Below are positions 1 to 64,000 of a DNA stretch of 64,000 bases, in pieces. The stretch's first letter is position 1; each line of letters opens with the position of its first letter. The stretch spans positions 930,001 to 994,000 of the forward strand of contig JAEPNY010000001.1 in the NCBI GenBank assembly GCA_017643165.1, written 5' to 3'. Below the pieces are notes generated by a model. It was not told the origin of the DNA and searched no databases. It saw only the letters and a program-made list of their open reading frames with translations. The DNA comes from Psychroserpens sp. (lineage in GTDB: Bacteria > Bacteroidota > Bacteroidia > Flavobacteriales > Flavobacteriaceae). The translations under genes and the position numbers were made by a program.

Positions 1-36
1 AATCCATCCTTAAATTTTCTCTAAATTAGCTATATC

Positions 37-720
37 ATGAAACATGGCAAAATCTTCATTTTATTCACCTTACTAATTGGGTTGTCATTTACATCGCAAC
101 AGAATGATGTATTGCCAGAAGGATTTGTTTATGTCAAGGATGTGATACCTGATATTGACATTGAATTACGTTACTATTCGTCAAATAATTTTGTGGGCGA
201 TACGATCAATGGTTACAATTCTAATGTTTTAATATTAACTAAAGCAGCAGCCGAGGCCCTTAGTAAAGTACAGGATGATTTACATCAGAAAAACCTTTGT
301 TTACGCGTATATGATGGCTATCGTCCGCAACGCGCTGTAAATCATTTTATGGCGTGGGCTAAAGACCTCAATGATACTATTAGAAAACATCAGTTTTATC
401 CGGATGTTGAAAAACGTCACTTGTTTCGGGAGGAATATATTGCAACACGTTCAGGTCATAGTAGAGGTAGTACTGTAGATTTGACCATTATAGACGGAAC
501 AACCAATGAGCCACTAGATATGGGAAGTCCTTTTGATTTCTTTGGAAAGGAATCTTGGGTTGCGCATCCTGATCTTAGCGAACAACAAAAAGCCAATAGG
601 CAGTTGCTTCAGAAAGTTATGCTCAAACATAACTTTAGAAACTACCCGAAAGAATGGTGGCACTTTACCTTAAGATGGGAGCCATTTCCGAAAACCTACT
701 TTGATTTTGAAATAGAGTAA
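37..720 (+). CDS. D-alanyl-D-alanine dipeptidase (VanX/DdpX-like, peptidase M15D)
   Basis: Zinc dipeptidase that cleaves D-Ala-D-Ala, probably for recycling of cell-wall dipeptide in the periplasm. The N-terminus is hydrophobic (residues 4-20), like a signal peptide. The M15 metal site is complete: SGHSRGSTVD carries His141 and Asp148, and EWWHF carries the catalytic Glu206 and the third zinc ligand His209. The 227-residue length fits the family. The next gene starts 11 nt downstream, so the two are probably cotranscribed. Nothing nearby suggests vancomycin resistance (no VanH, VanA or VanRS), so a housekeeping role is more likely. Confidence 0.9.
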   Translation: MKHGKIFILFTLLIGLSFTSQQNDVLPEGFVYVKDVIPDIDIELRYYSSNNFVGDTINGYNSNVLILTKAAAEALSKVQDDLHQKNLCLRVYDGYRPQRAVNHFMAWAKDLNDTIRKHQFYPDVEKRHLFREEYIATRSGHSRGSTVDLTIIDGTTNEPLDMGSPFDFFGKESWVAHPDLSEQQKANRQLLQKVMLKHNFRNYPKEWWHFTLRWEPFPKTYFDFEIE

Positions 721-731
721 TACGAGTCATT

Positions 732-1511
732 ATGAAACGATATCTTCAAATTTTAAATGGCGTTGCATTTGTGGCGACCATTTTTATGAACTACCTGTCT
801 AATACAGGTAAAATGAATAATACTACAATTGGAGAAGTTTCAGGTGGTCTTCAAACGCTATTTACGCCTGCCGGTTATGCTTTTGCAATTTGGGGATTGA
901 TCTATTTATTGCTCTTGGGATATATTTTGTATCAAGGACGTAGTTTATTTGTTAAGGTTCGTGATGATGCATTTGTATTAAATATTGGTTGGTGGTTTAT
1001 CATTTCCTGTATTGCAAATAGTTTGTGGATCGTGAGCTGGATTTATGAGTATACTGGATTGTCATGTATTTTTATTTTTCTTTTACTTTTTTCATTACTG
1101 AAGATTATTTGGAATAATCGTATGGAATTATGGGATGCTCCTATTTCCGTGATCTTATTTTTATGGTGGCCTTTTGTGATATATAGCGGTTGGGTCACTG
1201 TGGCAAGTATTGCAAATGTGTCGGCTTATTTATTGAAAATTGGTTGGAACGGTTTTGGAATTTCACCAGTTACTTGGGCCATAATAATGATTGTTATTGC
1301 AAGTATCATTAATCTTGCGATTACCTGGAAACGCAATATGCGTGAATTCGCACTGGTTGGTGCTTGGGCGCTGATTGCGATTGGAGTGGCAAATCAAAAT
1401 ACAGAACTTAATTTAGCATATACAGCTTACGTCTTTGCGGCACTATTAATTTTGAGTAGTTGTATTCATGGAATAAAAAATATCAAGACCAATCCATTTT
1501 TTAATAATTAG
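732..1511 (+). CDS. TspO/MBR-like tryptophan-rich membrane protein
   Basis: Integral membrane protein with about seven to eight hydrophobic segments and many Trp residues (for example FAIWGLIYLL, GWWFIISCIANSLW, LWWPFVIYSGW). This resembles the tryptophan-rich sensory protein/peripheral benzodiazepine receptor family, which handles tetrapyrroles and stress signals. At 259 residues it is longer than the five-helix TspO core of about 160, so it belongs to the longer bacterial branch or is only distantly related. It follows the dipeptidase by 11 nt. Family membership is fairly sure, function is not. Confidence 0.65.
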   Translation: MKRYLQILNGVAFVATIFMNYLSNTGKMNNTTIGEVSGGLQTLFTPAGYAFAIWGLIYLLLLGYILYQGRSLFVKVRDDAFVLNIGWWFIISCIANSLWIVSWIYEYTGLSCIFIFLLLFSLLKIIWNNRMELWDAPISVILFLWWPFVIYSGWVTVASIANVSAYLLKIGWNGFGISPVTWAIIMIVIASIINLAITWKRNMREFALVGAWALIAIGVANQNTELNLAYTAYVFAALLILSSCIHGIKNIKTNPFFNN

Positions 1512-1615
1512 GGTTTAATCGTTGTTATTATGCGCTTTAGGAAAAAATAGCTGTACCTTTACTGCTAATAAAGGAATGACACTTAAATTAGAAGATCATT
1601 CGAGAACTAGTTTTT

Positions 1616-2893
1616 ATGTCATTTCAATCTTTAGGCTTGTCTGATGCCTTGTTAAAAGCAATTAGCAAAAAAGGATACGAATCTCCAAGTCCCATCCAAG
1701 AAAAAGCAATTCCTTCTATTTTAGAGGGACGAGATGTATTAGCATCTGCTCAAACTGGAACAGGAAAAACCGCAGGATTTACCTTACCCTTACTACATTA
1801 TCTGTCTGAAAACCCAAAAGCAAAATTTAGACCTATTCGAGCATTGATTCTAACTCCAACACGAGAGCTTGCAGCACAAGTATATCAAAGTGTACAAGAT
1901 TATGGCGAATTCTTGAATATTAGAAGCGCTGTTATTTTTGGCGGAGTAAATCAAAAACCTCAAGTTGCTAAATTGCGTAAAGGTGTGGATGTTTTAATTG
2001 CAACACCTGGTCGACTACTGGATTTACAAAATCAAAATCTATTATCGATAAAACGCGTAGAAGTATTCATCTTAGATGAGGCTGATCGGATGTTAGATAT
2101 GGGATTTCTTCGAGACATGGAACGGATTATGGCATTAATGCCTGAGAAACGTCAGAATTTAATGTTTTCTGCTACATTTTCTAAAGATATTAGAAAGTTG
2201 GCTAACGGGATTTTAAACCATCCAGTCAAGGTTGAGGCTACTCCTGAGAATTCAACAGTGGATGCAATTTCACAAAAAGTATATCGTGTTGCTAAAAGCA
2301 AAAAAACAGGATTAATCATAAAGCTAATTTCCGAAGGTAGTTGGCAACAGGCATTAGTGTTTACACGAACGAAACATGGCGCTAATCGATTGACCAAAAA
2401 ATTGATATCTGCCAAAATAAGTGCTGCTGCAATTCATGGCAATAAAAGTCAAGGAGCAAGAACCAAGGCTCTTACGGGATTTAAAGCTGGTAAAGTAAGA
2501 GTACTCGTGGCTACTGATATAGCAGCAAGAGGTTTAGATATTCCATTATTACCACATGTGGTAAATTTTGAACTTCCTAATATTTCTGAAGACTATGTGC
2601 ATAGAATTGGAAGAACTGGTCGGGCAGGTGCTGACGGACAAGCGATTTCTTTAGTTAGTGCTGATGAAACATCATATCTTAAAAATATAGAAAAGCTTAT
2701 TGGACAATCAATAGAAGTAGAGGTTGTTGAAGGATTCGAACCAGATCCAAATGCATCTACCGAACCATTGAAGCAAGGGCAAAATAGATCAAGATCAAAT
2801 TCAAGATCTAAAAATTCTAAATCGAAGACACAGCGTGGTCGTAGAAGAAATAAATCACAACGTTATCGTGGTAATTCAGGAAATAAAAGTTAA
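1616..2893 (+). CDS. DEAD-box ATP-dependent RNA helicase (RhlE-like)
   Basis: RNA helicase acting on structured RNA, probably in ribosome assembly or cold adaptation. The motifs appear in order: Q motif ([10 protein letters not shown], residues 24-33), Walker A AQTGTGKT (45-52), [20 protein letters not shown], then the second RecA domain with [11 protein letters not shown] and [10 protein letters not shown]. After about residue 375 comes a basic Ser/Arg/Lys/Asn-rich low-complexity tail, typical of the RhlE group and likely to bind RNA. It is set in its own unit about 100 nt after the TspO-like gene, and a small VF530 gene follows at once. Confidence 0.93.
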
Positions 2894-2900
2894 ATTGATT

Positions 2901-3128
2901 TTGGAGCAACAAAAGAATAATCCGTTACATGGCATTACACTGGAGCAAATGATTATAGAGTTGCATAAACACTATGGTTGGGAGTATATGGGTTATCAAA
3001 TTAATATTCGTTGTTTTACTCATAATCCATCAGTAAAGTCTAGTCTGCGATTTTTACGCAGAACGCCTTGGGCCAGATCAAAAGTTGAAACGTTGTATCT
3101 AAATTTTTTACAAAAGAACAGGTCCTAA
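2901..3128 (+). CDS. VF530-family small DNA-binding protein (DUF2132)
   Basis: Short conserved protein. The core NNPLHGITLEQMI, then HYGWE, NIRCF, PSVKSSLRFLRRTPWAR and VETLYL is the VF530 signature, a family described as double-stranded DNA binding from structural work. Family homology begins at the residues EQQKNNPLHG, so I place the start at the TTG at 2901. A second TTG lies at 2895, and an upstream in-frame ATG at 2835 would overlap the helicase gene and add an unlikely basic/hydrophobic extension. The stop codon abuts the stop of the convergent repair gene with no spacer. Function in the cell is unknown. Confidence 0.8.
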   Translation: MEQQKNNPLHGITLEQMIIELHKHYGWEYMGYQINIRCFTHNPSVKSSLRFLRRTPWARSKVETLYLNFLQKNRS

Positions 3129-3797
3129 TTATTGAATCAGCCGAAGTGCTTCTTTTCTACTCAATGGAGCAAGTTCTGTTTTCGATACGTAAGAAGCGAC
3201 CCAGTCAGAATTTGTTTTACTATATTCTCTCAACATCCATCCGATAGCTTTATTGATAAAGAATTCCTTAGAGCCGAGTAATGGACTAATTGTATAAGTT
3301 AATAAGTCGGTGTCCACTTCAGTTTTATACTTTAATTGAAATAGTATAGCACATCGTTGTAACCACATATTCCCTGAGGTTAACCATTTGTCGACAAAGG
3401 CTTTTCGCAATTCGGGATAGGTTTTAAAATACGTTCCCATCAAATGACTTGCAATAAAATCTACAGTATCCCACCAGGATTTATGAGTAACCATAAATTC
3501 ATATATCTCTATATCGGATTGTTCTAATTTTCTGCTGTATTTTTTGGCAAATTCCTGACCAACATAGTGCAATTCACGTTGCGGTTGTTCCCATATTTCT
3601 GTGATTATCGACTTTAATTCTGACTTTGGAGGTAATGCTGCTGATTTTAAGAATTCACGTTGTAGAAGTCTTCTTTCCTGCGATTTGAGTCCGAAGAACT
3701 CAAATTGATTCCGCATATAATTAGATTGTTCCTTAGCAATAGAATGGTTTCCATGTGCGCGGAATGAAGTGATAAGTGCTGTAACATAATCAGTCAT
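3129..3797 (-). CDS. DNA alkylation repair protein (AlkD-like HEAT-repeat glycosylase)
   Basis: Member of the AlkC/AlkD family, all-helical HEAT-like proteins that excise alkylated purines. The diagnostic stretch SWWDTVDFIASHLMG is present, containing the Trp and Asp residues used for base excision. So are the WLQRCAILFQL and FFINKAIGWMLREY motifs of later repeats. I place the start at the Met of MTDYVTALI; a Met eight codons upstream is possible but would deepen the overlap with the YitT gene. It is the last gene of the apparent esterase-yitT-alkD unit. Confidence 0.88.
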   Translation of the reverse strand: MTDYVTALITSFRAHGNHSIAKEQSNYMRNQFEFFGLKSQERRLLQREFLKSAALPPKSELKSIITEIWEQPQRELHYVGQEFAKKYSRKLEQSDIEIYEFMVTHKSWWDTVDFIASHLMGTYFKTYPELRKAFVDKWLTSGNMWLQRCAILFQLKYKTEVDTDLLTYTISPLLGSKEFFINKAIGWMLREYSKTNSDWVASYVSKTELAPLSRKEALRLIQ

Positions 3798-4716
3798 TCG
3801 ACAATGGGTGTTGTTCTGCAATAATCTTTGCTAGTTTCTTGTCATTTTTTTTGCTGAGATAACGTCGAAGAACGCCGCCTTTTACTGAGTTGACATCAAA
3901 CTCAACTATAAAGGCCTCGTCATCAATTCTGGAAACTATCCGATAAACTTTTTTGATATCAATACGATTAATTATGGTATGGATGATATCGAAATCCTGG
4001 ATTTCTCCCGAGCTTCCAAATCCGCGTTTCCCCTTATAGATTGTCATTCCAGCACCTAATTCTTTTAATATGGCAAACTTGATACTCTCGTATTTTTTAG
4101 AAACGATAGTGACTCCGATGAAATCTTCAAACCCTTCAATGATGAGGTCTGTTACTTTAGCGGTAACGATATACGTTAGTATGGAGTATAAGGCAACTTC
4201 TACTGAAATTACAAAGGCAGTAATAGCAAAAAGAATAATATTGAAAACCAAAATCACCTTTCCGATACTAATACCGAATCTATCATTTATAAAAACACCT
4301 AGAATTTCAGAGCCGTCAAGAACAGAACCATTTCGAATTGCAATTCCGATACCTGCTCCGAGGAATAGCCCGCCGAAAATTGAAATCAAAAGTTTATCAT
4401 CCGTGATCGTATCAAAATTTTCGAAGTGAATAAATAAGGCTAGTCCAACAATACTAATAACCGATTTTATAATAATACGTTTCGAAACTGTAAAATAACC
4501 TAAGATTAAAAAAGGGATACTAAATAGGACTAATAGGAAAGATAAATCAATATCGACGAAGGTTTCGGTCAAAAGTGCCAGACCTGTAACACCGCCATCT
4601 AGAAAACCGTTTGGCAATAAGAATGCTTTTAAACCAATACTAGCCGAAATTATACCAATGGCAATTTGAATGTATTCTGTTGCTAATTTGGTATAAACTT
4701 GTCTCTTGGTTTGCAT
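3790..4716 (-). CDS. YitT family membrane protein (DUF161 plus DUF2179)
   Basis: Membrane protein with five to six helices in residues 13-190 (motif LLPNGFLDGGVTGLALL near the start), followed by a soluble C-terminal DUF2179 domain (GAGMTIYKGKRGFGSSGE, then DIIHTIINRIDIKKV). This is the standard YitT architecture. The family is widespread but its transport function is not settled. The gene lies 12 nt downstream of the esterase gene and overlaps the alkD start, so the three are probably cotranscribed. Confidence 0.88.
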   Translation of the reverse strand: MQTKRQVYTKLATEYIQIAIGIISASIGLKAFLLPNGFLDGGVTGLALLTETFVDIDLSFLLVLFSIPFLILGYFTVSKRIIIKSVISIVGLALFIHFENFDTITDDKLLISIFGGLFLGAGIGIAIRNGSVLDGSEILGVFINDRFGISIGKVILVFNIILFAITAFVISVEVALYSILTYIVTAKVTDLIIEGFEDFIGVTIVSKKYESIKFAILKELGAGMTIYKGKRGFGSSGEIQDFDIIHTIINRIDIKKVYRIVSRIDDEAFIVEFDVNSVKGGVLRRYLSKKNDKKLAKIIAEQHPLSND

Positions 4717-4728
4717 GTAATCTAATGT

Positions 4729-5607
4729 TTATTTACGAATCATATTACTAATAAATTGTAATCCTTCTGGTAATGAATCTCGCCAATAATCCCATGTGTG
4801 AGCACCATTGCGCATTCTAAATTCATGCGGAATTTTACGTTTCACAAGTTCTATGTGAAGTTGGGAATTTCCAATCGTTAGAAAATCATCATCACCACAA
4901 TCAAAGTATAGGTTTACAGATTTTAATACATCAGGATCTTTAGATTTTACTAATTCCAAAACATCATAATCCATCATGGTAGCTGTAAGTCTATCTTTTC
5001 CTTTTTTTCCAATTATTGAAGGTGATACGCGGCCAAAATAGCTGTCAAAACTATCTTGAGTTTCGTTTATAATTTCTTCATTTGTGGATATTCCTGCACT
5101 AAATGCAGCACAATGTCCGAATACATCATGATATTTTAATGCCAGTCTTAAGCTTCCTGATCCACCCATAGATAAACCGCTAATCGCTCTGTATTGTTTT
5201 GTTTTATTGATTCGATATGAGCTTTCAATAAAAGGCAATAACTCGTCGATGAGCATGGTCTCATATGGATAGCTTCCATCATCTTTATTCATATATAATC
5301 GATCATCACCATCTGGCATGACAATGATCATTGGAATGATTTTTTTCTTTTGAATAAGTTCATCTGCAATGTTTTTGACGGTTCCATTATATATCCAATC
5401 GGTTTCATTTCCAGTAAATCCGTTTAGTAAATAGACAACCGGGTAATTCGATTCAGAAGTATCGTAACCATCAGGTAAATAAACGGAGTATTTAACGTCT
5501 ACATTAAGCAATTCACTAGGCATTGATAAACTCTCAAAAATGCGACTTTGCGCTTGATAGTTGTGAAGGTTAATGAAGACTAGAAAAGCAATTATTATTT
5601 TTTTCAT
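4729..5607 (-). CDS. Secreted alpha/beta-hydrolase esterase (esterase D/Fes-like)
   Basis: Serine esterase of the putative esterase family (PF00756 type). A signal peptide (KKIIIAFLVFINL) is followed by the oxyanion-side motif VVYLLNGFTGNETDW, the nucleophile elbow GLSMGG, and a late HTW motif (NGAHTWDYW) supplying the catalytic His. At 292 residues it is of normal size. Relatives act on acyl esters such as siderophore or feruloyl esters; the substrate cannot be told here. It is the first gene of a minus-strand unit leading into yitT and alkD. Confidence 0.82.
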   Translation of the reverse strand: MKKIIIAFLVFINLHNYQAQSRIFESLSMPSELLNVDVKYSVYLPDGYDTSESNYPVVYLLNGFTGNETDWIYNGTVKNIADELIQKKKIIPMIIVMPDGDDRLYMNKDDGSYPYETMLIDELLPFIESSYRINKTKQYRAISGLSMGGSGSLRLALKYHDVFGHCAAFSAGISTNEEIINETQDSFDSYFGRVSPSIIGKKGKDRLTATMMDYDVLELVKSKDPDVLKSVNLYFDCGDDDFLTIGNSQLHIELVKRKIPHEFRMRNGAHTWDYWRDSLPEGLQFISNMIRK

Positions 5608-5699
5608 AGATAAGCTACTCTTTTAAATGAAATTAAAAGTCCTTACTCAAATATATTAAATAATACGCTAGGAAGTGGAACCTATAATAATGTTGATAA

Positions 5700-6155
5700 T
5701 TACGATTTAAGTTGCCTTAATCCTTCATAAATAATAATACTCACAGCATTGGCGAGGTTTAAGCTTCTAATATGTTGACTATACATTGGAATCTTATAGA
5801 TTTGATCTTGAAAATTATCTAGTAAAGATGACGAGAGTCCTACAGATTCTTTGCCAAATACTAAAAAGAGTTCTTCTTCAAAATCAATATCCCAATGCAT
5901 TTTTTCGCCATGACTCGAGAAGAGTGCAAAGCTTTTATCACGATGTATTTCGAAAAATTGTTTTGAGGATTCATAGATGTGAATATCTAAATGCTGCCAA
6001 TAATCTAATCCTGCCCGTTTTAAACGACTATCACTAATTTCGAAACCGAAAGGTTTAACCAAGTGCAATGTAGAACCTGTTGCTAGGGCTAGTCGACCTA
6101 TATTTCCTGTGTTGTTAGGGATTTCGGGTTCAATTAGAACAATATTAAGCGCCAT
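5700..6155 (-). CDS. trmL: tRNA (cytidine/uridine-34-2'-O)-methyltransferase TrmL
   Basis: SPOUT-class methyltransferase that modifies the wobble ribose of tRNA-Leu. The start MALNIVLIEPEIPNNTGNIGRLA and the knot motifs LVFGKESVGL and SLNLANAVSIIIYE define the TrmL group (151 residues, usual length). It begins only 5 nt after trpA stops, so it is probably the last gene of the trp transcript. A link between tRNA modification and tryptophan synthesis is not established; sharing the transcript may simply reflect genome compaction. Confidence 0.93.
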   Translation of the reverse strand: MALNIVLIEPEIPNNTGNIGRLALATGSTLHLVKPFGFEISDSRLKRAGLDYWQHLDIHIYESSKQFFEIHRDKSFALFSSHGEKMHWDIDFEEELFLVFGKESVGLSSSLLDNFQDQIYKIPMYSQHIRSLNLANAVSIIIYEGLRQLKS

Positions 6156-6160
6156 TTTTA

Positions 6161-6925
6161 CTATGGTCTAATGGTTGTGGTAAAATCATTGATATGCTCT
6201 ACTGGATTCGAAGCTAAAAACTTAATAAAAGCACTTCCTATTATTGCTCCTTTTGAGTATTCGGTGGCTTGATTAAAAGTTTCTTGATTGGAGATACCAA
6301 AGCCAACAATTTGAGGGTTCTTTAGTTGCATATCAGCGATGCGTTTAAAATACGCGGTTTGTTCAGGGCCAAAACCTGATTGACTTCCTGTAACGCTTGC
6401 TGTACTAACCATATAAATGAACCCTTCGGAAATCGAATCTATGTAACGAATACGTTCCTCCGAAGTTTGAGGCGTGATCAGAAACACGTTAATCAGTCCG
6501 TATTTCTCAAAAGTTGCCTTATATTCTTGGTGATAAACATCAACAGGTAAATCTGGAATAATGAGTCCGTCGATACCTATTTCTTGACATTTCGCACAAA
6601 ACGCTTCAACGCCATATTGCAACATCGGATTAAAATACCCCATAATGATCAATGGAATATTCACGGTCTGTCTGATGTCTTTCAGTTGATCAAATAAGAT
6701 CTCACTAGTCATTCCATTTTTTAATGCCTTGGTTGAGCTGTCCTGAATGGTTGGTCCATCTGCTAATGGATCGCTAAAAGGTAATCCAATCTCAATCATA
6801 TCAACGCCACTTTTTTCCAACGCTTGAATAATGGAAACCGTGTCGTTTAGGTTTGGAAATCCTGCTGAAAAGTATATCGAGAGAAGTTTTTTGTCTTCTT
6901 GAAGTTTCTTATTAATTCTATTCAT
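6161..6925 (-). CDS. trpA: Tryptophan synthase alpha subunit
   Basis: Cleaves indole-3-glycerol phosphate to indole and glyceraldehyde-3-phosphate, in complex with TrpB. The catalytic Glu45 sits in MIEIGLPFSDPLADGP and the catalytic Asp56 follows in the same motif. The phosphate-binding glycines are visible near VGFGISN. I place the start at the Met of MNRINKKL, one base after the trpB stop; a longer frame running back into trpB adds 16 unconserved residues. Length about 254 residues, normal. Confidence 0.97.
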   Translation of the reverse strand: MNRINKKLQEDKKLLSIYFSAGFPNLNDTVSIIQALEKSGVDMIEIGLPFSDPLADGPTIQDSSTKALKNGMTSEILFDQLKDIRQTVNIPLIIMGYFNPMLQYGVEAFCAKCQEIGIDGLIIPDLPVDVYHQEYKATFEKYGLINVFLITPQTSEERIRYIDSISEGFIYMVSTASVTGSQSGFGPEQTAYFKRIADMQLKNPQIVGFGISNQETFNQATEYSKGAIIGSAFIKFLASNPVEHINDFTTTIRP

Positions 6926-6926
6926 C

Positions 6927-8108
6927 TTACAATTTAAAATAGTCAATGTAATTCTGTAAATCTTTGTCGCCACGTCCTGATAGATTGATTACAATTATAT
7001 CATCAGGGTTGAATGTTTTATGTTCAAAAATGGCTAAGGAATGTGAAGTTTCGATGGCAGGAATAATACCCTCTAACTGACTCAATTCTAGACCAGCTAC
7101 CATAGCTTCGTCGTCGGTTATTGACATAAATTGAGCTCGACCAGATTTATAAAGATGCGCATGCATTGGTCCTACGCCTGGATAATCAAGACCAGCAGAA
7201 ATAGAGTAGGGCTCGGTAATTTGTCCGTCATCTGTTTGCATTAATAAAGTCTTGCTGCCATGGATAATTCCTTCACGGCCCAAAACGGATGTGGCTGCGC
7301 TTTCTCCAGAGTGAATGCCTTTCCCAGCTGCTTCAACAGCAATTAATTTGACGTCGGTATCCTCCAAATAATGATAGAATGCACCAGCGGCATTACTTCC
7401 TCCACCAACGCAAGCAACAACATAATCTGGTTTGGTTGTACCTTCTTTTTCTGAAAGTTGTGATTGAATTTCTTCAGAAACTACAGCCTGAAACCTAGCG
7501 ACCATGTCTGGATAGGGATGAGGTCCAACGACCGAACCTACAATGTAATGTGTGTCAACTGGATTATTAATCCAATCGCGCATGGCTTCATTCGTGGCAT
7601 CTTTTAAGGTTTTACTCCCTGAGGTTGCTGGTACAACTTTAGCACCTAACATTTTCATTCGAGCCACATTAGGAGCTTGTCGCGCAATGTCGATTTCGCC
7701 CATGTATACAATACATTCCATACCCATTAATGCGCAAACTGTTGCCGTAGCCACGCCATGTTGTCCAGCGCCAGTTTCGGCGATGATTCTTGTTTTTCCA
7801 AGACGTTGGGCTAGCAGTATTTGACCAATAGTATTATTGACCTTATGTGCACCAGTGTGATTAAGGTCTTCGCGCTTTAGATAGATTTTGGTATTATACT
7901 TATCACTTAAGCGCTTCGCATAATACAGTGGAGAAGGTCTGCCTACATAGTCTTTTAATAATTGATCAAATTCCTTTTTAAATGAAGGGTCTTCGGTAAT
8001 CTTAAGATAATTTAATCGTAGCTCTTCAATGTTTGGGTAGAGCATTTCTGGAATGTAGGCACCACCAAATTCGCCATAGTAACCTTTTTCGTTAATGTTG
8101 TAGCTCAT
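6927..8108 (-). CDS. trpB: Tryptophan synthase beta subunit
   Basis: PLP enzyme that condenses indole with serine to make tryptophan. The PLP Lys89 lies in HTGAHKVNN, and the phosphate-binding loop GGGSNAAG follows near residue 235. The 393-residue length and the N-terminal [10 protein letters not shown] fit TrpB1, the form that pairs with TrpA. It overlaps the 3' end of trpF by 17 nt and is followed one base later by trpA, so translational coupling is likely. Confidence 0.98.
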
Positions 8109-8715
8109 GCTTAAATTTTTCTAATTCATTATAGTTTTTCAAACCAGCTTCGATCTCAAATCTACTGTTCACGTCAATGGCATGACAATAGGTTGAAGCT
8201 TTAGTTTGTTTAAATTCTTTCAATTGGTTTATTTCATTTGGACCTATACCACCACTTAAGAAAAATAGCTTTTGACTTGGGTAATCATTCAAAACCGACC
8301 AGTCAAATGTAAATCCATTACCACCTGGTAATTCACCTTTGGTATCGAATAAATAAAAGTCGCATACCGATTCGTACGTCTCTAAAACCGAAAAATCGAA
8401 TGCATTGAGTATACTGAACACCTTTATTATTTTCACGTCAGTATGCGATCTTAATTGTTCGCAAAACTGTGGTGATTCTTGTCCGTGTAATTGCACAGCC
8501 CCAAGTTGATGCCTATTGATCTTTTCTATTATATACGTGATAGAAGCATTCACGAATACACCGACTTTTACAATGCTGTTAGGTAAGTCTGGTATGGCAT
8601 TAGTCATATAACGACTCGAATCTTCAAAGAAAATAAATCCCATATAGTCAGGAGTCAAATGCGCTACTTGTTCAATATTATCTCGATATTTCATTCCACA
8701 GACTTTCAGTTTCAT
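8092..8715 (-). CDS. trpF: Phosphoribosylanthranilate isomerase
   Basis: Amadori rearrangement step of tryptophan synthesis, a (beta/alpha)8 barrel. The N-terminal [11 protein letters not shown] holds the catalytic Cys, QLHGQE marks the mid barrel, and [12 protein letters not shown] the phosphate-binding loop. A Lys-Gly-Glu stretch ([12 protein letters not shown]) and the late IDVNSRFE agree with TrpF. It overlaps trpC by 4 nt and trpB by 17 nt in the same operon. It is a stand-alone gene, not the TrpC-TrpF fusion found in enterics. Confidence 0.96.
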
Positions 8716-9497
8716 GATAATAGGTCATTTATAAATTGCGCAGCACTTTCTCCTGCATTGTTTGTTTTCATAAAATTTTCTCCTATCAGAAACCCACGAT
8801 ATCCAAATGGACGCAATGTTTTAATTGCTTCTATATTGCTAATGCCGCTTTCAGATACTTTTACAAAATCATCTGGAATGAGATTGCTAAGCGCTTTACT
8901 CGTTTCAAGTGAGACTTCGAATGTCTTTAGATTTCTATTATTAACACCAATCATGTCTATACTCGGCATGATGGATTTGTGTAATTCTTCTTCATTGTGG
9001 ATTTCCAACAAGACGTCCAACCCAAGCGATTTGGCCAATTTAGAAAATTGTTCAATTTCTTCGCGCGTCAAAATCGCAGCAATTAATAGTATTACGTCTG
9101 CACCATAAGCTTTTGCTTCAAGGATTTGATAGTCATCAATGATAAACTCTTTTCGAAGTAAAGGCAATTCACAGCTTGATCGCGCAATAATTAGATCGTC
9201 TAAACTTCCACCAAAGTATTTGCCGTCGGTTAAAACAGACATGCCACTGACACCAGCATGTTCATATCCTTTAGCAACATCAAAAACATTTAGATCATGA
9301 TTGATCACTTGTTTAGAAGGCGATCGACGTTTATGCTCAGCAATGATTCCGGTCTCACTGGATTTAAGGTTTTCAGCGAGAGAATAGGTTTCACGCTCGA
9401 AAAGTATTGAGCGTTCCAATTGGATACTAGGAACAAGAGATTTTCGAAGCGCAACTTCTTGTCGTTTATCACGTACTATTTTAGCGAGTATATCCAT
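8712..9497 (-). CDS. trpC: Indole-3-glycerol phosphate synthase
   Basis: Closes the indole ring from CdRP. Recognisable motifs are IIAEHKRRSPSK (active-site Lys and phosphate contacts), SVLTDGKYFGGSL, LLRKEFIIDDYQI with the catalytic Lys, LEIHNEEEL, and IGVNNRNLKTFEV, ending in SESGISN. The 261-residue length is standard. It starts one base after trpD ends and overlaps trpF by 4 nt, as expected in a tightly packed operon. Confidence 0.97.
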   Translation of the reverse strand: MDILAKIVRDKRQEVALRKSLVPSIQLERSILFERETYSLAENLKSSETGIIAEHKRRSPSKQVINHDLNVFDVAKGYEHAGVSGMSVLTDGKYFGGSLDDLIIARSSCELPLLRKEFIIDDYQILEAKAYGADVILLIAAILTREEIEQFSKLAKSLGLDVLLEIHNEEELHKSIMPSIDMIGVNNRNLKTFEVSLETSKALSNLIPDDFVKVSESGISNIEAIKTLRPFGYRGFLIGENFMKTNNAGESAAQFINDLLS

Positions 9498-9498
9498 G

Positions 9499-10491
9499 TT
9501 AATTACTAAGTTCTATAAGTTTTTCTAAACTAGTTTTAGCACGACCGTTCTTCAGACTTTCTTTAGCGCGAGCAAATCCTTCTTGATGTGAAATTTGTTC
9601 TACTGTTGCGATTGCCAAACCAGCATTAGCACAAACCACATTATTTTGAGCTTCAGTTCCGTCTCCGTTAATGATACGTTTAAAAATTTTAGCCGCTTCT
9701 TTAACGGTAGCGCCTCCAAAAATTTCAGAAGCTTCAATTTGATCTATGCCAAGATCGCTAGGAATTAGCATACTTTCACTAGCATTGGAGATTATCTTGG
9801 TTTTGCCTGTTAGTGAGATTTCATCATAACCATCCAGTGCATGAATGATGCTATAATTCTTATCAGTATTTTGATAGAGATAGCCATAAATACGCTGTAA
9901 TTCAAGATTAAATACACCAACCATCTGATTTTTTGGAAATGCAGGATTTACCATAGGTCCGAGCATATTGAAAAACGTTTTTACACCCAGTTCTCGTCTA
10001 ATAGGTGCTACATTTTTCATAGCAGGATGAAAGAGTGGTGCGTGCATCACACAGATGCCCGCTTCATCAGTACAGCGTTTCAGTTGATCTACATTATTTG
10101 TGAATTTAACACCCAAGGCTTCCATAACATTAGAAGATCCAGATGCAGATGAAACACCATAATTTCCATGTTTCGCTACTTTTACTCCTGCACCAGCTGT
10201 AATGAATGAAGCCAGCGTTGAGATATTGAACGTGTCTTTACCATCACCACCAGTTCCGCAAAGATCGATAGCATTGAAATCTGATAGATCTACAGGTATG
10301 CAAAGTTCTAATAAGGCATCGCGAAAGCCCTGTAGCTCTTCAAGTGTAATACTACGCATCATATAAATAGTGAGGAATGATGCAATTTGACTTTGATTGT
10401 ATTGGCCTTCAGAAATTTTAACCAATACATTTTTTGCTTCTTCACTTGAGATGCTCTCGTGATTAATGAGTCTATTTAGTATTGCTTTCAT
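9499..10491 (-). CDS. trpD: Anthranilate phosphoribosyltransferase
   Basis: Transfers phosphoribosyl from PRPP to anthranilate. The PRPP-binding signature CGTGGDGKDTFNIST, the KHGNYGVSSASGSSNVMEALG stretch (motif around residues 105-125) and FFNMLGPMVNP are diagnostic. It is 330 residues long and stands alone rather than being fused to TrpG. It lies one base from both trpG and trpC. Confidence 0.97.
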   Translation of the reverse strand: MKAILNRLINHESISSEEAKNVLVKISEGQYNQSQIASFLTIYMMRSITLEELQGFRDALLELCIPVDLSDFNAIDLCGTGGDGKDTFNISTLASFITAGAGVKVAKHGNYGVSSASGSSNVMEALGVKFTNNVDQLKRCTDEAGICVMHAPLFHPAMKNVAPIRRELGVKTFFNMLGPMVNPAFPKNQMVGVFNLELQRIYGYLYQNTDKNYSIIHALDGYDEISLTGKTKIISNASESMLIPSDLGIDQIEASEIFGGATVKEAAKIFKRIINGDGTEAQNNVVCANAGLAIATVEQISHQEGFARAKESLKNGRAKTSLEKLIELSN

Positions 10492-10492
10492 A

Positions 10493-11056
10493 TTAACTAT
10501 TGATCCAATTTTTCAAAATTTGCTTTCCATCTGGTGTTAGCACTGATTCTGGGTGATATTGTACACCTTTCACGTCATAAAATTTATGCCTTAAGGACAT
10601 GATTTGTCCATTTTCATCGAACGAAGTGGCTTCGAGATCATCAGGTAAATTGTTATCTACAACCCAAGAGTGGTAGCGACCAACCTCTATCGATTTATCT
10701 AAACCTTTAAATAAGGATTCATCATCTACAGTGATATTTACATGTGTCGCTACACCATGGTAAACATCATCCAAATTAATTAAGGTGCCACCAAATACTT
10801 CACCTATGGCTTGTTGTCCTAGACAAACACCTAAAATACTTTTAGTTGACGCATAGGTTTTAATGATGTCTTTTAATAAACCTGCTTCGTCAGGAATACC
10901 AGGACCAGGTGATAGTACGATCTTATTAAAATCTTTAACATCCTCGAGCGATAATTTGTCATTTCGCTTCACAGTTACTTCACAATCTAAGTCTTCTAAA
11001 TAATGCACTAGATTATATGTAAAACTGTCGTAATTATCTATTACTAATACTTTCAT
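10493..11056 (-). CDS. trpG: Anthranilate synthase glutamine amidotransferase component
   Basis: Class I glutamine amidotransferase supplying ammonia to TrpE. The oxyanion motif LSPGPGIPDE, nucleophile motif GVCLGQQAIGE and the His-Glu pair in VQYHPESVLTPDG are all intact, so it should be catalytically active. The 187-residue length is that of a stand-alone subunit. The gene overlaps trpE by 4 nt. It could also serve a para-aminobenzoate synthase, as in some bacteria, but its place in the trp operon favours anthranilate. Confidence 0.96.
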   Translation of the reverse strand: MKVLVIDNYDSFTYNLVHYLEDLDCEVTVKRNDKLSLEDVKDFNKIVLSPGPGIPDEAGLLKDIIKTYASTKSILGVCLGQQAIGEVFGGTLINLDDVYHGVATHVNITVDDESLFKGLDKSIEVGRYHSWVVDNNLPDDLEATSFDENGQIMSLRHKFYDVKGVQYHPESVLTPDGKQILKNWINS

Positions 11057-12453
11057 ATCTCTTCTGCTAATTCAATGGCTTTAGTGAGTGCGCCTAATTT
11101 ATTATATACTTCCTGTAATTCGTGATCTGGATTAGATTTTGAAACTAAGCCAGCACCAGCTTGCCAGTGTAATTCATGATTTTTGCTCAAAAACGTTCTA
11201 ATCATAATAGCGTGATTATAATTCCCTTGGAAATCCATAAAACCAATAGCGCCACCATAAAAAGCTCGGCTTGTTTTTTCATATTGTTCTATAAGCTGCA
11301 TAGCTCTGTGCTTTGGTGCGCCGCTTAATGTTCCTGCTGGAAATGTATCAGCGACTACTTGTATTGTCGGTGTACCATTATGGATATTACCCGTTACTTT
11401 GCTTACTAAATGAATGACATGTGAGAAGAATTGTGCTTCTCGATACGTGTCAACTGTGACCTCACTTCCATGTCGGCTGAGATCATTCCTCGCCAGATCG
11501 ACTAGCATTACATGTTCTGAGTTTTCTTTATCATCTTCAGCTAATTGTTTTGCTAGGCGTTGATCTTCTTCATCATTACCTGTTCGTCGGAATGTCCCAG
11601 CAATAGGGTGTATTTCTGCTTGCCCATCTTTAACTACAAGTTGTGCTTCTGGAGAACTTCCGAAGATTTTGAAGTTTCCGTAGTCAAAGTAAAATAGGTA
11701 AGGTGATGGGTTGATACTTCTAAGTGCGCGATACACATTAAATTCGTCGCCTTTGAAGGATCGTGAAAATTTCTTTGATAAGACTAACTGAAATACATCA
11801 CCTCGTGCACAATGTTTTTTTGCTAACTCGACATGTTGCTTATAGTCATCATCAGAAAGATTGGAACTGATGTCTGAATTTGATCTGAAGCTATATGATG
11901 CGAAATTTTTTGAACTGATAATCTGTAAAACTTCATCAATATTATTTTCTGTTTCATGGCAATGTGCGAAAATATAGGCTTCATTTTTAAAGTGATTGAT
12001 CGCGATAATATTTTGATAGACTGCGTAATAAATGTCTGGAATATCTATGGAATCAGGCTTTTTAGAGATCTCAATATCTTCAAAATATTTAACAGCATCG
12101 TAGGCCGTATAACCGAAGATTCCGTTGTTTATAAATTTGAAGTCCTTATCTGAACTAACCTTGTAGCGTTTGGTGAATTTATGGATCTCCTCGGTAACTG
12201 AAATATTAAGGGCATTGTTAGTTTTAGTACTGCCATCAGGAAATATTTGATGAATCACGTCTTTATCAACCTGAATAGAAGCGATAGGATTAAAACAGAT
12301 GTATGAAAAACTATTATCATTAGCATGATAATCGCTACTTTCTAACAAGATACTATTTGGGAATTTATCTCTAATTTTTAAATAAATACTCACTGGTGTG
12401 ATGGTATCAGCTAAGATCTTTTTAAAATGTGTATATAAACTAAATGTTTTCAT
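11053..12453 (-). CDS. trpE: Anthranilate synthase component I
   Basis: Makes anthranilate from chorismate with TrpG. The C-terminal chorismate-binding domain is complete: HPIAGTFRRTG, DLARNDLSRHG, and FPAGTLSGAPKHRAMQLI. Near the N-terminus SILLESSDYH contains the LLES motif that binds tryptophan for feedback inhibition in known TrpE proteins, so enzyme-level control is likely as well. It is the first structural gene. Its ATG lies about 10 nt after the T-run of the attenuator terminator, so transcription into the operon depends on read-through. Confidence 0.97.
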   Translation of the reverse strand: MKTFSLYTHFKKILADTITPVSIYLKIRDKFPNSILLESSDYHANDNSFSYICFNPIASIQVDKDVIHQIFPDGSTKTNNALNISVTEEIHKFTKRYKVSSDKDFKFINNGIFGYTAYDAVKYFEDIEISKKPDSIDIPDIYYAVYQNIIAINHFKNEAYIFAHCHETENNIDEVLQIISSKNFASYSFRSNSDISSNLSDDDYKQHVELAKKHCARGDVFQLVLSKKFSRSFKGDEFNVYRALRSINPSPYLFYFDYGNFKIFGSSPEAQLVVKDGQAEIHPIAGTFRRTGNDEEDQRLAKQLAEDDKENSEHVMLVDLARNDLSRHGSEVTVDTYREAQFFSHVIHLVSKVTGNIHNGTPTIQVVADTFPAGTLSGAPKHRAMQLIEQYEKTSRAFYGGAIGFMDFQGNYNHAIMIRTFLSKNHELHWQAGAGLVSKSNPDHELQEVYNKLGALTKAIELAEEI

Positions 12454-12463
12454 TCAAATTGAT

Positions 12464-12498
12464 TAAAAAAAGGCTTGTCGTGATTGACAAGCCTTTTT
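12464..12498 (-). terminator. trp attenuator: intrinsic terminator before trpE
   Basis: On the minus strand a 10-bp perfect stem (arms at 12486-12495 and 12470-12479, AAGGCTTGTC on the plus strand) with a six-base loop is followed directly by a run of T. It sits between the leader peptide and trpE, where a read-through-controlled terminator belongs. The plus-strand heptamer gtcgtga at 12477-12483 is the exact reverse complement of tcacgac at 12534-12540 inside the leader. Pairing these two would break the terminator stem and could act as antiterminator. Confidence 0.88.
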
Positions 12499-12528
12499 GA
12501 TATTTTAAGTTAAATTATACCTACAGGG

Positions 12529-12591
12529 TTAGCTCACGACGTTTGAAATTCGATAAGACCACCACCAAGTATGATTTAAAACTGTGTTCAT
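12529..12591 (-). CDS. trpL: trp operon leader peptide with three tandem Trp codons
   Basis: A 20-codon frame (ATG at 12591, TAA ending at 12529) starts about 10 nt after the predicted transcription start and reads MNTVLNHTWWWSYRISNVVS. Three consecutive TGG codons in so short a frame just upstream of trpE and an intrinsic terminator are the signature of ribosome-stalling attenuation. When Trp-tRNA is scarce the ribosome should stall on the TGG run and favour the alternative pairing. The start has the A-rich upstream context (AATTAAAAAC) usual in Bacteroidota. It is too short for ordinary gene callers. Confidence 0.87.
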   Translation of the reverse strand: MNTVLNHTWWWSYRISNVVS

Positions 12592-12607
12592 GTTTTTAAT
12601 TGTTGGT

Positions 12608-12637
12608 CAAATATAAACATCAATTTTCAGTTTTCAA
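12608..12637 (-). promoter_or_regulatory. trp operon promoter, Bacteroidota type
   Basis: On the minus strand TTG (12637-12635) is followed after exactly 19 nt by TATATTTG (12615-12608), matching the flavobacterial TTG-N19-TAnnTTTG consensus. Transcription should start near 12601, about 10 nt before the leader peptide ATG. Confidence 0.75.
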
Positions 12638-12646
12638 ACAATTCCG

Positions 12647-12686
12647 AAAAAAAAGAAAGAGATTCCCAAATACATGGGAACCTCTT
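12647..12686 (-). terminator. Intrinsic terminator after yceI
   Basis: Minus-strand stem GAGGTTCCC / GGGAATCTC (one G-U pair, 8-nt loop; arms 12676-12684 and 12659-12667), followed by a T-rich run. It ends the marR-yceI transcript and isolates it from the trp promoter just downstream. Confidence 0.8.
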
Positions 12687-12717
12687 AACACTAAATGTTG
12701 CTATTAACCAAAATTTC

Positions 12718-13290
12718 TTAAAATTTCAACATAACATTTAGATCAAATTCGTCATAGATCGCTTTATCTTTTAAGTTGTTGAAGAAGCTACCAGATTTGT
12801 ACTTAATTCCGTACTTTGTTCTGTCAATCTTAAAACTTGCCTTAGCCGTATTTCCTGAAACATTCATTTCAAAAGCAACAGGATTTGTTTCTCCTTTAAT
12901 TGTCATGTTACCTTTAACTTGGTATTTGCCATTGCTACCAGATACACTCGTCATTTTAAACATTGCTTTTGGGAATTCTTCAACACCAAAGAAATCATCC
13001 GACTTTAAGTGACCTTCTAAATTTTCTTTTCCATTTCCAGCTTTAAGATCTGTTACAATGATAGAGCTCATATCGATTGTGAAATCTCCACCTACTAACT
13101 TGTCGTCTTCAAACATTAGCGTTCCATTTTCTAATGCGATTGTCCCTTCGTGAGATCCAGTTACTTTATATCCTTTCCATTGTATTGAAGATTCAGTTAC
13201 ATTCACATCCTTAGTTAATAAGGTAGTAAAAGAAGCAAAAGAGAAAGCTAATACTAATAATAAAGCTGATTTAAAAATGTTTGTTTTCAT
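12718..13290 (-). CDS. YceI family periplasmic lipid-binding protein
   Basis: Lipocalin-like YceI domain, known to bind isoprenoid-type lipids in the periplasm. A signal peptide (residues 1-24, FKSALLLVLAFSFASFTTLL) leads into the domain, with VTESSIQWKGYKVTGSHEGTI at its start and FKIDRTKYGIKYKSGSFF near its end. Length 190 residues, standard. It lies 29 nt downstream of a MarR regulator in the same orientation and has its own terminator. MarR-YceI pairs are common in Flavobacteriia, so control by that regulator is likely. Confidence 0.93.
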   Translation of the reverse strand: MKTNIFKSALLLVLAFSFASFTTLLTKDVNVTESSIQWKGYKVTGSHEGTIALENGTLMFEDDKLVGGDFTIDMSSIIVTDLKAGNGKENLEGHLKSDDFFGVEEFPKAMFKMTSVSGSNGKYQVKGNMTIKGETNPVAFEMNVSGNTAKASFKIDRTKYGIKYKSGSFFNNLKDKAIYDEFDLNVMLKF

Positions 13291-13319
13291 TGTTTTGTAA
13301 TTTAAATTTTGTTTTGGGT

Positions 13320-13775
13320 TTATTGTTGTAGTTTTTGTAATAATTCATTTAGTTGTTCTAATTCTGTTCCGCTTAGATTTTTTGTAACATTTGATTCAGC
13401 CTGATTCATAATGGTGTCAAGATGATCAAGTTTCTTTAATCCAGAATTAGTTATGTAGACTTCGATCTTTCTGCGATTTACTTTACACTCCGTTCGTTTC
13501 ACGAAATCTTTTAGTATGAGTTTGTCAATCAAACGCGTAGTATTACTCATTTTATTTACCATGCGTTCTTGAATGTCTTGAAGGTTTAAAGGATTGCCTT
13601 TCTGACCTCTCAGAATTCTAAGTACGTTAAATTGTTCGATAGAAAGATCATGCGGTTTTAAGACCTCAAGCAATTGATTCTTAACCGATGTATTAGTTAA
13701 AAACACGTTGATCACTGTTTGCCTCGCTAACGGTAAATTTGCAGTGGTTTTTAATTTTTTATTCAATTCTTTCAT
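13320..13775 (-). CDS. MarR family transcriptional regulator
   Basis: Winged-helix regulator of about 151 residues. The recognition region runs LSIEQFNVLRILRGQ, then NLQDIQERMVNKMSNTTRLIDKL, with the wing in VNRRKIEVYITNSG; the last 40 residues form a dimerising helix. I choose the Met of MKELNKK at 13775. An upstream Met at 13820 would lie upstream of the predicted promoter and adds a non-conserved stretch. A perfect palindrome overlaps its start codon, pointing to self-repression. It is followed by yceI. Confidence 0.88.
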   Translation of the reverse strand: MKELNKKLKTTANLPLARQTVINVFLTNTSVKNQLLEVLKPHDLSIEQFNVLRILRGQKGNPLNLQDIQERMVNKMSNTTRLIDKLILKDFVKRTECKVNRRKIEVYITNSGLKKLDHLDTIMNQAESNVTKNLSGTELEQLNELLQKLQQ

Positions 13776-13791
13776 ATACAACAATTGTATA
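13775..13791. promoter_or_regulatory. Palindromic operator over the marR start
   Basis: Perfect inverted repeat TATACAA-CAA-TTGTATA (7-bp arms, 3-nt spacer). It covers the expected transcription start and touches the ATG of the MarR gene, a position where a bound dimer would block transcription. MarR proteins typically bind palindromes of this size. That the neighbouring MarR binds here is inference. Confidence 0.6.
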
Positions 13792-13793
13792 TA

Positions 13794-13801
13794 CAAATGT
13801 A
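13794..13801 (-). promoter_or_regulatory. -7 promoter box of marR-yceI
   Basis: Minus-strand TACATTTG fits TAnnTTTG. A TTG lies 16 nt further upstream (13820-13818), slightly closer than the usual 19-20. The box lies directly next to the operator palindrome. Confidence 0.5.
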
Positions 13802-13877
13802 ATACTAATTCTGAATTCAACTTCTAATGTTTTGTTAAATTTTTAAAATAGCAGATCTACATGATTAACTTTAGGTC

Positions 13878-14402
13878 ATGAATCACATGCTTATCATATT
13901 AACGGTTTTGTTTTCTTTAATCGGGATTACTGAAACTGCTGAAGAAGATTATCCGACGACAACTATAAGTCAAAATATGGATGATTTAAAAGTATTCGAT
14001 TTTGAGGGCCTTCAGAATTACTTAAGTGCGAAAGACAAGAATAAGACCTATGTTATTAACTTCTGGGCTACTTGGTGTGCCCCTTGTGTAAAGGAGCTTC
14101 CATATTTTGAAGAATTAAATGCGAACTTCAATTCAAAGAATGTTGAAGTCATTCTTGTAAGTCTTGACTTTCCTAATAAGATTGAATCGAAGTTAATACC
14201 ATTCTTAGAGAAGCGCAACCTTAAAAGCGAAGTCGTTGTACTCGACGACGTTAAATCAAATGAATGGATTCCTAAAGTAAACGAAAATTGGACTGGAGCT
14301 ATACCAGCTACAGTCATCTACAATGAGGGACTTACGAAATTTTATGAGCGCTCATTTACTTATAAAGAATTAGAAACAGAATTAAAACCCTTCTTAAAAT
14401 AA
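13878..14402 (+). CDS. Secreted TlpA-like thioredoxin-fold protein
   Basis: Membrane-anchored or periplasmic thiol reductase. A short hydrophobic N-terminus (MLIILTVLFSLIGI) is followed by a thioredoxin domain with the active site NFWATWCAPCVKELPYF. The mid-domain VILVSLDF and the cis-Pro region GAIPATVIYN are both present. At 174 residues it is of normal size. It lies 6 nt before a second thioredoxin-fold gene and heads a plus-strand run of redox genes that ends at dsbD. It is divergent from the MarR gene. Confidence 0.88.
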   Translation: MNHMLIILTVLFSLIGITETAEEDYPTTTISQNMDDLKVFDFEGLQNYLSAKDKNKTYVINFWATWCAPCVKELPYFEELNANFNSKNVEVILVSLDFPNKIESKLIPFLEKRNLKSEVVVLDDVKSNEWIPKVNENWTGAIPATVIYNEGLTKFYERSFTYKELETELKPFLK

Positions 14403-14408
14403 ACAATT

Positions 14409-15017
14409 ATGAAACATACTATTAAAACATTGTTTGCTCTAGTGGTCTTTATTGCTACTACAGCGTTTACTCCTGTTGGAACAGGATATGATATTGGCGA
14501 TATTGCTACAGATTTTGAACTCGAAAATATTGATGGCAAAATGGTGTCTATGAAAGACTTTAAGGATGCTAAAGGATTTATTATTGTATTTACTTGTAAT
14601 ACGTGTCCGTATGCTGTTGCTTACGAGGATCGTGTTGAAGCCTTAAATAAAAAATATGCTGATAAAGGTTATCCAGTGATTGCCATTATGCCTAACAACA
14701 CAGATGTGAAACCAGGTGATAGCATGGATAAAATGAGAGCCAGAGCTAAAGCTAAAGGATTTACCTTCCCTTACTTAATGGATAAAGGTCAGAAAATATA
14801 TCCGCAATATGGTGCGACAAAAACGCCGCATGTCTATGTATTAGAGCGAACTACTAAAGGTCATGAAGTTAAATATATAGGTGCAATTGATGATAACTAT
14901 CAAGATGCTAATGCTGTAAGTAAGCGCTACGTTGAAGATGCAGTTGATGCTTTATTAGTTGGTAAAGATGTACCCGAATCAAAAACCCGAGCGATTGGTT
15001 GTTCTATTAAAGTATAA
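14409..15017 (+). CDS. Secreted peroxiredoxin/AhpC-TSA-like protein
   Basis: Thioredoxin-fold protein of the AhpC/TSA-redoxin type with a signal peptide (IKTLFALVVFIATTAFT). The active-site region reads IIVFTCNTCPYAVAYEDR, a CxxC variant (C-N-T-C-P-Y) seen in a large bacterial thioredoxin-like family. The substrate-side TKTPHVYVLE is also present. The function is probably thiol-disulfide exchange or peroxide reduction in the envelope; which one is not clear. Cotranscribed with the preceding TlpA-like gene and followed by a good terminator. Confidence 0.83.
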   Translation: MKHTIKTLFALVVFIATTAFTPVGTGYDIGDIATDFELENIDGKMVSMKDFKDAKGFIIVFTCNTCPYAVAYEDRVEALNKKYADKGYPVIAIMPNNTDVKPGDSMDKMRARAKAKGFTFPYLMDKGQKIYPQYGATKTPHVYVLERTTKGHEVKYIGAIDDNYQDANAVSKRYVEDAVDALLVGKDVPESKTRAIGCSIKV

Positions 15018-15039
15018 CTACAATTGTTAAAAAAAATGG

Positions 15040-15070
15040 ATCCGGAGTGTAACACTTCGGATTTTTTTTC
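15040..15070 (+). terminator. Intrinsic terminator
   Basis: Ten-pair stem ATCCGGAGTG / CACTTCGGAT with one G-U pair and a 3-nt loop, followed by a run of T (15062-15069). It ends the two-gene thioredoxin unit. Confidence 0.85.
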
Positions 15071-15124
15071 GTCTTTTTCATAAGGAAAAGTTAAATTTGC
15101 ACGATTATTGATGTATAACACGAT

Positions 15125-15439
15125 ATGGCTGATTTGACACAAAAAGAATGGACAACGCAATTAGAAGCTGACAAGAATGCAGTAATAATTGATGTGAGAA
15201 CACCAAGTGAAGTAGCACAAGGAATTATACCTAATGCTATTCACATAGATATTTTTAAAGGTCAAGGATTTATTGATGAAATCAAGCAACTCGACCTATC
15301 GAAAAATTATTATGTGTATTGTAAAGTTGGTGGTCGTAGCGGACAAGCTTGCAGTGTAATGAATCAGTTAGGATTTAACAACACGTATAACTTAGTTGGA
15401 GGTATTACCGATTGGGAAGGTGAGATCACTTCAATTTAA
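15125..15439 (+). CDS. Cytoplasmic rhodanese-like protein
   Basis: Single rhodanese domain of 104 residues without a signal peptide. The active loop reads YVYCKVGGRSGQA, with the catalytic Cys and the following GGRS loop, and the N-terminal IIDVRTPSEVAQG is the usual first strand. It likely carries persulfide sulfur. A TAAATTTG box at 15092-15099 may be its promoter. A second, exported rhodanese follows 12 nt downstream. Confidence 0.9.
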   Translation: MADLTQKEWTTQLEADKNAVIIDVRTPSEVAQGIIPNAIHIDIFKGQGFIDEIKQLDLSKNYYVYCKVGGRSGQACSVMNQLGFNNTYNLVGGITDWEGEITSI

Positions 15440-15451
15440 ACATCAATCAAA

Positions 15452-15850
15452 ATGAAAACTAAATTATTAATCTTAAGTATCGCACTCGCTGTAACGACGT
15501 TTAGTTGTACAGACACAAATCAGAATGAAATCAAGGTCGTATCTCCAGAAGAAATGAAGACCTTATTAGAATTGGAAGACGTTCAACTTGTTGACGTCAG
15601 AACTCCAGATGAATATAAAACAGGATATATTGAGTATTCACAGAATATCAATTTTTTATCGCCAACCTTTGAGGATGATATTTTAAACCTAGATAAAACG
15701 AAACCTGTTTTAGTGTATTGCAAGTCAGGTAAACGCAGCGCAAAATGCTCCAAAAAGCTCAAGGCTGCGGGTTTTGTGAAAATTTATGATCTTGAAGGCG
15801 GAATTGCTAAATGGAAATATAAAGGCAACGAAATTAAAACCATAGAATAA
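15452..15850 (+). CDS. Rhodanese-like lipoprotein
   Basis: Exported single-domain rhodanese. The N-terminus KLLILSIALAVTTFSC is a lipoprotein signal with Cys19 as the probable lipid attachment site. The domain carries LVDVRTPDEYKTG and the active loop LVYCKSGKRSAKC. The 132-residue length fits. Together with the preceding cytoplasmic rhodanese it forms a paired inside/outside arrangement, and a strong terminator follows. The sulfur acceptor is unknown. Confidence 0.9.
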   Translation: MKTKLLILSIALAVTTFSCTDTNQNEIKVVSPEEMKTLLELEDVQLVDVRTPDEYKTGYIEYSQNINFLSPTFEDDILNLDKTKPVLVYCKSGKRSAKCSKKLKAAGFVKIYDLEGGIAKWKYKGNEIKTIE

Positions 15851-15856
15851 AATGAG

Positions 15857-15882
15857 AACCGAACATCATGTTCGGTTTTTTT
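15857..15882 (+). terminator. Intrinsic terminator
   Basis: Perfect 9-bp stem AACCGAACA / TGTTCGGTT with a 3-nt loop, then a T run. It ends the rhodanese unit. Confidence 0.88.
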
Positions 15883-16018
15883 ATGCCCTAATCTGATATT
15901 TGTTAATCTACTTTTAATGCCTTCGCTAAATCTTCTTCTTTTTGTTAAATTAGCAGCTTCGAAGCCTAATGCTATAAATTATTACGCGTAAGGTGAACGC
16001 AAAACCTAATTGATTTCA

Positions 16019-18445
16019 ATGAAGAATTTTATCCTCACACTCTGTAGTTTTTTTATTGTAGTAATAGCTCAGGGGCAAGTTTTTGAACCGGTTAAATGGA
16101 AGACATCGGTTGAGAAAATCTCTGATACAGAATATGATTTGATTGCAACGGCCACAATTGATGATGGCTGGCATCTTTATTCTCAAAAAGTACCAGAAGA
16201 TGGACCTATACCAACAAGCTTTCAATTTAAAACCACTGCAGATTTTGAATTAGTTGGCAATACCACAGAAGAAGAAGGTGAAACCGTTGATGATCCTGTG
16301 TTTCAAATGGTGATTAAATTCTTTTCTGAAAAAGCAGAGTTTAGACAACGTATCAAAGTTTTAAATCAAGAGTTATCACTAGTTGAAGGTGAGGTGGAAT
16401 TTATGGTCTGTGATGATGAACGTTGTTTACCACCAGATTTTATAGATCTTACCTTTAAATTAAAGCAAGATACAGCTGATTCTGAGCAAGATGCAGATGC
16501 GAATCCTTTCGCGATGGGAGGAACTGAAGACAGCTCACAGTTTTTAGAACCAGTTAAATGGAGTGCTTCTGTAGAAAAGCAATCAGATACTGAGTACGTA
16601 TTGGTATCAACAGCTAAGATTGAAGATACCTGGAAATTGTACTCACAAACAGTTCCTGATGATGGTCCAATTCCAACCTCATTTGAATACAAATTACCAG
16701 AAGGTGTAGAACTGATAGGATCAACATCTGAAGAGGAAGGCAAAGAAGTTGAGGATAAGGTCTTTCGTATGAAGATTAAATTCTTTAAGAATTCTGCTGA
16801 ATTCAGACAAGAAATTAAGGTTAACAATCCGAACATTAAGAAGATCGACGCCGAAGTAGGTTTTATGGCTTGTGATGACGAGAAATGTTTGACACCGACT
16901 TATATTGATTTAAGCTATTCATTAACTGGAGAATCTTTAGCAGCAGGTACAGTTGAAATTAGTGAACGAAGTAGAGAAATGTCTGAAGCATTAAATCTTA
17001 ATGTTTCTGGATGGGAGAACTATGAAGAAGAAAAAGTAGAAGAGAAAAGCAATTTAATGATCTTTCTACTAGGCTTCCTAGGTGGATTTATTGCATTGTT
17101 AACGCCATGTGTATTCCCAATGATCCCTTTGACCGTTTCCTTTTTTACAAAGAGTGCTGGTAATAATCAAAAAGGAGTTGCTAAGTCTGTGATGTACGGA
17201 TTCTTTATCTTTTTGATCTACTTTTTATTAAGTCTGCCATTTCATTTATTAGACTCATTAGATCCTGAGATACTAAACAATGTATCGACGAATGTAACTT
17301 TAAATATCATTTTCTTTATCATATTTATTGCATTCGCATTTTCATTCTTTGGTTACTACGAATTGACCTTACCATCCTCTTGGAGTAATGCTTTAGACAG
17401 TAAAGCGAATGCGATTGGAGGTTTTATTGGTGTATTCTTTATGGCCCTTACATTGGCTATCGTATCATTCTCATGTACTGGACCGATATTAGGAACGCTG
17501 TTGGGAAGTTCATTATCCTCTGATGGAGGTGCTATTCAATTAACCTTGGGAATGAGTGGCTTTGGGCTAGCTTTAGCATTGCCGTTTACTTTATTTGCGA
17601 TGTTCCCTAAATGGTTAAATTCTTTACCAAAATCAGGAGGTTGGTTGAATACAGTAAAAGTGGTCTTAGGTTTTATTGAATTGGCATTGGCGCTGAAATT
17701 CTTATCGAACGCTGATTTAGTTGAACATTGGGGCTTATTGAAACGTGAATTGTTCATTGGATTATGGATTGTGATCGGACTTGGATTAGTTTTATATTTA
17801 TTTGGAAAGATCAAGTTTCCGCATGATGGACCAATTAAAAAGCTCAGTAAATCACGTATCGCATTTGGGATATTGACGCTTGCATTCGTTGTGTATTTAA
17901 TCCCAGGGCTAACGAATACGAGTGCAGCAAATTTGAAACTGCTTAGTGGTTTTCCACCACCTATGTTTTATAGTTTTTATGATCAAACATCTGAATGTCC
18001 ATTAAATCTGAATTGTTATAAAGATCTTGATGAAGGTATTGCGGCAGCTAAGGCGGAAAATAAACCGATTATGCTGGACTTTACCGGATGGGCTTGTGTG
18101 AATTGTAGAAAGATGGAAGAGCAGGTGTGGAGTAAGCCGAAAGTCTATGATGTATTAAACGAAAAATACGTAATCATTTCATTGTATGTGGACGATCGTA
18201 AAGAATTACCGGAAGATGAAAAGTTTGAATATTTGCGACCATCTGGAAATGTAAAAAAGATTAGAACGGTAGGAGATAAGTGGGCAACATTACAAACAGT
18301 CAACTTCAAAAATAACTCTCAGCCGTTTTATGTGTTGTTGGATCATGATATGAATCTATTAAATCATACGACGGCTTACACGCCCAACGTAGATGAATAC
18401 TACGAATGGTTGCAAAAAGGTGTTGAAAATTTTAATAAAGAGTAG
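16019..18445 (+). CDS. Thiol:disulfide interchange protein DsbD with duplicated N-terminal domain
   Basis: Carries electrons from cytoplasmic thioredoxin across the membrane to envelope thiol proteins. After a signal peptide come two copies of the N-terminal DsbD domain (about residues 22-155 and 180-305); each repeats EPVKW, DGPIPTSF and a C-D-D-E-x-C-L motif. An eight-helix membrane domain follows, with Cys364 in LTPCVFPM and Cys486 in FSCTGP. The thioredoxin-like C-terminus has Cys693 and Cys696 in WACVNCRKM. I chose the second Met, directly before KNFILTL. The stop is 2 nt from a convergent gene. Confidence 0.92.
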   Translation: MKNFILTLCSFFIVVIAQGQVFEPVKWKTSVEKISDTEYDLIATATIDDGWHLYSQKVPEDGPIPTSFQFKTTADFELVGNTTEEEGETVDDPVFQMVIKFFSEKAEFRQRIKVLNQELSLVEGEVEFMVCDDERCLPPDFIDLTFKLKQDTADSEQDADANPFAMGGTEDSSQFLEPVKWSASVEKQSDTEYVLVSTAKIEDTWKLYSQTVPDDGPIPTSFEYKLPEGVELIGSTSEEEGKEVEDKVFRMKIKFFKNSAEFRQEIKVNNPNIKKIDAEVGFMACDDEKCLTPTYIDLSYSLTGESLAAGTVEISERSREMSEALNLNVSGWENYEEEKVEEKSNLMIFLLGFLGGFIALLTPCVFPMIPLTVSFFTKSAGNNQKGVAKSVMYGFFIFLIYFLLSLPFHLLDSLDPEILNNVSTNVTLNIIFFIIFIAFAFSFFGYYELTLPSSWSNALDSKANAIGGFIGVFFMALTLAIVSFSCTGPILGTLLGSSLSSDGGAIQLTLGMSGFGLALALPFTLFAMFPKWLNSLPKSGGWLNTVKVVLGFIELALALKFLSNADLVEHWGLLKRELFIGLWIVIGLGLVLYLFGKIKFPHDGPIKKLSKSRIAFGILTLAFVVYLIPGLTNTSAANLKLLSGFPPPMFYSFYDQTSECPLNLNCYKDLDEGIAAAKAENKPIMLDFTGWACVNCRKMEEQVWSKPKVYDVLNEKYVIISLYVDDRKELPEDEKFEYLRPSGNVKKIRTVGDKWATLQTVNFKNNSQPFYVLLDHDMNLLNHTTAYTPNVDEYYEWLQKGVENFNKE

Positions 18446-18447
18446 GT

Positions 18448-19179
18448 TTATCTTTCAAAATATACCTCTTCGAATGGGACGCGAAAACGAGGGCCATAAA
18501 TGCCTTTTTCTTCGTCTCGTAAACCGCAACCTATTACCATATTGATCTCTGCGCCACGTGGTAACTTCAAGATTTGTTTCACACGAAGTGTGTCACTGCC
18601 TTCCATCGGACAAGTATCATAGCCTATCGCAGCCATACTAATCATGAAATTTTCAGCTGCTAATCCTGCACTTTTGTGGGCTACAATTCGCATATCGCTT
18701 ATTCTTGTTTGTCGGTAAACGGGCCTGAATAATCCAACGATTTGAAATGCACAATATTTGATCAATCCCAGAATTCCTAAAAAATCGGTGTAGATTGTAG
18801 GGATAAGTTTGGTGTAGTAGTTGACTGCCATTTTCTTCCGTCTTAATGAGCGTTCATCAAGGTCAGGTTTATCATAGGCCTTATTGATAAAAGCGACATT
18901 CGATTTTAGTCGTTTTTTCCAAAGATCTTTGCGTGTTACGACCACAACAAGCTGTTGCGCGGTTTTAGCAGCATTCTGATCTAAGCAGGCTTTAGTAAGT
19001 TGTTTTAATGTCTCTTTATTGGTGACATGATAGAATTCCCATAGTTGTAAATTACTACTTGTTGGTGCCAGTGCTGCATTTTGAAGACAAGCCTTCACTT
19101 TTGCTGTGTCTATTGGTTGATCGAGATAGACACGAGTTGATCGACGATATTGAATCGCTTCGGTAACGGTTTTTTCCAT
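18448..19179 (-). CDS. Nitroreductase family protein
   Basis: FMN-dependent oxidoreductase of the nitroreductase superfamily. The N-terminal YRRSTRVYLDQPID (FMN phosphate contacts), PTSSNLQLWEFY, and the C-terminal GYDTCPMEGSD and NMVIGCGLRDE are typical. At 243 residues it is slightly long because of an insert around residues 100-145 rich in aromatic residues. The native substrate is unknown. It converges with dsbD, leaving only two bases between stop codons. Confidence 0.87.
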   Translation of the reverse strand: MEKTVTEAIQYRRSTRVYLDQPIDTAKVKACLQNAALAPTSSNLQLWEFYHVTNKETLKQLTKACLDQNAAKTAQQLVVVVTRKDLWKKRLKSNVAFINKAYDKPDLDERSLRRKKMAVNYYTKLIPTIYTDFLGILGLIKYCAFQIVGLFRPVYRQTRISDMRIVAHKSAGLAAENFMISMAAIGYDTCPMEGSDTLRVKQILKLPRGAEINMVIGCGLRDEEKGIYGPRFRVPFEEVYFER

Positions 19180-19193
19180 AGTGAAAGATACAC

Positions 19194-19245
19194 AAAAGCC
19201 TTTAAAAGTATCAGATTAATTACATTCCTACTAATAAAGGCTTTT
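19194..19245 (-). terminator. Long-range inverted repeat, probable msrBA terminator
   Basis: An 11-bp perfect inverted repeat (AAAAGCCTTTA at 19194-19204, TAAAGGCTTTT at 19235-19245) with a 30-nt loop lies just downstream of msrA, with T-rich DNA on the minus-strand exit side. The loop is long for an intrinsic terminator. Confidence 0.5.
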
Positions 19246-19265
19246 ATGCTTTCTATGCTATCGTA

Positions 19266-19811
19266 TTATGCCGATTTAAGTTTGTCGGCATGCATTTTAC
19301 GCAGCTTAGTTAATTTGGGTGTGATAACAAAACTACAATACCCTTGTGTTTGATTATTGGCATAATAGTTTTGATGTTCCAATTCGGCTTCAAAGAATTT
19401 GTCTAAAGGGGCTAACTCGGTTACTATTGGACTATCATAATAATTACTCATTTCATTAATCACGACTTCGGCAATATCTTTTTGATCGTCATTATGATAG
19501 AATATAACAGAGCGATATTGTGTTCCCACATCAGCGCCTTGTCTATTCAAGGTTGTAGGATCATGACTCGTCATAAAGATTACTAATAACTCCTCATATG
19601 AAATGAAGTTAGGATCATAAGTGACTTGTATGACTTCGGCATGACCGGTTAAACCTGAACAAACTTCTCTGTAAGTTGGTGTTCCTGGAACGTTTCCACC
19701 ACTATATCCCGAAACTACTTTTTCAACGCCTTTTATTTCATTAAAAACAGCTTCTATACACCAAAAGCATCCGCCGCCTACCGTTAATATTTCAAAATTG
19801 TTTGTACTCAT
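19266..19811 (-). CDS. msrA: Peptide-methionine (S)-S-oxide reductase MsrA
   Basis: Reduces the S epimer of methionine sulfoxide in proteins. The catalytic GGGCFWCIEAVF (Cys16), GYSGG, HAEVIQVTYDP and YRSVIFYHNDDQ motifs are intact. The C-terminus lacks an obvious resolving-Cys extension but has Cys in QGYCSFVI. No signal peptide, so it is cytoplasmic. Start and upstream msrB stop overlap by one base (TAATG type), implying translational coupling. Confidence 0.96.
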   Translation of the reverse strand: MSTNNFEILTVGGGCFWCIEAVFNEIKGVEKVVSGYSGGNVPGTPTYREVCSGLTGHAEVIQVTYDPNFISYEELLVIFMTSHDPTTLNRQGADVGTQYRSVIFYHNDDQKDIAEVVINEMSNYYDSPIVTELAPLDKFFEAELEHQNYYANNQTQGYCSFVITPKLTKLRKMHADKLKSA

Positions 19812-20272
19812 TAATTTGTCTCCTTAACTATAGAATCTAAAACCATAGATTCAGAATTAATACAATAACGCAATCCGCTTGGCTCAGGTCCATCAGGAAA
19901 AACATGTCCTAAATGACCATCACAGGTGTTACACATCACTTCAACACGCACCATGCCAAATGAACTATCTTTTTCGTACTTGATTGCATTTGGTTTGATG
20001 GGTTGTGTAAAACTAGGCCATCCAGTTCCCGATTCAAACTTAATCGTAGAATCAAAAAGCGGTGTATTACAGCACACGCAATTATATTGCCCTGCATTAT
20101 AAATACTACATAAAGCACCACTATGTGGTCGTTCTGTGCCTTTTTGACGCGTAATTCTAAACTGCTCTGGAGTTAGTTGCTGGCGCCATTCGGCATCTGA
20201 TTTTTCTACGCGCTTGTCTGGAGTTGGATTACCTTTAACGGCATAATTGATTACATCTTTCCATGTTAACAT
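19811..20272 (-). CDS. msrB: Peptide-methionine (R)-S-oxide reductase MsrB
   Basis: Reduces the R epimer of methionine sulfoxide. Two CxxC zinc motifs (CVCC and CNTC) and the catalytic RYCINSESM are present, with GWPSF and GHLGHVFPDGP in between. At 153 residues it is a normal single-domain cytoplasmic MsrB. It is the first gene of an msrB-msrA operon; together the two repair both epimers. Confidence 0.96.
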   Translation of the reverse strand: MLTWKDVINYAVKGNPTPDKRVEKSDAEWRQQLTPEQFRITRQKGTERPHSGALCSIYNAGQYNCVCCNTPLFDSTIKFESGTGWPSFTQPIKPNAIKYEKDSSFGMVRVEVMCNTCDGHLGHVFPDGPEPSGLRYCINSESMVLDSIVKETN

Positions 20273-20429
20273 AGTTTTTCCTTTCCTTTTAAATTATTCA
20301 ATTTATGTTAGCTTCTATTGGTCGCATTATTTCAAGATTCCTTACGACTATTGAAGCTATTTTGGCATTACGCAAAGTTACGGGTTAATTGAATGAATTT
20401 TACTACCGAAGTCTTGATTTAGCGTTTTA

Positions 20430-20669
20430 TTAAGACCAAAAACTATAGAGTTTATTACCAATGACATAGCCCAGTGCTAAGACAAACGGATACAATATAA
20501 AAAGCCAGAGATAATCGAATATGCCAATTTTGGAAAATGCGGACAGTCCAAAATCATTTAATAGTCCGATAAAGTCATACCAGGTTTTCAAACCTAATTT
20601 TAGAACAATTCCGTTAGCAACTATGGCTATAATTAAAATACAAATACCGATAATGTATAATCGAATCAT
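20430..20669 (-). CDS. Small two- to three-helix membrane protein of unknown function
   Basis: A 79-residue hydrophobic protein: helix at residues 3-27, a polar-aromatic stretch KTWYDFIGLLNDFG, then helices around 50-75 ending in GYVIGNKLYSFW. I recognise no family with a named function. It has a clean frame with A-rich DNA before the ATG. It stands alone upstream of msrBA, separated by about 157 nt, and is oriented the same way. Confidence 0.6.
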   Translation of the reverse strand: MIRLYIIGICILIIAIVANGIVLKLGLKTWYDFIGLLNDFGLSAFSKIGIFDYLWLFILYPFVLALGYVIGNKLYSFWS

Positions 20670-21543
20670 TAAAATAGTTTAAGAGAATAAAAGATACAAA
20701 ATTCAATTTCTTAATAGGCTTTTAATCGTAAAAAATTAAACATAATTTTAATGATATTAACCATACTAAAAGCACAACATCCAAGATTGAGATCAATAGT
20801 GTGATGTATGGTTCTAAATGCTCATTTTTAATGTTGAATTGAACAAACTATATTTAATAAATACTGTTTTTATTGTAATGAATATAAATAATCTAAACAG
20901 TGCAGCTTATATCTTGGATCTATCAATAATACTACTAAATATTCATCAATATTACCTATTTTAATGTCTTGAGTTTGCCGTTATTACTATATAAGTGAAT
21001 TTCTATTGGTGTAGTATTCTATGTTATTGAATATCAGAATATTGTGAGTAATGGATTACAAATACAGTTCGTACTATTTGATTCATATACAATAGTTTAG
21101 TAATTTTGCAGCAAAAATTGACATACTTGTTTCATTGAAATTGTTCAATCCCTTAGAGAACTTGTGTGATAATTTTGTAGAAATTTGCGCTATTAATTTA
21201 ACAGTATTACCCATACATATGGGTAGCTTGTTATGACTTTGTTAGTTTGGAGATTTTTTTTCGACTTAGGTTCTAAATTTTTTCCTTGATTGTGACTTAT
21301 GTCAAATTATAGTGTCTAAATTTTAAAATTTAATTAATAATAGCTAATAGACGATTACAGTTTGATGTTTGATCCGATGGTTTAACGTAAGAGTGCGTTT
21401 TATCGATTGTACTCACATTTAAATGATTCTTATCGAAGATTTTTACGGCTTGAACTTGTTTTCATAACACGAAATGTTGATCGTTGTAAATTTGCCAAAA
21501 TTTAGAAATAGGAGATATCCTTATTTTAATTGGCCCCAAAACG
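20670..21543. other. Gene-free AT-rich stretch of about 870 bp
   Basis: I find no convincing frame on either strand. It contains a good promoter-like pair at 21078-21108, another TAATTTTG box at 21170-21177, a perfect palindrome TACCCATA-CA-TATGGGTA at 21208-21225, and a TAAATTTG box at 21487-21494 that could serve the next gene. It may hold an unrecognised small RNA or a long 5' leader. Confidence 0.5.
21078..21108 (+). promoter_or_regulatory. Promoter-like TTG-N20-TAATTTTG with no gene close downstream
   Basis: TTG at 21078-21080 and TAATTTTG at 21101-21108 match the flavobacterial promoter pattern. The first coding start downstream is more than 430 nt away, so this could drive a non-coding RNA or a long leader. 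Confidence 0.4.
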
Positions 21544-22305
21544 ATGAAAAAAGAAAATCTGCTTAGAAGTGTAATAGCACTATCATTTTGTGTTTTTATA
21601 CTGTCTAACGAATTGAGTGCACAAGTAGGTGTTGGTACTACAACACCAGATGAATCATCCATCTTGGATATTGTTTCAACCGACAAAGGTTTATTAGTTC
21701 CACGATTAACAACAGCACAGCGAGATGCTATCGTAAATCCTGCGAACGCTTTATTGATTTTTAATTCAGATTCTGACGAATTTCAGTATAATTCGAATAC
21801 GCCAGCAACACCAATTTGGATTGCTTTTAGTCTTACGCCTACGAGTACTAGTGCGCCTGGTCAATCTGTAAAATATAGTAATACTGATACCTCAACAAAT
21901 GTCAATCCAAATACTGGGATTAATTTACCTGTTGTATCCACTTTAAATTGGAATGACAATACATCATTATACAATGTCAATACTACAAATCACACCATTA
22001 CAATTGGTGAAACTGGGCGTTATAGGATTATTGTAAATGCATCAATTACAAGAACAAGTGGATCGGCTAGAACTGCTCCTGAGATGCGAATTTCTGTAAA
22101 TGGAACACAAGTTGGTTCTTATTCAGCGACGGCATATGCACGAAATAATTCGGGGCACAACGATACGTCATTACATCTGAATGAAATAATCGAGGTCAAT
22201 GCTAATGATGTTATTTCAGTTGATATAGAACGATCGGCTAGTAATGGTGTTGTAACCTTGAGATCTGCAGGATCTTCTAATATTTACATCGAGAAGATAT
22301 TATAA
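21544..22305 (+). CDS. Secreted surface protein with C-terminal C1q/TNF-like jelly roll
   Basis: Exported protein (signal peptide in residues 1-26, ending near LSAQ) with the flavobacterial surface-protein opening VGVGTTTPDESSILDI, then GLLVPRLTTAQRDAI and a LLIFNSDSDEFQYN stretch. Residues about 115-253 form a beta-rich domain that looks like a C1q/TNF jelly roll (TITIGETGRYRIIVNASI, then ISVDIERSASNGVVTL). It is likely a surface or matrix adhesin. Ten nt separate it from a T9SS cargo gene, suggesting one operon. Confidence 0.62.
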   Translation: MKKENLLRSVIALSFCVFILSNELSAQVGVGTTTPDESSILDIVSTDKGLLVPRLTTAQRDAIVNPANALLIFNSDSDEFQYNSNTPATPIWIAFSLTPTSTSAPGQSVKYSNTDTSTNVNPNTGINLPVVSTLNWNDNTSLYNVNTTNHTITIGETGRYRIIVNASITRTSGSARTAPEMRISVNGTQVGSYSATAYARNNSGHNDTSLHLNEIIEVNANDVISVDIERSASNGVVTLRSAGSSNIYIEKIL

Positions 22306-22315
22306 ATCATAAGTT

Positions 22316-24043
22316 ATGAAGTGGTATCTCTCATTTATAGGTGTATTTTGTTTTCAATTGGCGTTTTCGCAGTTGACAGTAAAGAACGCTACATTTATAT
22401 ATTCCGATTCAGAAGTCATATTTGTGGGCGATGATCTTAACCTTATCGATTCTGAGAGCAAATTGTATTTGCGGAATGACGCTCAATTAGTTCAAGGTTC
22501 GGGTACTTCTGGTAATACTGGAATTGGAGAACTCAGTGTTCAACAAAATGGTACAGTGAATCAATATGCATATAATTTTTGGTGTTCACCTATAGGAAAT
22601 GTTGATATCAATGACAATAATAATAGAGCATTTAGAGCCAATTTATTTGACGAGTCAACTGGAGTAATTTCTAGTATTGATGCCCAATTTACCTCAGGAA
22701 ATGATGGCGTTTCTAATCCATTAACCATTTCTTCCCGTTGGATCTACACCTTTGAATTTGGTACTGATGTAATGGAATGGAGTTTCGCAGGTGCCTCTGG
22801 TGATATTAGTTCAGGATTGGGGTTTACGATGAAAGGTACCGCTGGATCAAATGAAAATCAACTCTATGAATTTAGAGGTAAACCCAATAATGGAACGATC
22901 ACTAATAGTGTTCTGGACGGAGAGTTTACTTTAGTAGGAAATCCATATCCATCTGCTTTAGATGCCTTTGATTTTATACATGATCCTGATAACGTTTCAA
23001 GTATAACAGGCGATTTACACTATTGGGAGCAAGCACCAAATGCGTCGTCGCATAACTTGGCAGATTATCTAGGCGGATATGCGACATATACCATTTCTAA
23101 TCCGGGTAAAATCGAATCTTTTGTTCCTGCCACGTTCACATCGTTTTTAGCTGATGGGACTGCTACAAATTTTATTGCAGGTACAGGAGAACGCGTAGCG
23201 AGACGATATATTCCAATTGGACAAGGGTTTATGGTTGAAGGTATTGCTGATGGTGTCGTGACCGTTAAGAATTCGCATCGCGAGTTCTATAAAGAGTCAG
23301 ATTCTGATAGTTTCTTTTTCAGAAGTGCGTCTTCAAGCGATACTGCAAATAACTTGCCTGAGGATTTTAAACGATTTCGTATTAATGTAGATTTCGATCA
23401 AGTCTATACGCGTCAGCTGTTGATGAATTTACACAATACTGCAACTGATGGATTTGATTATGGTTTAGAAGGAAAGAGTCCTGGAGTATTGAATTCGGAT
23501 GCGTATTGGACACAAGACGATGTTCCTTTCGTGATACAGGCCTTTGATTATGACGATTCATTGAGCATTCCATTAATAGTGAAAGTAGATAATCAACAAA
23601 TAATAACCTTCAATATTGGTGATATACAAAACTTTGATGATAGTCAGTCTATCTATATTCACGATATTGAAACGTCAAACTATATCGACCTGAGAACTCA
23701 AGATTATTCGGTCAATCTATCTTCTGGTACCTATTCAGATCGATTCGAGATTGTGTTTCTGACACCTGAAACATTAAGTGTTGAAATACCATTGCCAAAT
23801 GAAACTTTGTCTATTTCCCAATTCAATAATCGTTCGCAAACAGTGATTAATAATCCGCAGTTATTGGATATTACTGCCGTTCGAATTGTTGATATCAACG
23901 GAAGAATAGTCAATGAGATTACTGAACCTCTGAATGATTCAGAAATTACAATTACTACATCTGCATTCACTTCAGGCGTGTACATCATTCATGTGAGGAC
24001 TCGGGACAGAGAATTCTCGAAGAAAGTTATCATATCTAACTAA
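22316..24043 (+). CDS. T9SS-secreted surface protein with type A sorting domain
   Basis: A 575-residue exported protein. The signal peptide ends near FCFQLAFSQ and the mature part begins LTVKNATFIYSDSEVIFVG, an opening common in flavobacterial surface proteins. The last 80 residues form the Por/type A secretion domain: VRIVDINGRIVNE, then ITTSAFTSGVYIIHVRTRD and a final FSKKVIISN. These direct export through the type IX system. The middle lacks a catalytic motif that I recognise. It probably works with the upstream jelly-roll protein. Confidence 0.85.
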   Translation: MKWYLSFIGVFCFQLAFSQLTVKNATFIYSDSEVIFVGDDLNLIDSESKLYLRNDAQLVQGSGTSGNTGIGELSVQQNGTVNQYAYNFWCSPIGNVDINDNNNRAFRANLFDESTGVISSIDAQFTSGNDGVSNPLTISSRWIYTFEFGTDVMEWSFAGASGDISSGLGFTMKGTAGSNENQLYEFRGKPNNGTITNSVLDGEFTLVGNPYPSALDAFDFIHDPDNVSSITGDLHYWEQAPNASSHNLADYLGGYATYTISNPGKIESFVPATFTSFLADGTATNFIAGTGERVARRYIPIGQGFMVEGIADGVVTVKNSHREFYKESDSDSFFFRSASSSDTANNLPEDFKRFRINVDFDQVYTRQLLMNLHNTATDGFDYGLEGKSPGVLNSDAYWTQDDVPFVIQAFDYDDSLSIPLIVKVDNQQIITFNIGDIQNFDDSQSIYIHDIETSNYIDLRTQDYSVNLSSGTYSDRFEIVFLTPETLSVEIPLPNETLSISQFNNRSQTVINNPQLLDITAVRIVDINGRIVNEITEPLNDSEITITTSAFTSGVYIIHVRTRDREFSKKVIISN

Positions 24044-24066
24044 GACAGTTTAAAGTTGTCTTTTTA
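24042..24066 (+). terminator. Weak intrinsic terminator
   Basis: Six-pair stem AAGACA / TGTCTT overlapping the stop codon of the T9SS gene, followed by a short T run. Confidence 0.55.
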
Positions 24067-24276
24067 AAGTGTAAGAATTAGCCTAAGTGTTACTACCTGA
24101 AATTATACTATGTTAATACATTGTATATCAATTTATTGTAATTTTATAACTCTTCAAGTCTGATCTTTAATCTTGAATGCGAGCTCTTACTCCGTTCATT
24201 ATAGGCTATTAATTCAATTTTTTATTTCACTCCTTTATTTTATGAGGAGTACACTAACCAACAAAATCAATTAACA

Positions 24277-25044
24277 ATGTTGAAAAAAACGATTGCATCT
24301 ATTTGGATGCTAACTATTCTGTCTGCGTTTACGATATCTGTAAATGCACAAGAGTCTGATACTTATAATATGTGGGAATGCATATTATTAACACCAGACT
24401 ACACGCAATTACCGACTTTGCAAAAAAACATGCGAGAGCATAATGCAAAGTATCATTCTGAAGGACCTTTTAATGCGACGGTCTATAATATTGCTTCAGG
24501 ACCAAATGCCGGTAAAATGGTCTGGCAAATGGGACCAATGATGATGAAGCATAATGACGAACGTCCAGCTGTAGGCGGTCATGATGAAAACTGGAATACC
24601 AAGGTGATGCCATACATTAAAAAAATGCATACCATTGAGTATTGGACTCAGGATGACGATAAGTCGAATACCGCATTACTCGCTGGACCTGAGGTGAAGT
24701 ATCCAATTTTATTTATTCGCTATTTTGAAATTAATAGTGATAACGACTTTTTGGTTAATCAACATTTTGAAGAGATCAGTAAAACCATAAAAGCTTTAGA
24801 GGGTGATAATCCATGGGGACTCTATTATAATGAATTCATACAAGGTGATCTAGGGCGTCATATTGCAGGTGTTAATTTTTACAAGAATTGGGCCGAAATG
24901 GATGAGAATAGGAAGTTTAAAGAAACCCATGGCAAGCTATTTGGTGAGAATGCCTGGGATGTATTCATAGATCGTGCAGATGCTGTATTTAGTAATCGCT
25001 GGGACGAGATATGGGTCTATAATAAAGACATGAGTGGCGATTAA
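24277..25044 (+). CDS. Secreted protein of unknown function
   Basis: 255 residues with a signal peptide (residues 1-24, cleavage after VNAQ). The mature part has two related-looking halves: MWECILLTPDYTQLPTLQKNMREH and later FIRYFEINSDNDFLVNQHFEEI, each followed by a strand and helix. This could reflect a ferredoxin-like dimeric barrel duplication of the NIPSNAP/ABM type, but that is a guess. A Met-rich segment (WQMGPMMMKHND) stands out. A hairpin ACTCCT/AGGAGT lies in the leader at 24229-24250. Confidence 0.55.
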   Translation: MLKKTIASIWMLTILSAFTISVNAQESDTYNMWECILLTPDYTQLPTLQKNMREHNAKYHSEGPFNATVYNIASGPNAGKMVWQMGPMMMKHNDERPAVGGHDENWNTKVMPYIKKMHTIEYWTQDDDKSNTALLAGPEVKYPILFIRYFEINSDNDFLVNQHFEEISKTIKALEGDNPWGLYYNEFIQGDLGRHIAGVNFYKNWAEMDENRKFKETHGKLFGENAWDVFIDRADAVFSNRWDEIWVYNKDMSGD

Positions 25045-25068
25045 ACCTAACTACTAACCAACCATTCT

Positions 25069-25107
25069 AAAAACCACTTGATGATTGACTTCGTTTGGTG
25101 GTTTTTT
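25069..25107. terminator. Bidirectional terminator between convergent genes
   Basis: A 9-bp stem (AAAAACCAC at 25069-25077 with GTGGTTTTT at 25098-25106) with A-rich and T-rich flanks serves the gene ending at 25044 and, on the other strand, the regulator ending at 25114. The loop is 20 nt. Confidence 0.7.
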
Positions 25108-25113
25108 ACTTTA

Positions 25114-27174
25114 TTATAGTAATTCAATCGGTGAAATCTCCTCTTTAAGACGACGATGGCGTTGCCAGAATTTGCTACGCATGGTTTCGAAGATTTCTTT
25201 GAATCTTGGTGTCGTTCTAATATTATCTAATAACGGTTCTCTGTCTAGGAAAAGTAGACTCCAATAATGCACGTCTTCATCATTGGCATAGATTTCAAAA
25301 TGATCTAAGGCCTTTTCTGTTTCACCTATATAGGAGTAGTACATGGCCAACTCAACATTCTTTGCAACGGTTGGATTGTTATCAACATATTCCTTAAAAC
25401 GAACCATAAATTCTTGCGATTCCCTAACCTTTCCCATTTGGGCATATACGAAAGCGATCTCACCATCAATATTTTTAAAGATATCCATATTATAGCGTTC
25501 TCTTGCATCATCAAAGGCTTTGAAATAGGCATACGAACTTTCAAAATCCCTTAAATAATAACACACTTTTGCCAGTTCTTGAAGCACATCTAACCGCGTT
25601 GTATCTTTATCTAGTGTAGCTCTTAATCGTTCGCGAGTTTTTGGTAGATCTTTATCTCTAGCGTAAAGAATATACGCTTTTACATAATCCGAAAACAGAT
25701 TATTTGGGTTATAGCTTAATGATTTATTTATATAATGTTCGGCCTCTTGAACAAAACCATTTTGAACAAGCGCATTGCTTAAATGCATATAATTGAAACT
25801 TGTACTCGAAGAGTCGTTCGCCGCAATATTTACCTCTAGACCTTTTAGAGTATGTCTTAAGTAATTTCCTGCGTCGGGGACGCATGTTGCATAAATATCA
25901 GAGAGAAAATTAAGTGCTATGGCTGAATTCGGATTGTATTTTAAAGCCTTTTTCAAAAATGGAATAGCACTTTTGCAATTTCCTAAAGACATATAATACA
26001 TAGATTTTGCTATTAGACTTTGTGCGAGCTCATCGTCATAGAATAAGGCTTTATCAGCGTAGAAGTTAAGATCTTCTTGATGTAATTTATCACGCTGAAA
26101 AATGTCAAGATAATAATAAGCCATAGCAATTCCTGCGTAGGCTCTTGCAAATGTTGTATCCTGTTCTACAGCTTTTGTGAAACTCGAAATAGACTTTTCT
26201 AAACTTTCGCGATTGCCGAAATGTAGTTCATCATAACCTTGAAGAAAGTAATCATAGGCGATCAAATCCTGAGTTGGTTGTTTATTGATGCGCGCAATTT
26301 CTTCAGGCGTTACCATGACTTCTATCCGTTTTGTAATAATATTAGAGATCTCCTTTTGCAGATCGAATACGTCTACGGCGTCGCGTTCAAAGCGTTGCGA
26401 CCATATAGGCTCATCATTTGCTGCATCTAATAATTGAATACTCAATAGAATTTTATCATTTACTTTTTGTCCGCTACCTTCAACAACATAACTTACCTTA
26501 AGTTCTTCACCAATTTCAGGAATCGTTTTTGTATTGTTTCTAAATTTTTCAACTGAGGTACGACTAATCACTTTAAGATCTTCAATTTTCTGAAGATCAT
26601 TAAGAACTGATACCATCAAGCCATTCACAAAATACGTGTTAGAACTATCACCACTATTATTAACAAAAGGAAGTACAGCTATTGATTTCCCATATGGAAT
26701 TGCTTCTTTGTTAGTGGGCTCTTCTGTGAATGTGAAGCCGAAATAAATCAATGCAGCAGCAACGATGACTAATAATCCCGTAATGGCAAACTTTTTTGAA
26801 ATGTTCTGTTTCTCTTCGGAACTTGTTTCACTTTGAAGCTGTGCTATGGTTTCACCTGGAGGATATCCGTAATGTTCTTTATAGCATTTTGTAAAATAAG
26901 ACGTGCTACCAAATCCAACAGCGTAACACACTTCGGAAACAGATACATCGGATTGCTGTAACAATTCATGAGCATGTTTCAACCGAATGTTTCTAATGAA
27001 CAAACTTACTGATAGACCAGTTGCTTTTTTAACCTTACGTAAGACATTAGATCGACTCATCCCGACAGCTTCGGAAAGTTCTGAAACCCCAAATTGCTCA
27101 TCCGAAATGTTCAACTCGACGATTTCCGTAAGCTTTTCGATAAAATCGTTATGTCTGTTGTTTGCTTCGGTCAT
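25114..27174 (-). CDS. Membrane-anchored AraC-type regulator with FlgO-like and TPR domains
   Basis: 686 residues. Residues 10-107 form an AraC double HTH (LSEAVGMSRSNVLRKVKKATG, then VCYAVGFGSTSYFTKCYKEHYG). One membrane helix follows at 129-149. Next is an exported FlgO/TolB-like domain (161-290, starting GKSIAVLPFVNNSG), and from about 300 to 660 a TPR array (AYAGIAMAYYYLDIF, ALNFLSDIYATC and similar). So the DNA-binding end is in the cytoplasm and the sensor end in the periplasm. It is divergent from an ankyrin/acyltransferase cluster, its likely target. Ligand unknown. Confidence 0.85.
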   Translation of the reverse strand: MTEANNRHNDFIEKLTEIVELNISDEQFGVSELSEAVGMSRSNVLRKVKKATGLSVSLFIRNIRLKHAHELLQQSDVSVSEVCYAVGFGSTSYFTKCYKEHYGYPPGETIAQLQSETSSEEKQNISKKFAITGLLVIVAAALIYFGFTFTEEPTNKEAIPYGKSIAVLPFVNNSGDSSNTYFVNGLMVSVLNDLQKIEDLKVISRTSVEKFRNNTKTIPEIGEELKVSYVVEGSGQKVNDKILLSIQLLDAANDEPIWSQRFERDAVDVFDLQKEISNIITKRIEVMVTPEEIARINKQPTQDLIAYDYFLQGYDELHFGNRESLEKSISSFTKAVEQDTTFARAYAGIAMAYYYLDIFQRDKLHQEDLNFYADKALFYDDELAQSLIAKSMYYMSLGNCKSAIPFLKKALKYNPNSAIALNFLSDIYATCVPDAGNYLRHTLKGLEVNIAANDSSSTSFNYMHLSNALVQNGFVQEAEHYINKSLSYNPNNLFSDYVKAYILYARDKDLPKTRERLRATLDKDTTRLDVLQELAKVCYYLRDFESSYAYFKAFDDARERYNMDIFKNIDGEIAFVYAQMGKVRESQEFMVRFKEYVDNNPTVAKNVELAMYYSYIGETEKALDHFEIYANDEDVHYWSLLFLDREPLLDNIRTTPRFKEIFETMRSKFWQRHRRLKEEISPIELL

Positions 27175-27310
27175 TACTGTGTTTTATTCGTATGATGATC
27201 TCATCTAATTCTAGCCGAAATATACGATAAAGTAGGCAACTTACGATATCTCTAAATTTTAAAATATCGACCGATTTTTTCAGACGTTAATAAGCGGTTT
27301 AGTACCATTT

Positions 27311-27349
27311 GCGTCATAATTTATAGTCCTGCATCATAATTTAAAGACC
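27311..27349. repeat. Two 19-bp direct repeats phased at 20 bp, candidate AraC-type operator
   Basis: GCGTCATAATTTATAGTCC at 27311-27329 and GCATCATAATTTAAAGACC at 27331-27349 differ at three positions. A weaker third copy may follow at about 27351-27367. The 20-bp period puts repeats on one helix face, as for AraC-family sites. They lie between the regulator and the divergent gene cluster. Confidence 0.6.
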
Positions 27350-27455
27350 ATAATACAAAATTTATAACATTTCAATTTTAAGTCATAACCATTGCTTCAA
27401 GGTTTGGAGGATCTTTACACTATCAAATTAAACGAACAATTAAATCATTAAAATC

Positions 27456-28058
27456 ATGACAACAGTAAAGTATTTAAAAGCAAAAGCAAAAGTTTCATTT
27501 ATAAGTATGATGACCTTATCCTTATTAATGTCTTGTAATGAAACCAAAAAAGATGAATCTGGAAAAATAGAAGAAACTGACGCTATTGAAGAGAAAACAG
27601 TTAAAGCTCCAAGTATTGATATTCACACTGCAACATTTTTTGCGAATCACGAAGCAGTTAAACAGCACATTGAGGCAGGAACCGACCTAAATCAAAAGGA
27701 CCAATTTGGATCAACGCCTTTACATGTTGCTGTGACTTTCGGAAGAAAGGATATTGCAATGTCCTTAATAGATGCAAATGCAGATCTTTCTGTTAAGAAT
27801 CCTCAAGGATCGACACCTTTACATGTGGCTTCATTTTTCTGCAGAACTGAGATTGTAAAAGCCTTATTAGCAAAAGGAGCAGATAAAAGCATTCAGGATA
27901 ATTACGGATCTACACCTTATGCGAGTGTCGCAGGACCATTTAATGACGTAAAGCCAGTTTATGATAAAATGACAAAAGACTTAGGCGCTTTAGGTTTAAA
28001 ATTAGACTATAAACATCTTGAGGAGACCAGACCAGTAATTGCTGAGTTACTAAAATAA
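27456..28058 (+). CDS. Ankyrin-repeat lipoprotein
   Basis: 200 residues with a lipoprotein signal (ISMMTLSLLMSC, Cys27 as probable acylation site), a charged linker, then about four ankyrin repeats (residues 55-165). Repeat cores are GSTPLHVAVTFGRKDIAMSLI and GSTPLHVASFFCRTEIVKALL. Bacterial periplasmic ankyrin lipoproteins usually act as protein-protein scaffolds. It is the first gene of a plus-strand cluster divergent from the AraC/TPR regulator. The acyltransferase gene follows 21 nt later. Confidence 0.87.
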   Translation: MTTVKYLKAKAKVSFISMMTLSLLMSCNETKKDESGKIEETDAIEEKTVKAPSIDIHTATFFANHEAVKQHIEAGTDLNQKDQFGSTPLHVAVTFGRKDIAMSLIDANADLSVKNPQGSTPLHVASFFCRTEIVKALLAKGADKSIQDNYGSTPYASVAGPFNDVKPVYDKMTKDLGALGLKLDYKHLEETRPVIAELLK

Positions 28059-28079
28059 TCAATCAAAAAACGAACAATT

Positions 28080-29180
28080 ATGACAACTACTAGACGATAT
28101 GACATCGATTGGCTTAGGGTAATCACTATAGGATTCCTATTGATCTACCATGTTGCCATCGTATTTCAGCCTTGGGGTGTGTTCATCGGATTTATCCAAA
28201 ATGACGTACCAGATGTTAATATCTGGACACCTATGGCGATGATTAATGTATGGCGAATTCCATTACTGTTTTTTGTGTCTGGTATGGGAGTCTGTTTTGC
28301 CATCAAAAGACGAAGCTGGAAACAGTTATTAATAGAACGTACTAAACGTATTCTGGTACCATTTCTATTTGGAATTTTTGCCATAGTACCAATTCATATC
28401 ATGATATGGCAGAACTATTACAATCAAGATGTGGTTTATGAGCCATTTCAAGGGCACCTTTGGTTCCTTAAGAATATCTTCTTGTACGTACTGATCTTAA
28501 GTCCGATTTTCTTTCTACTGAAAACATATAAGGATAGTAGATTCACTCGCATAGTAAAACGACTATTTTCAAGTCCACTAAGTGTCTTAGTGATCATGGT
28601 ATTCACGGTTAGTGAAGCATTGATTCTACAACCAGAACAATATACATTATATGCTATGACGACACACGGATTTGTACTCGGACTGATTGCCTTCTTCTTC
28701 GGATTCTTATTTGTGCACTCTGGTGAGACATTTTGGCCGATGGTGTTAAAGTACAGATGGTTATTCTTATTCAATGCATTTTCAATGTATTTAGGGCGTG
28801 TGTTCTATTTTGGGTTAGAAGGAACGAATATCTATCTCAGTATTGAATCTGCACTGTGGATCTTTGCGATCTTCGGTATAGGATACAAGTATTTGAATAG
28901 ACCGAGTAAAATCTTATCGCATTTGAGCGAAGGAGCCTATCCAATTTATATCGTACACATGATTTTTATTTATTTGGGTTCGGTATTAATTGTGCCCATG
29001 GACATGTCACCATTAATGAAGTTTATGCTTCTAACCGTGTTCACCTTTGCAGGCAGTTATTTGTGTTACAACTTTATTTTGAAACGTATTAATTGGATTA
29101 GACCATTGTTTGGTTTAAAACCAAAAGTAAAATCAAAAACAGCATCAAACACTCAAAGGATTGAAGCTATAAAATCTTAA
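28080..29180 (+). CDS. Membrane acyltransferase (acyltransferase family 3 / OpgC-like)
   Basis: 366 residues with about ten membrane helices. The opening RRYDIDWLRVITIGFLLIYHVAIVF carries the conserved Asp/Arg and His of the acyltransferase-3 family. FVSGMGVCFAIKRRSWKQLLIERTKRILVPFLFG is the next typical block. The family moves acetyl, succinyl or other acyl groups onto glycans or lipids at the membrane. The substrate is not visible. It is preceded by a short leader (TCAATCAAAAAACGAA) that recurs before the next gene. Confidence 0.88.
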   Translation: MTTTRRYDIDWLRVITIGFLLIYHVAIVFQPWGVFIGFIQNDVPDVNIWTPMAMINVWRIPLLFFVSGMGVCFAIKRRSWKQLLIERTKRILVPFLFGIFAIVPIHIMIWQNYYNQDVVYEPFQGHLWFLKNIFLYVLILSPIFFLLKTYKDSRFTRIVKRLFSSPLSVLVIMVFTVSEALILQPEQYTLYAMTTHGFVLGLIAFFFGFLFVHSGETFWPMVLKYRWLFLFNAFSMYLGRVFYFGLEGTNIYLSIESALWIFAIFGIGYKYLNRPSKILSHLSEGAYPIYIVHMIFIYLGSVLIVPMDMSPLMKFMLLTVFTFAGSYLCYNFILKRINWIRPLFGLKPKVKSKTASNTQRIEAIKS

Positions 29181-29235
29181 TCTAAACATCAATCATTTAT
29201 CAATCAAAAAACGAATAGTGAATAAATCAATTAAA

Positions 29236-29673
29236 ATGAAGAAAATAAAACTAATAGCATTAATACTATTGTTTATTGCAGCTTCCTTAAGTATTGCTTT
29301 CATATTAAAGATTGAATTCCCTAGAGGGTTTGAAGCATATTTTAAAAGAGAATATTATAATCAATTCGGTCCTCTAGTCATAAGTGTTGAACTTTTAATT
29401 GCAAGTTATTATCTATTTATAGGGCATGAAAAGACAAATTTTGCTTTAGCACTTTTTGGGTCTACCGCTTTATTAGATCCCATTTTTAATCAATTAGGGA
29501 TTTTTGAAAGCGTCATGCCGTTATACGGAACAATAATCTCTTCAATTTGCGGGCTGTTTTGTTTATGGCTTGCATTCGCGAACTCATTTGAATTAAAGCG
29601 TTTATCACGTTTGTTAGGTTTATTAAGCCTAATCCTAGGTGTTCTAGTCGAACTATTCTTTAACTATACATAA
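29236..29673 (+). CDS. Four-helix membrane protein of unknown function
   Basis: About 145 residues, four hydrophobic segments (KLIALILLFIAASLSIAFIL; LVISVELLIASYYLFIG; a central one; LLGLLSLILGVLVELFF). I place the start at the ATG before KKIKLIALIL; a GTG six codons upstream at 29218 is an alternative. No family recognised. It is in the same cluster as the ankyrin and acyltransferase genes. Confidence 0.62.
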   Translation: MKKIKLIALILLFIAASLSIAFILKIEFPRGFEAYFKREYYNQFGPLVISVELLIASYYLFIGHEKTNFALALFGSTALLDPIFNQLGIFESVMPLYGTIISSICGLFCLWLAFANSFELKRLSRLLGLLSLILGVLVELFFNYT

Positions 29674-29704
29674 TTAACGTTTGCAAAAAAAACCTCATTA
29701 AGAA

Positions 29705-30580
29705 ATGAAAAAAAATATCCTATTAATTATGGCACTGATACTAGTAACTTCATGTAAAACTGATCAGTCCAAAAACCAACAAATCAACGCTTCAGATAAG
29801 GAGAACTCATACTATGGATTTAATCCGCCAGGGATGACTCCAGAATTATTCGCGCCTGGAATTGTTTCTACAGATAATCTTGAAGTACTGGGCTCTTTTT
29901 CGCCCAATTTGGATGAGTTTTATTTTAAAAGACAGTTGAAAGGTGAACCTTCTAAAAATATCGGTATTCGATTAGAAAACGGTAAATGGATTCAGTTTAT
30001 GGAAGAACCGAATTCGGGAGAAATAGCCATTGCTCCAGATAACACTAAGATGTATCTCGGAAATAAATATCGCGAACGAACCGCTTCAGGATGGTCAGAG
30101 CCAAAAAGTCTAGGTGAATTATATGAGGAAATCCCTATTATGCGACTTACAGCCTCAAAAATTGGTACATATGTTTTTGACGAAAGAGATTCTATTGGGA
30201 CAATAAGAATCTCTAAGTTGAATGATGGCATTCGAGAGGAACCAGAAGAAATAGGTGAAGTGTTCAGTTCTGGAACCTATATTTCTCACCCTTTTATTGC
30301 GCCAGACGAAAGCTATATCATTTGGGACTTTGTACATGAAGATGGTTATGGTGATTCTGACCTATATATAAGTTTTCGCCAAGAGGATGATTCGTGGGGA
30401 CCGGCAATTAATATGGGTGAAGACATAAACTCTGAGTTTGAGGATATTTATGGAAGTGTAACTTCCGATGGGAAGTATTTCATATTTCATCGCATTGACT
30501 TGGGAGCGACCTATGACGAAAGTTCTGCCAATGTCTATTGGGTGGATGCAGAAACCATATGGCGATTAAAAAATAATTAA
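29705..30580 (+). CDS. TolB-like (PD40) beta-propeller lipoprotein
   Basis: 291 residues with a lipoprotein signal (LLIMALILVTSC, Cys17). The mature part shows repeated propeller blades: LGSFSPNLDEFYF, IAIAPDNTKMYLG, FIAPDESYIIWD with an SDLYISFR follow-on, and SVTSDGKYFIF. These are PD40/WD40-like repeats. Related proteins are often envelope sensors or scaffolds. It is the last gene of the ankyrin/acyltransferase cluster, 31 nt after the membrane protein. Confidence 0.8.
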   Translation: MKKNILLIMALILVTSCKTDQSKNQQINASDKENSYYGFNPPGMTPELFAPGIVSTDNLEVLGSFSPNLDEFYFKRQLKGEPSKNIGIRLENGKWIQFMEEPNSGEIAIAPDNTKMYLGNKYRERTASGWSEPKSLGELYEEIPIMRLTASKIGTYVFDERDSIGTIRISKLNDGIREEPEEIGEVFSSGTYISHPFIAPDESYIIWDFVHEDGYGDSDLYISFRQEDDSWGPAINMGEDINSEFEDIYGSVTSDGKYFIFHRIDLGATYDESSANVYWVDAETIWRLKNN

Positions 30581-30643
30581 ATGGACGCCACTAAATCATC
30601 GCTTATTATTTGAAACACAAAATAATCTTCTTATTTTCATTTT

Positions 30644-31672
30644 ATGAACACCAAACAACGCAACACTTTAATTTTTAGAATTCTTTTATTCGGAGGTACT
30701 GCAATATCGTTATTTTTTGTGCCTTGGGTTATTGTTTTTGCATGGATTAAACCCTTGCCAGATACTATAGATGCCCAACTTGAGCAAACATTAGATTGTG
30801 GTTTTGAAGGCGTAATCGTATATGTGGATCAAGGAGGAAAGCCACCAGCGTTTTATACTGCTGGTTGGCATGATCGGGATAATAAAATATCCGCCTATCC
30901 AGAAGCCTATTTTAAAATAGCTAGTATAAGTAAATTATATACGGCCGTTGCTTTGACAAAATTAGCTAAAGAAAACAGGTTGTCTTTCGAGGATAAGCTC
31001 TCTAAATATTATCCAGAACTGGTTGGAAGAATTGAAAACGCTGAACAAATTACACTAAAAATGATGGTACAACATCGTTCGGGAATTCCTAATTTTACGG
31101 ACAACCCAGCTTATTGGGTTGACGAACAAGGGAATGGTCAAAATGCCTTGGATTTTGCTCTTGACTTACCAGCTAGTTTTGCACCTGATGATGGCTATGA
31201 GTATTCAAATACAAATTATTTATTGCTTCGCAGCATTATGGACGATGTATTAGGATATAACCATAATGATTATATCAAAGCAAAGATTTTACAACCACTT
31301 GAATTGAAGCACACGTTTTTTTCTATTACAGAAGTTGATCTAGACGATGTTATGAGCGGTTATTATGCTGGAATTGATGAGGATTTTAAAGAGAGAGAAT
31401 ACGGCATGATGGCAACGGCTGAGGACGTGGGCAAATTCTTAAGAGCTCTAAATGATGGTTCCGTATTTAATCCAGGCGAACAAGAATTGTATCCATATGT
31501 TTACGATCATGGTGGTTTGGTTGTTGGCTACCAAAGCCTAGCAGAATACCATAAGGATATCGATGCAGTTGTCGTTCAGTTTATAAATACTACTGATTTT
31601 GAGGGTTATGAGTGGAATCTTTCTGAAGTGGCTTACAATCGTGTGGTAAAGATCTTAAGGAAATCAGAATAG
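30644..31672 (+). CDS. Serine hydrolase of the beta-lactamase/penicillin-binding class C type
   Basis: 342 residues, one N-terminal membrane helix (residues 12-35), then a class C serine hydrolase fold. The SxxK nucleophile motif is S94-I-S-K97 in FKIASISKLYT, the YxN motif is Y187-S-N189, and YDHGGLVVGYQS supplies the third (HGG) motif. It likely acts on peptidoglycan peptides or esters; beta-lactamase activity cannot be assumed. It converges with the next gene with only 4 nt between stops. Confidence 0.86.
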   Translation: MNTKQRNTLIFRILLFGGTAISLFFVPWVIVFAWIKPLPDTIDAQLEQTLDCGFEGVIVYVDQGGKPPAFYTAGWHDRDNKISAYPEAYFKIASISKLYTAVALTKLAKENRLSFEDKLSKYYPELVGRIENAEQITLKMMVQHRSGIPNFTDNPAYWVDEQGNGQNALDFALDLPASFAPDDGYEYSNTNYLLLRSIMDDVLGYNHNDYIKAKILQPLELKHTFFSITEVDLDDVMSGYYAGIDEDFKEREYGMMATAEDVGKFLRALNDGSVFNPGEQELYPYVYDHGGLVVGYQSLAEYHKDIDAVVVQFINTTDFEGYEWNLSEVAYNRVVKILRKSE

Positions 31673-31676
31673 CTTC

Positions 31677-32417
31677 TTAGTTTTTGATCAAATAAGAATA
31701 CAGTTCATACCCATTCTTAATTTCTGTGATCATTTCCTCAGGTAGTTCTACACTTCGATTTTTCTTTTCACCAAAGAATGTCATTTTGATCACACCATCA
31801 TAAGAAGAAAGTTGCTCAAAAAATGCGATAAAGTTATTTGTATTGGTTTCAATCGTGCAATATTCAAAGCCGTCACCCTTAGGTGTTACCCAATTTAAAT
31901 AATATTCAAACTTAGTTTCTCCCATAACCATTTCAACCTTGTTCATTGACAGGTGTTTTTTGCCATTTGTGTAATTCACAAATTCCAAGAACATCTGATT
32001 TTGGTTAATGAAAATGTAGAGGTAAGCACCTGTAGGATTTGATGAGGTTACTTTTTTAAAGTCTTTATTCGGATCAATATAATATTTGCCGTCAGCTTTA
32101 TCCAGTGCAAACCCTTTCGAAGCTACGAGACTGTCTGTTAAACGCGTTAGATCAGGTTGAGGGATATCGATATATTCCAATTCTTGAAGGTAAGTTTGAT
32201 GTGCTTTAACTTTTTCAATGTATTCCTCATCTTCAGCCATATTGATAACACCATCTAACGATTTTACATAAGCGTCTCTTTTTTCAATAGTTCCGGCATC
32301 AAGCGTGGCCACTAAGGACTTGTATGTGATTTCGGCTAATCTTTGGTTTTTTCTTTTTTGCGAAAGACCTAGAATAGGAAGTAAGATTAAACAGAGGATT
32401 ATGTACTTTTTCGTAAT
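31677..32417 (-). CDS. Secreted protein of unknown function, apparent ATT start
   Basis: The frame continues upstream of the first conventional start (GTG at 32312) through an in-frame signal peptide: TKKYIILCLILLPILGLSQ directly follows an ATT at 32417-32415, and a stop codon lies three codons further up. No ATG, GTG or TTG exists in between, so the real start is probably ATT, 6 nt after the methyltransferase stop. From the GTG the product would be 211 residues with no export signal. The mature part is mixed alpha/beta with no recognised motif. Could instead be a point mutation or sequencing error of ATG. Confidence 0.6.
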   Translation of the reverse strand: MTKKYIILCLILLPILGLSQKRKNQRLAEITYKSLVATLDAGTIEKRDAYVKSLDGVINMAEDEEYIEKVKAHQTYLQELEYIDIPQPDLTRLTDSLVASKGFALDKADGKYYIDPNKDFKKVTSSNPTGAYLYIFINQNQMFLEFVNYTNGKKHLSMNKVEMVMGETKFEYYLNWVTPKGDGFEYCTIETNTNNFIAFFEQLSSYDGVIKMTFFGEKKNRSVELPEEMITEIKNGYELYSYLIKN

Positions 32418-32423
32418 AGCTTT

Positions 32424-33182
32424 TTATTTAGGTTCACAGATGAATATTTGTTTTTCAGAAGCTGAATCGAATTGGGTTTCTTCGAACGATCCAAACTTAC
32501 GTATAATTTTGAATCCATTCCATTCTAATCGACTATCCAATTCCTTGGGAAAGAACATTCGCATGTCTAATTTTTGGGTAGAATGGAACTGACCATTGAT
32601 GAAATAATGCCATTCAATACGATTGATCTGAGAATCGCTTTCATAGTGCATATTTTCTTTGATCAATACATCTCTACCGTCCTTAGTTGTGTATTCCGAA
32701 ATAGTCTTCTGAGCTTTTGAACCTTCAACTAAGAATTCAATATTAGGATTAAAACAGTCGAGTATAAAAGTGCCACTTGGGCTGAGGTGCTTTTTAACAA
32801 CAGCAAGTGTTTGACTCAAATCGGCATTAGTATAAAGGTGATGAATGGAATTAAAAGGAATGAAAATAATATCAAAAGAATCTGGAAGATTTAAACTGCG
32901 CATGTCGGCTTCTATAAAATCAATAGCTAAGCCTTCAGATTTAGCTTTCGACTTCGCATGCTCAAGCATGGTTGATGTAAAATCAACTCCGATAATATCT
33001 AAACCAGCTTTAGCAAGAGGAATTGTAAGTCGGCCTGTACCACAACACAATTCAAGTATTTTGGCGTCTTTATGATCTGATAGCCATTTTTGATAAAAAT
33101 CCAGGTCTGATAAAAAGCCATTCATCCCATCATAGATCTCGGCATCATAAATGAGATTTCCAACTTTATAGAAGTCGCTCAT
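32424..33182 (-). CDS. Class I SAM-dependent methyltransferase
   Basis: 252 residues. Motif I ILELCCGTGRLTIPLA, acidic strand-2 end (IIGVDFTSTMLEHAK), IEADMRSLNLPDSFD and IIFIPFNSIHHL define the Rossmann methyltransferase core (about residues 36-140). The C-terminal half is a beta-rich substrate domain. The methyl acceptor is unknown. The secreted protein gene starts 6 nt after its stop. Confidence 0.88.
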   Translation of the reverse strand: MSDFYKVGNLIYDAEIYDGMNGFLSDLDFYQKWLSDHKDAKILELCCGTGRLTIPLAKAGLDIIGVDFTSTMLEHAKSKAKSEGLAIDFIEADMRSLNLPDSFDIIFIPFNSIHHLYTNADLSQTLAVVKKHLSPSGTFILDCFNPNIEFLVEGSKAQKTISEYTTKDGRDVLIKENMHYESDSQINRIEWHYFINGQFHSTQKLDMRMFFPKELDSRLEWNGFKIIRKFGSFEETQFDSASEKQIFICEPK

Positions 33183-33210
33183 AAGTAGATAATTGAGAAC
33201 ACAATATAGT

Positions 33211-33254
33211 AAAAAAGAAAAGCTTAAATGTGCTTATCCGACATTTAAGCTTTT
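33211..33254 (-). terminator. Intrinsic terminator
   Basis: A 14-bp perfect inverted repeat (AAAAGCTTAAATGT at 33218-33231 and its complement at 33241-33254) with a 9-nt loop. On the minus strand it is followed by C and T6. It ends the gene at 33276-33767. Confidence 0.85.
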
Positions 33255-33275
33255 ACCTAATAATTAGGTATCTTT

Positions 33276-33767
33276 TTATTTCGTTTCGTTCTTAGCCAAA
33301 GGAGAATGGTGTTCATGTACCATTTTCCAGCCGTCATCGGTTTTTACGAAGAGTAAGGTGATTTGATCATTAACAACAATTAGGTCTTCACCAAATTTTA
33401 AATGAAAATCGGAATGAAAAGTCACATTAGCCACGTCGCCATAAACCGCAATTTTTAGATCATTAGCGTCAAACTTTACAACTTCAGATACCGAACCAAA
33501 TACATTGCGTTCATGCGTTTCATTGGCTTTGTCGCCGTTTCTAGGTTCACCGTTTTTAAATTCTGTGAATTTCGGGCCATAAGCGTGAAAGGAAATAAGT
33601 TTATCTAAATCCTTGTCCTTGATACTTTGAGCAATGGCACCGAATGTTTCCATAACTTCTTGTTCTGCTTCAGGAAATTCATCATTAATGAGGTCGATCT
33701 GAGCAGTGCAACTCAGAGTTATTAAACCCATAGCTGCAATTAAAGTAAATTTTAATCTAGATTTCAT
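33276..33767 (-). CDS. Lipoprotein of the NTF2/SnoaL fold (DUF4440-like)
   Basis: 163 residues, lipoprotein-like signal (LIAAMGLITLSC, Cys20). The mature part has the NTF2-like arrangement: long helix EVMETFGAIAQSIKDKDLDKLISFHAYG, then strands ending DQITLLFVKTDDGWKMVHEHHSPL, typical of DUF4440/SnoaL. Such proteins are binding or catalytic cone folds with varied roles. A second, unrelated copy of this fold occurs at 40635-41087. It has its own terminator. Confidence 0.75.
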   Translation of the reverse strand: MKSRLKFTLIAAMGLITLSCTAQIDLINDEFPEAEQEVMETFGAIAQSIKDKDLDKLISFHAYGPKFTEFKNGEPRNGDKANETHERNVFGSVSEVVKFDANDLKIAVYGDVANVTFHSDFHLKFGEDLIVVNDQITLLFVKTDDGWKMVHEHHSPLAKNETK

Positions 33768-33874
33768 AATGTAATAATTGTTTGAATTAGTAGACTAAAA
33801 TTCACAAATTTTAGGAAAGTATGATTTTCAAAAACGTTCAAAAAATGTTCTTAATCGTCCAAATAGGAATCTAT

Positions 33875-35065
33875 TTATGCTAAAAAATTTGAACTTCGAA
33901 ATTGATGTGGTGGGATATTGAAATGTGCTTTAAAGCTCTTTATGTAATGTGACGTATTGACAAATCCGCATTCATAACATATTTGATTAATATTAAGATC
34001 ACTTTCTAAAAGCAACTTTTTCGAGTATTCAAGACGCTTAGTTTTGATCCATCGCGATGGTGTCGTGTTGTAAATGTTTCTGAAATCTCTTTTAAATGCC
34101 GAAAGACTTCGACCGCAAAGTTTTGCAAACTCTTCAACCTTTAAATTATACAAGAAATTATTCGCCATGATAGCTTCAATATCGATTCTAGTTTTTTTAG
34201 TATTTGAATGTGAAAAGTCTGATCGCTTAGGTCGTATACCAGTCACAAATTCTTCCATTTCGGCTAATATCGGATAAGTATCACCAGTCCAGAACAAATG
34301 ATCCTGACCTTCAAATTCTACTAGTTTTGAATTAGTGATACGATCTGCAATGTATCTACCTTCTTCAACTCTGATCTCAATATCACCCTTTCTAAAAAGC
34401 AAAAGTGTCGGAACTTTAATTGAAGATAAAATATCCGTGACATCAATATAAGTGCATTGCTTGTGCAAAATTAAAGCGGCTTTCGGACTCCCACCGGCAC
34501 GTAGGTAACTCGCCAACCACTCCATAAATCTATTATCATGTGCAAGAGAAGGAACTAATGTTTGAAGCTCTTCTAAATTACCATGTGCCCAATTCTCTTC
34601 AATCAGTTTATTTGAAATTTCACGTTCTTCATCTGTTGGTGCCCAAGGATAATCTTCGGAATATCGACGCTTGGCAAAAATTCCAAAACCAATAACACCC
34701 AAAGTGCGTTCTGGATAATTTATTGAGAAGAGTAAACTAACCGATCCGCCTTCCGAATGACTAAATAGAAAAGCCTTTTTACTGTTAGTAGCATCCATTA
34801 CTGCATTGATGTCATCCATTCGTTCTTCCATGGTCGAATACTCGTCAGTACGATCTGATAGACCAGTTCCTCTTTTATCAAATAAGATGAGTCTAGAAAA
34901 TAATGTGAGTCGTGTTAAAAAGCCCGCCAGACGTGGTTCGGCCCACATCATATCAATATTTGAAACCCAACCTGGAATGTAAATGATATCAACAGGTCCA
35001 TCTCCAACGACCTGGTAGGCGATATTAAAACTGCCACTTTTGGTATAGTTGGTATTTGGTTTCAT
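33875..35065 (-). CDS. Alpha/beta-hydrolase fused to an AraC-type DNA-binding domain
   Basis: 396 residues. Residues 10-275 are an alpha/beta hydrolase: IDIIYIPGW region, FDKRGTGLSDR, nucleophile Ser104 in SHSEGG, Asp228 and His256 (GQDHLFW), so the triad appears intact. Residues 300-392 are an AraC double HTH (VEEFAKLCGRSLSAFKRDFR, then ICYECGFVNTSHYIKSFKAHF). The hydrolase part resembles those attached to adenylate cyclases and LuxR/AraC regulators. It may sense or destroy a small ester or lactone and control transcription. It stands alone. Confidence 0.88.
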   Translation of the reverse strand: MKPNTNYTKSGSFNIAYQVVGDGPVDIIYIPGWVSNIDMMWAEPRLAGFLTRLTLFSRLILFDKRGTGLSDRTDEYSTMEERMDDINAVMDATNSKKAFLFSHSEGGSVSLLFSINYPERTLGVIGFGIFAKRRYSEDYPWAPTDEEREISNKLIEENWAHGNLEELQTLVPSLAHDNRFMEWLASYLRAGGSPKAALILHKQCTYIDVTDILSSIKVPTLLLFRKGDIEIRVEEGRYIADRITNSKLVEFEGQDHLFWTGDTYPILAEMEEFVTGIRPKRSDFSHSNTKKTRIDIEAIMANNFLYNLKVEEFAKLCGRSLSAFKRDFRNIYNTTPSRWIKTKRLEYSKKLLLESDLNINQICYECGFVNTSHYIKSFKAHFNIPPHQFRSSNFLA

Positions 35066-35216
35066 GACGTTTTCCTACTATTGTTTCGGTTCAATACTTA
35101 AGTAGGTATTTTTATAATAAGATCATGAGCACAAGAGCAATAATCGCTCATAATAATTACTAACAAGTTACTCAATTAAAAATAAAGTGGTTTTACTAAG
35201 GAGCTAATTTACGTAT

Positions 35217-36269
35217 TTAGCTAAGTCCGTTGGTTTCAATTTTGTTGAAATATTTTTTCCGCAACCAAAACGAAACTCGTACCAAGAGGATTAATGCTGG
35301 AACTTCTACTAAAGGTCCGATAACACCAGCAAATGCTTGACCCGAATTCAATCCGAAAACCGCGATGGCTACCGCAATGGCTAATTCAAAATTGTTACCA
35401 GCTGCCGTAAACGCAACAGATGCTGTTTTGTCATATTCAGCTCCTGATGCTTTCGTAAAGAAGAAACCGATGATAAACATCAGTGTGAAATAGATTAATA
35501 AAGGGATGGCGATGATCACAACATCCATCGGAATTTCTACGATCAATTCACCTTTCAATGAGAACATCACGATAATGGTGAACAATAAAGCGATCAAGGT
35601 GATTGGAGAGATGGTAGGGATGAATGTATTGTTGTACCAATCTTCTCCTTTCAGTTTAACCAATAATAAGCGACTAACAATTCCCATTAGAAAAGGAATG
35701 CCTAAATAGATCGCTACGCTTTCAGCAATGGTAGCAATAGAAATATCGACAATGGCGCCTTCAAATCCGAAATAGGGTGGAAGAATGGTAATAAAAATCC
35801 AGGCATAGAAACTATAGGCAAAGACCTGAAAAATACTATTGAGGGCGACCAAACCCGCGCCATATTCGCTACTGCCTTCGGCGAGGTCGTTCCAAACTAA
35901 TACCATTGCGATGCAGCGTGCTAATCCAATTAAGATCAATCCAACCATATATTCTGGGTAATCGCTAAGGAAGACAATTGCCAGGATAAACATTAATATC
36001 GGACCTATGATCCAATTCAGAAGCAATGATATGGATAGAATTTTGGTATTACGAAAGACCTTAGGCAACAACGCATAATTCACCTTTGCCAAAGGTGGAT
36101 ACATCATAAGTATCAATCCGATCGCGATTGGAATATTCGTAGTGCCTTTATTAAAAGAATTTATGAATTCTGGGAACGAAGGAAAAAAATAACCAATGCT
36201 TACACCAAGCGCCATGGCTATGAAGATCCATAGCGTAAGGTTCTTATCGAGAAAGCTCAGCTTTTTCAT
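35217..36269 (-). CDS. ACR3-family arsenite efflux transporter
   Basis: 350 residues, ten membrane helices. Conserved ACR3 motifs are present: [44 protein letters not shown] (motif with the essential Cys, about residues 115-145), and [21 protein letters not shown]. It exports arsenite. No arsR or arsC is adjacent. A 7-bp inverted repeat sits 3 nt upstream of its ATG, so control by a distant ArsR-type repressor is plausible. Confidence 0.92.
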
Positions 36270-36272
36270 TGG

Positions 36273-36294
36273 TTTAGCGCAATTAATCGCTAAA
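36273..36294. promoter_or_regulatory. Inverted repeat operator before the ACR3 gene
   Basis: TTTAGCG-N8-CGCTAAA, perfect 7-bp arms, lies at the expected transcription start. A minus-strand TAATTTTA -7-like box at 36298-36291 overlaps one arm. Position and symmetry suit a repressor site, most likely an ArsR-type protein encoded elsewhere (inference). Confidence 0.5.
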
Positions 36295-36403
36295 ATTAGA
36301 CATTAAGAACTGACATGGAAAGGGTATTAATAAAATTTCATCATTTCTTAACATGAGCTAGGCATATTTAAAATTGATGTCATCCTATCCATAATAAATT
36401 TGA

Positions 36404-36958
36404 TTATAGTTCTATTCGTTCCTGTAAATGCTTGAGCCAGAGATCACGTTCGTTCACTACAAAAACATGCGAATTATCATCGACTGTAGTAATTCTCAAT
36501 CTATTATTAATGAGATTCAAGGTTTTCAATGTTTCAATCCCTTTAATATCGTTATAGTCAAATGCTGTTTGTCCCGTTTGAATATTGATCTTATGGGATT
36601 TAAAAATGATGTTCTTATTAGTAAGAAATAGTTTTCCGCCAACGCCTTCAATTCCACGAAACATATTCGCTGGCCCATGGATTTCAATTTCTTCGTCAGA
36701 TTCTAATACAGGAATAATTTTGAGCGTATCTGAATTGGATAACTTTTTGCCAAACAATTTCATAACTAACGGAAAAATGATAACAAAAAGAAGCCCGAAA
36801 ATTGCGCCTTGGATTAACATTTCTGAGACAGAATAGTCAATATTGTTAGATACCGAATTAAAAAACAAGAGCAATAATGTATAAATGATAGCTGAAAATA
36901 AGGCGAATCCAATTCCATATTTCCAACCCATTTTCAAAGGCTTATTTCCTATTTCCAT
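36404..36958 (-). CDS. Membrane protein with GRAM/PH-like domain
   Basis: 184 residues. Two membrane helices (about 14-32 and 48-70) are followed by a GRAM-like domain (about 80-184): PANMFRGIEGVGGKLFLTNKNIIFKSHK, then TAFDYNDIKGIETLKTL and LRITTVDDNSHVFVVNERDLW. GRAM/PH folds often bind lipids or mediate envelope association in bacteria, but no function is known for this group. Single gene. Confidence 0.75.
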   Translation of the reverse strand: MEIGNKPLKMGWKYGIGFALFSAIIYTLLLLFFNSVSNNIDYSVSEMLIQGAIFGLLFVIIFPLVMKLFGKKLSNSDTLKIIPVLESDEEIEIHGPANMFRGIEGVGGKLFLTNKNIIFKSHKINIQTGQTAFDYNDIKGIETLKTLNLINNRLRITTVDDNSHVFVVNERDLWLKHLQERIEL

Positions 36959-37029
36959 AATATTGTTTTTAGTTAATAGTCTCGATCATGTTAAAGATAG
37001 TCAATACGGTAGATGTATTCAAATGCTTA

Positions 37030-37503
37030 TTAATTTGAATTAGATTCCGAAGAAAGCTCTAACCATTCTTCATAGGTCACCACACGCTTTTCATCATCAG
37101 ATTTTGTTTCACCAGTTAGTACACCTATAAACTCGAGATGATGACCGTCAGGATCATTAAAATAAATTGCGATGGCTGGCATCCAGCAGAAGACCATTGG
37201 TTGTTCTTTGTTATCCTGTAGAAAGTTCCAAAAGTTTAGATTATGGGATTTTAAAAAGTCCACCGATTCATGACGTATCCAATCTGGATCGCATTCAAAA
37301 GCAAAATGACGAATGTCGATGTCTTTTTTAGGTTTTTCCCACAAGCCTAACATGTGTTGCTTATCGTTTCCTATCCAGAAAAAAGCCGTTCGTCGCTCAT
37401 CATTAAAACGACAAAGTTTCAATCCGAGAATTTTCGAATAAAATGCCACTGAGCGCTCAAGCTGCTCAACATAAAGATGCGTTTCGTATAGTCCTTTGAT
37501 CAT
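37030..37503 (-). CDS. VOC-family (glyoxalase/bleomycin-resistance fold) protein
   Basis: 157 residues with two betaalphabetabetabeta modules: YETHLYVEQLERSVAFYSKILGLKL and AIAIYFNDPDGHHLEFIGVL, where metal-ligand residues (His and Glu) of the vicinal oxygen chelate fold appear. The size suits a lyase, dioxygenase or resistance protein of the superfamily; the reaction cannot be told. Single gene, minus strand. Confidence 0.82.
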   Translation of the reverse strand: MIKGLYETHLYVEQLERSVAFYSKILGLKLCRFNDERRTAFFWIGNDKQHMLGLWEKPKKDIDIRHFAFECDPDWIRHESVDFLKSHNLNFWNFLQDNKEQPMVFCWMPAIAIYFNDPDGHHLEFIGVLTGETKSDDEKRVVTYEEWLELSSESNSN

Positions 37504-37595
37504 CGTTATAAGTATATAAATTACTACTCATAAAGGTACACGAAGCGCGTTAAAGTATTTAAAATTTATGATAGAATAATACTATGAAATGATAG

Positions 37596-38294
37596 TTAAT
37601 TGATCTCAAATTTCGCTTTGATTTCATAACGTAATTTGATCTTTTTTTCAACCTCGGCTGACGGATTATTTCCGGTATCCATTACGGCATTACTTAATCG
37701 CATTTCGGGTTGCCATCCATAATTGTTTGATTCGATTTCAGTAATTGAAATGACATCACCTAATTGCTTATCAAGTGTTTCTAATAGATAAATGGCTTTA
37801 TCCTTTGCAGCTAATAAGGCTTGCCTTTTGACGTCCTTACGATAGTTAATAAGCTCTTTGTGTTTGAGCGCACCAATGCGCATATAATCAATGCCTTTAC
37901 GATCTAGTTTTTCGATCATTTGATTGATACGATCAAAATCTGTTAAGGTAATTTCGATGCGCTTACTTATTAAGAATTCCTTGCCTCTGTAACGCCAATA
38001 ATTCCCAACATCGGTTGATTTAATAGCATCTTTGTCGATTCCGATAGCATATAGATCATTGAGGAGTTTACCTTCTATATCACTGATATGAACTTTGTTC
38101 TTATAATCTTCAAACTTCTTTTTGTCTTCAAATTCCTCTTTCCAATATTCTTCGATACCAATTACGAATATGAATTCATCTGGTTCTATAAGCATCTCTG
38201 CGCTTCCGGTAACTTCAATATATTTTGATTCTTGAGCATCTAATCGAGATCCCCAGATGAGTAATAAAGCAATTAATCCTAATTTAAATTTCAT
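37596..38294 (-). CDS. Exported SIMPL-domain protein (DUF541)
   Basis: 232 residues with a signal peptide (LGLIALLLIWGSRLDAQ). The start of the mature part, YIEVTGSAEMLIEPDEFIFVIGI, and the core YRKDVKRQALLAAKDKAIYLLETL plus ISITE are the SIMPL/DUF541 signature. Family members form periplasmic assemblies and are linked to stress tolerance. A gene-free stretch with regulatory-looking sites lies upstream. Confidence 0.85.
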   Translation of the reverse strand: MKFKLGLIALLLIWGSRLDAQESKYIEVTGSAEMLIEPDEFIFVIGIEEYWKEEFEDKKKFEDYKNKVHISDIEGKLLNDLYAIGIDKDAIKSTDVGNYWRYRGKEFLISKRIEITLTDFDRINQMIEKLDRKGIDYMRIGALKHKELINYRKDVKRQALLAAKDKAIYLLETLDKQLGDVISITEIESNNYGWQPEMRLSNAVMDTGNNPSAEVEKKIKLRYEIKAKFEIN

Positions 38295-38574
38295 AAGTCT
38301 TATGTTTAAGTTGTTTTAATTTCATTGATTTTATGGTAATGATCTGTTCAGAAACTCCAGAATTAAGCTCATCTTAAAGATAGTTAAATTTCTAGGTCAT
38401 GAATGCCATAATTAAGATGAATTACTAACGTCTTCGCAATTATCTAAAACAAATAAAAGCTTAATTATTGGTCTTTTTAAAGATAGATTGAGTGAATGCA
38501 AAGTTGTGTTGAGTGAAGTATAGGTCTAATTTAGCGACTTGAAAACTCATATCTAATTAGTGTTAATTAATTTT

Positions 38575-38593
38575 ATTTAGAATAATTCTAGAT
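38575..38593. promoter_or_regulatory. 9-1-9 inverted repeat, Fur-family-like site
   Basis: ATTTAGAAT-A-ATTCTAGAT has nine-base arms with one mismatch around a single central base. This is the layout of Fur/PerR-family boxes. It lies 28-46 bp upstream of the -7 box of the next gene, over the -33 region, as expected for repression. Confidence 0.45.
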
Positions 38594-38620
38594 TATTTTT
38601 TATTTAAACTTTTTACGTCT

Positions 38621-38628
38621 TAATTTTG
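38621..38628 (+). promoter_or_regulatory. -7 promoter box TAATTTTG
   Basis: Exact TAnnTTTG match eight bases before the ATG at 38637, implying an almost leaderless transcript. No TTG is found at -33, as is common at regulated promoters. Confidence 0.5.
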
Positions 38629-38636
38629 CATTCCAA

Positions 38637-39074
38637 ATGAAAAGCCAAGAACAGAATTTAAATTTGAAGCGTATATCACAATTAGTATCGATTGTCTTTC
38701 TATTTATGTTGATCGGTACAGTATTAGAGTTGTACCTTTTAGGGCATTATGAGGATACATTGCAGCTTGTGCCTATTCTTTGTATCGCCTTATCCTTAAT
38801 CTTTATGGTAGCTCTAGTTTTTACTAAAACGCTTATCCTTTTTAGGGCCTTCAAACTCGTGTTAGTTTTAACAGCACTAAGCGGTTTGTATGGAACGTAT
38901 TTGCATTTACAATCGAATTTCGAATTTGAATATGACATGACGCCGACTGCTACAAATTGGGAGCTTTTTCTCGAAAGTTTATCAGGTGCGCTACCTGCAT
39001 TAGCGCCATTGAGCATGGTGGTTTTGGCGTTGATTGGCTACACATATTTATTAATCACAAAACAAAAATTATGA
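38637..39074 (+). CDS. Four-helix membrane protein of unknown function
   Basis: 145 residues with four membrane helices (about 17-35, 43-62, 67-85, 120-140) and a loop containing FEFEYDMTPTATNWELFLESLSGALP. No known family recognised. It overlaps the following helix-hairpin-helix lipoprotein gene by 4 nt (ATGA), so the two are translationally coupled and may act together. It sits under a Fur-like site. Confidence 0.65.
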   Translation: MKSQEQNLNLKRISQLVSIVFLFMLIGTVLELYLLGHYEDTLQLVPILCIALSLIFMVALVFTKTLILFRAFKLVLVLTALSGLYGTYLHLQSNFEFEYDMTPTATNWELFLESLSGALPALAPLSMVVLALIGYTYLLITKQKL

Positions 39075-39760
39075 AAAACTTGAAAACGGTATTGGTATTA
39101 GGATTGCTTGTTATTTGCTTTTTAGCCTGTAAAGAGAATAAGACGGATGAGGTCACTACAGAACAGGAAACAGCAGCAGCTAAAGAGACAGCTCCAGAAA
39201 CTACCGAAACAGTTACAATTACCACAGTTCTAAATGCTAATCTAGCGACTGAAGCCGACTTAAACGGTATTGGATTATCTGAAACAATGGTGACAGCCAT
39301 TATTGATAATCGTCCATTCTTGTCGATGACAGAATTCAATACAGTTCTAGGATCGGGTGATCATTCAGAACTTTATAAGCAATTATTCGTACCATTTAAT
39401 TTGAACACTACAGCTGAAGCCGATTTCAAAATGATTCCAGGAGTAGGGAATAAAATGGCGCATGAATTTGAAGAGTATAGACCATATCTTAGCGTAAAAC
39501 AGTTTGAACGAGAAATTGGAAAGTATGTTGATGAAGTAGAAGTGGCGCGCTACCTAAATTATGTTTTCGTACCTGTGGAATTGAATTCTGCTTCCGAAGA
39601 AGATATTAAAGCTTTACCAGGTGTTGGTAATAAAATGGCTCATGAATTTGAAGAATACCGTCCGTATAAAAATATGGATCAATTCAGAAAAGAAATTGGG
39701 AAATACGTTGACGATGCCGAATTAAAGCGTTTGGAACGCTTCGTTTATCTGAAGAACTAG
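39071..39760 (+). CDS. Lipoprotein with three ComEA-like helix-hairpin-helix repeats
   Basis: 229 residues from the ATG at 39071, chosen because it gives a lipoprotein signal (LVLGLLVICFLAC, Cys18); a longer frame from 38957 lies inside the upstream gene. After an acidic Thr/Glu-rich linker come three HhH units: NANLATEADLNGIGLSETMV, NTTAEADFKMIPGVGNKMA, NSASEEDIKALPGVGNKMA. The last two are near-identical and both continue HEFEEYRPY. HhH repeats bind DNA backbone in ComEA, so a role in DNA binding outside the cytoplasm is possible; a non-DNA role is equally open. Confidence 0.8.
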   Translation: MKNLKTVLVLGLLVICFLACKENKTDEVTTEQETAAAKETAPETTETVTITTVLNANLATEADLNGIGLSETMVTAIIDNRPFLSMTEFNTVLGSGDHSELYKQLFVPFNLNTTAEADFKMIPGVGNKMAHEFEEYRPYLSVKQFEREIGKYVDEVEVARYLNYVFVPVELNSASEEDIKALPGVGNKMAHEFEEYRPYKNMDQFRKEIGKYVDDAELKRLERFVYLKN

Positions 39761-39782
39761 AGTACCTATTAAAATATTAAAG

Positions 39783-39829
39783 AGATCGTCCTACCGCGCT
39801 GAAAAGTTTGAGTAGGACGATCTTTTTTT
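39783..39829 (+). terminator. Strong intrinsic terminator
   Basis: Perfect 12-bp stem AGATCGTCCTAC / GTAGGACGATCT with a 17-nt loop, then seven T. It ends the HhH lipoprotein unit and may also act for the convergent gene. Confidence 0.88.
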
Positions 39830-39845
39830 ATGAACGATATTCAAT

Positions 39846-40523
39846 TTAGGATAAGACCTCTTTGACTACGCCAGTCGCCCAATCATGGAAGTTTTCTCTC
39901 GTATTGGTATTAGGAAAAGGCTCTGATGGAATAGCGACATCGAGAAAATTACATAACGGTTCCCAGCCCTCTTTAGGATGGAACACTAATAATCTATCCT
40001 CGGGAATGGATGCTTTCACATCTTCAATATGTTGATTGAACTTATTAATAGCATAGTCTTTGTCTTGGAATTTACCTTCAAAGAATTTTTTCCAAATAGA
40101 CTTTTCATTGAGCATAATCACCTTGAATAGATTCCTTGCCGTTGACGAAAATGGCATGGAGAATAACATCTTCAGTTTAATTTTCGGACCTGGATCAAAA
40201 CTGAAAATCGTCTCGCTTGCACTCTTGTACCAACGTTCGGGATCCCTAACTGTTAAGATGATTTTTGATTCCGGAAAGTGATCTGCTAATTCCTTATAAT
40301 ACATAGAAACTGGAAAATCAACAGCTGATTCATATCCTTGAAACAAAGTATCCCAATCCGTCTCTTTTTCATTGTATGCGTTAGTCCAGTGTTTTACACC
40401 ACTCGGATTTCGAAGCAGTGCTTCCATATGGTAGCATTTGTCAAATCCTAGTTGTTCTAGTGCGAGTTGTAGTGACTTCGTTCCTGTTCTTCCAAAGCCT
40501 GCTCCAATTACTTTTAGTGCCAT
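39846..40523 (-). CDS. Sulfotransferase family protein
   Basis: 225 residues. The N-terminal P-loop-like VIGAGFGRTGTKSLQLALEQLG matches the 5'-phosphosulfate-binding loop of PAPS sulfotransferases, and ILTVRDPERWYKSASET matches the 3'-phosphate motif. It resembles the sulfotransferase group common in marine organisms. The acceptor could be a glycan, lipid or small molecule; nothing nearby decides. Cytoplasmic, single gene. Confidence 0.85.
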   Translation of the reverse strand: MALKVIGAGFGRTGTKSLQLALEQLGFDKCYHMEALLRNPSGVKHWTNAYNEKETDWDTLFQGYESAVDFPVSMYYKELADHFPESKIILTVRDPERWYKSASETIFSFDPGPKIKLKMLFSMPFSSTARNLFKVIMLNEKSIWKKFFEGKFQDKDYAINKFNQHIEDVKASIPEDRLLVFHPKEGWEPLCNFLDVAIPSEPFPNTNTRENFHDWATGVVKEVLS

Positions 40524-40634
40524 GTTTTAATCGTTTTTCTGAAGTAGGCATCATGGGATTTAAAGTGAGGTTTTTTCTTGGATAGACTGAGGTGGTTTGT
40601 CAATTTGACGACGGAAGCCTTAACTGGTATTCGC

Positions 40635-41087
40635 TTAGTTTTTAATGCTATTCCAAATGTCCAGATAAATTTTCCATTCATCGTTTAGTTTCTTCCAAAC
40701 GATAACATATTTGCCCTTCCAGTTCGATTCGGTTCCATCGGCTCTCAAGGTAGTGCCTTCATAATAGCCGTAATCATAGGCTTCATTACCGATGATTTTT
40801 ATTTCCTCAGGTGTGATTTTGTGATACTTAGTTTTTAAGCCTTCAGGAAGTGTCCAATACTTGATAATAGCATCTTGACCTGCTATGATATCACGATTGT
40901 TCGGAAAAATTTTGGCATCTTCGGTGTAGGCCTTACCAATGGCTTGGTAATCTGAATTCATTACTGAATTTGAAAAGTCTTTAATATTTGAAAGTATCAT
41001 TCCAATATCTTTTTCATCGCCTGTATAGCTCTGAGAAGATACTGAAAAGGATAAAAATAATAGACATGTTAGTGCAACTGCTTTCAT
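40635..41087 (-). CDS. Secreted NTF2-like (SnoaL/DUF4440) protein
   Basis: 150 residues, signal peptide (ALTCLLFLSFSVSSQS). DIGMILSNIKDFSNSVMNSDYQAIGKAYTEDAKIFPNN, then GQDAIIKYW and a final WKIYLDIWNSIKN are typical of a SnoaL/DUF4440 cone fold. It lies 10 nt downstream of a TlpA-like gene in the same direction, so it may be cotranscribed. Function unknown. Confidence 0.78.
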   Translation of the reverse strand: MKAVALTCLLFLSFSVSSQSYTGDEKDIGMILSNIKDFSNSVMNSDYQAIGKAYTEDAKIFPNNRDIIAGQDAIIKYWTLPEGLKTKYHKITPEEIKIIGNEAYDYGYYEGTTLRADGTESNWKGKYVIVWKKLNDEWKIYLDIWNSIKN

Positions 41088-41097
41088 TCCTTTTATG

Positions 41098-41580
41098 TTA
41101 CTTAATGAGGTCTTTTATTACCTCTTCGGTAAGTTCAAAACCTGGTAAATGTGGCCAACCTTCCCACACAACAATACCTTCAGGATTGATAATCACACAA
41201 TGTGGAATTCCTTTAACTTCATATATGCGTTCTAGACGTTCCTCAGTATCAATAGCACTGAAATAGTCCATTTTAGGTGACTTCATTTTCTCAACCTTTT
41301 CTTGGGTTTCATCACTAATTCCAATAACCACTAATTGATCTTTGAATTTCTCGTGGAATACGTTTAGTTCTGGAATCGCTTTTTTGCATGGACCACACCA
41401 GGTGGCCCAAAAGTCGATTAATATAAATTTTCCTTCGGTTTCTGGTTGATCAGTTAACCACTTCTCAACCACGATTTCAGGTGCTTTTTTATTCAAAAAT
41501 GATTTCGCCCAAATTTGTTTATCCTGGGCATAAGACATTGAAACAAATAATAAGGTGAATAGTAATGCAATTTTTTTCAT
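41098..41580 (-). CDS. Secreted TlpA-like thioredoxin protein
   Basis: 160 residues with a signal peptide (IALLFTLLFVSMSYAQ). The thioredoxin domain has the active site LIDFWATWCGPCKKAIPEL and the cis-Pro segment VKGIPHCVIINPEG. An insert with VVIGISDETQEKVEKM is that of the TlpA/ResA group. It is likely an envelope thiol reductase fed by DsbD. First gene of a pair with the NTF2-like gene. Confidence 0.9.
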   Translation of the reverse strand: MKKIALLFTLLFVSMSYAQDKQIWAKSFLNKKAPEIVVEKWLTDQPETEGKFILIDFWATWCGPCKKAIPELNVFHEKFKDQLVVIGISDETQEKVEKMKSPKMDYFSAIDTEERLERIYEVKGIPHCVIINPEGIVVWEGWPHLPGFELTEEVIKDLIK

Positions 41581-41715
41581 AAGTATCTGATAATAGTATT
41601 GGGTTGACAGACCGATGTAAAATGATAAGATGGTCTAATGCAACGCATTACAAGTTAGAAAAGTTATAGTTCTTAACCAACAATAAAATTTAAAAGTGGA
41701 TATTGAGACTACATG

Positions 41716-42342
41716 TTAACTTTTGGTACTTTCCCAGGCGTTGTAGTCATTAATAACAGCTATTATTTTATCTGTTAGTTTTTTGTGTTTTTTGGTTCTG
41801 AGGTTATCAAGTGTTTTTAAGATTTCCGTATTTCCGTATAGATAATCTTTCAATTGGATAAATGCCTCATATGAAAGACTTTCTTTGAAAATACCGTTAT
41901 CACTAGGGATGTCAATAAGTTCAGGTTTAGAATTTAAAATATTTATAAAACACAATTTGTACGTTTCTATTCCTCCGGAAAACCCTGTGCCACTTTCACT
42001 GTATTTTAAAAGATTTACTTTCCCATTATTGGTTAGTCTAATCATAAATATTTCCTTGCGCGCATTTTCCATGTGTGCATTAGGCGACTTTACTTTTACA
42101 TGTAATTCTTCTGATTTTGATAAATAAAAACAGTTGATCTTGTCAAATGAGTATGTAATATTTTCATTCTTGTATTTGACTTTGATTTTATCGTATTTCA
42201 GTTTTATTTTATCGATGTATACAGTGTCATTTCCTGATTTTACGATATAGTCATTTGATTGCGCACATACATTCGAAAAATACAACATTGATAGTATGAG
42301 AAGTGTAATTCTAATGGATTTTATCATCGGGTTTTTATTCAT
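41716..42342 (-). CDS. Secreted protein of unknown function
   Basis: 208 residues; signal peptide around residues 6-27 (RITLLILSMLYFSNVCAQ). The mature start DYIVKSGNDTVYIDKIKLKYDKIKVKY is beta-strand rich and is often seen in secreted Bacteroidota proteins of unknown role. The C-terminal third is helical and charged. No motif recognised. Confidence 0.6.
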   Translation of the reverse strand: MNKNPMIKSIRITLLILSMLYFSNVCAQSNDYIVKSGNDTVYIDKIKLKYDKIKVKYKNENITYSFDKINCFYLSKSEELHVKVKSPNAHMENARKEIFMIRLTNNGKVNLLKYSESGTGFSGGIETYKLCFINILNSKPELIDIPSDNGIFKESLSYEAFIQLKDYLYGNTEILKTLDNLRTKKHKKLTDKIIAVINDYNAWESTKS

Positions 42343-42403
42343 TTTTAATAGTCATAAGTAGCTAACTAACGAATTTTATCAAGGTATATTAAGTGTTGTA
42401 TTT

Positions 42404-42976
42404 CTACAATCGATAGCCAATTCCAAGTTTAAAAATGGAATTATCTGAATCGAGTACATCTGGTAACGGACCTTCAAAACTTGAAAAACGCGTATCGAAT
42501 TCGCTCGCCGCGAAAATCAAATCGTATTGAACTTGAACAAATAATTTCGAGCTAACATCATAGCTTAATCCAAAACCAATATTCGGTCCGTCGTCAACAT
42601 CACCCGATTTTCTGTAGGTCATTAACGTGTATCCTATACTAACAAACGGTCTGATTTTTTCAATCGCAGTCAACTCTGTGTATATTTTGGGTTGAATCAC
42701 ATATAGGGTTTTAAAACTCGATTCTTTGACATTTCCATCAAAATCAAATACACTGCAATTGGCCTGTAATCCAAAATTGAGAAGTTTTGTTTTCAGAACT
42801 CTTGCTCTAAATCCGAGATCGATCAATCCACTGTAGTTTTCAGAGATGAAGGTATTACCAGTTTGTATTGGGTAATTCAATTCGATGCTGTATTTCGATT
42901 CTTGGGAAAAAGAACAAATAGAAGTACAGAATAGGAGGGTGAATAGGATTCGTTTCAATGCACTAGTATTTACCAA
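42404..42976 (-). CDS. Outer-membrane beta-barrel protein
   Basis: 190 residues, signal peptide ending near CSFSQ. Alternating strands (SLIDLGFRARV, LLNFGLQANCSVFDF, VQVQYDLIFAASEFDTRF) end in FKLGIGYRL, a C-terminal beta signal with a terminal hydrophobic residue. This suits a small eight-stranded barrel of the OmpA/OmpW type. It overlaps the upstream gene by 7 nt. Confidence 0.75.
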   Translation of the reverse strand: MVNTSALKRILFTLLFCTSICSFSQESKYSIELNYPIQTGNTFISENYSGLIDLGFRARVLKTKLLNFGLQANCSVFDFDGNVKESSFKTLYVIQPKIYTELTAIEKIRPFVSIGYTLMTYRKSGDVDDGPNIGFGLSYDVSSKLFVQVQYDLIFAASEFDTRFSSFEGPLPDVLDSDNSIFKLGIGYRL

Positions 42977-43332
42977 ATATTAATGGTTTCTGAAAATTCA
43001 GCATCACCTGTGACACTAATTTCTAGTGCGCTAGGAATTACACTTTTGTCTTTGTATGCCGGTTTTGCCGAATAACTCAAGTTTTTACCGTCGATCAACA
43101 TTTGTTCGATCATACTATCAAAACGCGCCTTAAGTTCAACGACGATATCTGGAGTATACAAGGTGTTCATGTCACTGTCTTCGCCACCAAACTCTAAAGG
43201 CATCAAGTGCAGTTTTGAAAGTTGTCCTTTCTTAAATAGTTTAATGGCTTTAGACATACTGTCAACAGAGGCGAAATCTGGTCCGTCGCCGTCGTTAGCG
43301 TCACTATTTTTTTTCTTAAACCAATTGAGCAT
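42970..43332 (-). CDS. Conserved protein of unknown function
   Basis: 120 residues, no signal peptide. It opens with MLNWFKKKNSDANDGDGPDFASVDS, then TPDIVVELKARFDSMIEQMLIDGKN, and ends in a strand region. It looks soluble and cytoplasmic. No family recognised. Its stop overlaps the start of the barrel gene, implying coupled expression of two quite different proteins. Confidence 0.6.
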   Translation of the reverse strand: MLNWFKKKNSDANDGDGPDFASVDSMSKAIKLFKKGQLSKLHLMPLEFGGEDSDMNTLYTPDIVVELKARFDSMIEQMLIDGKNLSYSAKPAYKDKSVIPSALEISVTGDAEFSETINIW

Positions 43333-43426
43333 AGTAAGTTTTGTTTTTAGTTTTTATTATTGAAGCTGAATACTTTAAATCGAAAGCATTACGGATTAAA
43401 AGTAGGAAATTTTTGTCAAGAACAGA

Positions 43427-43927
43427 TTAATTTAAACTGCGTTTATAATTACGTCGCGTTTTGTAGCCACAAAATAGAAAGAATAAAAAGAGTGCAATCT
43501 GCGTGTAAAACAGTACACGAGATAGGAGATGTAAATTTGTGTCTACATATTCGGTTTCAGTTTGATCAATTCCTGTTTCAAGAGGCGGATAAACAGTCCA
43601 ACTCGTCGTCTCTTCCATTAAGGATTCAACTATTGAACTTACACCTAACAATGCAGTAATTAGCAATAGTGTTGAGATCATCAATACAAGATTGGCCGCA
43701 ATATTTTTAAAATTTCGAGCAATTGTTCGTAGCAGATAAATTAAGAATAAGGCAGATACACTTAAAAGCAGAACGAGGTGAATATTCGCAAAAACAAAAT
43801 AGGTATCATGAACATTAATATCAAGTTGTGAGCTGTCTTTAAGACCTTCGATGCCAAAAATCAACAAATTGACAATAAGTACTACTACAAGAGTACCTAA
43901 TAGCCATAACATCTCCCTTTTTTTCAT
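43427..43927 (-). CDS. Small membrane protein with cytochrome-oxidase-subunit-I-like motifs
   Basis: 166 residues, four membrane helices. The segment INVHDTYFVFANIHLVLLLS resembles the HDTYYVVAHFHYVLS helix of heme-copper oxidase subunit I. The segment TSWTVYPPLETG resembles WTxYPPLS of the same protein, and a later LHLL matches FSLHL. The order is not that of the oxidase and it is far too short to be one, so it may be a derived fragment family. Function unknown. Confidence 0.55.
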   Translation of the reverse strand: MKKREMLWLLGTLVVVLIVNLLIFGIEGLKDSSQLDINVHDTYFVFANIHLVLLLSVSALFLIYLLRTIARNFKNIAANLVLMISTLLLITALLGVSSIVESLMEETTSWTVYPPLETGIDQTETEYVDTNLHLLSRVLFYTQIALFLFFLFCGYKTRRNYKRSLN

Positions 43928-43991
43928 GTAACTATTTTGATTCTGTGGAATTAAAAATAAGCATGTTCTCTTTCTTAAACAACAACATACT

Positions 43992-44597
43992 TTAACTAAG
44001 TTCCTTTTTATTAAGCATTTTTAAATTAAGTCCAACAGTCCATGAAAGGACCGCAATAAAATCTAACTGTTGAATGATGGCGAGATAATCACCATAATTT
44101 TGATTGTAATAAAACAAATTATTAAGACCTATTAATACCACACATATTATCCCACCAATGATAAATAGCGGCATTTTATTTTTATAAAGCGCTCTTAAAA
44201 TACTGCTAATACCAATTAAGCCACTGAGACTTAAGATAGTGGTCATGATATCATGATAACTCGTAAAAATAAATGCGGCTGAAACCATTGATAAAACGCC
44301 TGTAATGACAATAACACGTTTCCAAATCGTATGTTTTTCGAAATACTTAGCAAAGAGAAAGAAAAATATAGTCATGCTTAATCCTAATACGACGATGGCA
44401 AATAAAGACACAGTTCTTGCTGGATTATCTTGCCCATTAATGGCCTTTTCTTCCATTAAATTGCACCAGAGATTTTGAAACCAATCAAATCCAATAGAGT
44501 TCGGATCTGCAGGTGAGCCACCAGGATATATGGCTGCTGCATAAATATACAATAGCACGAAAATCAAAATTCCAAATGTAGGTAAGAGTCGTGACAT
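43992..44597 (-). CDS. DUF998-like multi-helix membrane protein
   Basis: 201 residues with six membrane helices. The opening ILIFVLLYIYAAAIYPGGS and the loop NSIGFDWFQNLWCNLMEEKAINGQDNPAR, with following SYHDIMTTILSLSGLIG, resemble the DUF998 group. No enzyme motif. It sits in a run of minus-strand membrane protein genes. Confidence 0.6.
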   Translation of the reverse strand: MSRLLPTFGILIFVLLYIYAAAIYPGGSPADPNSIGFDWFQNLWCNLMEEKAINGQDNPARTVSLFAIVVLGLSMTIFFFLFAKYFEKHTIWKRVIVITGVLSMVSAAFIFTSYHDIMTTILSLSGLIGISSILRALYKNKMPLFIIGGIICVVLIGLNNLFYYNQNYGDYLAIIQQLDFIAVLSWTVGLNLKMLNKKELS

Positions 44598-44631
44598 CCT
44601 TAGTTAATTCTGATATTTAATTTATGTCAAA

Positions 44632-45489
44632 TTACTTTTTATACTCATGCTTCACCCAATCCACTTCCATTTCCCAGTTGCTTGTCATAGGTGAATCATT
44701 GATCTTAGCAAAATTCAATATGGCGAATAATGGTTCAGGGAAATTATCACCTTGGTCTTCGGCGCGATACACTTCAACCTCATCAAGCAGAAATACAAGA
44801 TCTTTGCCTTCCCACATCACACCATAATCATGGTATTCATCCATATTTGCTTCTTGAACCAACATTTTACCTTGCCAATCACCACTCTGACATTCACCAA
44901 GACTCACAATAGCACGAGCAGCATAATGATTTGGTCCACCATCACTGTGATGTTCAAATACGTCGATCTCACCTGATCCAGTTAAAGGCCAACAAACCGT
45001 TTCGTCATCATCTTCAATTGGAGGTTCATTGTTCATAGCACCTAACAACCACCAAGCTGGAAACATGCCTGATTGGCCACTGTTCTCAACTTTTAGTCTG
45101 GCTGTCCATTTGCCTTTAACGAACTCCTTTCGGTTTTTAGATATGATTCGTCCAGCCACGTATTGCGTTTCGGGATGTTGTGCTCCAGACTTAACGTCTA
45201 AATTATCACATGGTCCTGGTTCACCTATATCGACTACACGTAACTTAAGCGTGCCATTACTCACCTCTCTTGTGTTGAACTGACCGTCGGGAACATAACA
45301 CTGATCTTCATTATTCACCCAGATCATTTGATCTTGCCAATTTTCCGGATTAAACGTATCGAAATCATCAAAAAAGTCCACCTGCCATTCGCTATTGATG
45401 ACATCTTGGACTTCGTTCTTTTTGTCGACTTTGCAAGCAAAGACCATTAGACAAACGATAATGATAAAATTGGTAGTGATCCTATTCAT
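44632..45489 (-). CDS. Glycoside hydrolase family 16 lipoprotein
   Basis: 285 residues, lipoprotein signal (IIIVCLMVFAC, Cys19). The catalytic ExDxxE motif is E174-I-D-V-F-E179 in GSGEIDVFEH. WTARLKVENSGQSGMFPAWWLLG upstream and the C-terminal FAILNFAKINDSPMTSNWEMEVDWVKHEYK complete the GH16 jelly roll. It cleaves beta-1,3/1,4 glucans or galactans such as laminarin or agar; the exact glycan cannot be read. There is no adjacent SusCD pair. Confidence 0.92.
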   Translation of the reverse strand: MNRITTNFIIIVCLMVFACKVDKKNEVQDVINSEWQVDFFDDFDTFNPENWQDQMIWVNNEDQCYVPDGQFNTREVSNGTLKLRVVDIGEPGPCDNLDVKSGAQHPETQYVAGRIISKNRKEFVKGKWTARLKVENSGQSGMFPAWWLLGAMNNEPPIEDDDETVCWPLTGSGEIDVFEHHSDGGPNHYAARAIVSLGECQSGDWQGKMLVQEANMDEYHDYGVMWEGKDLVFLLDEVEVYRAEDQGDNFPEPLFAILNFAKINDSPMTSNWEMEVDWVKHEYKK

Positions 45490-45587
45490 AATACCTGAGA
45501 TTAGCTCTTATCCTTAAAAATAGGAATTTTTTAATGGTTATTTAAATCATGAAGTAGTTAATAGAAATACATTTGAATGGGATACAC

Positions 45588-46058
45588 TTATTTCAAAAGT
45601 CTAAAGGATTGATAGAAGGTTTCGAAGTTCTCGTCTTTTTTACCTGAGTTTTCAATTTGATACCAAAACCGTTTCGTTTTGATTACGATGTATTGAATAA
45701 ACTCATCTGGCTTTTCTTTATGAGTTACAGTCGTGCGTAGTGCCTCAACTCCATTTATGTTTATGGTGTCTTCAACCATGTCATAACCCTCATACAAACC
45801 GTCGTGATTGAATATAAAATCGATACGCTCTTTATTATTGGGTTTGCTGATCCAAATGATCCACTCGGCATTGATAAAGTCTTCCTTCTTGCCGCACATA
45901 AAACCACGTTTAGCACCTTTGATAACCCAATGTTCAGGATATTTCACTGCATAACCTACGTTGTTGTCTTCGTAGTCTGCCCATTTAGTATCGGTCGATT
46001 GCGAAAGGGCTATGCATCCAATAAGTAATGTGATTATGAGAGTAAGATGTTGTTTCAT
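45588..46058 (-). CDS. Secreted PsbP/MOG1-like small protein
   Basis: 156 residues; signal peptide to about residue 20 (LIITLLIGCIALSQS). The mature part, DNNVGYAVKYPEHWVIKG, then IDFIFNHDGLYEG and FQSFRLL-type end, is reminiscent of PsbP/DUF1795 proteins. Those share the phrase YSIKYPxxW. The role is unknown. Single gene. Confidence 0.6.
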   Translation of the reverse strand: MKQHLTLIITLLIGCIALSQSTDTKWADYEDNNVGYAVKYPEHWVIKGAKRGFMCGKKEDFINAEWIIWISKPNNKERIDFIFNHDGLYEGYDMVEDTININGVEALRTTVTHKEKPDEFIQYIVIKTKRFWYQIENSGKKDENFETFYQSFRLLK

Positions 46059-46118
46059 CTATGTTTAGCGGTATTTAAAGTCGAATGGGACATCATTCCG
46101 ACTTAAAAATAACACTTT

Positions 46119-47150
46119 TTATTCGTTCAGCTTGCGCATTAAGAAGTCAACATACGATTCATTACTCGGATCGCTATACAGAATCGGATTCCCATAAGTC
46201 GCCACGGTTGGCACACCAGCCGCATCAGCGAAGGCCTTAATTTCTCGTGCATGAAACGGATGATGATTAAAACTTCCTGTCGTCATAGGTGCACTATTTT
46301 GTGTTCCAGTATTTTTTACCCAGATCTCGGGATCATCAGAAGTGAGCATTCCTAACATGTCTACCTGTTGGCGATAAGCATCTATCTCAGGAGTATCATA
46401 AGCTGCTAAGCTATTAATCCCGTAAAAGCTAAAAACACGATCTTCACCAAATTCACCAATGATATCATCTAAGGTGACTTCAAACTCTTCAAAAACATCT
46501 CCAAGCCATCGGGTTTCTATGTCTAAGCTCGACTGGGTTGCGTTTAAGGCAATGCCCTTTACACGAGTGCTTTCCTGAAGTACAGGATCGACACTGTTGA
46601 GGTCACGAAGCTCATCGTTTGCAGCTAACCATAGTGAGGTTGAAGCACCAGCCGAAGATCCAAACAACACGATCTTGTCCTTGTCGATATTCAATTCATT
46701 ATGGATATAGCGAATGTATTGCAGTGCACGTTTGGAGTCGTTTAAACACTTTAAAACACCATCGGTGTCACCATCCACCAATAAGCGGTAATTGATGGTA
46801 GCAACGGCTATACCATTGCCCAATAGATCGATGACTTCCGTTTCGTAGTTGTTGCTATAAATAAAGCTTTTACCACCACCTGTAAAGCCACCACCATGGA
46901 TAAAGATCACCAGTCCGGTTGGATCTGTACTAGGCGGTAAAAAGATATCAAATGTGGTTTTGTCGTATTGATCATAAGGAATATCGGCGGCAAACTGCGC
47001 ACCAGTACTTTCAACTGCAATAGGAGGTGTCGTAAATTCTAATGTAATTAAAGGTGTCTGTGTCACCGGAGCAATCGTGGTTGCATCATCACTGGAGCAA
47101 GAGAATAGTACTGCGATTGCAAATAAGAAGCTGGTAAATTTTAGTGTCAT
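46119..47150 (-). CDS. Alpha/beta-hydrolase (carboxylesterase/lipase) lipoprotein
   Basis: 343 residues, lipoprotein signal (FAIAVLFSC, Cys18). The oxyanion motif HGGGF (residues 85-89), nucleophile Ser166 in FGSSAGAS, and a late FNHHPFHA region place it with BD-FAE/hormone-sensitive-lipase-type esterases. Its substrate is probably an acetylated glycan or lipid. Codons look somewhat richer in G+C than the neighbours. Confidence 0.87.
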   Translation of the reverse strand: MTLKFTSFLFAIAVLFSCSSDDATTIAPVTQTPLITLEFTTPPIAVESTGAQFAADIPYDQYDKTTFDIFLPPSTDPTGLVIFIHGGGFTGGGKSFIYSNNYETEVIDLLGNGIAVATINYRLLVDGDTDGVLKCLNDSKRALQYIRYIHNELNIDKDKIVLFGSSAGASTSLWLAANDELRDLNSVDPVLQESTRVKGIALNATQSSLDIETRWLGDVFEEFEVTLDDIIGEFGEDRVFSFYGINSLAAYDTPEIDAYRQQVDMLGMLTSDDPEIWVKNTGTQNSAPMTTGSFNHHPFHAREIKAFADAAGVPTVATYGNPILYSDPSNESYVDFLMRKLNE

Positions 47151-47239
47151 GGGTTAAGTTTCTTTATTGGACTCGTGTTTTGGTATTTCGTTTAATTACC
47201 AACAATCTAAGTGCATTTAAAAATACCACTTTTCTTGAT

Positions 47240-47698
47240 TTATAAGAACATGGTTGCCAGTGCAGTGCCTGCAACCAGTACAAACGAATACATACGATCG
47301 GCTGTACGTCCGCTTGTTTTTTCAATTTTAGGCTCGCGATCGTACACAGATTTATACAAATAATGCAGCGGTAGATATAAAATCAATGAAATTAAACTCA
47401 TCTTCGTTACGCGAAGCCATAGGTCGGCATTTGCTTCCAATAGAAAATAATAGCCTGCAGCTGCTAATGCTACCGACAAGACAAACAGTTTTAAATACAC
47501 CTCACGATGGCGTAGTAAATCATGTTCCCATCCCGACCATACAAATAAGGCGAACGAGGACACTTTCACGGCTAGTAAAAATTGCTCAGTTTGATAGGTG
47601 AAATACCAGGACAAGCCAGTGACCAGAACAAAAAGGACCGCAATGATCTTAAATCGTGCGTTAAATTGTTGAACAGCTGATAGGTCTTGTTGTTTCAT
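47240..47698 (-). CDS. Four-helix membrane protein of unknown function
   Basis: 152 residues, four membrane helices (about 16-35, 40-55, 68-85, 100-115, with a last one at 133-151) and short polar ends. No recognised motif. It lies 7 nt downstream of the zinc-finger-like membrane protein gene, so the two are probably cotranscribed. Confidence 0.6.
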   Translation of the reverse strand: MKQQDLSAVQQFNARFKIIAVLFVLVTGLSWYFTYQTEQFLLAVKVSSFALFVWSGWEHDLLRHREVYLKLFVLSVALAAAGYYFLLEANADLWLRVTKMSLISLILYLPLHYLYKSVYDREPKIEKTSGRTADRMYSFVLVAGTALATMFL

Positions 47699-47705
47699 AA
47701 GTGGT

Positions 47706-48425
47706 TTAGGGTTTTACATATTTGGCATTCAACGCAATAATATCTACCAGTTGCATCGGACTTACATTTAATGTGGCTAAGTCCATTTCAACAATACCTT
47801 GGTCTAAAGTACCCAGAACGACCTTATGCTCATTAAATCTAGCGCCTTGAGTCTTAACAATGCTCAGATCTAAAATGCTGTTCCAGTAGATGGTCTTCCC
47901 ATAATAGGTAATGCCAGTCTTACTAACTTTAATCTTTACTTTATGCGTCATAAAAAACGCACGATAGATAAAGACCACTAACAAACCAAAGAGTACTACA
48001 AATCCCTGGGAAACGCCTTCTGCTAGCGTCCCATTGACGATGTGTTTATAGTTCACAAAGAAAATATAGACCATGGCGAATAGGTTTAATCCAATCGCAA
48101 ATTTGTCATAGAGCACATTGTTTTTAAATTTTAGTTTATGGGTCTTTTCAACAGTTTTGTATTTGGTCGTACCAAATTCTGTGGGTCTAATAAAGTCAGG
48201 ATCGCCTAGTAAATCTTCAATAAAGTTGGTGTGGTAGGTCTCGTCCATCTCAGCTTTGATACGCTCTCGATACACCGTCAGTTCTGCCGCGTCTAGATCA
48301 AAGGTTGGACAGTCTAGATCAAAGTCGGCACGCGCATTGGTCAAATCGCAAATAATCCCATAGTTAAAATCATGCTTGCGATGCGTACAGATCTTACAAT
48401 AGGTTAAATGATGGGCTCGGTTCAT
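47706..48425 (-). CDS. Membrane protein with N-terminal Cys-rich motif
   Basis: 239 residues. The N-terminus has four Cys in a zinc-ribbon-like pattern (YCKICTHRKHDF, then IICDLT and LDCPTF), seen in several flavobacterial membrane proteins. Two membrane helices follow around residues 123-165, and then a PH-like C-terminal region (KVKIKVSKTGITYYGKTIYWNSI). Function unknown. First gene of a two-gene unit. Confidence 0.65.
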   Translation of the reverse strand: MNRAHHLTYCKICTHRKHDFNYGIICDLTNARADFDLDCPTFDLDAAELTVYRERIKAEMDETYHTNFIEDLLGDPDFIRPTEFGTTKYKTVEKTHKLKFKNNVLYDKFAIGLNLFAMVYIFFVNYKHIVNGTLAEGVSQGFVVLFGLLVVFIYRAFFMTHKVKIKVSKTGITYYGKTIYWNSILDLSIVKTQGARFNEHKVVLGTLDQGIVEMDLATLNVSPMQLVDIIALNAKYVKP

Positions 48426-48532
48426 TGCGTTAATGCTAGACTTTGGTTAGATTGTTGTTGACTAAAAATACTAAAAATTTAAAGCCTTTCAAAAGTGATT
48501 GTCTTGCCGTTTTCTAGAAGAATCAATTGCGT

Positions 48533-48554
48533 GGCGCTAAAGCTTCAGCGGGAG
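48533..48554. repeat. Hairpin repeat copy 1
   Basis: Contains the near-palindromic core CGCTAAAGCTTCAGCG followed by GGGAG. On the minus strand it reads CTCC..GAAGCTTTAGCG, the core shared with three other copies around ssrA. Confidence 0.5.
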
Positions 48555-48613
48555 CGGTAAACTCTCCAGTTAGACTATCAGAATTTTAAACCAATGATAA
48601 TTCGGATGTAAAA

Positions 48614-48649
48614 TAAAAAAGCTCTCCTTCGCATAAAGCTTTGGAGAGC
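48614..48649 (-). terminator. ssrA terminator formed by hairpin repeat copy 2
   Basis: Stem GCTCTCC / GGAGAGC (arms 48621-48627 and 48643-48649), followed on the minus strand by TTTTTT. The stem core (48624-48646), read on the minus strand, is CTCC-AAAGCTTTATGCGAA-GGAG, the same repeat as at 49069-49090 and 49235-49256. Confidence 0.8.
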
Positions 48650-48652
48650 GGA

Positions 48653-49046
48653 GGTGGAGTCGGAGGGATTCGAACCCTCGTCCAAACAAGCTATTAAAGA
48701 GCTTTCTACACGCTTAGTTTATTCTTGGTTTTTCGATCGTAAGCTGGCTATAAACAACCTACTTACAACTTAGCTTCTTAATCTCGATAGTGCATCAAAG
48801 CCCTACACTATCTTAGTTAATATTTACGATGCCTCTAAATAGAACGCCATTAACCAAGGCTTTCTGGAGACATTTAGCTCTCCTACCTAGTAGGACGAGG
48901 CTTAATCTTACTGTAATTCAGATTAGGCAGCTAAAGCGTAGTTATTCTCGCCGTTTAAAGTTTGACCTAGCCTTTTACGTGTATCATGGTCGTTACACGA
49001 CGTGCTTACCGTTTAATGAGTCTCGCTGTCAAAACCAGTCGACCCC
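48653..49046 (-). ncRNA. ssrA: Transfer-messenger RNA (tmRNA)
   Basis: Rescues stalled ribosomes. The 5' end GGGGTCGACTGGTTTTGACA pairs with the 3' end CGACTCC to form the acceptor stem (one G-U), and the T arm carries GGTTCGAATCC. The tag frame at 48952-48923 codes for GENNYALAA followed by TAA, the flavobacterial tag. Length is about 394 nt. The bases after the acceptor are A-C-C-T rather than A-C-C-A, so the terminal A is probably added by tRNA nucleotidyltransferase. A terminator follows. Confidence 0.95.
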
Positions 49047-49068
49047 GTTATTGGTAATTATCTATAAA

Positions 49069-49090
49069 CTCCGAAGCTTTAGCATAGGAG
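49069..49090. repeat. Hairpin repeat copy 3
   Basis: CTCC-GAAGCTTTAGCATA-GGAG. It lies just upstream of the ssrA 5' end and directly next to the larger structured repeat, with only two bases between them. Confidence 0.6.
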
Positions 49091-49092
49091 TT

Positions 49093-49186
49093 GGGCGTTA
49101 CCCTCTTGCACAAATGCTTCAGAGGGTCAGGCTCTCGGTAGTCGCTCTCCTTGAGGAGCTCCAACAATACCTCCATCCTTAACGCA
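49093..49186. repeat. Structured interspersed repeat (GGGCGTT...AACGC element)
   Basis: About 94 bp bounded by GGGCGTT and AACGC, so the ends are complementary (GCGTT/AACGC). Inside are a 7-bp stem ACCCTCT/AGAGGGT (49100-49106, 49121-49127) and a CTCC-TTGA-GGAG hairpin (49147-49158). The wording GGGCGTTACC ... GGGTC.GGCT.TC ... TAACGCA is, from memory, a pattern seen between genes in many Bacteroidota genomes. It gives a spurious plus-strand frame. Confidence 0.55.
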
Positions 49187-49234
49187 TTTCACTAAAGTGT
49201 TATTCGGTTGTATCATAGACTTCAGGCCTTTGTG

Positions 49235-49256
49235 CTCCGAAGCTTTAGCGAAGGAG
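49235..49256. repeat. Hairpin repeat copy 4
   Basis: CTCC-GAAGCTTTAGCGAA-GGAG, the most regular copy, 120 bp upstream of the dehydrogenase gene. The rest of the 330-bp gap 49047-49376 holds copy 3, the larger repeat and the presumed ssrA promoter region. Confidence 0.6.
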
Positions 49257-49376
49257 TGCAAAGTTATCAAAAAGTTTGTATAACCTCACTTTTCCTAGTA
49301 TTTTCGTGCAAATTTTATACCAAGTGCGAAACCTGACAAACCTGTCAGTCGCCTGCAACACACTAAATCTAGTTTT

Positions 49377-50585
49377 ATGAAGTTCGGAATCATCAAAGAA
49401 CGTAAAAATCCGCCCGACCGTCGCGTCGTCTTTTCACCCGAAAAACTCGCTCAGGCTAAAGCACAATTCCCACAAGCCGAATTTGTCGTCGAAGCCTCCG
49501 ATATTCGCGTGTTCCCAGATGAAGCCTACACAGCGCAAGGCATTACAGTCACTGATGATGTATCCGATTGCGACGTGCTCCTTGGTGTGAAAGAAGTGCC
49601 AATCGATGCACTAATCCCAAACAAGAAATACTTTTTCTTTTCACATACCATCAAAAAGCAACCGTACAATCGCGAGCTACTCAAAGCCATGCTCGACCAA
49701 AACATCGAACTCTTTGATCATGAAACCATCGTCAAAGACAATGGTGCACGACTTATCGGTTTCGGACGCTATGCTGGATTGGTTGGGGCTTACAACGGAT
49801 TTAGAGCACTCGGTTTACGCGATGACTTATTCGAACTCCCAAAAGTAGAATCCCTTGCCGATCTCGACGCCGTAAAAGCCGAACTCGATAAGATCACGCT
49901 TCCTAATATCAAGATCGTTTTGTCTGGTACAGGGAAAGTAGCCTTAGGTGCGAAAGAAATACTAGATCATTTAAAGATCAAACAAGTGAGTGATGTCTTA
50001 TACCTTACATCACAATTTACTGAGCCAGTCTACTGCATGGTCGACGTGATGGAATACAACCGTCGCATCGACGGAAAAGTAGGAGAGAAGTATGCTTTCT
50101 ATAACGATCCGTCAGGCTACGAGAGCAACTTTATGCCTTACGCCAAAGAAACCGATATGTTCATTGCTGGACATTTCTATGGTGATGGGTCGCCATTCTT
50201 ATTTACACGAGGCGATGCAAAAGATCCAGACTTCCGTATCAACCTGGTTGCCGATGTCTCTTGTGATATCGACGGACCAGTAGCAAGCACGATCAGACCG
50301 TCTACCATTGCTGATCCGTTCTATGGTTACGATCCACATACCGAATCAGAAGTAGCTTACGATGCCGACGAAGCGATCACAGTAATGGCTGTGGATAACC
50401 TGCCTTGTGAACTTCCAAAAGATGCCAGCGAAGGCTTTGGTGATATGTTCTTCGAGCATGTGATTCCAGCCTTCTTTAATGATGATGCTAAAGGTATTTT
50501 ACATCGTGCGCAAATCACAACTGCTGATGGTAAACTCACTGAGCGCTTTGGCTATCTTCAGGATTATGTGGATGGTCTCGATTAA
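49377..50585 (+). CDS. NAD(P)-dependent dehydrogenase of the alanine-dehydrogenase/saccharopine-dehydrogenase type
   Basis: 402 residues. The N-terminal half (GIIKERKNPPDRRVVFSPE, then DVLLGVKEVPIDALIP and FFFSHTIKKQPYN) is the AlaDh/PNT-N domain with its substrate Arg/Lys and His. IKIVLSGTGKVALGAKEIL is the dinucleotide-binding turn (normally GxGxxG). The C-terminal half (LVADVSCDIDGPVASTI, DPFYGYDP) resembles fungal-type saccharopine dehydrogenase (LYS1). It likely makes or breaks an amino-acid/keto-acid adduct. Codons are visibly richer in C than those nearby, and the 3' end overlaps a convergent gene. Confidence 0.75.
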   Translation: MKFGIIKERKNPPDRRVVFSPEKLAQAKAQFPQAEFVVEASDIRVFPDEAYTAQGITVTDDVSDCDVLLGVKEVPIDALIPNKKYFFFSHTIKKQPYNRELLKAMLDQNIELFDHETIVKDNGARLIGFGRYAGLVGAYNGFRALGLRDDLFELPKVESLADLDAVKAELDKITLPNIKIVLSGTGKVALGAKEILDHLKIKQVSDVLYLTSQFTEPVYCMVDVMEYNRRIDGKVGEKYAFYNDPSGYESNFMPYAKETDMFIAGHFYGDGSPFLFTRGDAKDPDFRINLVADVSCDIDGPVASTIRPSTIADPFYGYDPHTESEVAYDADEAITVMAVDNLPCELPKDASEGFGDMFFEHVIPAFFNDDAKGILHRAQITTADGKLTERFGYLQDYVDGLD

Positions 50586-51243
50586 CGTTGCGTTCCGATA
50601 GGTTTAGATATTTCAGCAGTTTATAACTTACAGCTAAGAAGGTTCCAAAAGTGAACGTAAATAACCATGCTTGCACATCAGGTCGAATTATGATGTCTAG
50701 TATGTCTGTGAATAATTGCTGAGGTGCACTTACGATCTCCCAGGAATTGAATCGTAAAAATCGTCCCAAATACACACCAAAAGCAGTAAGCCCAATGATC
50801 ATGGTAATTACAGGTTTGACAATTGACGGCTTTAAATACCGATTCAAAAGGTTTTCCATATCAAATAAGGACAGATAGTATAGGATTAAGCCGTTAAAGG
50901 CAAACGACAGAATCACTAAGATATCCAACCACATCATATACCAATCTGATTTTATAAGATGTAAGAGATCGGTGATCATATAAGGTGCATTCGGTAAGAA
51001 AAGCAGCCAAGCCGAAAATTGAATGAGAAACAAGAACCAATGCTGTCGCTTATGTCGTGTCATACGCAAGGAAATAGCAAATGGCACAATGGCCAAAAAC
51101 AGATTCCAAACCATGAATAACAGATAAAAGGATGCATTGATTTTGATGCGAATCATTAATAAAAACAGGCTGAACGCCATTGATAAGGTCAAAAGCGAAA
51201 AGAGCTTATAACGATCAAATAATATAGATTTTAAAGTGGTCAT
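50536..51243 (-). CDS. DUF1361 membrane protein
   Basis: 235 residues, seven membrane helices. The family phrase LFLPNAPYMITDLLHL is present, with WNLFLAIVPFAISL upstream. No function is known for DUF1361. The last 16 codons overlap the 3' end of the convergent dehydrogenase gene by 50 bp, so both C-termini are coded on opposite strands of one segment. It is coupled by a 4-nt ATGA overlap to the DUF2809-like gene upstream. Confidence 0.82.
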   Translation of the reverse strand: MTTLKSILFDRYKLFSLLTLSMAFSLFLLMIRIKINASFYLLFMVWNLFLAIVPFAISLRMTRHKRQHWFLFLIQFSAWLLFLPNAPYMITDLLHLIKSDWYMMWLDILVILSFAFNGLILYYLSLFDMENLLNRYLKPSIVKPVITMIIGLTAFGVYLGRFLRFNSWEIVSAPQQLFTDILDIIIRPDVQAWLFTFTFGTFLAVSYKLLKYLNLSERNVNRDHPHNPEDSQSAQ

Positions 51244-51608
51244 GAGGATGCAGTTTTGAGGTCAATACTAAAGGCAATAAGTACGCCAAAACAATAGGCG
51301 AAAAGGTCTGTAATTTCAAAGGTGCTTCCCAATATCACAACGGCTAGCGTGTTATCGCGTAAGTCGAAATAGTCCAGAAGATTCCAAAGCTGTAAAAACT
51401 CAATACAGAATGCAATTGCGAGTACAATGAGCGCTGTGTGAAATGCTTTGAGCTTAAAAAAGCTTCGCATAAAGCAATAGAGCATAATTACCACAAGAAC
51501 GTCACCAACCGTATGTCTAATAAATCCAGTCTTCAGAAATACTGCAATCATAATTTCTATGACCAGAAGTATAAGCCCAATAATGAAATATGGTTTTTGG
51601 AATCTCAT
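51240..51608 (-). CDS. DUF2809-like small membrane protein
   Basis: About 122 residues, four membrane helices. FLKTGFIRHTVGDVLVVIMLYCFMRSF and FCIEFLQLWNLLDYFDLRDN match the DUF2809 pattern (FIRHxxGDxLVVxLIY, then E-x-x-Q). I choose the ATG at 51608 because it overlaps the previous stop as ATGA; an ATG three codons earlier is possible. Middle gene of a three-gene membrane protein unit. Confidence 0.8.
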   Translation of the reverse strand: MRFQKPYFIIGLILLVIEIMIAVFLKTGFIRHTVGDVLVVIMLYCFMRSFFKLKAFHTALIVLAIAFCIEFLQLWNLLDYFDLRDNTLAVVILGSTFEITDLFAYCFGVLIAFSIDLKTASS

Positions 51609-51916
51609 AATAACCATGGTTCACGCATAAAGCTAAGAATTACATACACATAAAAGAAGGCGATAGGAATGTTCAAAAGCATCAAGGCGCCTGTTTTAGC
51701 CAACGCTAATCTGTTCTCTCGTTTAGTAGCAATGCTGATTAAAATGGCTAAAAAGATGATGATATTTATTGGGATGATAATCGCTATAAATCCCATAGCA
51801 TACATTACGATCTCACTAACACCAGGAAAGTAAAGATGTAATGCTAAAAAGGTCGTTCCGATGACAAAACTGAGTACTGCCAAAGCTTGTCCGATATTTT
51901 GTAAGGTTTCAGTCAT
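51605..51916 (-). CDS. Three-helix membrane protein of unknown function
   Basis: 103 residues with hydrophobic segments at about 10-28, 37-62 and 75-97. It ends FMREPWLL. No family recognised. It is the first gene of a unit with the DUF2809 and DUF1361 genes, all linked by short overlaps. Confidence 0.62.
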   Translation of the reverse strand: MTETLQNIGQALAVLSFVIGTTFLALHLYFPGVSEIVMYAMGFIAIIIPINIIIFLAILISIATKRENRLALAKTGALMLLNIPIAFFYVYVILSFMREPWLL

Positions 51917-51934
51917 AATATGAAAATTTAAGAG

Positions 51935-51975
51935 GAAGAAACCTCACTCATTTCCTGTGGGAAAGCGGAGTGAGG
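51935..51975 (-). terminator. Intrinsic terminator after creD
   Basis: Perfect 8-bp stem CCTCACTC / GAGTGAGG (51942-51949 and 51968-51975) with an 18-nt loop, followed on the minus strand by a short T/C-rich tract. Confidence 0.65.
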
Positions 51976-51991
51976 TCACACCACTAACTAA

Positions 51992-53383
51992 TTAGCCATT
52001 CGACCAATCAATTCTTCTGGAAACAAACATCACACTCGCGAGTATGAGGAAGAGACCAATACTTCCTACGAGAAGTGCGTAGTTTTCCAGCTGTATGATC
52101 ACATAGATGAACGCATACAGTGCTGTAAGTGAAATACAAATGAGCATCGGAAATTTTACATTCCGTAATATGGACTTGGAATAGATCGTAATCAATAAGA
52201 CGACCGAAGTTCCAGCAATTAAATACGCTTTTAAGAAGTTACTGTGCTCCGAAATCGACACCAACAAAGTATAGAACATCGTCAAGGCCAAACCAATCAT
52301 CAAATACTGAAACGGATGAATATCGATCTTAGAAATCGTCTGAATCAAAAAGAAGATCAAAAAGGTTAAACCAATGACTAAAAAGCCATACTTAGCTGAA
52401 CGTTCACTTTGCTGATACTCATCAACCATCACCACGAACTTGGTGCCAAACGCAAAGTTTCTCAGGTTAGGGATCTGGTTGAGGTGTTGCTGTGAAAAGG
52501 CACGATTGATATGTAACACTTTCCAGTTCGCTTTGAATCCAGATTCAGTTATTTCTTTGGTTTCATCATCTGGTAAATAGTTACCATCAAAACTTGGGTC
52601 TGGCCAGTTAGCCGTCATCGCCATAGTGGTGGTCTTTCCAATTGGAATGATCTTAATTTGTTGACTTCCATTAAAAGTAATCTGCATATTGAATGGCGTT
52701 TCTGCATCGCCATCAATATTTTCGGCTTTTATGAACTCAGATTCTAGAATATCCAGGTAGTCATCATTAGCGTCGCGCGTTGCAGTATAGTTCGTCTGGA
52801 AACTGTAGCTGTCATCGGCAAGATGTAACAGCATTTCACTCTTGATGCCTTTAAGGTTTGAGGTCTTAACAATCACCGTGGCTTTGTCCCAAATGATATC
52901 TTCAGTTTTAATGTCTTTTGCCGAAAGATCCGTAGGAATAAAATGCCCTGAGAAGTCCATGGTCGTCGTATATACGGCAGATTCAAAATTGCCGCGCTTC
53001 AATGTTTTAGAATCCACACTAACATCAGTGTTTAAAGATTCTGGGAAGATGTACGCATGATTGATGTGCGTTTTTATTTCCTTGAGATAGGTCTCCGTTT
53101 TTTCATCGTAGGTCTTGATTTCGGTGTACGATTTGTAAGGCAATTTGATCATGGGTCCGTAGACGAGGACCTCATTTCCCCATTTCTCATTGATCTCGTT
53201 TACGACATCTTGCTGTCTATAGGCACGTTCATTAATCAAGACATTGATGTAAGACAAGGGGATGAGTAGGATAATAACTAGAAATCCAACCATCAGCATA
53301 CGAGCTGTGATGGAGGTTTTTAACCAGTGCGCAAATTTGTTTACCTGTGGCTTTTGTGGCTGTGGTGTGTTTGACTGTTCCAT
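51992..53383 (-). CDS. creD: CreD family inner-membrane protein
   Basis: 463 residues: N-terminal helix (ITARMLMVGFLVIILLIPLSYINVLI), a large exported beta-rich domain (about 55-320), then a run of five to six helices to the end. RAYRQQDVVNEINEKWG and VYGPMIKLPY match CreD. In enterics it is part of the Cre envelope/carbon response; here no CreBC is adjacent. Instead, a palindrome TACTTTG-N5-CAAAGTA lies 19 bp upstream, identical in its arms to one before the regulator operon just upstream. Confidence 0.9.
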   Translation of the reverse strand: MEQSNTPQPQKPQVNKFAHWLKTSITARMLMVGFLVIILLIPLSYINVLINERAYRQQDVVNEINEKWGNEVLVYGPMIKLPYKSYTEIKTYDEKTETYLKEIKTHINHAYIFPESLNTDVSVDSKTLKRGNFESAVYTTTMDFSGHFIPTDLSAKDIKTEDIIWDKATVIVKTSNLKGIKSEMLLHLADDSYSFQTNYTATRDANDDYLDILESEFIKAENIDGDAETPFNMQITFNGSQQIKIIPIGKTTTMAMTANWPDPSFDGNYLPDDETKEITESGFKANWKVLHINRAFSQQHLNQIPNLRNFAFGTKFVVMVDEYQQSERSAKYGFLVIGLTFLIFFLIQTISKIDIHPFQYLMIGLALTMFYTLLVSISEHSNFLKAYLIAGTSVVLLITIYSKSILRNVKFPMLICISLTALYAFIYVIIQLENYALLVGSIGLFLILASVMFVSRRIDWSNG

Positions 53384-53401
53384 TTTTTGATAAATTTAAA
53401 G

Positions 53402-53420
53402 TACTTTGAAATACAAAGTA
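53402..53420. promoter_or_regulatory. Operator copy upstream of creD
   Basis: Perfect palindrome TACTTTG-AAATA-CAAAGTA. Same arms and spacing as at 54677-54695. Probable binding site of the winged-helix regulator encoded at 53455-53748. Confidence 0.65.
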
Positions 53421-53454
53421 AAAGATTAAAAAAATATATTAATTGTCCATAAGA

Positions 53455-53748
53455 CTATGGTTTCTTAATGAGTTTTTCCAGAGCATCGATGTGCTTTTTA
53501 AAGGCCTCTTTACCGAGTTTGGTTACCGAATATCTGGTGTTCGGTTTGCGACCAATAAACTGCTTTTCAACGCTAATGTATTCGGCTTTTTCCAAAGCCT
53601 TCACATGACTGGCTAAATTCCCATCTGTGGCACCCAGCTGTTCTTTCAGCATATTGAATTCGGCATATTCATTTACCATCAAGATCGACATGATACCCAA
53701 TCGTATACGATGATCGAACGCTTTATTTAAATTCGTTATTAGTGTCAT
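53455..53748 (-). CDS. Winged-helix transcriptional regulator (PF13601/ArsR-like)
   Basis: 97 residues. FDHRIRLGIMSILMVNEYAEFNMLKEQLGATDGNLASHVKALEKAEYI covers the HTH, and the wing is FIGRKPNTRYSVTKLG, as in the HTH_34 group. These small dimeric regulators usually repress. It is the third gene of an operon with two membrane proteins, and creD follows it after a gap carrying an operator. It most likely controls both units. Confidence 0.88.
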   Translation of the reverse strand: MTLITNLNKAFDHRIRLGIMSILMVNEYAEFNMLKEQLGATDGNLASHVKALEKAEYISVEKQFIGRKPNTRYSVTKLGKEAFKKHIDALEKLIKKP

Positions 53749-53753
53749 TGTGT

Positions 53754-54044
53754 TTAACTACCTGCAATAGGCGACCCGAAAATTCCGACTGCCAATTCTG
53801 CCCATAGAAGTAAGGTTATTACTAGTATGGCGGCAACAATGAGTTTTCGGTGATGTTGTTTTTTAAAGATCCTTAAAAAGACCTCCGTTACGATTACTGC
53901 TCCAAATAAAATGATGCCAGCTGCTATAAAATCGGTAAGATCCCATTTGACTTCCGAAGTAAATTGCATAGCGATCAAAGGAATGGCTAAAATTACGATT
54001 ACCAGTCCAAACAGGAAAACGAGACGTTTATTAATTGCTAACAT
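53754..54044 (-). CDS. Three-helix membrane protein of unknown function
   Basis: 96 residues, helices at about 8-28, 38-58 and 70-90, with a basic loop KKQHHRKLI. The partner genes (regulator 5 nt downstream, larger membrane protein 16 nt upstream) recur in Bacteroidota gene neighbourhoods as far as I recall. Function unknown. Confidence 0.65.
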   Translation of the reverse strand: MLAINKRLVFLFGLVIVILAIPLIAMQFTSEVKWDLTDFIAAGIILFGAVIVTEVFLRIFKKQHHRKLIVAAILVITLLLWAELAVGIFGSPIAGS

Positions 54045-54060
54045 TCTGCTTCTGTTTTAT

Positions 54061-54669
54061 TTATTTCTTATCATATTTAAAATGCATCCATGTTCCATAA
54101 ACAATGTGCATGATTCCGAATCCTACTACCCAAAACCAAAAGCCAAAACTCGGTACAAAGGCGCATAATAAGCCTAATCCAATTTCTATAAGTCCGAGAT
54201 AACGAATATCACCCAAACTGTACTTAGAGGCATTTATTAAGGCCAATCCGTAAAAAATAAGCATGAGTGCAGCGGTTTGTCCGTAGCGCTCCTGATTCAA
54301 AATGATCAGAATATAAATTCCTCCTGTAACTAATGGAATCAAGAAGTTGAAGAGCAAACGCTTCGATGAATTATCCCAGATCTTTTCGTTATTCTTCTTA
54401 GCTTTCTTAGTGGTCAAGTAAATCCCAGTGAGGATACTTAAGGCCGCAACTGCTATAAGGATAGCGAAACATGCTCTAAATACAGCACCATCTAAAATGA
54501 GATAACCTCGTGTTGATGTATCCACAATGTAGTAGGCTGCAGCAGCACCAATCAATGCATAGATACCTGCTAGGATACCTGAGAGACCACTCAATGACAT
54601 AAATCGTGATGATTTATTCATGATGGATTTGATCTCACTGATATCGTCTAGATAATTTTTTGATTCCAT
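54061..54669 (-). CDS. Six-helix membrane protein, first gene of the creD-linked regulator operon
   Basis: About 202 residues from the ATG at 54669. I chose it because the operator (54677-54695) ends just upstream; a longer frame from 54735 would run through the operator and start with an unlikely sequence. Helices occupy about 25-48, 60-85, 108-130, 135-160 and 165-190. The opening MESKNYLDDISEIKSIMNKSSRF, followed by LSGLSGILAGIYAL, is a pattern I recall from conserved Bacteroidota proteins. Function unknown. Confidence 0.72.
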   Translation of the reverse strand: MESKNYLDDISEIKSIMNKSSRFMSLSGLSGILAGIYALIGAAAAYYIVDTSTRGYLILDGAVFRACFAILIAVAALSILTGIYLTTKKAKKNNEKIWDNSSKRLLFNFLIPLVTGGIYILIILNQERYGQTAALMLIFYGLALINASKYSLGDIRYLGLIEIGLGLLCAFVPSFGFWFWVVGFGIMHIVYGTWMHFKYDKK

Positions 54670-54676
54670 ATAAAAG

Positions 54677-54695
54677 TACTTTGAATTACAAAGTA
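54677..54695. promoter_or_regulatory. Operator copy upstream of the membrane protein-regulator operon
   Basis: Perfect palindrome TACTTTG-AATTA-CAAAGTA ending 8 bp before the ATG. One arm doubles as a -7-like box on the minus strand (TTACTTTG), with a TTG about 20-21 nt upstream, so a bound repressor would mask the promoter. Confidence 0.65.
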
Positions 54696-54755
54696 AAATA
54701 ATTTTGTGGACTTCTACAAATATTTTTTTGTCCAATTTTTAATAGGAGAGAAGTC

Positions 54756-54793
54756 AAAGAAAAAGACCTTACAAGTCTAACATGTAAGGTCTT
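54756..54793 (-). terminator. Intrinsic terminator
   Basis: Perfect 11-bp stem AAGACCTTACA / TGTAAGGTCTT (54763-54773 and 54783-54793), then a T-rich tract on the minus strand. It ends the TPR-TlpA gene. Confidence 0.85.
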
Positions 54794-54821
54794 CTAGAAT
54801 AGATTGAATTAAGCTCTAAAA

Positions 54822-56705
54822 CTATTTCATTGTATTAATAAGTTCGATCATCGCATCAATTTCATTGACGGTCTTTTCTGGAGAACCATTATAACCAACG
54901 GATTTAAATTTAATATTTCCGTTAGGTCCAATAATGAACTTAGTTGGAATACCACTTACTTTATAATCCTGCGCAACGATGTGCTGTGTGCCACCTTCTT
55001 TAACAGGATCGATCAAGACGTTAAAATCGTATTCATTTTTAGTGATGAACGACTGCACTTCGTCAAGTCGCTTATCGCCACTTTCAAAAGTGTCTACGAA
55101 AAAGAATTCTACAGTGTCGTCATCCTTATACTTGGTCACAACATCTTGCATGGCTGGGAAAGACGCAATACATGGTCCGCACCACGTTGCCCAGAAATCT
55201 AAGATAACTGTTTTACCTTCCATATCAGATAAGGTCACCTGCTCGCCATCTAAATTGGTCATGGTAAAGTTTGGTGCTTCTTCATCCAAAAGTGTTTTTT
55301 TGAGTTCTTCTAAACCTTTCTGCTTGGCTTTTTCTTCAAGCTCTGCTATCATAGTCTCAGCATCACCTTCAGGGTTGGTCTTTTGGTAGGCTTCTTTGAG
55401 AAACGCTTTCATTTGAGAAGTGCTATTCCCATCTACAATCATTTCAGGAGCTTTCGCTACAATAGTTTCATATTGTTCGTCACTCATAAGAAATTCAACA
55501 TAGCGTCCGTACATTTCCGCATTAGCACCTTTTTCTAAAGCCTGTTCTTGATAAGTAATGGCTTCTTTGACATCGCCATTCTTGAAGGCCAATAAGGCAT
55601 AAGTATCGGCATACATACTGTAGCCATATTCCAAACTGGTTTTGTATTGATTGGTACTGTAGTATTCTGGTTTATCAGCTAATTCTTCCTGCTCTGCTTT
55701 CATCAATTCCAAAGACTTTTTAGATAATGCCATTGCGGCTTCCACATCTTCGCCTTTTTCAGCTTTAGGCCAAGCGATAGAATTGTATAAGGCTGCGACT
55801 CTAGATTTACTTTCGATCATACTCAAATAAGAGTCGAAAGCTTCAGTATTACCTTCTCTGTGGTGATACATCGCTAGTGATTCCAAGATGAAATTGGCAT
55901 TTTGAGATGCCATTAGTTTGTCTTTATTCGCTTTAAAGATCGCTTCTTTTTCTTCGAAAGTTTTGGCGTCAAAAAACGAACGCGTTACCATACGATCAGC
56001 CATTTCACTATCTGGAAATTTATCGGTAGCGATCTTCATTAAACTATCTGCTTTCGCATTTTCTCTTGTCGCATAATACACGTTGGTTAATCGGTCGTAA
56101 TCGTCTTCACTTAAGTCGGTTTTCGACTCAAGATCTGCAACGTAGTGTGCCTTAACCTTATCCGTTGTTTCTTTATCGATCTGTCTTGCCATAAAGAGAT
56201 GTGTTCCCATCCATTTATCTTCTAAGCTTTTATCTTGCTTTATCGCATTGTCTATCGCGGCAAAAATGGCATCATTATCACTGTCAACACCTACTTCCTC
56301 ACCTGAATTGAAGGTGAATAGTTGTTTGGCTGCTTCAGCTTCAGAAGCCGAATTACCTTCCGCGTCTTTGACGTCGAACATAAAGCCTTTATGGTCATTA
56401 TGCGCGTATTTTTCATTGACTTTCGGTGCAAAAACAACCGCTGAGATACTATCTGGTATTGTAACGGTGGCTGTATTTTCAGAGAATACGAGGTCTTGAG
56501 GATACTCGCGTGCATTCATTAGGTGATAAAAGAGTCCGTCACTTATGGAATCAGTTCCCTTATATGTGATCGTAAATGGTTCGCCAAGTGTAATGTATTC
56601 CGAAGAAAAACTAAAATCACCAATGGCAAATTCTGGTTGGGGTTTATCTTCTTTACAAGCTAATAAAACAGTTATTAGAACGAGAAGCATGCTAATTTTT
56701 TTCAT
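54822..56705 (-). CDS. Large lipoprotein with helical repeats and C-terminal TlpA-like thioredoxin domain
   Basis: 627 residues, lipoprotein signal (LLVLITVLLAC, Cys16). After an N-terminal beta domain (about 25-115) comes a long TPR-like helical region (about 150-470, for example ALYNSIAWPKAEKGEDVEAAMALSKKSLEL). The C-terminal thioredoxin domain (about 475-627) has the active site ILDFWATWCGPCIASFPAM and cis-Pro VSGIPTKFIIGPNG. Such proteins keep envelope proteins reduced, probably fed by DsbD. Single gene with its own terminator. Confidence 0.87.
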   Translation of the reverse strand: MKKISMLLVLITVLLACKEDKPQPEFAIGDFSFSSEYITLGEPFTITYKGTDSISDGLFYHLMNAREYPQDLVFSENTATVTIPDSISAVVFAPKVNEKYAHNDHKGFMFDVKDAEGNSASEAEAAKQLFTFNSGEEVGVDSDNDAIFAAIDNAIKQDKSLEDKWMGTHLFMARQIDKETTDKVKAHYVADLESKTDLSEDDYDRLTNVYYATRENAKADSLMKIATDKFPDSEMADRMVTRSFFDAKTFEEKEAIFKANKDKLMASQNANFILESLAMYHHREGNTEAFDSYLSMIESKSRVAALYNSIAWPKAEKGEDVEAAMALSKKSLELMKAEQEELADKPEYYSTNQYKTSLEYGYSMYADTYALLAFKNGDVKEAITYQEQALEKGANAEMYGRYVEFLMSDEQYETIVAKAPEMIVDGNSTSQMKAFLKEAYQKTNPEGDAETMIAELEEKAKQKGLEELKKTLLDEEAPNFTMTNLDGEQVTLSDMEGKTVILDFWATWCGPCIASFPAMQDVVTKYKDDDTVEFFFVDTFESGDKRLDEVQSFITKNEYDFNVLIDPVKEGGTQHIVAQDYKVSGIPTKFIIGPNGNIKFKSVGYNGSPEKTVNEIDAMIELINTMK

Positions 56706-56813
56706 GTCATTGAGAATAAAAATGTTACGAATTCGTAAGTTAAGAAAAATCTTACTACGTTAACGATAAGGTACTTTAAAAAATTGTTACCTTCAATTCC
56801 TGAATCATTTTTC

Positions 56814-57173
56814 ATGAATCCAGCCGAAGTTTACATACTCAAACAACCCGAACCTTACAAGTCTATGCTTTTGCATTTGCAGATTCTCATCGAGCATGTT
56901 TTTTCTGATGCCGAAATGCAATATAAATGGAAAATCCCTGTCTATTATTCTGGGAAGCGACCTATTTGTTATCTCAATCAGAGTAAGGATTACGTAGATG
57001 TCGGCTTCTGGCATACTAAGCATTTTACCAAGTACACTGAACACATGGTGACGGAAAAACGAAAACTGGTAAAATCTATGCGCTATAAGTCGTTAGAGGC
57101 CATTGATGATGCGTTGTTCATCAATATTTTAAAAGAGGTTGCCAAATATCACACGACCTCGTTTACAAAGTAG
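56814..57173 (+). CDS. DUF1801 (YdhG/YdeI-like) protein
   Basis: About 119 residues from the ATG at 56814, chosen because MNPAEVYILKQPEPYKSMLLHL starts the family homology; a frame 10 codons longer is less likely. AEMQYKWKIPVYYSGKRPICYL and VDVGFWHTKHFTKY, with MRYKSLEAID later, are the DUF1801 pattern. The fold is thought to bind small ligands; function unknown. It converges on the acetyltransferase gene with a single base between stop codons. Confidence 0.85.
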   Translation: MNPAEVYILKQPEPYKSMLLHLQILIEHVFSDAEMQYKWKIPVYYSGKRPICYLNQSKDYVDVGFWHTKHFTKYTEHMVTEKRKLVKSMRYKSLEAIDDALFINILKEVAKYHTTSFTK

Positions 57174-57174
57174 T

Positions 57175-57651
57175 TTAGAGATCTTTATAAACGATATAAT
57201 TCGCAAAGACCATCCCTTTCATGGATTTCTTTTGTTTCTTTTCAACCTCATAAAAGTGTGAATCGAAAAAATCTAAGGCAGTAATACTAATATCAGATTT
57301 TATTGTCTCAAAGCCATTCATACTCACACGAGATTCCATAATGCGTAATAGTTTTGACGCAATGGTTTGACGCTGAAAATCTTTGTGTACATATAGACCA
57401 TCCAGATAGTATCCACTTTTTAAATAAGAGAAGCCGACAATCTGGTTGTTCAATTCGGCAACAAGAAAATAGAATTTTTTAATACGATCTAGCCATTTTT
57501 TCGAGTCTTCAGCACCAGAAGCCCAGGCATCGACTTGTCTATCAGAGTAATCTCTTGAATTCACGGTACGAATTGTATCGCGAAATAATGCTGTGATCTC
57601 AGGAAGATCATCCTGAGTAGCTTCTCTGATTTCAAGATCTTCTAACATCAA
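57175..57651 (-). CDS. GNAT-family N-acetyltransferase
   Basis: 158 residues with GNAT core: EIREATQDDLPEITALFRDTI, then FYFLVAELNNQIVGFSYL and the acetyl-CoA loop YLDGLYVHKDFQRQTIASKLLRIME. The Q/RxxGxA loop has an unusual RQTIAS form. The substrate may be a protein or a small amine. It starts directly after the kdsA stop in the same direction, so it is cotranscribed with it. Confidence 0.87.
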   Translation of the reverse strand: MMLEDLEIREATQDDLPEITALFRDTIRTVNSRDYSDRQVDAWASGAEDSKKWLDRIKKFYFLVAELNNQIVGFSYLKSGYYLDGLYVHKDFQRQTIASKLLRIMESRVSMNGFETIKSDISITALDFFDSHFYEVEKKQKKSMKGMVFANYIVYKDL

Positions 57652-58470
57652 TTATAAATTGTTGATGGTTGTTCTAATGGCGGTAAGATTGGTCAATAAA
57701 GACTCTAGATTGTCTAAATGCAACATATTGGCACCGTCGCTTTTTGCATTAGCAGGGTCAAAATGAGTCTCGATGAATAATCCATCTACATTGTTTACGA
57801 CGCCAGCCCTAGCTATAGTTTCAATCATATCTGGTCGTCCACCAGTTACACCAATAGTTTGGTTTGGTTGCTGTAACGAATGGGTAACATCTAAAACAGT
57901 AGGTGCAATCTCGCGCATGGTTGGTATACCTCTAAAGTCGACAATCATGTCTTGGTATCCAAACATGGTTCCTCGATCTGTGATCCAAGCTTTATCACTA
58001 CCAGAATCTTTTACTTTTTGAACGGCGTGCTTCATGGCTTCCGGACTCATAAACTGACCTTTCTTCAAGTTGACCACTTTGCCAGTTTTTGCTGCAGCAA
58101 CAACAAGATCTGTTTGACGCACTAGAAATGCTGGAATCTGAAGTACATCAACATATTCAGCAGCTTTACCGGCATCCGCAGCTTCGTGAATATCAGTCAC
58201 CGTTGGAATATCAAAGGTTTGTGATACTTTCTGTAAAATCTTAAGTGCCTTCTCATCACCAATTCCGGTAAAACTGTCAATACGACTACGATTGGCTTTT
58301 TTGAAGCTTCCTTTAAACACATAAGGAATGTTTAACTTATCAGTGATCGATACGACGCTTTCCGCAATACGCAAGGCCATGTCTTCGCCTTCAATAGCAC
58401 ATGGGCCACAAAGAAGGAAGAAATTATTCGAATCGGTGTGTTTCAGTTTAGGAACATCTGATAGCTGCAT
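57652..58470 (-). CDS. kdsA: 3-deoxy-8-phosphooctulonate synthase
   Basis: Condenses PEP and arabinose-5-phosphate to KDO-8-phosphate for LPS. LLCGPCAIEGEDMAL, YVFKGSFKKANRSR, GTMFGYQDMIVD and TGGRPDMIETIARAGV are diagnostic of KdsA; 272 residues is standard. Cytoplasmic. A minus-strand TATCTTTG at 58503-58496 may be its -7 box. The GNAT gene follows immediately. Confidence 0.97.
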   Translation of the reverse strand: MQLSDVPKLKHTDSNNFFLLCGPCAIEGEDMALRIAESVVSITDKLNIPYVFKGSFKKANRSRIDSFTGIGDEKALKILQKVSQTFDIPTVTDIHEAADAGKAAEYVDVLQIPAFLVRQTDLVVAAAKTGKVVNLKKGQFMSPEAMKHAVQKVKDSGSDKAWITDRGTMFGYQDMIVDFRGIPTMREIAPTVLDVTHSLQQPNQTIGVTGGRPDMIETIARAGVVNNVDGLFIETHFDPANAKSDGANMLHLDNLESLLTNLTAIRTTINNL

Positions 58471-58507
58471 CTGTTTAGATTTTCAAATTCAGCAGCAAAG
58501 ATACGTA

Positions 58508-58867
58508 TTAAAAGCTTCTGTTTAGACTATTTCTTATCATCCATAAGGCCATCACAAAATTGGCGATTACGAAGAGTCCTCCGAAGGCCATAAATTGCTT
58601 TACTTGGCTAGATAACGAGACCAATTCAAACAAATTACTTAAGTACGCCAAAATAAGATATGAGGATAGACACACGAATGTAATTCCTAGTGTAAAATTA
58701 AGGTGCTTGCTAGGTTTGATCAATTGCCACGCAAAAGGTATGGCGCATAATAATATTGGGTAGGCTGTTACACCTTCACTGCGGTTTACATTGGTAAACC
58801 ATAATGCGATTACCGCTATAAAATAGAGGTAAGGCACAAATTTTGAGTATTTGCTTACTGTTTCCAT
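58508..58867 (-). CDS. Four-helix membrane protein of unknown function
   Basis: 119 residues, helices at about 10-24, 32-46, 56-75 and 92-112. It opens METVSKYSKFVPYLYFIAVIALWF. No recognised family. It lies upstream of kdsA with a 37-nt gap that contains a kdsA promoter-like box. Confidence 0.62.
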   Translation of the reverse strand: METVSKYSKFVPYLYFIAVIALWFTNVNRSEGVTAYPILLCAIPFAWQLIKPSKHLNFTLGITFVCLSSYLILAYLSNLFELVSLSSQVKQFMAFGGLFVIANFVMALWMIRNSLNRSF

Positions 58868-58945
58868 CTGTTATAGGTTCAGATGTAAATTGCCAAATGT
58901 TTTAGGCTGGTTAGGGAGGCTATTTACTATTAATCAAATCTATAA

Positions 58946-58960
58946 CGTAAGATACTTACG
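58946..58960. promoter_or_regulatory. Short palindrome in the gap before typA
   Basis: CGTAAG-ATA-CTTACG, perfect 6-bp arms. The half site AACGTAAG occurs again at about 58998. The rest of the 297-bp gap 58868-59164 shows a -7 box at 59135 and no frame. Confidence 0.35.
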
Positions 58961-59134
58961 GAAATTATAAGAAACTGCTAGAATAACATATAATTAACGT
59001 AAGTTTTTCAATTTTTAACAATCACACCAAAACTTGGAAACTTAAGGTAATCAATTACTTACACTGTAATAGTGTTGATGAAAGGCAAAACAATAAATAA
59101 TGAGGTCTTCTCTCGTTTTGTATTTAAATTAATG

Positions 59135-59142
59135 TACCTTTG
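59135..59142 (+). promoter_or_regulatory. -7 promoter box TACCTTTG before typA
   Basis: Exact TAnnTTTG match 22 nt before the chosen ATG. It supports the short start at 59165, since the longer frame from 59072 would begin upstream of the promoter. Confidence 0.6.
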
Positions 59143-59164
59143 CACGCTTAAAACCAGCGTCATT

Positions 59165-60964
59165 ATGACTTCAATAAAGAACATCGCAATTATAGCACAC
59201 GTTGACCACGGAAAAACAACCTTGGTAGATAAGATCATGTATCATTGTCAGCTTTTCAGAGAAAATGAAAATACAGGTGACTTGATTCTTGATAATAACG
59301 ATCTAGAACGTGAACGTGGAATAACCATTACGTCAAAGAATGTATCGGTTGTTTATAAAGACACTAAGATCAACATTATTGATACACCTGGTCACGCCGA
59401 TTTCGGAGGTGAAGTAGAGCGTGTATTGAATATGGCCGATGGTGTATTGTTATTAGTAGATGCTTTTGAAGGACCAATGCCACAAACACGTTTCGTATTG
59501 CAGAAGGCGATCGATCTAGGATTAAAACCTTGTGTTGTAATTAATAAAGTGGATAAAGAGAACTGTACACCTGATGAAGTTCACGAAAAAGTATTCGATT
59601 TGATGTTCGAACTTGGAGCAGAGGAGTGGCAATTAGATTTCCCTACGGTTTATGGTTCGGCGAAACAGAACTGGATGAGTGACGACTGGCAGAATCCAAC
59701 TGATAATATCGAACCTCTTTTAGATATGGTGATTGAGCATATTCCATCGCCTAAGATTAAAGAAGGAACAACTCAGATGTTAATTACTTCTTTAGACTTT
59801 TCATCATTTACTGGTCGAATTGCGATAGGAAGATTAACCAGAGGTACACTTAAAGCAGGTCAGCAGATTTCTTTAGTGAAGCGTGATGGTTCTGTAGTAA
59901 AATCGAAGATCAAAGAGTTACATACATTTGAAGGCTTAGGACGTAAGAAAGTAGATGAGGTACAGGCTGGTGATATTTGTGCGATCGTAGGCTTAGAAGG
60001 TTTCGAGATCGGTGATACTGTTGCCGATTTAGAAGCTCCAGAAGGCTTAAAAACTATCGCTATCGATGAGCCAACAATGAGTATGTTGTTTACCATAAAC
60101 GATTCACCATTCTTTGGGAAAGACGGAAAGTATGTTACCTCGAGACATATCAAAGAGCGTTTGACAAAAGAGCTTGAGAAAAACTTGGCGCTTCGTGTAG
60201 AAGATACGGATAGTGCCGATAAATTTATGGTATTTGGCCGTGGCGTCCTTCACTTATCTGTACTTATCGAGACCATGCGTCGCGAAGGTTATGAATTACA
60301 GATCGGACAGCCACAAGTGATCATCAAAGAAATTGATGGTGTGAAATGTGAACCAGTGGAGGAGATGACGATAGATCTTCCTGAAGATGTTTCGGGTAAG
60401 GCCATCGAAATGGTGACTATGCGTAAAGGTGAGATGTTGAGTATGGAAGCAAAAGGTGATCGAATGGTATGTGAGTTTATCGTACCATCACGTGGTATCA
60501 TCGGATTGAGAAATCAATTGTTAACTGCGACTGCAGGTGAAGCTATCATGGCACACCGTTTTAAAGAATACCAGCCGATCAAAGGTGGAATTCCAGAGCG
60601 TCAGAATGGTAGTTTAGTCTCTATGGAAAACGGTCAAGCGATTCCTTATTCAATTGATAAACTACAAGAACGCGGTAAGTTCTTTATCGATCCAGGAGAG
60701 GATATTTACGAAGGTCAAGTAATTGGTGAAAATTCTCGTGGAGATGATATGACCGTTAACGTAACCAAAACAAAGAAACTAAGTAACGTTCGTAGTGCTG
60801 GAGCAGATGATAAAGCTAAGATCGTACCTGCAATTAAGTTTTCATTAGAGGAAGCGCTAGAGTACATCCAAAAGGACGAGTACGTTGAGGTTACTCCGAA
60901 TCATTTACGATTACGAAAGATACTTTTAAAAGAGGTAGAGCGTAAGCGAAATAAGGCGCTCTAA
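59165..60964 (+). CDS. typA: Ribosome-associated GTPase TypA/BipA
   Basis: 599 residues, translational GTPase related to EF-G, involved in ribosome assembly and stress or cold growth. G1 [10 protein letters not shown], switch regions RERGITI and [15 protein letters not shown]4 NKVDK, and the C-terminal [21 protein letters not shown] characteristic of TypA are all present. I choose the ATG of [12 protein letters not shown]; 31 extra codons upstream are not conserved and include the promoter box. Confidence 0.97.
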
Positions 60965-61048
60965 GGTATTAAACGATAAGCCTTGAAAGGAATCTTAATA
61001 CGGATTCCGATTTTAGGTATAGTTTTCTATATTTACAAAAATTAAAAA

Positions 61049-61264
61049 ATGATACACTTCTTATACTTTGACCCAGGATTGGGTGCACTGATTTTACAAG
61101 CCATAGCGGCAGCTATTGCAGGAGTGGTATTATTTTCAAAGAATCTGATGTTTAAAATCAAATCTTTTTTAGGATTGGTGAAACAAGACGATGATGTTTT
61201 TGATGATATCAATGTCAAGGATTCTGATATAGAAAGCAACGCATCTAGTGACGACAAACAATAG
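61049..61264 (+). CDS. Very small one-helix membrane protein
   Basis: 71 residues: MIHFLYFDPGLGALILQ, then a glycine/alanine-rich helix (AIAAAIAGVVLFSKNLMF) and an acidic tail ending in repeated D, E and S. The 3' end overlaps the next gene by 17 nt, and that gene overlaps the third. The tight overlap suggests a coupled complex, with this protein as an anchor or chaperone for the methyltransferase/phosphohydrolase pair. Function unknown. Confidence 0.75.
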   Translation: MIHFLYFDPGLGALILQAIAAAIAGVVLFSKNLMFKIKSFLGLVKQDDDVFDDINVKDSDIESNASSDDKQ

Positions 61265-62633
61265 ACATTCTTCTTCGTTTAGAGATCCATCAGGTTATAT
61301 TTTTCAAGACCAAGGCGTTATTAAACGCGCAATTTTACCGCTCTATTTTAAGCAATATGAAGCTTTAAATGCATCTGGATTGTTTCAAAAATTGCAATCT
61401 GCCGGTTTGTTGATTCCTCACGAAGAGGTAGCCAACTCCAATTCGGAAATCATCATTCAGCCGGAACAGTTGTCATTTATGACTTATCCGTATGAATGGA
61501 GTTTTATGCAGTATAAGGAAGCTGCATTACTCACGTTGAAAATTCAAAAATTTGCTGTTGAACACGGGTTTTCTCTAAAGGATGCATCAGCGTTTAATGT
61601 GACCTTTCACAAAGGTCGCATGCTATTCATTGATACCTTATCATTTGATTTTTACGAGGAAGGTCAACCTTGGCGTGCGTATAAGCAATTCATCATGCAT
61701 TTCTTCGGACCATTGCTATTAGCGAAATATACAGGTGCCGACGCGTTGAAATTGATGTCAACCTATCTCGACGGAATTCCAGTTGACATGCTTGCTGCCA
61801 TGTTGCCATTTAAGACAAAACTGAATCCATTCCTATATACGAATATTCATTTATTAGCGAAGTTCGAAAATAAGTATAGTGAGGACTACGATAATACATC
61901 CAAAGTTAGAAAGTTGTCGAAACGCGCTATGCTAAATATGATCGAAGGTCTTTATGATTATATCAAAAAGATGAAACTTGAGAATGCTAGTGAATGGGGT
62001 AATTATTATGATAAAACCAACTATGAAGATGCGGCATTTAAGAAGAAGTCAGACATCATAAATACTTGGATAAAAAACTTAAATGTAAAAACCCTTATTG
62101 ATGTTGGTGGTAATGATGGGACGTTCGTACGAAAGATCGATACCACGCTAGAAGAGGCTTTAGTTTGCGACATAGATAATAATGCCGTAGATGCGAATTA
62201 TGTCCAGTTGCGACGTTCGAAAGAAACCAATATGTTGCCATTTATGTTGGATGTTCTCAATCCTTCAGCAGCAATCGGATTTAATAACAAAGAACGCGAT
62301 GCATTCCTGACACGTATCAGTTCGTATGCACCTGATATGACCATGGCCTTAGCCGTGATCCATCATATGTCATTGAGCGGAAATATTCCCTTTGAGATGT
62401 CTGCAGAATTTTTTGCCAGCTTTTCGAAACACCTGATCATTGAGTTTCCAAAACGAAATGATTCTTGGGTACAACGCTTATTGAACACCAAAGGTGAATT
62501 CAAGGCGCATTTCGATTTTTATTCGATTTCAAATTTCGAAACAGCATACGCGCAATATTTTGATACAATCGAAATCTTAGAAATTGAAGGGAGCGAACGT
62601 GTCATGTATTTATTAAAAACAAAAGATGATTAA
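61248..62633 (+). CDS. SAM-dependent methyltransferase (NoeA-like)
   Basis: 461 residues starting at GTG. The opening SSSFRDPSGYIFQDQGVIKRAILPLYF resembles the N-terminus of rhizobial NoeA-type methyltransferases, in my recollection. Residues 260-400 hold the SAM-binding core: TLIDVGGNDGTFVRKIDT, then acidic VCDIDNNAVD and MTMALAVIHHMSLSGNIPF. It overlaps both neighbours. It likely methylates a surface glycan or lipid head group; the acceptor is unknown. Confidence 0.8.
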   Translation: MTTNNRHSSSFRDPSGYIFQDQGVIKRAILPLYFKQYEALNASGLFQKLQSAGLLIPHEEVANSNSEIIIQPEQLSFMTYPYEWSFMQYKEAALLTLKIQKFAVEHGFSLKDASAFNVTFHKGRMLFIDTLSFDFYEEGQPWRAYKQFIMHFFGPLLLAKYTGADALKLMSTYLDGIPVDMLAAMLPFKTKLNPFLYTNIHLLAKFENKYSEDYDNTSKVRKLSKRAMLNMIEGLYDYIKKMKLENASEWGNYYDKTNYEDAAFKKKSDIINTWIKNLNVKTLIDVGGNDGTFVRKIDTTLEEALVCDIDNNAVDANYVQLRRSKETNMLPFMLDVLNPSAAIGFNNKERDAFLTRISSYAPDMTMALAVIHHMSLSGNIPFEMSAEFFASFSKHLIIEFPKRNDSWVQRLLNTKGEFKAHFDFYSISNFETAYAQYFDTIEILEIEGSERVMYLLKTKDD

Positions 62634-64000
62634 TAAGTTCAGACGATATGTCATCGCATTTTTTGAAAGCAATAAAGATGCGGTGGTTATTTCAGCAATA
62701 GCTGCTGGACTTCATCCCTTACTCCATTATTACAACACCAATTTCGGTCAGGTAAACTCATTAGAACAGCTCATGTTTTTTATCGGGTTATATTTGGTTT
62801 TTCCCCTTGTCCTGTTCGTGCTTACTAAGTTGGTGTTTACCTATGTGGTTAAATCTGCAACGTTAGGTTCTAAAGTACTTGCTGTTTTAAATACTACGGC
62901 ATTTATCTTATTACTACTGCTCAGTACATTTGGGCTAGATACGTTTCATACGCTTATTGGAATTGGAGTAGGTGTTCTTTTAGGATTACTTCTTCATAAG
63001 CATATTAAGAAAGTAATCATCCTTCAATTATTACTAGCTGGTTTTGTGTTTTTACAATTGGCGCCAGATATTAAAAAACATTTTACCTATTCCAATGATT
63101 GGATGGTACAATCTGATGCAATTGAATCTGTAAAATTTAAATCGAAGCCTAATATTTATCTGATTCAACCTGACGGCTACGCAAACTTTTCTGAATTAAA
63201 TAATGAAGTCTATAACTTTGATAATTCAGAATTTGAAAGTTTTCTAAAAGCGAAGGCGTTTAAGTTGTATTCGGGTTTCCGAAGTAATTATAATACTACC
63301 TTGAGTTCGAATACCTCGCTCTTTGCAATGAAGCATCATTATTATAATTCACCGAAACCAAAATCCAATGAATTGTATAATGCGCGTAATATTATATTAG
63401 GAGAAACACCAGCGATAACCACGTTGAAATCCAACGACTACAAAACCTTTCTCATATTAGAATCCCCATATCTATTGGTTAATCGACCAAAATTGGCATT
63501 TGATGAATCTAATATTCAATATGGAGATATCCCATTTTTATCACGTGGATTTGAGCTGAAGCGTGACGTAAATAGAGATCTGGAAGCTGCAATAATGGCC
63601 AATACTTCAACGCAAAATTTCTTTTTTATCGAAAAGATTGCACCTGGTCATATCGCAAATTCAAAAGCCTCAAGCACTGGAAAGGATAATGAGCGTAAAG
63701 ATTATTTGAATAGTTTAGAGTTAGCCAATCAGTGGTTAATGGAACTCATTGAACTAATTGAAACTAAAGATCCAAATGCTTTGGTTATTATTATGGCAGA
63801 TCATGGTGGTTATGTTGGTCTTGAGCATTCATTGCAGGCCAGACAAAAACAAGATAGTAGAGATTTGGTGTATTCAATATTTACATCAGCGCTAGCAATA
63901 AAGTGGCCCGAAAATATGTCGCCATATGACGAACATCTCAAAACGAACGTAAATTTATTTCGTGTATTGTTCTCATCATTAAGCGAAAATCCGTCGTATT
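62626..64000 (+). CDS. Membrane phosphohydrolase/sulfatase-like protein (alkaline phosphatase superfamily), partial
   Basis: Starts at ATG 62626, overlapping the methyltransferase by 8 nt, and runs off the right end. Four or five membrane helices (about residues 20-155) lead into an exported domain. IYLIQPDGYANFSE has the metal-binding Asp, a string NTTLSSNTSLFAMKHHYY holds the candidate nucleophile Thr/Ser, and VIIMADHGGYVG is the late metal motif of sulfatase/LTA-synthase-type enzymes. It probably transfers or removes a phospho- or sulfo-group on a surface polymer. Confidence 0.78.
   Translation, partial: MINKFRRYVIAFFESNKDAVVISAIAAGLHPLLHYYNTNFGQVNSLEQLMFFIGLYLVFPLVLFVLTKLVFTYVVKSATLGSKVLAVLNTTAFILLLLLSTFGLDTFHTLIGIGVGVLLGLLLHKHIKKVIILQLLLAGFVFLQLAPDIKKHFTYSNDWMVQSDAIESVKFKSKPNIYLIQPDGYANFSELNNEVYNFDNSEFESFLKAKAFKLYSGFRSNYNTTLSSNTSLFAMKHHYYNSPKPKSNELYNARNIILGETPAITTLKSNDYKTFLILESPYLLVNRPKLAFDESNIQYGDIPFLSRGFELKRDVNRDLEAAIMANTSTQNFFFIEKIAPGHIANSKASSTGKDNERKDYLNSLELANQWLMELIELIETKDPNALVIIMADHGGYVGLEHSLQARQKQDSRDLVYSIFTSALAIKWPENMSPYDEHLKTNVNLFRVLFSSLSENPSY

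What the first reader, a model, noticed from the sequence alone, without database searches (positions are those of the whole stretch)
12464..12637. Complete trp attenuator in a flavobacterium: promoter, WWW leader peptide, alternative pairing, terminator
Within 175 bp upstream of trpE lie a TTG-N19-TATATTTG promoter, a 20-residue frame with three consecutive TGG codons, and a 10-bp intrinsic terminator ending about 10 nt before trpE. The leader heptamer at 12534-12540 is the exact complement of a terminator-loop heptamer at 12477-12483, giving a candidate antiterminator. Attenuation by tandem Trp codons is established in enterics; all elements are seen here directly, but the switching is inferred.
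Basis: partly seen in the sequence, partly recalled or inferred. Interest (0 to 1): 0.8.

Follow-up and report, generated by a model that had tools for sequence, protein, structure and literature searches.

The report
Tryptophan attenuator with loop-targeting antiterminator
The stretch in front of this marine bacterium's tryptophan genes is a member of a catalogued family of tryptophan-sensing switches, and comparing it with relatives suggests that the switch works by grabbing the tip of its own stop signal rather than the usual first half of it.

Summary
The element is not new: it scores 72.3 bits (cut-off 49) to Rfam RF01692 Bacteroid-trp (Weinberg et al. 2010), and was noted upstream of trp in Flavobacterium psychrophilum. 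Of 80 trpE loci from close relatives, 79 keep it whole and one is cut by a contig end.

The added result concerns the heptamer pairing; the Rfam model ends before the terminator loop. In 211 distinct leaders from four families, leader segment r2 (here GUCGUGA) pairs with the terminator loop plus the start of the descending arm (r3, UCACGAC): 1491 of 1688 cells, against 1369 (sd 7) when partners are permuted, with changes on both sides at loop positions. r2 lies at a fixed distance from the Trp codons and at the leader stop codon, so a ribosome that finishes hides it and one stalled at Trp codons leaves it free. The E. coli antiterminator uses the ascending arm; so, by predicted pairing, do another family, five leaders of a further one, and this genome's his leader. 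Switching is inferred; nothing was tested experimentally.

The parts
12608..12638 (-). promoter TTTG-N19-TATATTTG (Bacteroidota type; consensus recalled)
   Evidence: read; TAnnTTTG box within 60 nt upstream of the first TGG in 135 of 138 same-family units, 25 of 29 f12, 21 of 30 f11, 19 of 19 f2, 1 of 14 f3
12529..12591 (-). leader peptide ORF MNTVLNHTWWWSYRISNVVS, stop TAA 12531-12529
12559..12567 (-). three consecutive Trp codons (control codons)
   Evidence: three TGG in 135 of 138 same-family units, two in the other 3
12510..12579 (-). leader hairpin (1:2) that holds r2 in the fold of the whole leader
   Evidence: MFE and centroid of the leader RNA with the terminator formed. Against it: in shorter, nascent-like fragments without a ribosome r2 pairs with r3 instead, and the short local part of the hairpin is weak in the window on its own (57 of 100 shuffles as good)
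12534..12540 (-). r2, antiterminator strand GUCGUGA, overlapping the end of the leader ORF
   Evidence: covariation with r3; position fixed to Trp codons and stop codon
12467..12498 (-). intrinsic terminator hairpin, loop AAUCAC 12485-12480
   Evidence: listed on the + strand by the scan
12477..12483 (-). r3, UCACGAC: terminator loop (4 nt) plus start of descending arm (3 nt), partner of r2
12465..12471 (-). U-run of the terminator
12486..12611 (-). match to Rfam RF01692 Bacteroid-trp, 72.3 bits
11053..12453 (-). trpE, first gene of the controlled operon trpEGDCFBA (down to 6161)

Best explanation
A leader-peptide transcription attenuator of the trp operon. Transcription starts just before a 20-codon leader ORF. 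If tryptophanyl-tRNA is plentiful, the ribosome runs through WWW to the stop codon, which lies on or next to r2, and covers r2; the terminator forms and RNA polymerase leaves before trpE. If tryptophanyl-tRNA is scarce, the ribosome stalls on the Trp codons upstream of r2 (r2 starts 27 nt after the first TGG here), covers or opens the strand that would otherwise hold r2, and leaves r2 free; as the terminator loop leaves RNA polymerase, r2 pairs with the loop and the first bases of the descending arm, so the hairpin cannot nucleate around its loop and transcription goes on into trpE. Shown here by sequence comparison: leader, control codons, terminator, r2:r3 pairing, and the spacing of Trp codons, r2 and stop codon. 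Inferred: stalling, timing, and that the pairing prevents rather than promotes termination.
For: RF01692 match. 79 of 80 loci chosen by TrpE, not by the leader, carry leader, r2 and terminator, and the 80th (L062) is cut by its contig end but keeps r2 and terminator. r2:r3: 1491 of 1688 cells form standard pairs; permuting partners gives 1368.6 sd 7.2, none of 1000 as high; permuting within families 1456.8 sd 7.4, none of 1000; over 64 distinct combinations 438 of 512 against 395.1 sd 5.1, none of 1000. Sliding r2 by 1-4 nt either way gives 383-752. Loop positions change on both sides: position 6 is G-C 141, A-U 51, U-A 9, G-U 6, unpaired 4; position 5 U-A 155, U-G 43, G-C 7, C-G 1, A-U 1, G-U 1, unpaired 3. 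Extreme cases: L146 GUCGCAAU with AUUGCGAC; six f2 units GUUGGUUC with GAACCGAC and L235 GUUGAUUC with GAAUCGAC. Geometry: r2 starts 26 or 27 nt after the start of the first TGG in 135 of 138 same-family units, the leader stop is within -10..+9 nt of r2 in 138 of 138 and within -9..+12 in 205 of 211 overall, against 50 and 77 of 211 for the other two frames. Equilibrium folding of exposed RNA two bases past r3: with the ribosome at the third Trp codon the antiterminator dominates in 131 of 138 and the terminator in 2; with it at the stop codon the antiterminator in 1 and the terminator in 137. No TrpR-family repressor found in the genome.
Against: No expression data. Within single families the covariation is thin: in f1 alone 36 of 1000 permutations reach the observed pairs, f12 11 and f11 76 of 1000, and energy permutation over f11+f12 shows nothing (1236 of 2000). 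The r2 duplex with loop and descending half has at most 5 of 100 shuffles as good in 103 of 138 f1 but only 7 of 29 f12, 13 of 30 f11 and 9 of 19 f2 units, and the ascending half passes the same test in 23 of 138 f1. In f1, position 1 and position 8 pair in only 61 of 138 each, and three units (L085, L088, L109) have A for C in the loop with r2 unchanged. For the 14 f2 units counted, cognate duplexes beat permuted ones with the ascending half too (0 of 2000 for either), and in four of them (L230, L231, L233, L242) the ascending half is slightly the stronger. Once the whole hairpin is exposed the terminator wins at equilibrium in 130-138 of 138 f1 units in every state; the E. coli trp leader shows the same flip, so this is not decisive, but the lead time here is shorter. 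With no ribosome the model is mixed at two bases past r3 (antiterminator 43, terminator 88 of 138 f1), and in the window itself the antiterminator dominates there.
Confidence: 0.8

Rival explanations
1. Classical enteric topology: the leader strand that competes with the terminator pairs with its ascending arm, and the r2/loop complementarity is secondary.
For: It is what the E. coli trp leader does, what family f3 and five f2 leaders appear to do (duplex with ascending half) and what the his leader of this genome appears to do (14 of 14 loci of the genus examined, out of 18 hisG loci fetched). The ascending half passes the shuffle test in 23 of 138 f1 units.
Against: In the window the best duplex with the ascending half is -5.6 kcal/mol (52 of 100 shuffles as good) against -11.4 with loop and descending half (4 of 100). 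In f1 the descending side is stronger by 2 kcal/mol or more in 88 of 138, the ascending in 6, and 44 lie within 2. Covariation is at loop positions.
Confidence: 0.08
2. r2 and the terminator loop form a kissing or pseudoknot contact that co-exists with the hairpin and tunes pausing or termination, instead of excluding the hairpin.
For: The outer stem GGCUU/AAGCC does not overlap r3, so both could form together (inference from the sequence); the terminator wins at equilibrium once fully exposed.
Against: If the contact promoted termination, starvation would shut off the operon, the wrong sense for a biosynthetic operon (established logic). Not excluded by sequence.
Confidence: 0.12
3. Ordinary terminator of the upstream gene (yceI-like, 13290-12718, same strand) or a constitutive dampener with no sensing.
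For: The upstream gene is on the same strand.
Against: That gene has a terminator-like hairpin of its own at 12686-12657, before the promoter; WWW leader, spacing and r2 are kept in the relatives.
Confidence: 0.02
4. A trans-acting protein reads the strongly conserved terminator sequence, with the leader peptide incidental.
For: The stem sequence GGCUUGUC is kept beyond what pairing needs in the same family; reason not found.
Against: No TrpR match in the genome; Trp codon run and stop position are tied to r2. Other proteins were not searched.
Confidence: 0.05

Closest known systems
Rfam RF01692 Bacteroid-trp (Weinberg et al. 2010, PMC2864571)
   Same: The window element is a member: full-length model match 1-131, 72.3 bits, cut-off 49; Table 1 of the paper lists the motif as cis-regulatory 'y', Bacteroidetes (passages seen).
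   Different: The model ends at the ascending arm and holds neither the loop nor the descending arm nor an antiterminator; its consensus stem fits the window with 12 positions marked as non-standard. The paper's additional files with motif descriptions were not available.
E. coli trp attenuator (trpL, yardstick)
   Same: Short leader peptide with tandem Trp codons, alternative pairings, intrinsic terminator in front of trpE; terminator gains at equilibrium once the descending arm is exposed.
   Different: The E. coli antiterminator uses the ascending arm and is complete before any of the descending arm is exposed; here r2 pairs with loop plus descending arm and forms only about when the loop leaves the polymerase.
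his leader of the same genome (L248); a 5' element of hisG is reported for Flavobacteriaceae (PMC9723704, one section and passages seen)
   Same: His-run leader peptide, terminator, pairing strand at the leader stop codon.
   Different: The strand CUCAAGCG pairs with the ascending arm and first loop base (CGUUUGAG), that is, the classical topology. The paper does not describe the pairing in what I saw.
trp leader of Flavobacterium psychrophilum (PMC6414381, one passage seen)
   Same: Bacteroid-trp element stated to be conserved upstream of its trp operon.
   Different: No test of the mechanism in the passage seen.

Membership tests
Rfam RF01692 Bacteroid-trp | covariance-model score at or above the curated cut-off | tested here: met
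   72.3 bits against 49, model 1-131 complete
Rfam RF01692 Bacteroid-trp | upstream of tryptophan biosynthesis genes in Bacteroidota | tested here: met
   trpEGDCFBA follows; nearest named TrpE is Psychroserpens, 89%
Leader-peptide (ribosome-mediated) transcription attenuator | short ORF with a run of codons for the end product of the operon | tested here: met
   WWW at codons 9-11; kept in relatives
Leader-peptide (ribosome-mediated) transcription attenuator | intrinsic terminator between leader and first gene | tested here: met
   consensus scan names the hairpin on the + strand
Leader-peptide (ribosome-mediated) transcription attenuator | mutually exclusive antiterminator supported by covariation | tested here: met
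   pairing covaries across families; weak within single families
Leader-peptide (ribosome-mediated) transcription attenuator | expression rises on starvation for the amino acid through stalling at the control codons | not testable with these tools
   needs an experiment
Enteric (E. coli type) trp attenuator | strand 2 pairs with the ascending arm of the terminator | tested here: not met
   ascending half -5.6 against loop+descending half -11.4 kcal/mol in the window; covariation with the loop
Enteric (E. coli type) trp attenuator | match to an Rfam enteric trp leader model | tested here: not met
   only RF00023 and RF01692 reach their cut-offs in the window
T-box | match to the T-box model | tested here: not met
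   no T-box at cut-off in the window
TrpR repression in addition to attenuation | TrpR-family protein in the genome | tested here: not met
   PF01371: 0 of 1 genomes; of 14 control genomes it rings in 2, E. coli and B. subtilis

The most novel reading that the evidence does not exclude
In most of the Bacteroidota trp leaders examined, the antiterminator works by loop capture: the leader strand seizes the terminator loop and the first descending bases just as they leave RNA polymerase, a later and narrower decision point than in the E. coli attenuator. Another lineage (f3), part of f2, and the his operon of the same genome use the classical ascending-arm topology, so the wiring has switched while leader peptide, control codons and operon stayed.
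Probability: 0.55. Interest if true: 0.55.

Novelty: new variant of a known kind. Interest (0 to 1): 0.38.

Why it matters
As an element it confirms a catalogued family and would rate 'already known'. What is added is a comparative case for the missing half of its mechanism: a covarying antiterminator that takes the terminator loop and descending arm, placed at the leader stop codon. If it works so, attenuation here needs close coupling of ribosome and polymerase in a phylum where such coupling is, to my knowledge (recalled), little studied, and a single genome holds both topologies (trp and his), which allows a side-by-side test. The listings of seven searches of the held library (one search showed 12 of 22 papers) and the passages of the papers opened showed no description of this pairing; the supplement of Weinberg 2010, where it might be drawn, was not available, so priority is open.

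Tried and rejected
Rejected: terminator of the upstream gene (own hairpin); ascending-arm pairing in the window; a second copy of the UCGUGA...UCACGA...U5 arrangement in this genome (three overlapping matches, all the trp site; backward control pattern 1 match); TrpR; T-box.

Led nowhere or weak: the local hairpin between r2 and the strand just before it, which pairs r2 by four or more pairs in 210 of 211 MFE structures and is on average more stable than shuffles, but has at most 5 of 100 shuffles as good in only 39 of 138 f1, 9 of 29 f12, 11 of 30 f11, 6 of 14 f2, and is not supported in the window on its own; within-family covariation in f3 and in f11+f12; ilvD neighbourhoods: the window's genome has no ilvD match, and of ten loci looked at (L266-L275; L276, L277 not looked at) only one frame, in L269, passed the script's filter and looks like chance. 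My first terminator finder was too strict (64 of 81, some of them other hairpins) and was replaced.

Rows dropped: of 247 sequences (window and loci) given, nine gave no unit (L059, L062, L073, L094, L095, L097, L103, L182, L236; L182 and L236 were not looked at further) and eight exact duplicates were removed, leaving 230. 211 of these (f1, f12, f11 and 14 of 19 f2) went into the r2:r3 counts. The 14 f3 units and five f2 units (L135, L234, L237, L244, L246) were set aside because their clear duplex was with the ascending arm, a choice that favours the count; four f2 units in which the ascending half is slightly stronger (L230, L231, L233, L242) were kept. Loci were found by the RF01692 model or as nearest TrpE relatives, so diverged leaders are under-sampled. 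Families f2, f3, f11, f12 are unnamed in the tool.

Full report
What was checked. The finding lies on the minus strand of a Flavobacteriaceae genome (nearest named TrpE: Psychroserpens, 89% identity). The operon runs trpE, trpG, trpD, trpC, trpF, trpB, trpA. Upstream of trpE: promoter-like TTTG-N19-TATATTTG 12638-12608; leader ORF 12591-12529, MNTVLNHTWWWSYRISNVVS; terminator 12498-12467 with 13 pairs and loop AAUCAC; U-run to 12465; trpE start 12453. The leader RNA folds with z -3.88. The consensus scan lists the hairpin on the + strand, since on the minus strand its U-run is counted into the stem.

It is a known family. The Rfam scan gives RF01692 Bacteroid-trp at 12611-12486, 72.3 bits, cut-off 49. 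The family comes from Weinberg et al. 2010 (PMC2864571; Table 1 row and other passages seen). PMC6414381 (one passage seen) says that the element is conserved upstream of trp in F. psychrophilum, and PMC9723704 (one section and passages seen) reports strong clues for leader-peptide attenuation in front of amino-acid operons and a conserved 5' element of hisG. RF01692 is found in 208 of 299 genomes of the same family, 48 of 392 of a phylum sample, 41 of them in the same family, and 62 of 118, 44 of 151, 14 of 121 and 21 of 100 in four other families of the class, called f12, f11, f3 and f2 here, with filters that lose weak matches.

Conservation not selected by the leader. Of 80 loci fetched as nearest TrpE relatives, 74 showed a WW-containing leader within 350 bp of trpE (75 of 81 with the window); five more (L059, L094, L095, L097, L103) carry leader and terminator further upstream, and the last (L062) is cut by its contig end but keeps r2 and terminator. 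In L059 and L094 a GIY-YIG gene lies in between. These are close relatives, so this is not a phylum-wide rate.

The antiterminator. 230 distinct units were cut out. In 211 of them (138 f1, 29 f12, 30 f11, 14 of 19 f2) r2 and r3 were read at fixed positions of an alignment made without structure. 1491 of 1688 cells pair; permuted partners 1368.6 sd 7.2, maximum 1392 in 1000; within-family permutation 1456.8 sd 7.4, maximum 1481; 64 distinct combinations 438 of 512 against 395.1 sd 5.1, maximum 414. Slid registers give 383-752. The telling positions are 5-8 of r2, which face loop bases in the f1 terminators (in f11 and f12 part of them also pair inside the longer stem): GUGA/UCAC in most f1, GUAAG/CUUAC or CUUGC in f11 and f12, GCAAU/AUUGC in L146, GGUUC/GAACC and GAUUC/GAAUC in f2. 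Single families vary too little for a strong test of their own (permutations reaching the observed value: f1 36, f12 11, f11 76, f2 0 of 1000). In f1, positions 1 and 8 pair in only 61 of 138 each, positions 2-7 in 134-138.

Geometry. r2 begins 26 or 27 nt after the start of the first TGG in 135 of 138 f1 units, in different reading frames (phase 2 in 105, phase 0 in 31, phase 1 in 2), so the nucleotides and not the amino acids are kept; in f12 and f11 it begins at 25-30. The leader stop codon lies within -10 to +9 nt of r2 in 138 of 138 f1 and within -9 to +12 in 205 of 211; the first stop of the other two frames does so in 50 and 77 of 211. In 89 of 138 f1 units the stop codon begins 4 nt after the start of r2, where the UGA of UCGUGA lies. 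A ribosome at the stop codon would therefore cover r2.

Co-transcriptional model. Equilibrium folding of the RNA between an assumed ribosome edge (A-site plus 12 nt, recalled) and an assumed polymerase exit gives, two bases past r3 in f1: ribosome at the first, second, third Trp codon, antiterminator dominant in 125, 131, 131 of 138 and terminator in 8, 2, 2; ribosome at the stop codon, terminator dominant in 137 of 138; no ribosome, mixed (43 antiterminator, 88 terminator). Five bases past r3 the stalled states already favour the terminator in 130, 119, 87 of 138. In the window the no-ribosome state favours the antiterminator up to three bases past r3 and the terminator at five. With everything exposed the terminator wins in 130-138 of 138. 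The E. coli trp leader, treated in a similar way, also turns to the terminator when the arm is exposed, but its antiterminator is already complete before any descending base is out. So the decision here would be later and narrower. This is thermodynamics on fragments, not kinetics.

Two topologies. In f3 (14 units) and five f2 units the stronger leader duplex is with the ascending half (f3: 11 of 14 by 2 kcal/mol or more, 3 within 2), for example L137 GGCAGCC with GGUUGCC and L135 UCAAAGUCUU with AAGACUUUGA. Cognate energies beat permuted ones for f3 plus these five (0 of 2000) but not for f3 alone (576 of 2000); for the other 14 f2 units they do so for both halves. The his leader of the window's genome, MTFIQTHHHHFHTCPQAS, and 13 relatives of its genus pair a CUCAAGCG-type strand with the ascending arm (ascending stronger than descending in 14 of 14 examined, of 18 hisG loci fetched). 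So the same genome appears to hold both wirings.

What is shown and what is inferred. Shown: parts, family membership, covariation of r2 with loop and descending arm, fixed spacing. Inferred: that a stalled ribosome frees r2, that r2 binding prevents termination, and the sense of regulation. The search listings and the passages opened gave no description of the loop pairing, but the supplement of the 2010 paper was not seen, so priority is open. The novelty label refers to the pairing; the element as such is already known.

Noticed in passing
L094 4670-4954, L059 4512-4925 (a similar reading-frame end in L095, L097, L103, seen): A GIY-YIG domain gene (PF01541, E 5.6e-17 and 1.1e-13) sits between the trp attenuator and trpE in these two loci, so it would be placed under Trp control. 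Three further loci show a similar frame just before trpE, not scanned.
   Followed up: partly
L044, L050, L062, L019, L020, just after the attenuator terminator: Short imperfect palindromes of the type CTGAA..TTCAG follow the terminator in several species (by eye). One search found no such palindrome around the GIY-YIG genes of L059 and L094.
   Followed up: partly
L248 (G000 C2 around 642366, minus): The genome of the window has a his leader peptide with HHHH and a terminator upstream of hisG, with predicted pairing to the ascending arm. RF01692 matches the genome only at trp.
   Followed up: partly
L136, L139, L137, L138: The trp attenuator precedes a trpB-like gene in L136 and L139 and a trpD-like gene in L137 and L138 (by eye against the window proteins), so it seems to stay with whichever gene leads the operon.
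   Followed up: no
Flavobacteriaceae units, terminator stem GGCUUGUC / GACAAGCC: The outer part of the terminator stem (GGCUU/AAGCC) is kept almost letter for letter in many units although neither r2 nor the stem alone requires that sequence. Unexplained.
   Followed up: no
window 5700-6155 minus: A TrmL-type tRNA 2'-O-methyltransferase gene (TIGR00185, 169.4 bits, below its cut-off of 190.6) follows trpA by 5 bases on the same strand and may belong to the operon.
   Followed up: no
window 48652-49046 minus: tmRNA gene (RF00023, 150.2 bits).
   Followed up: no
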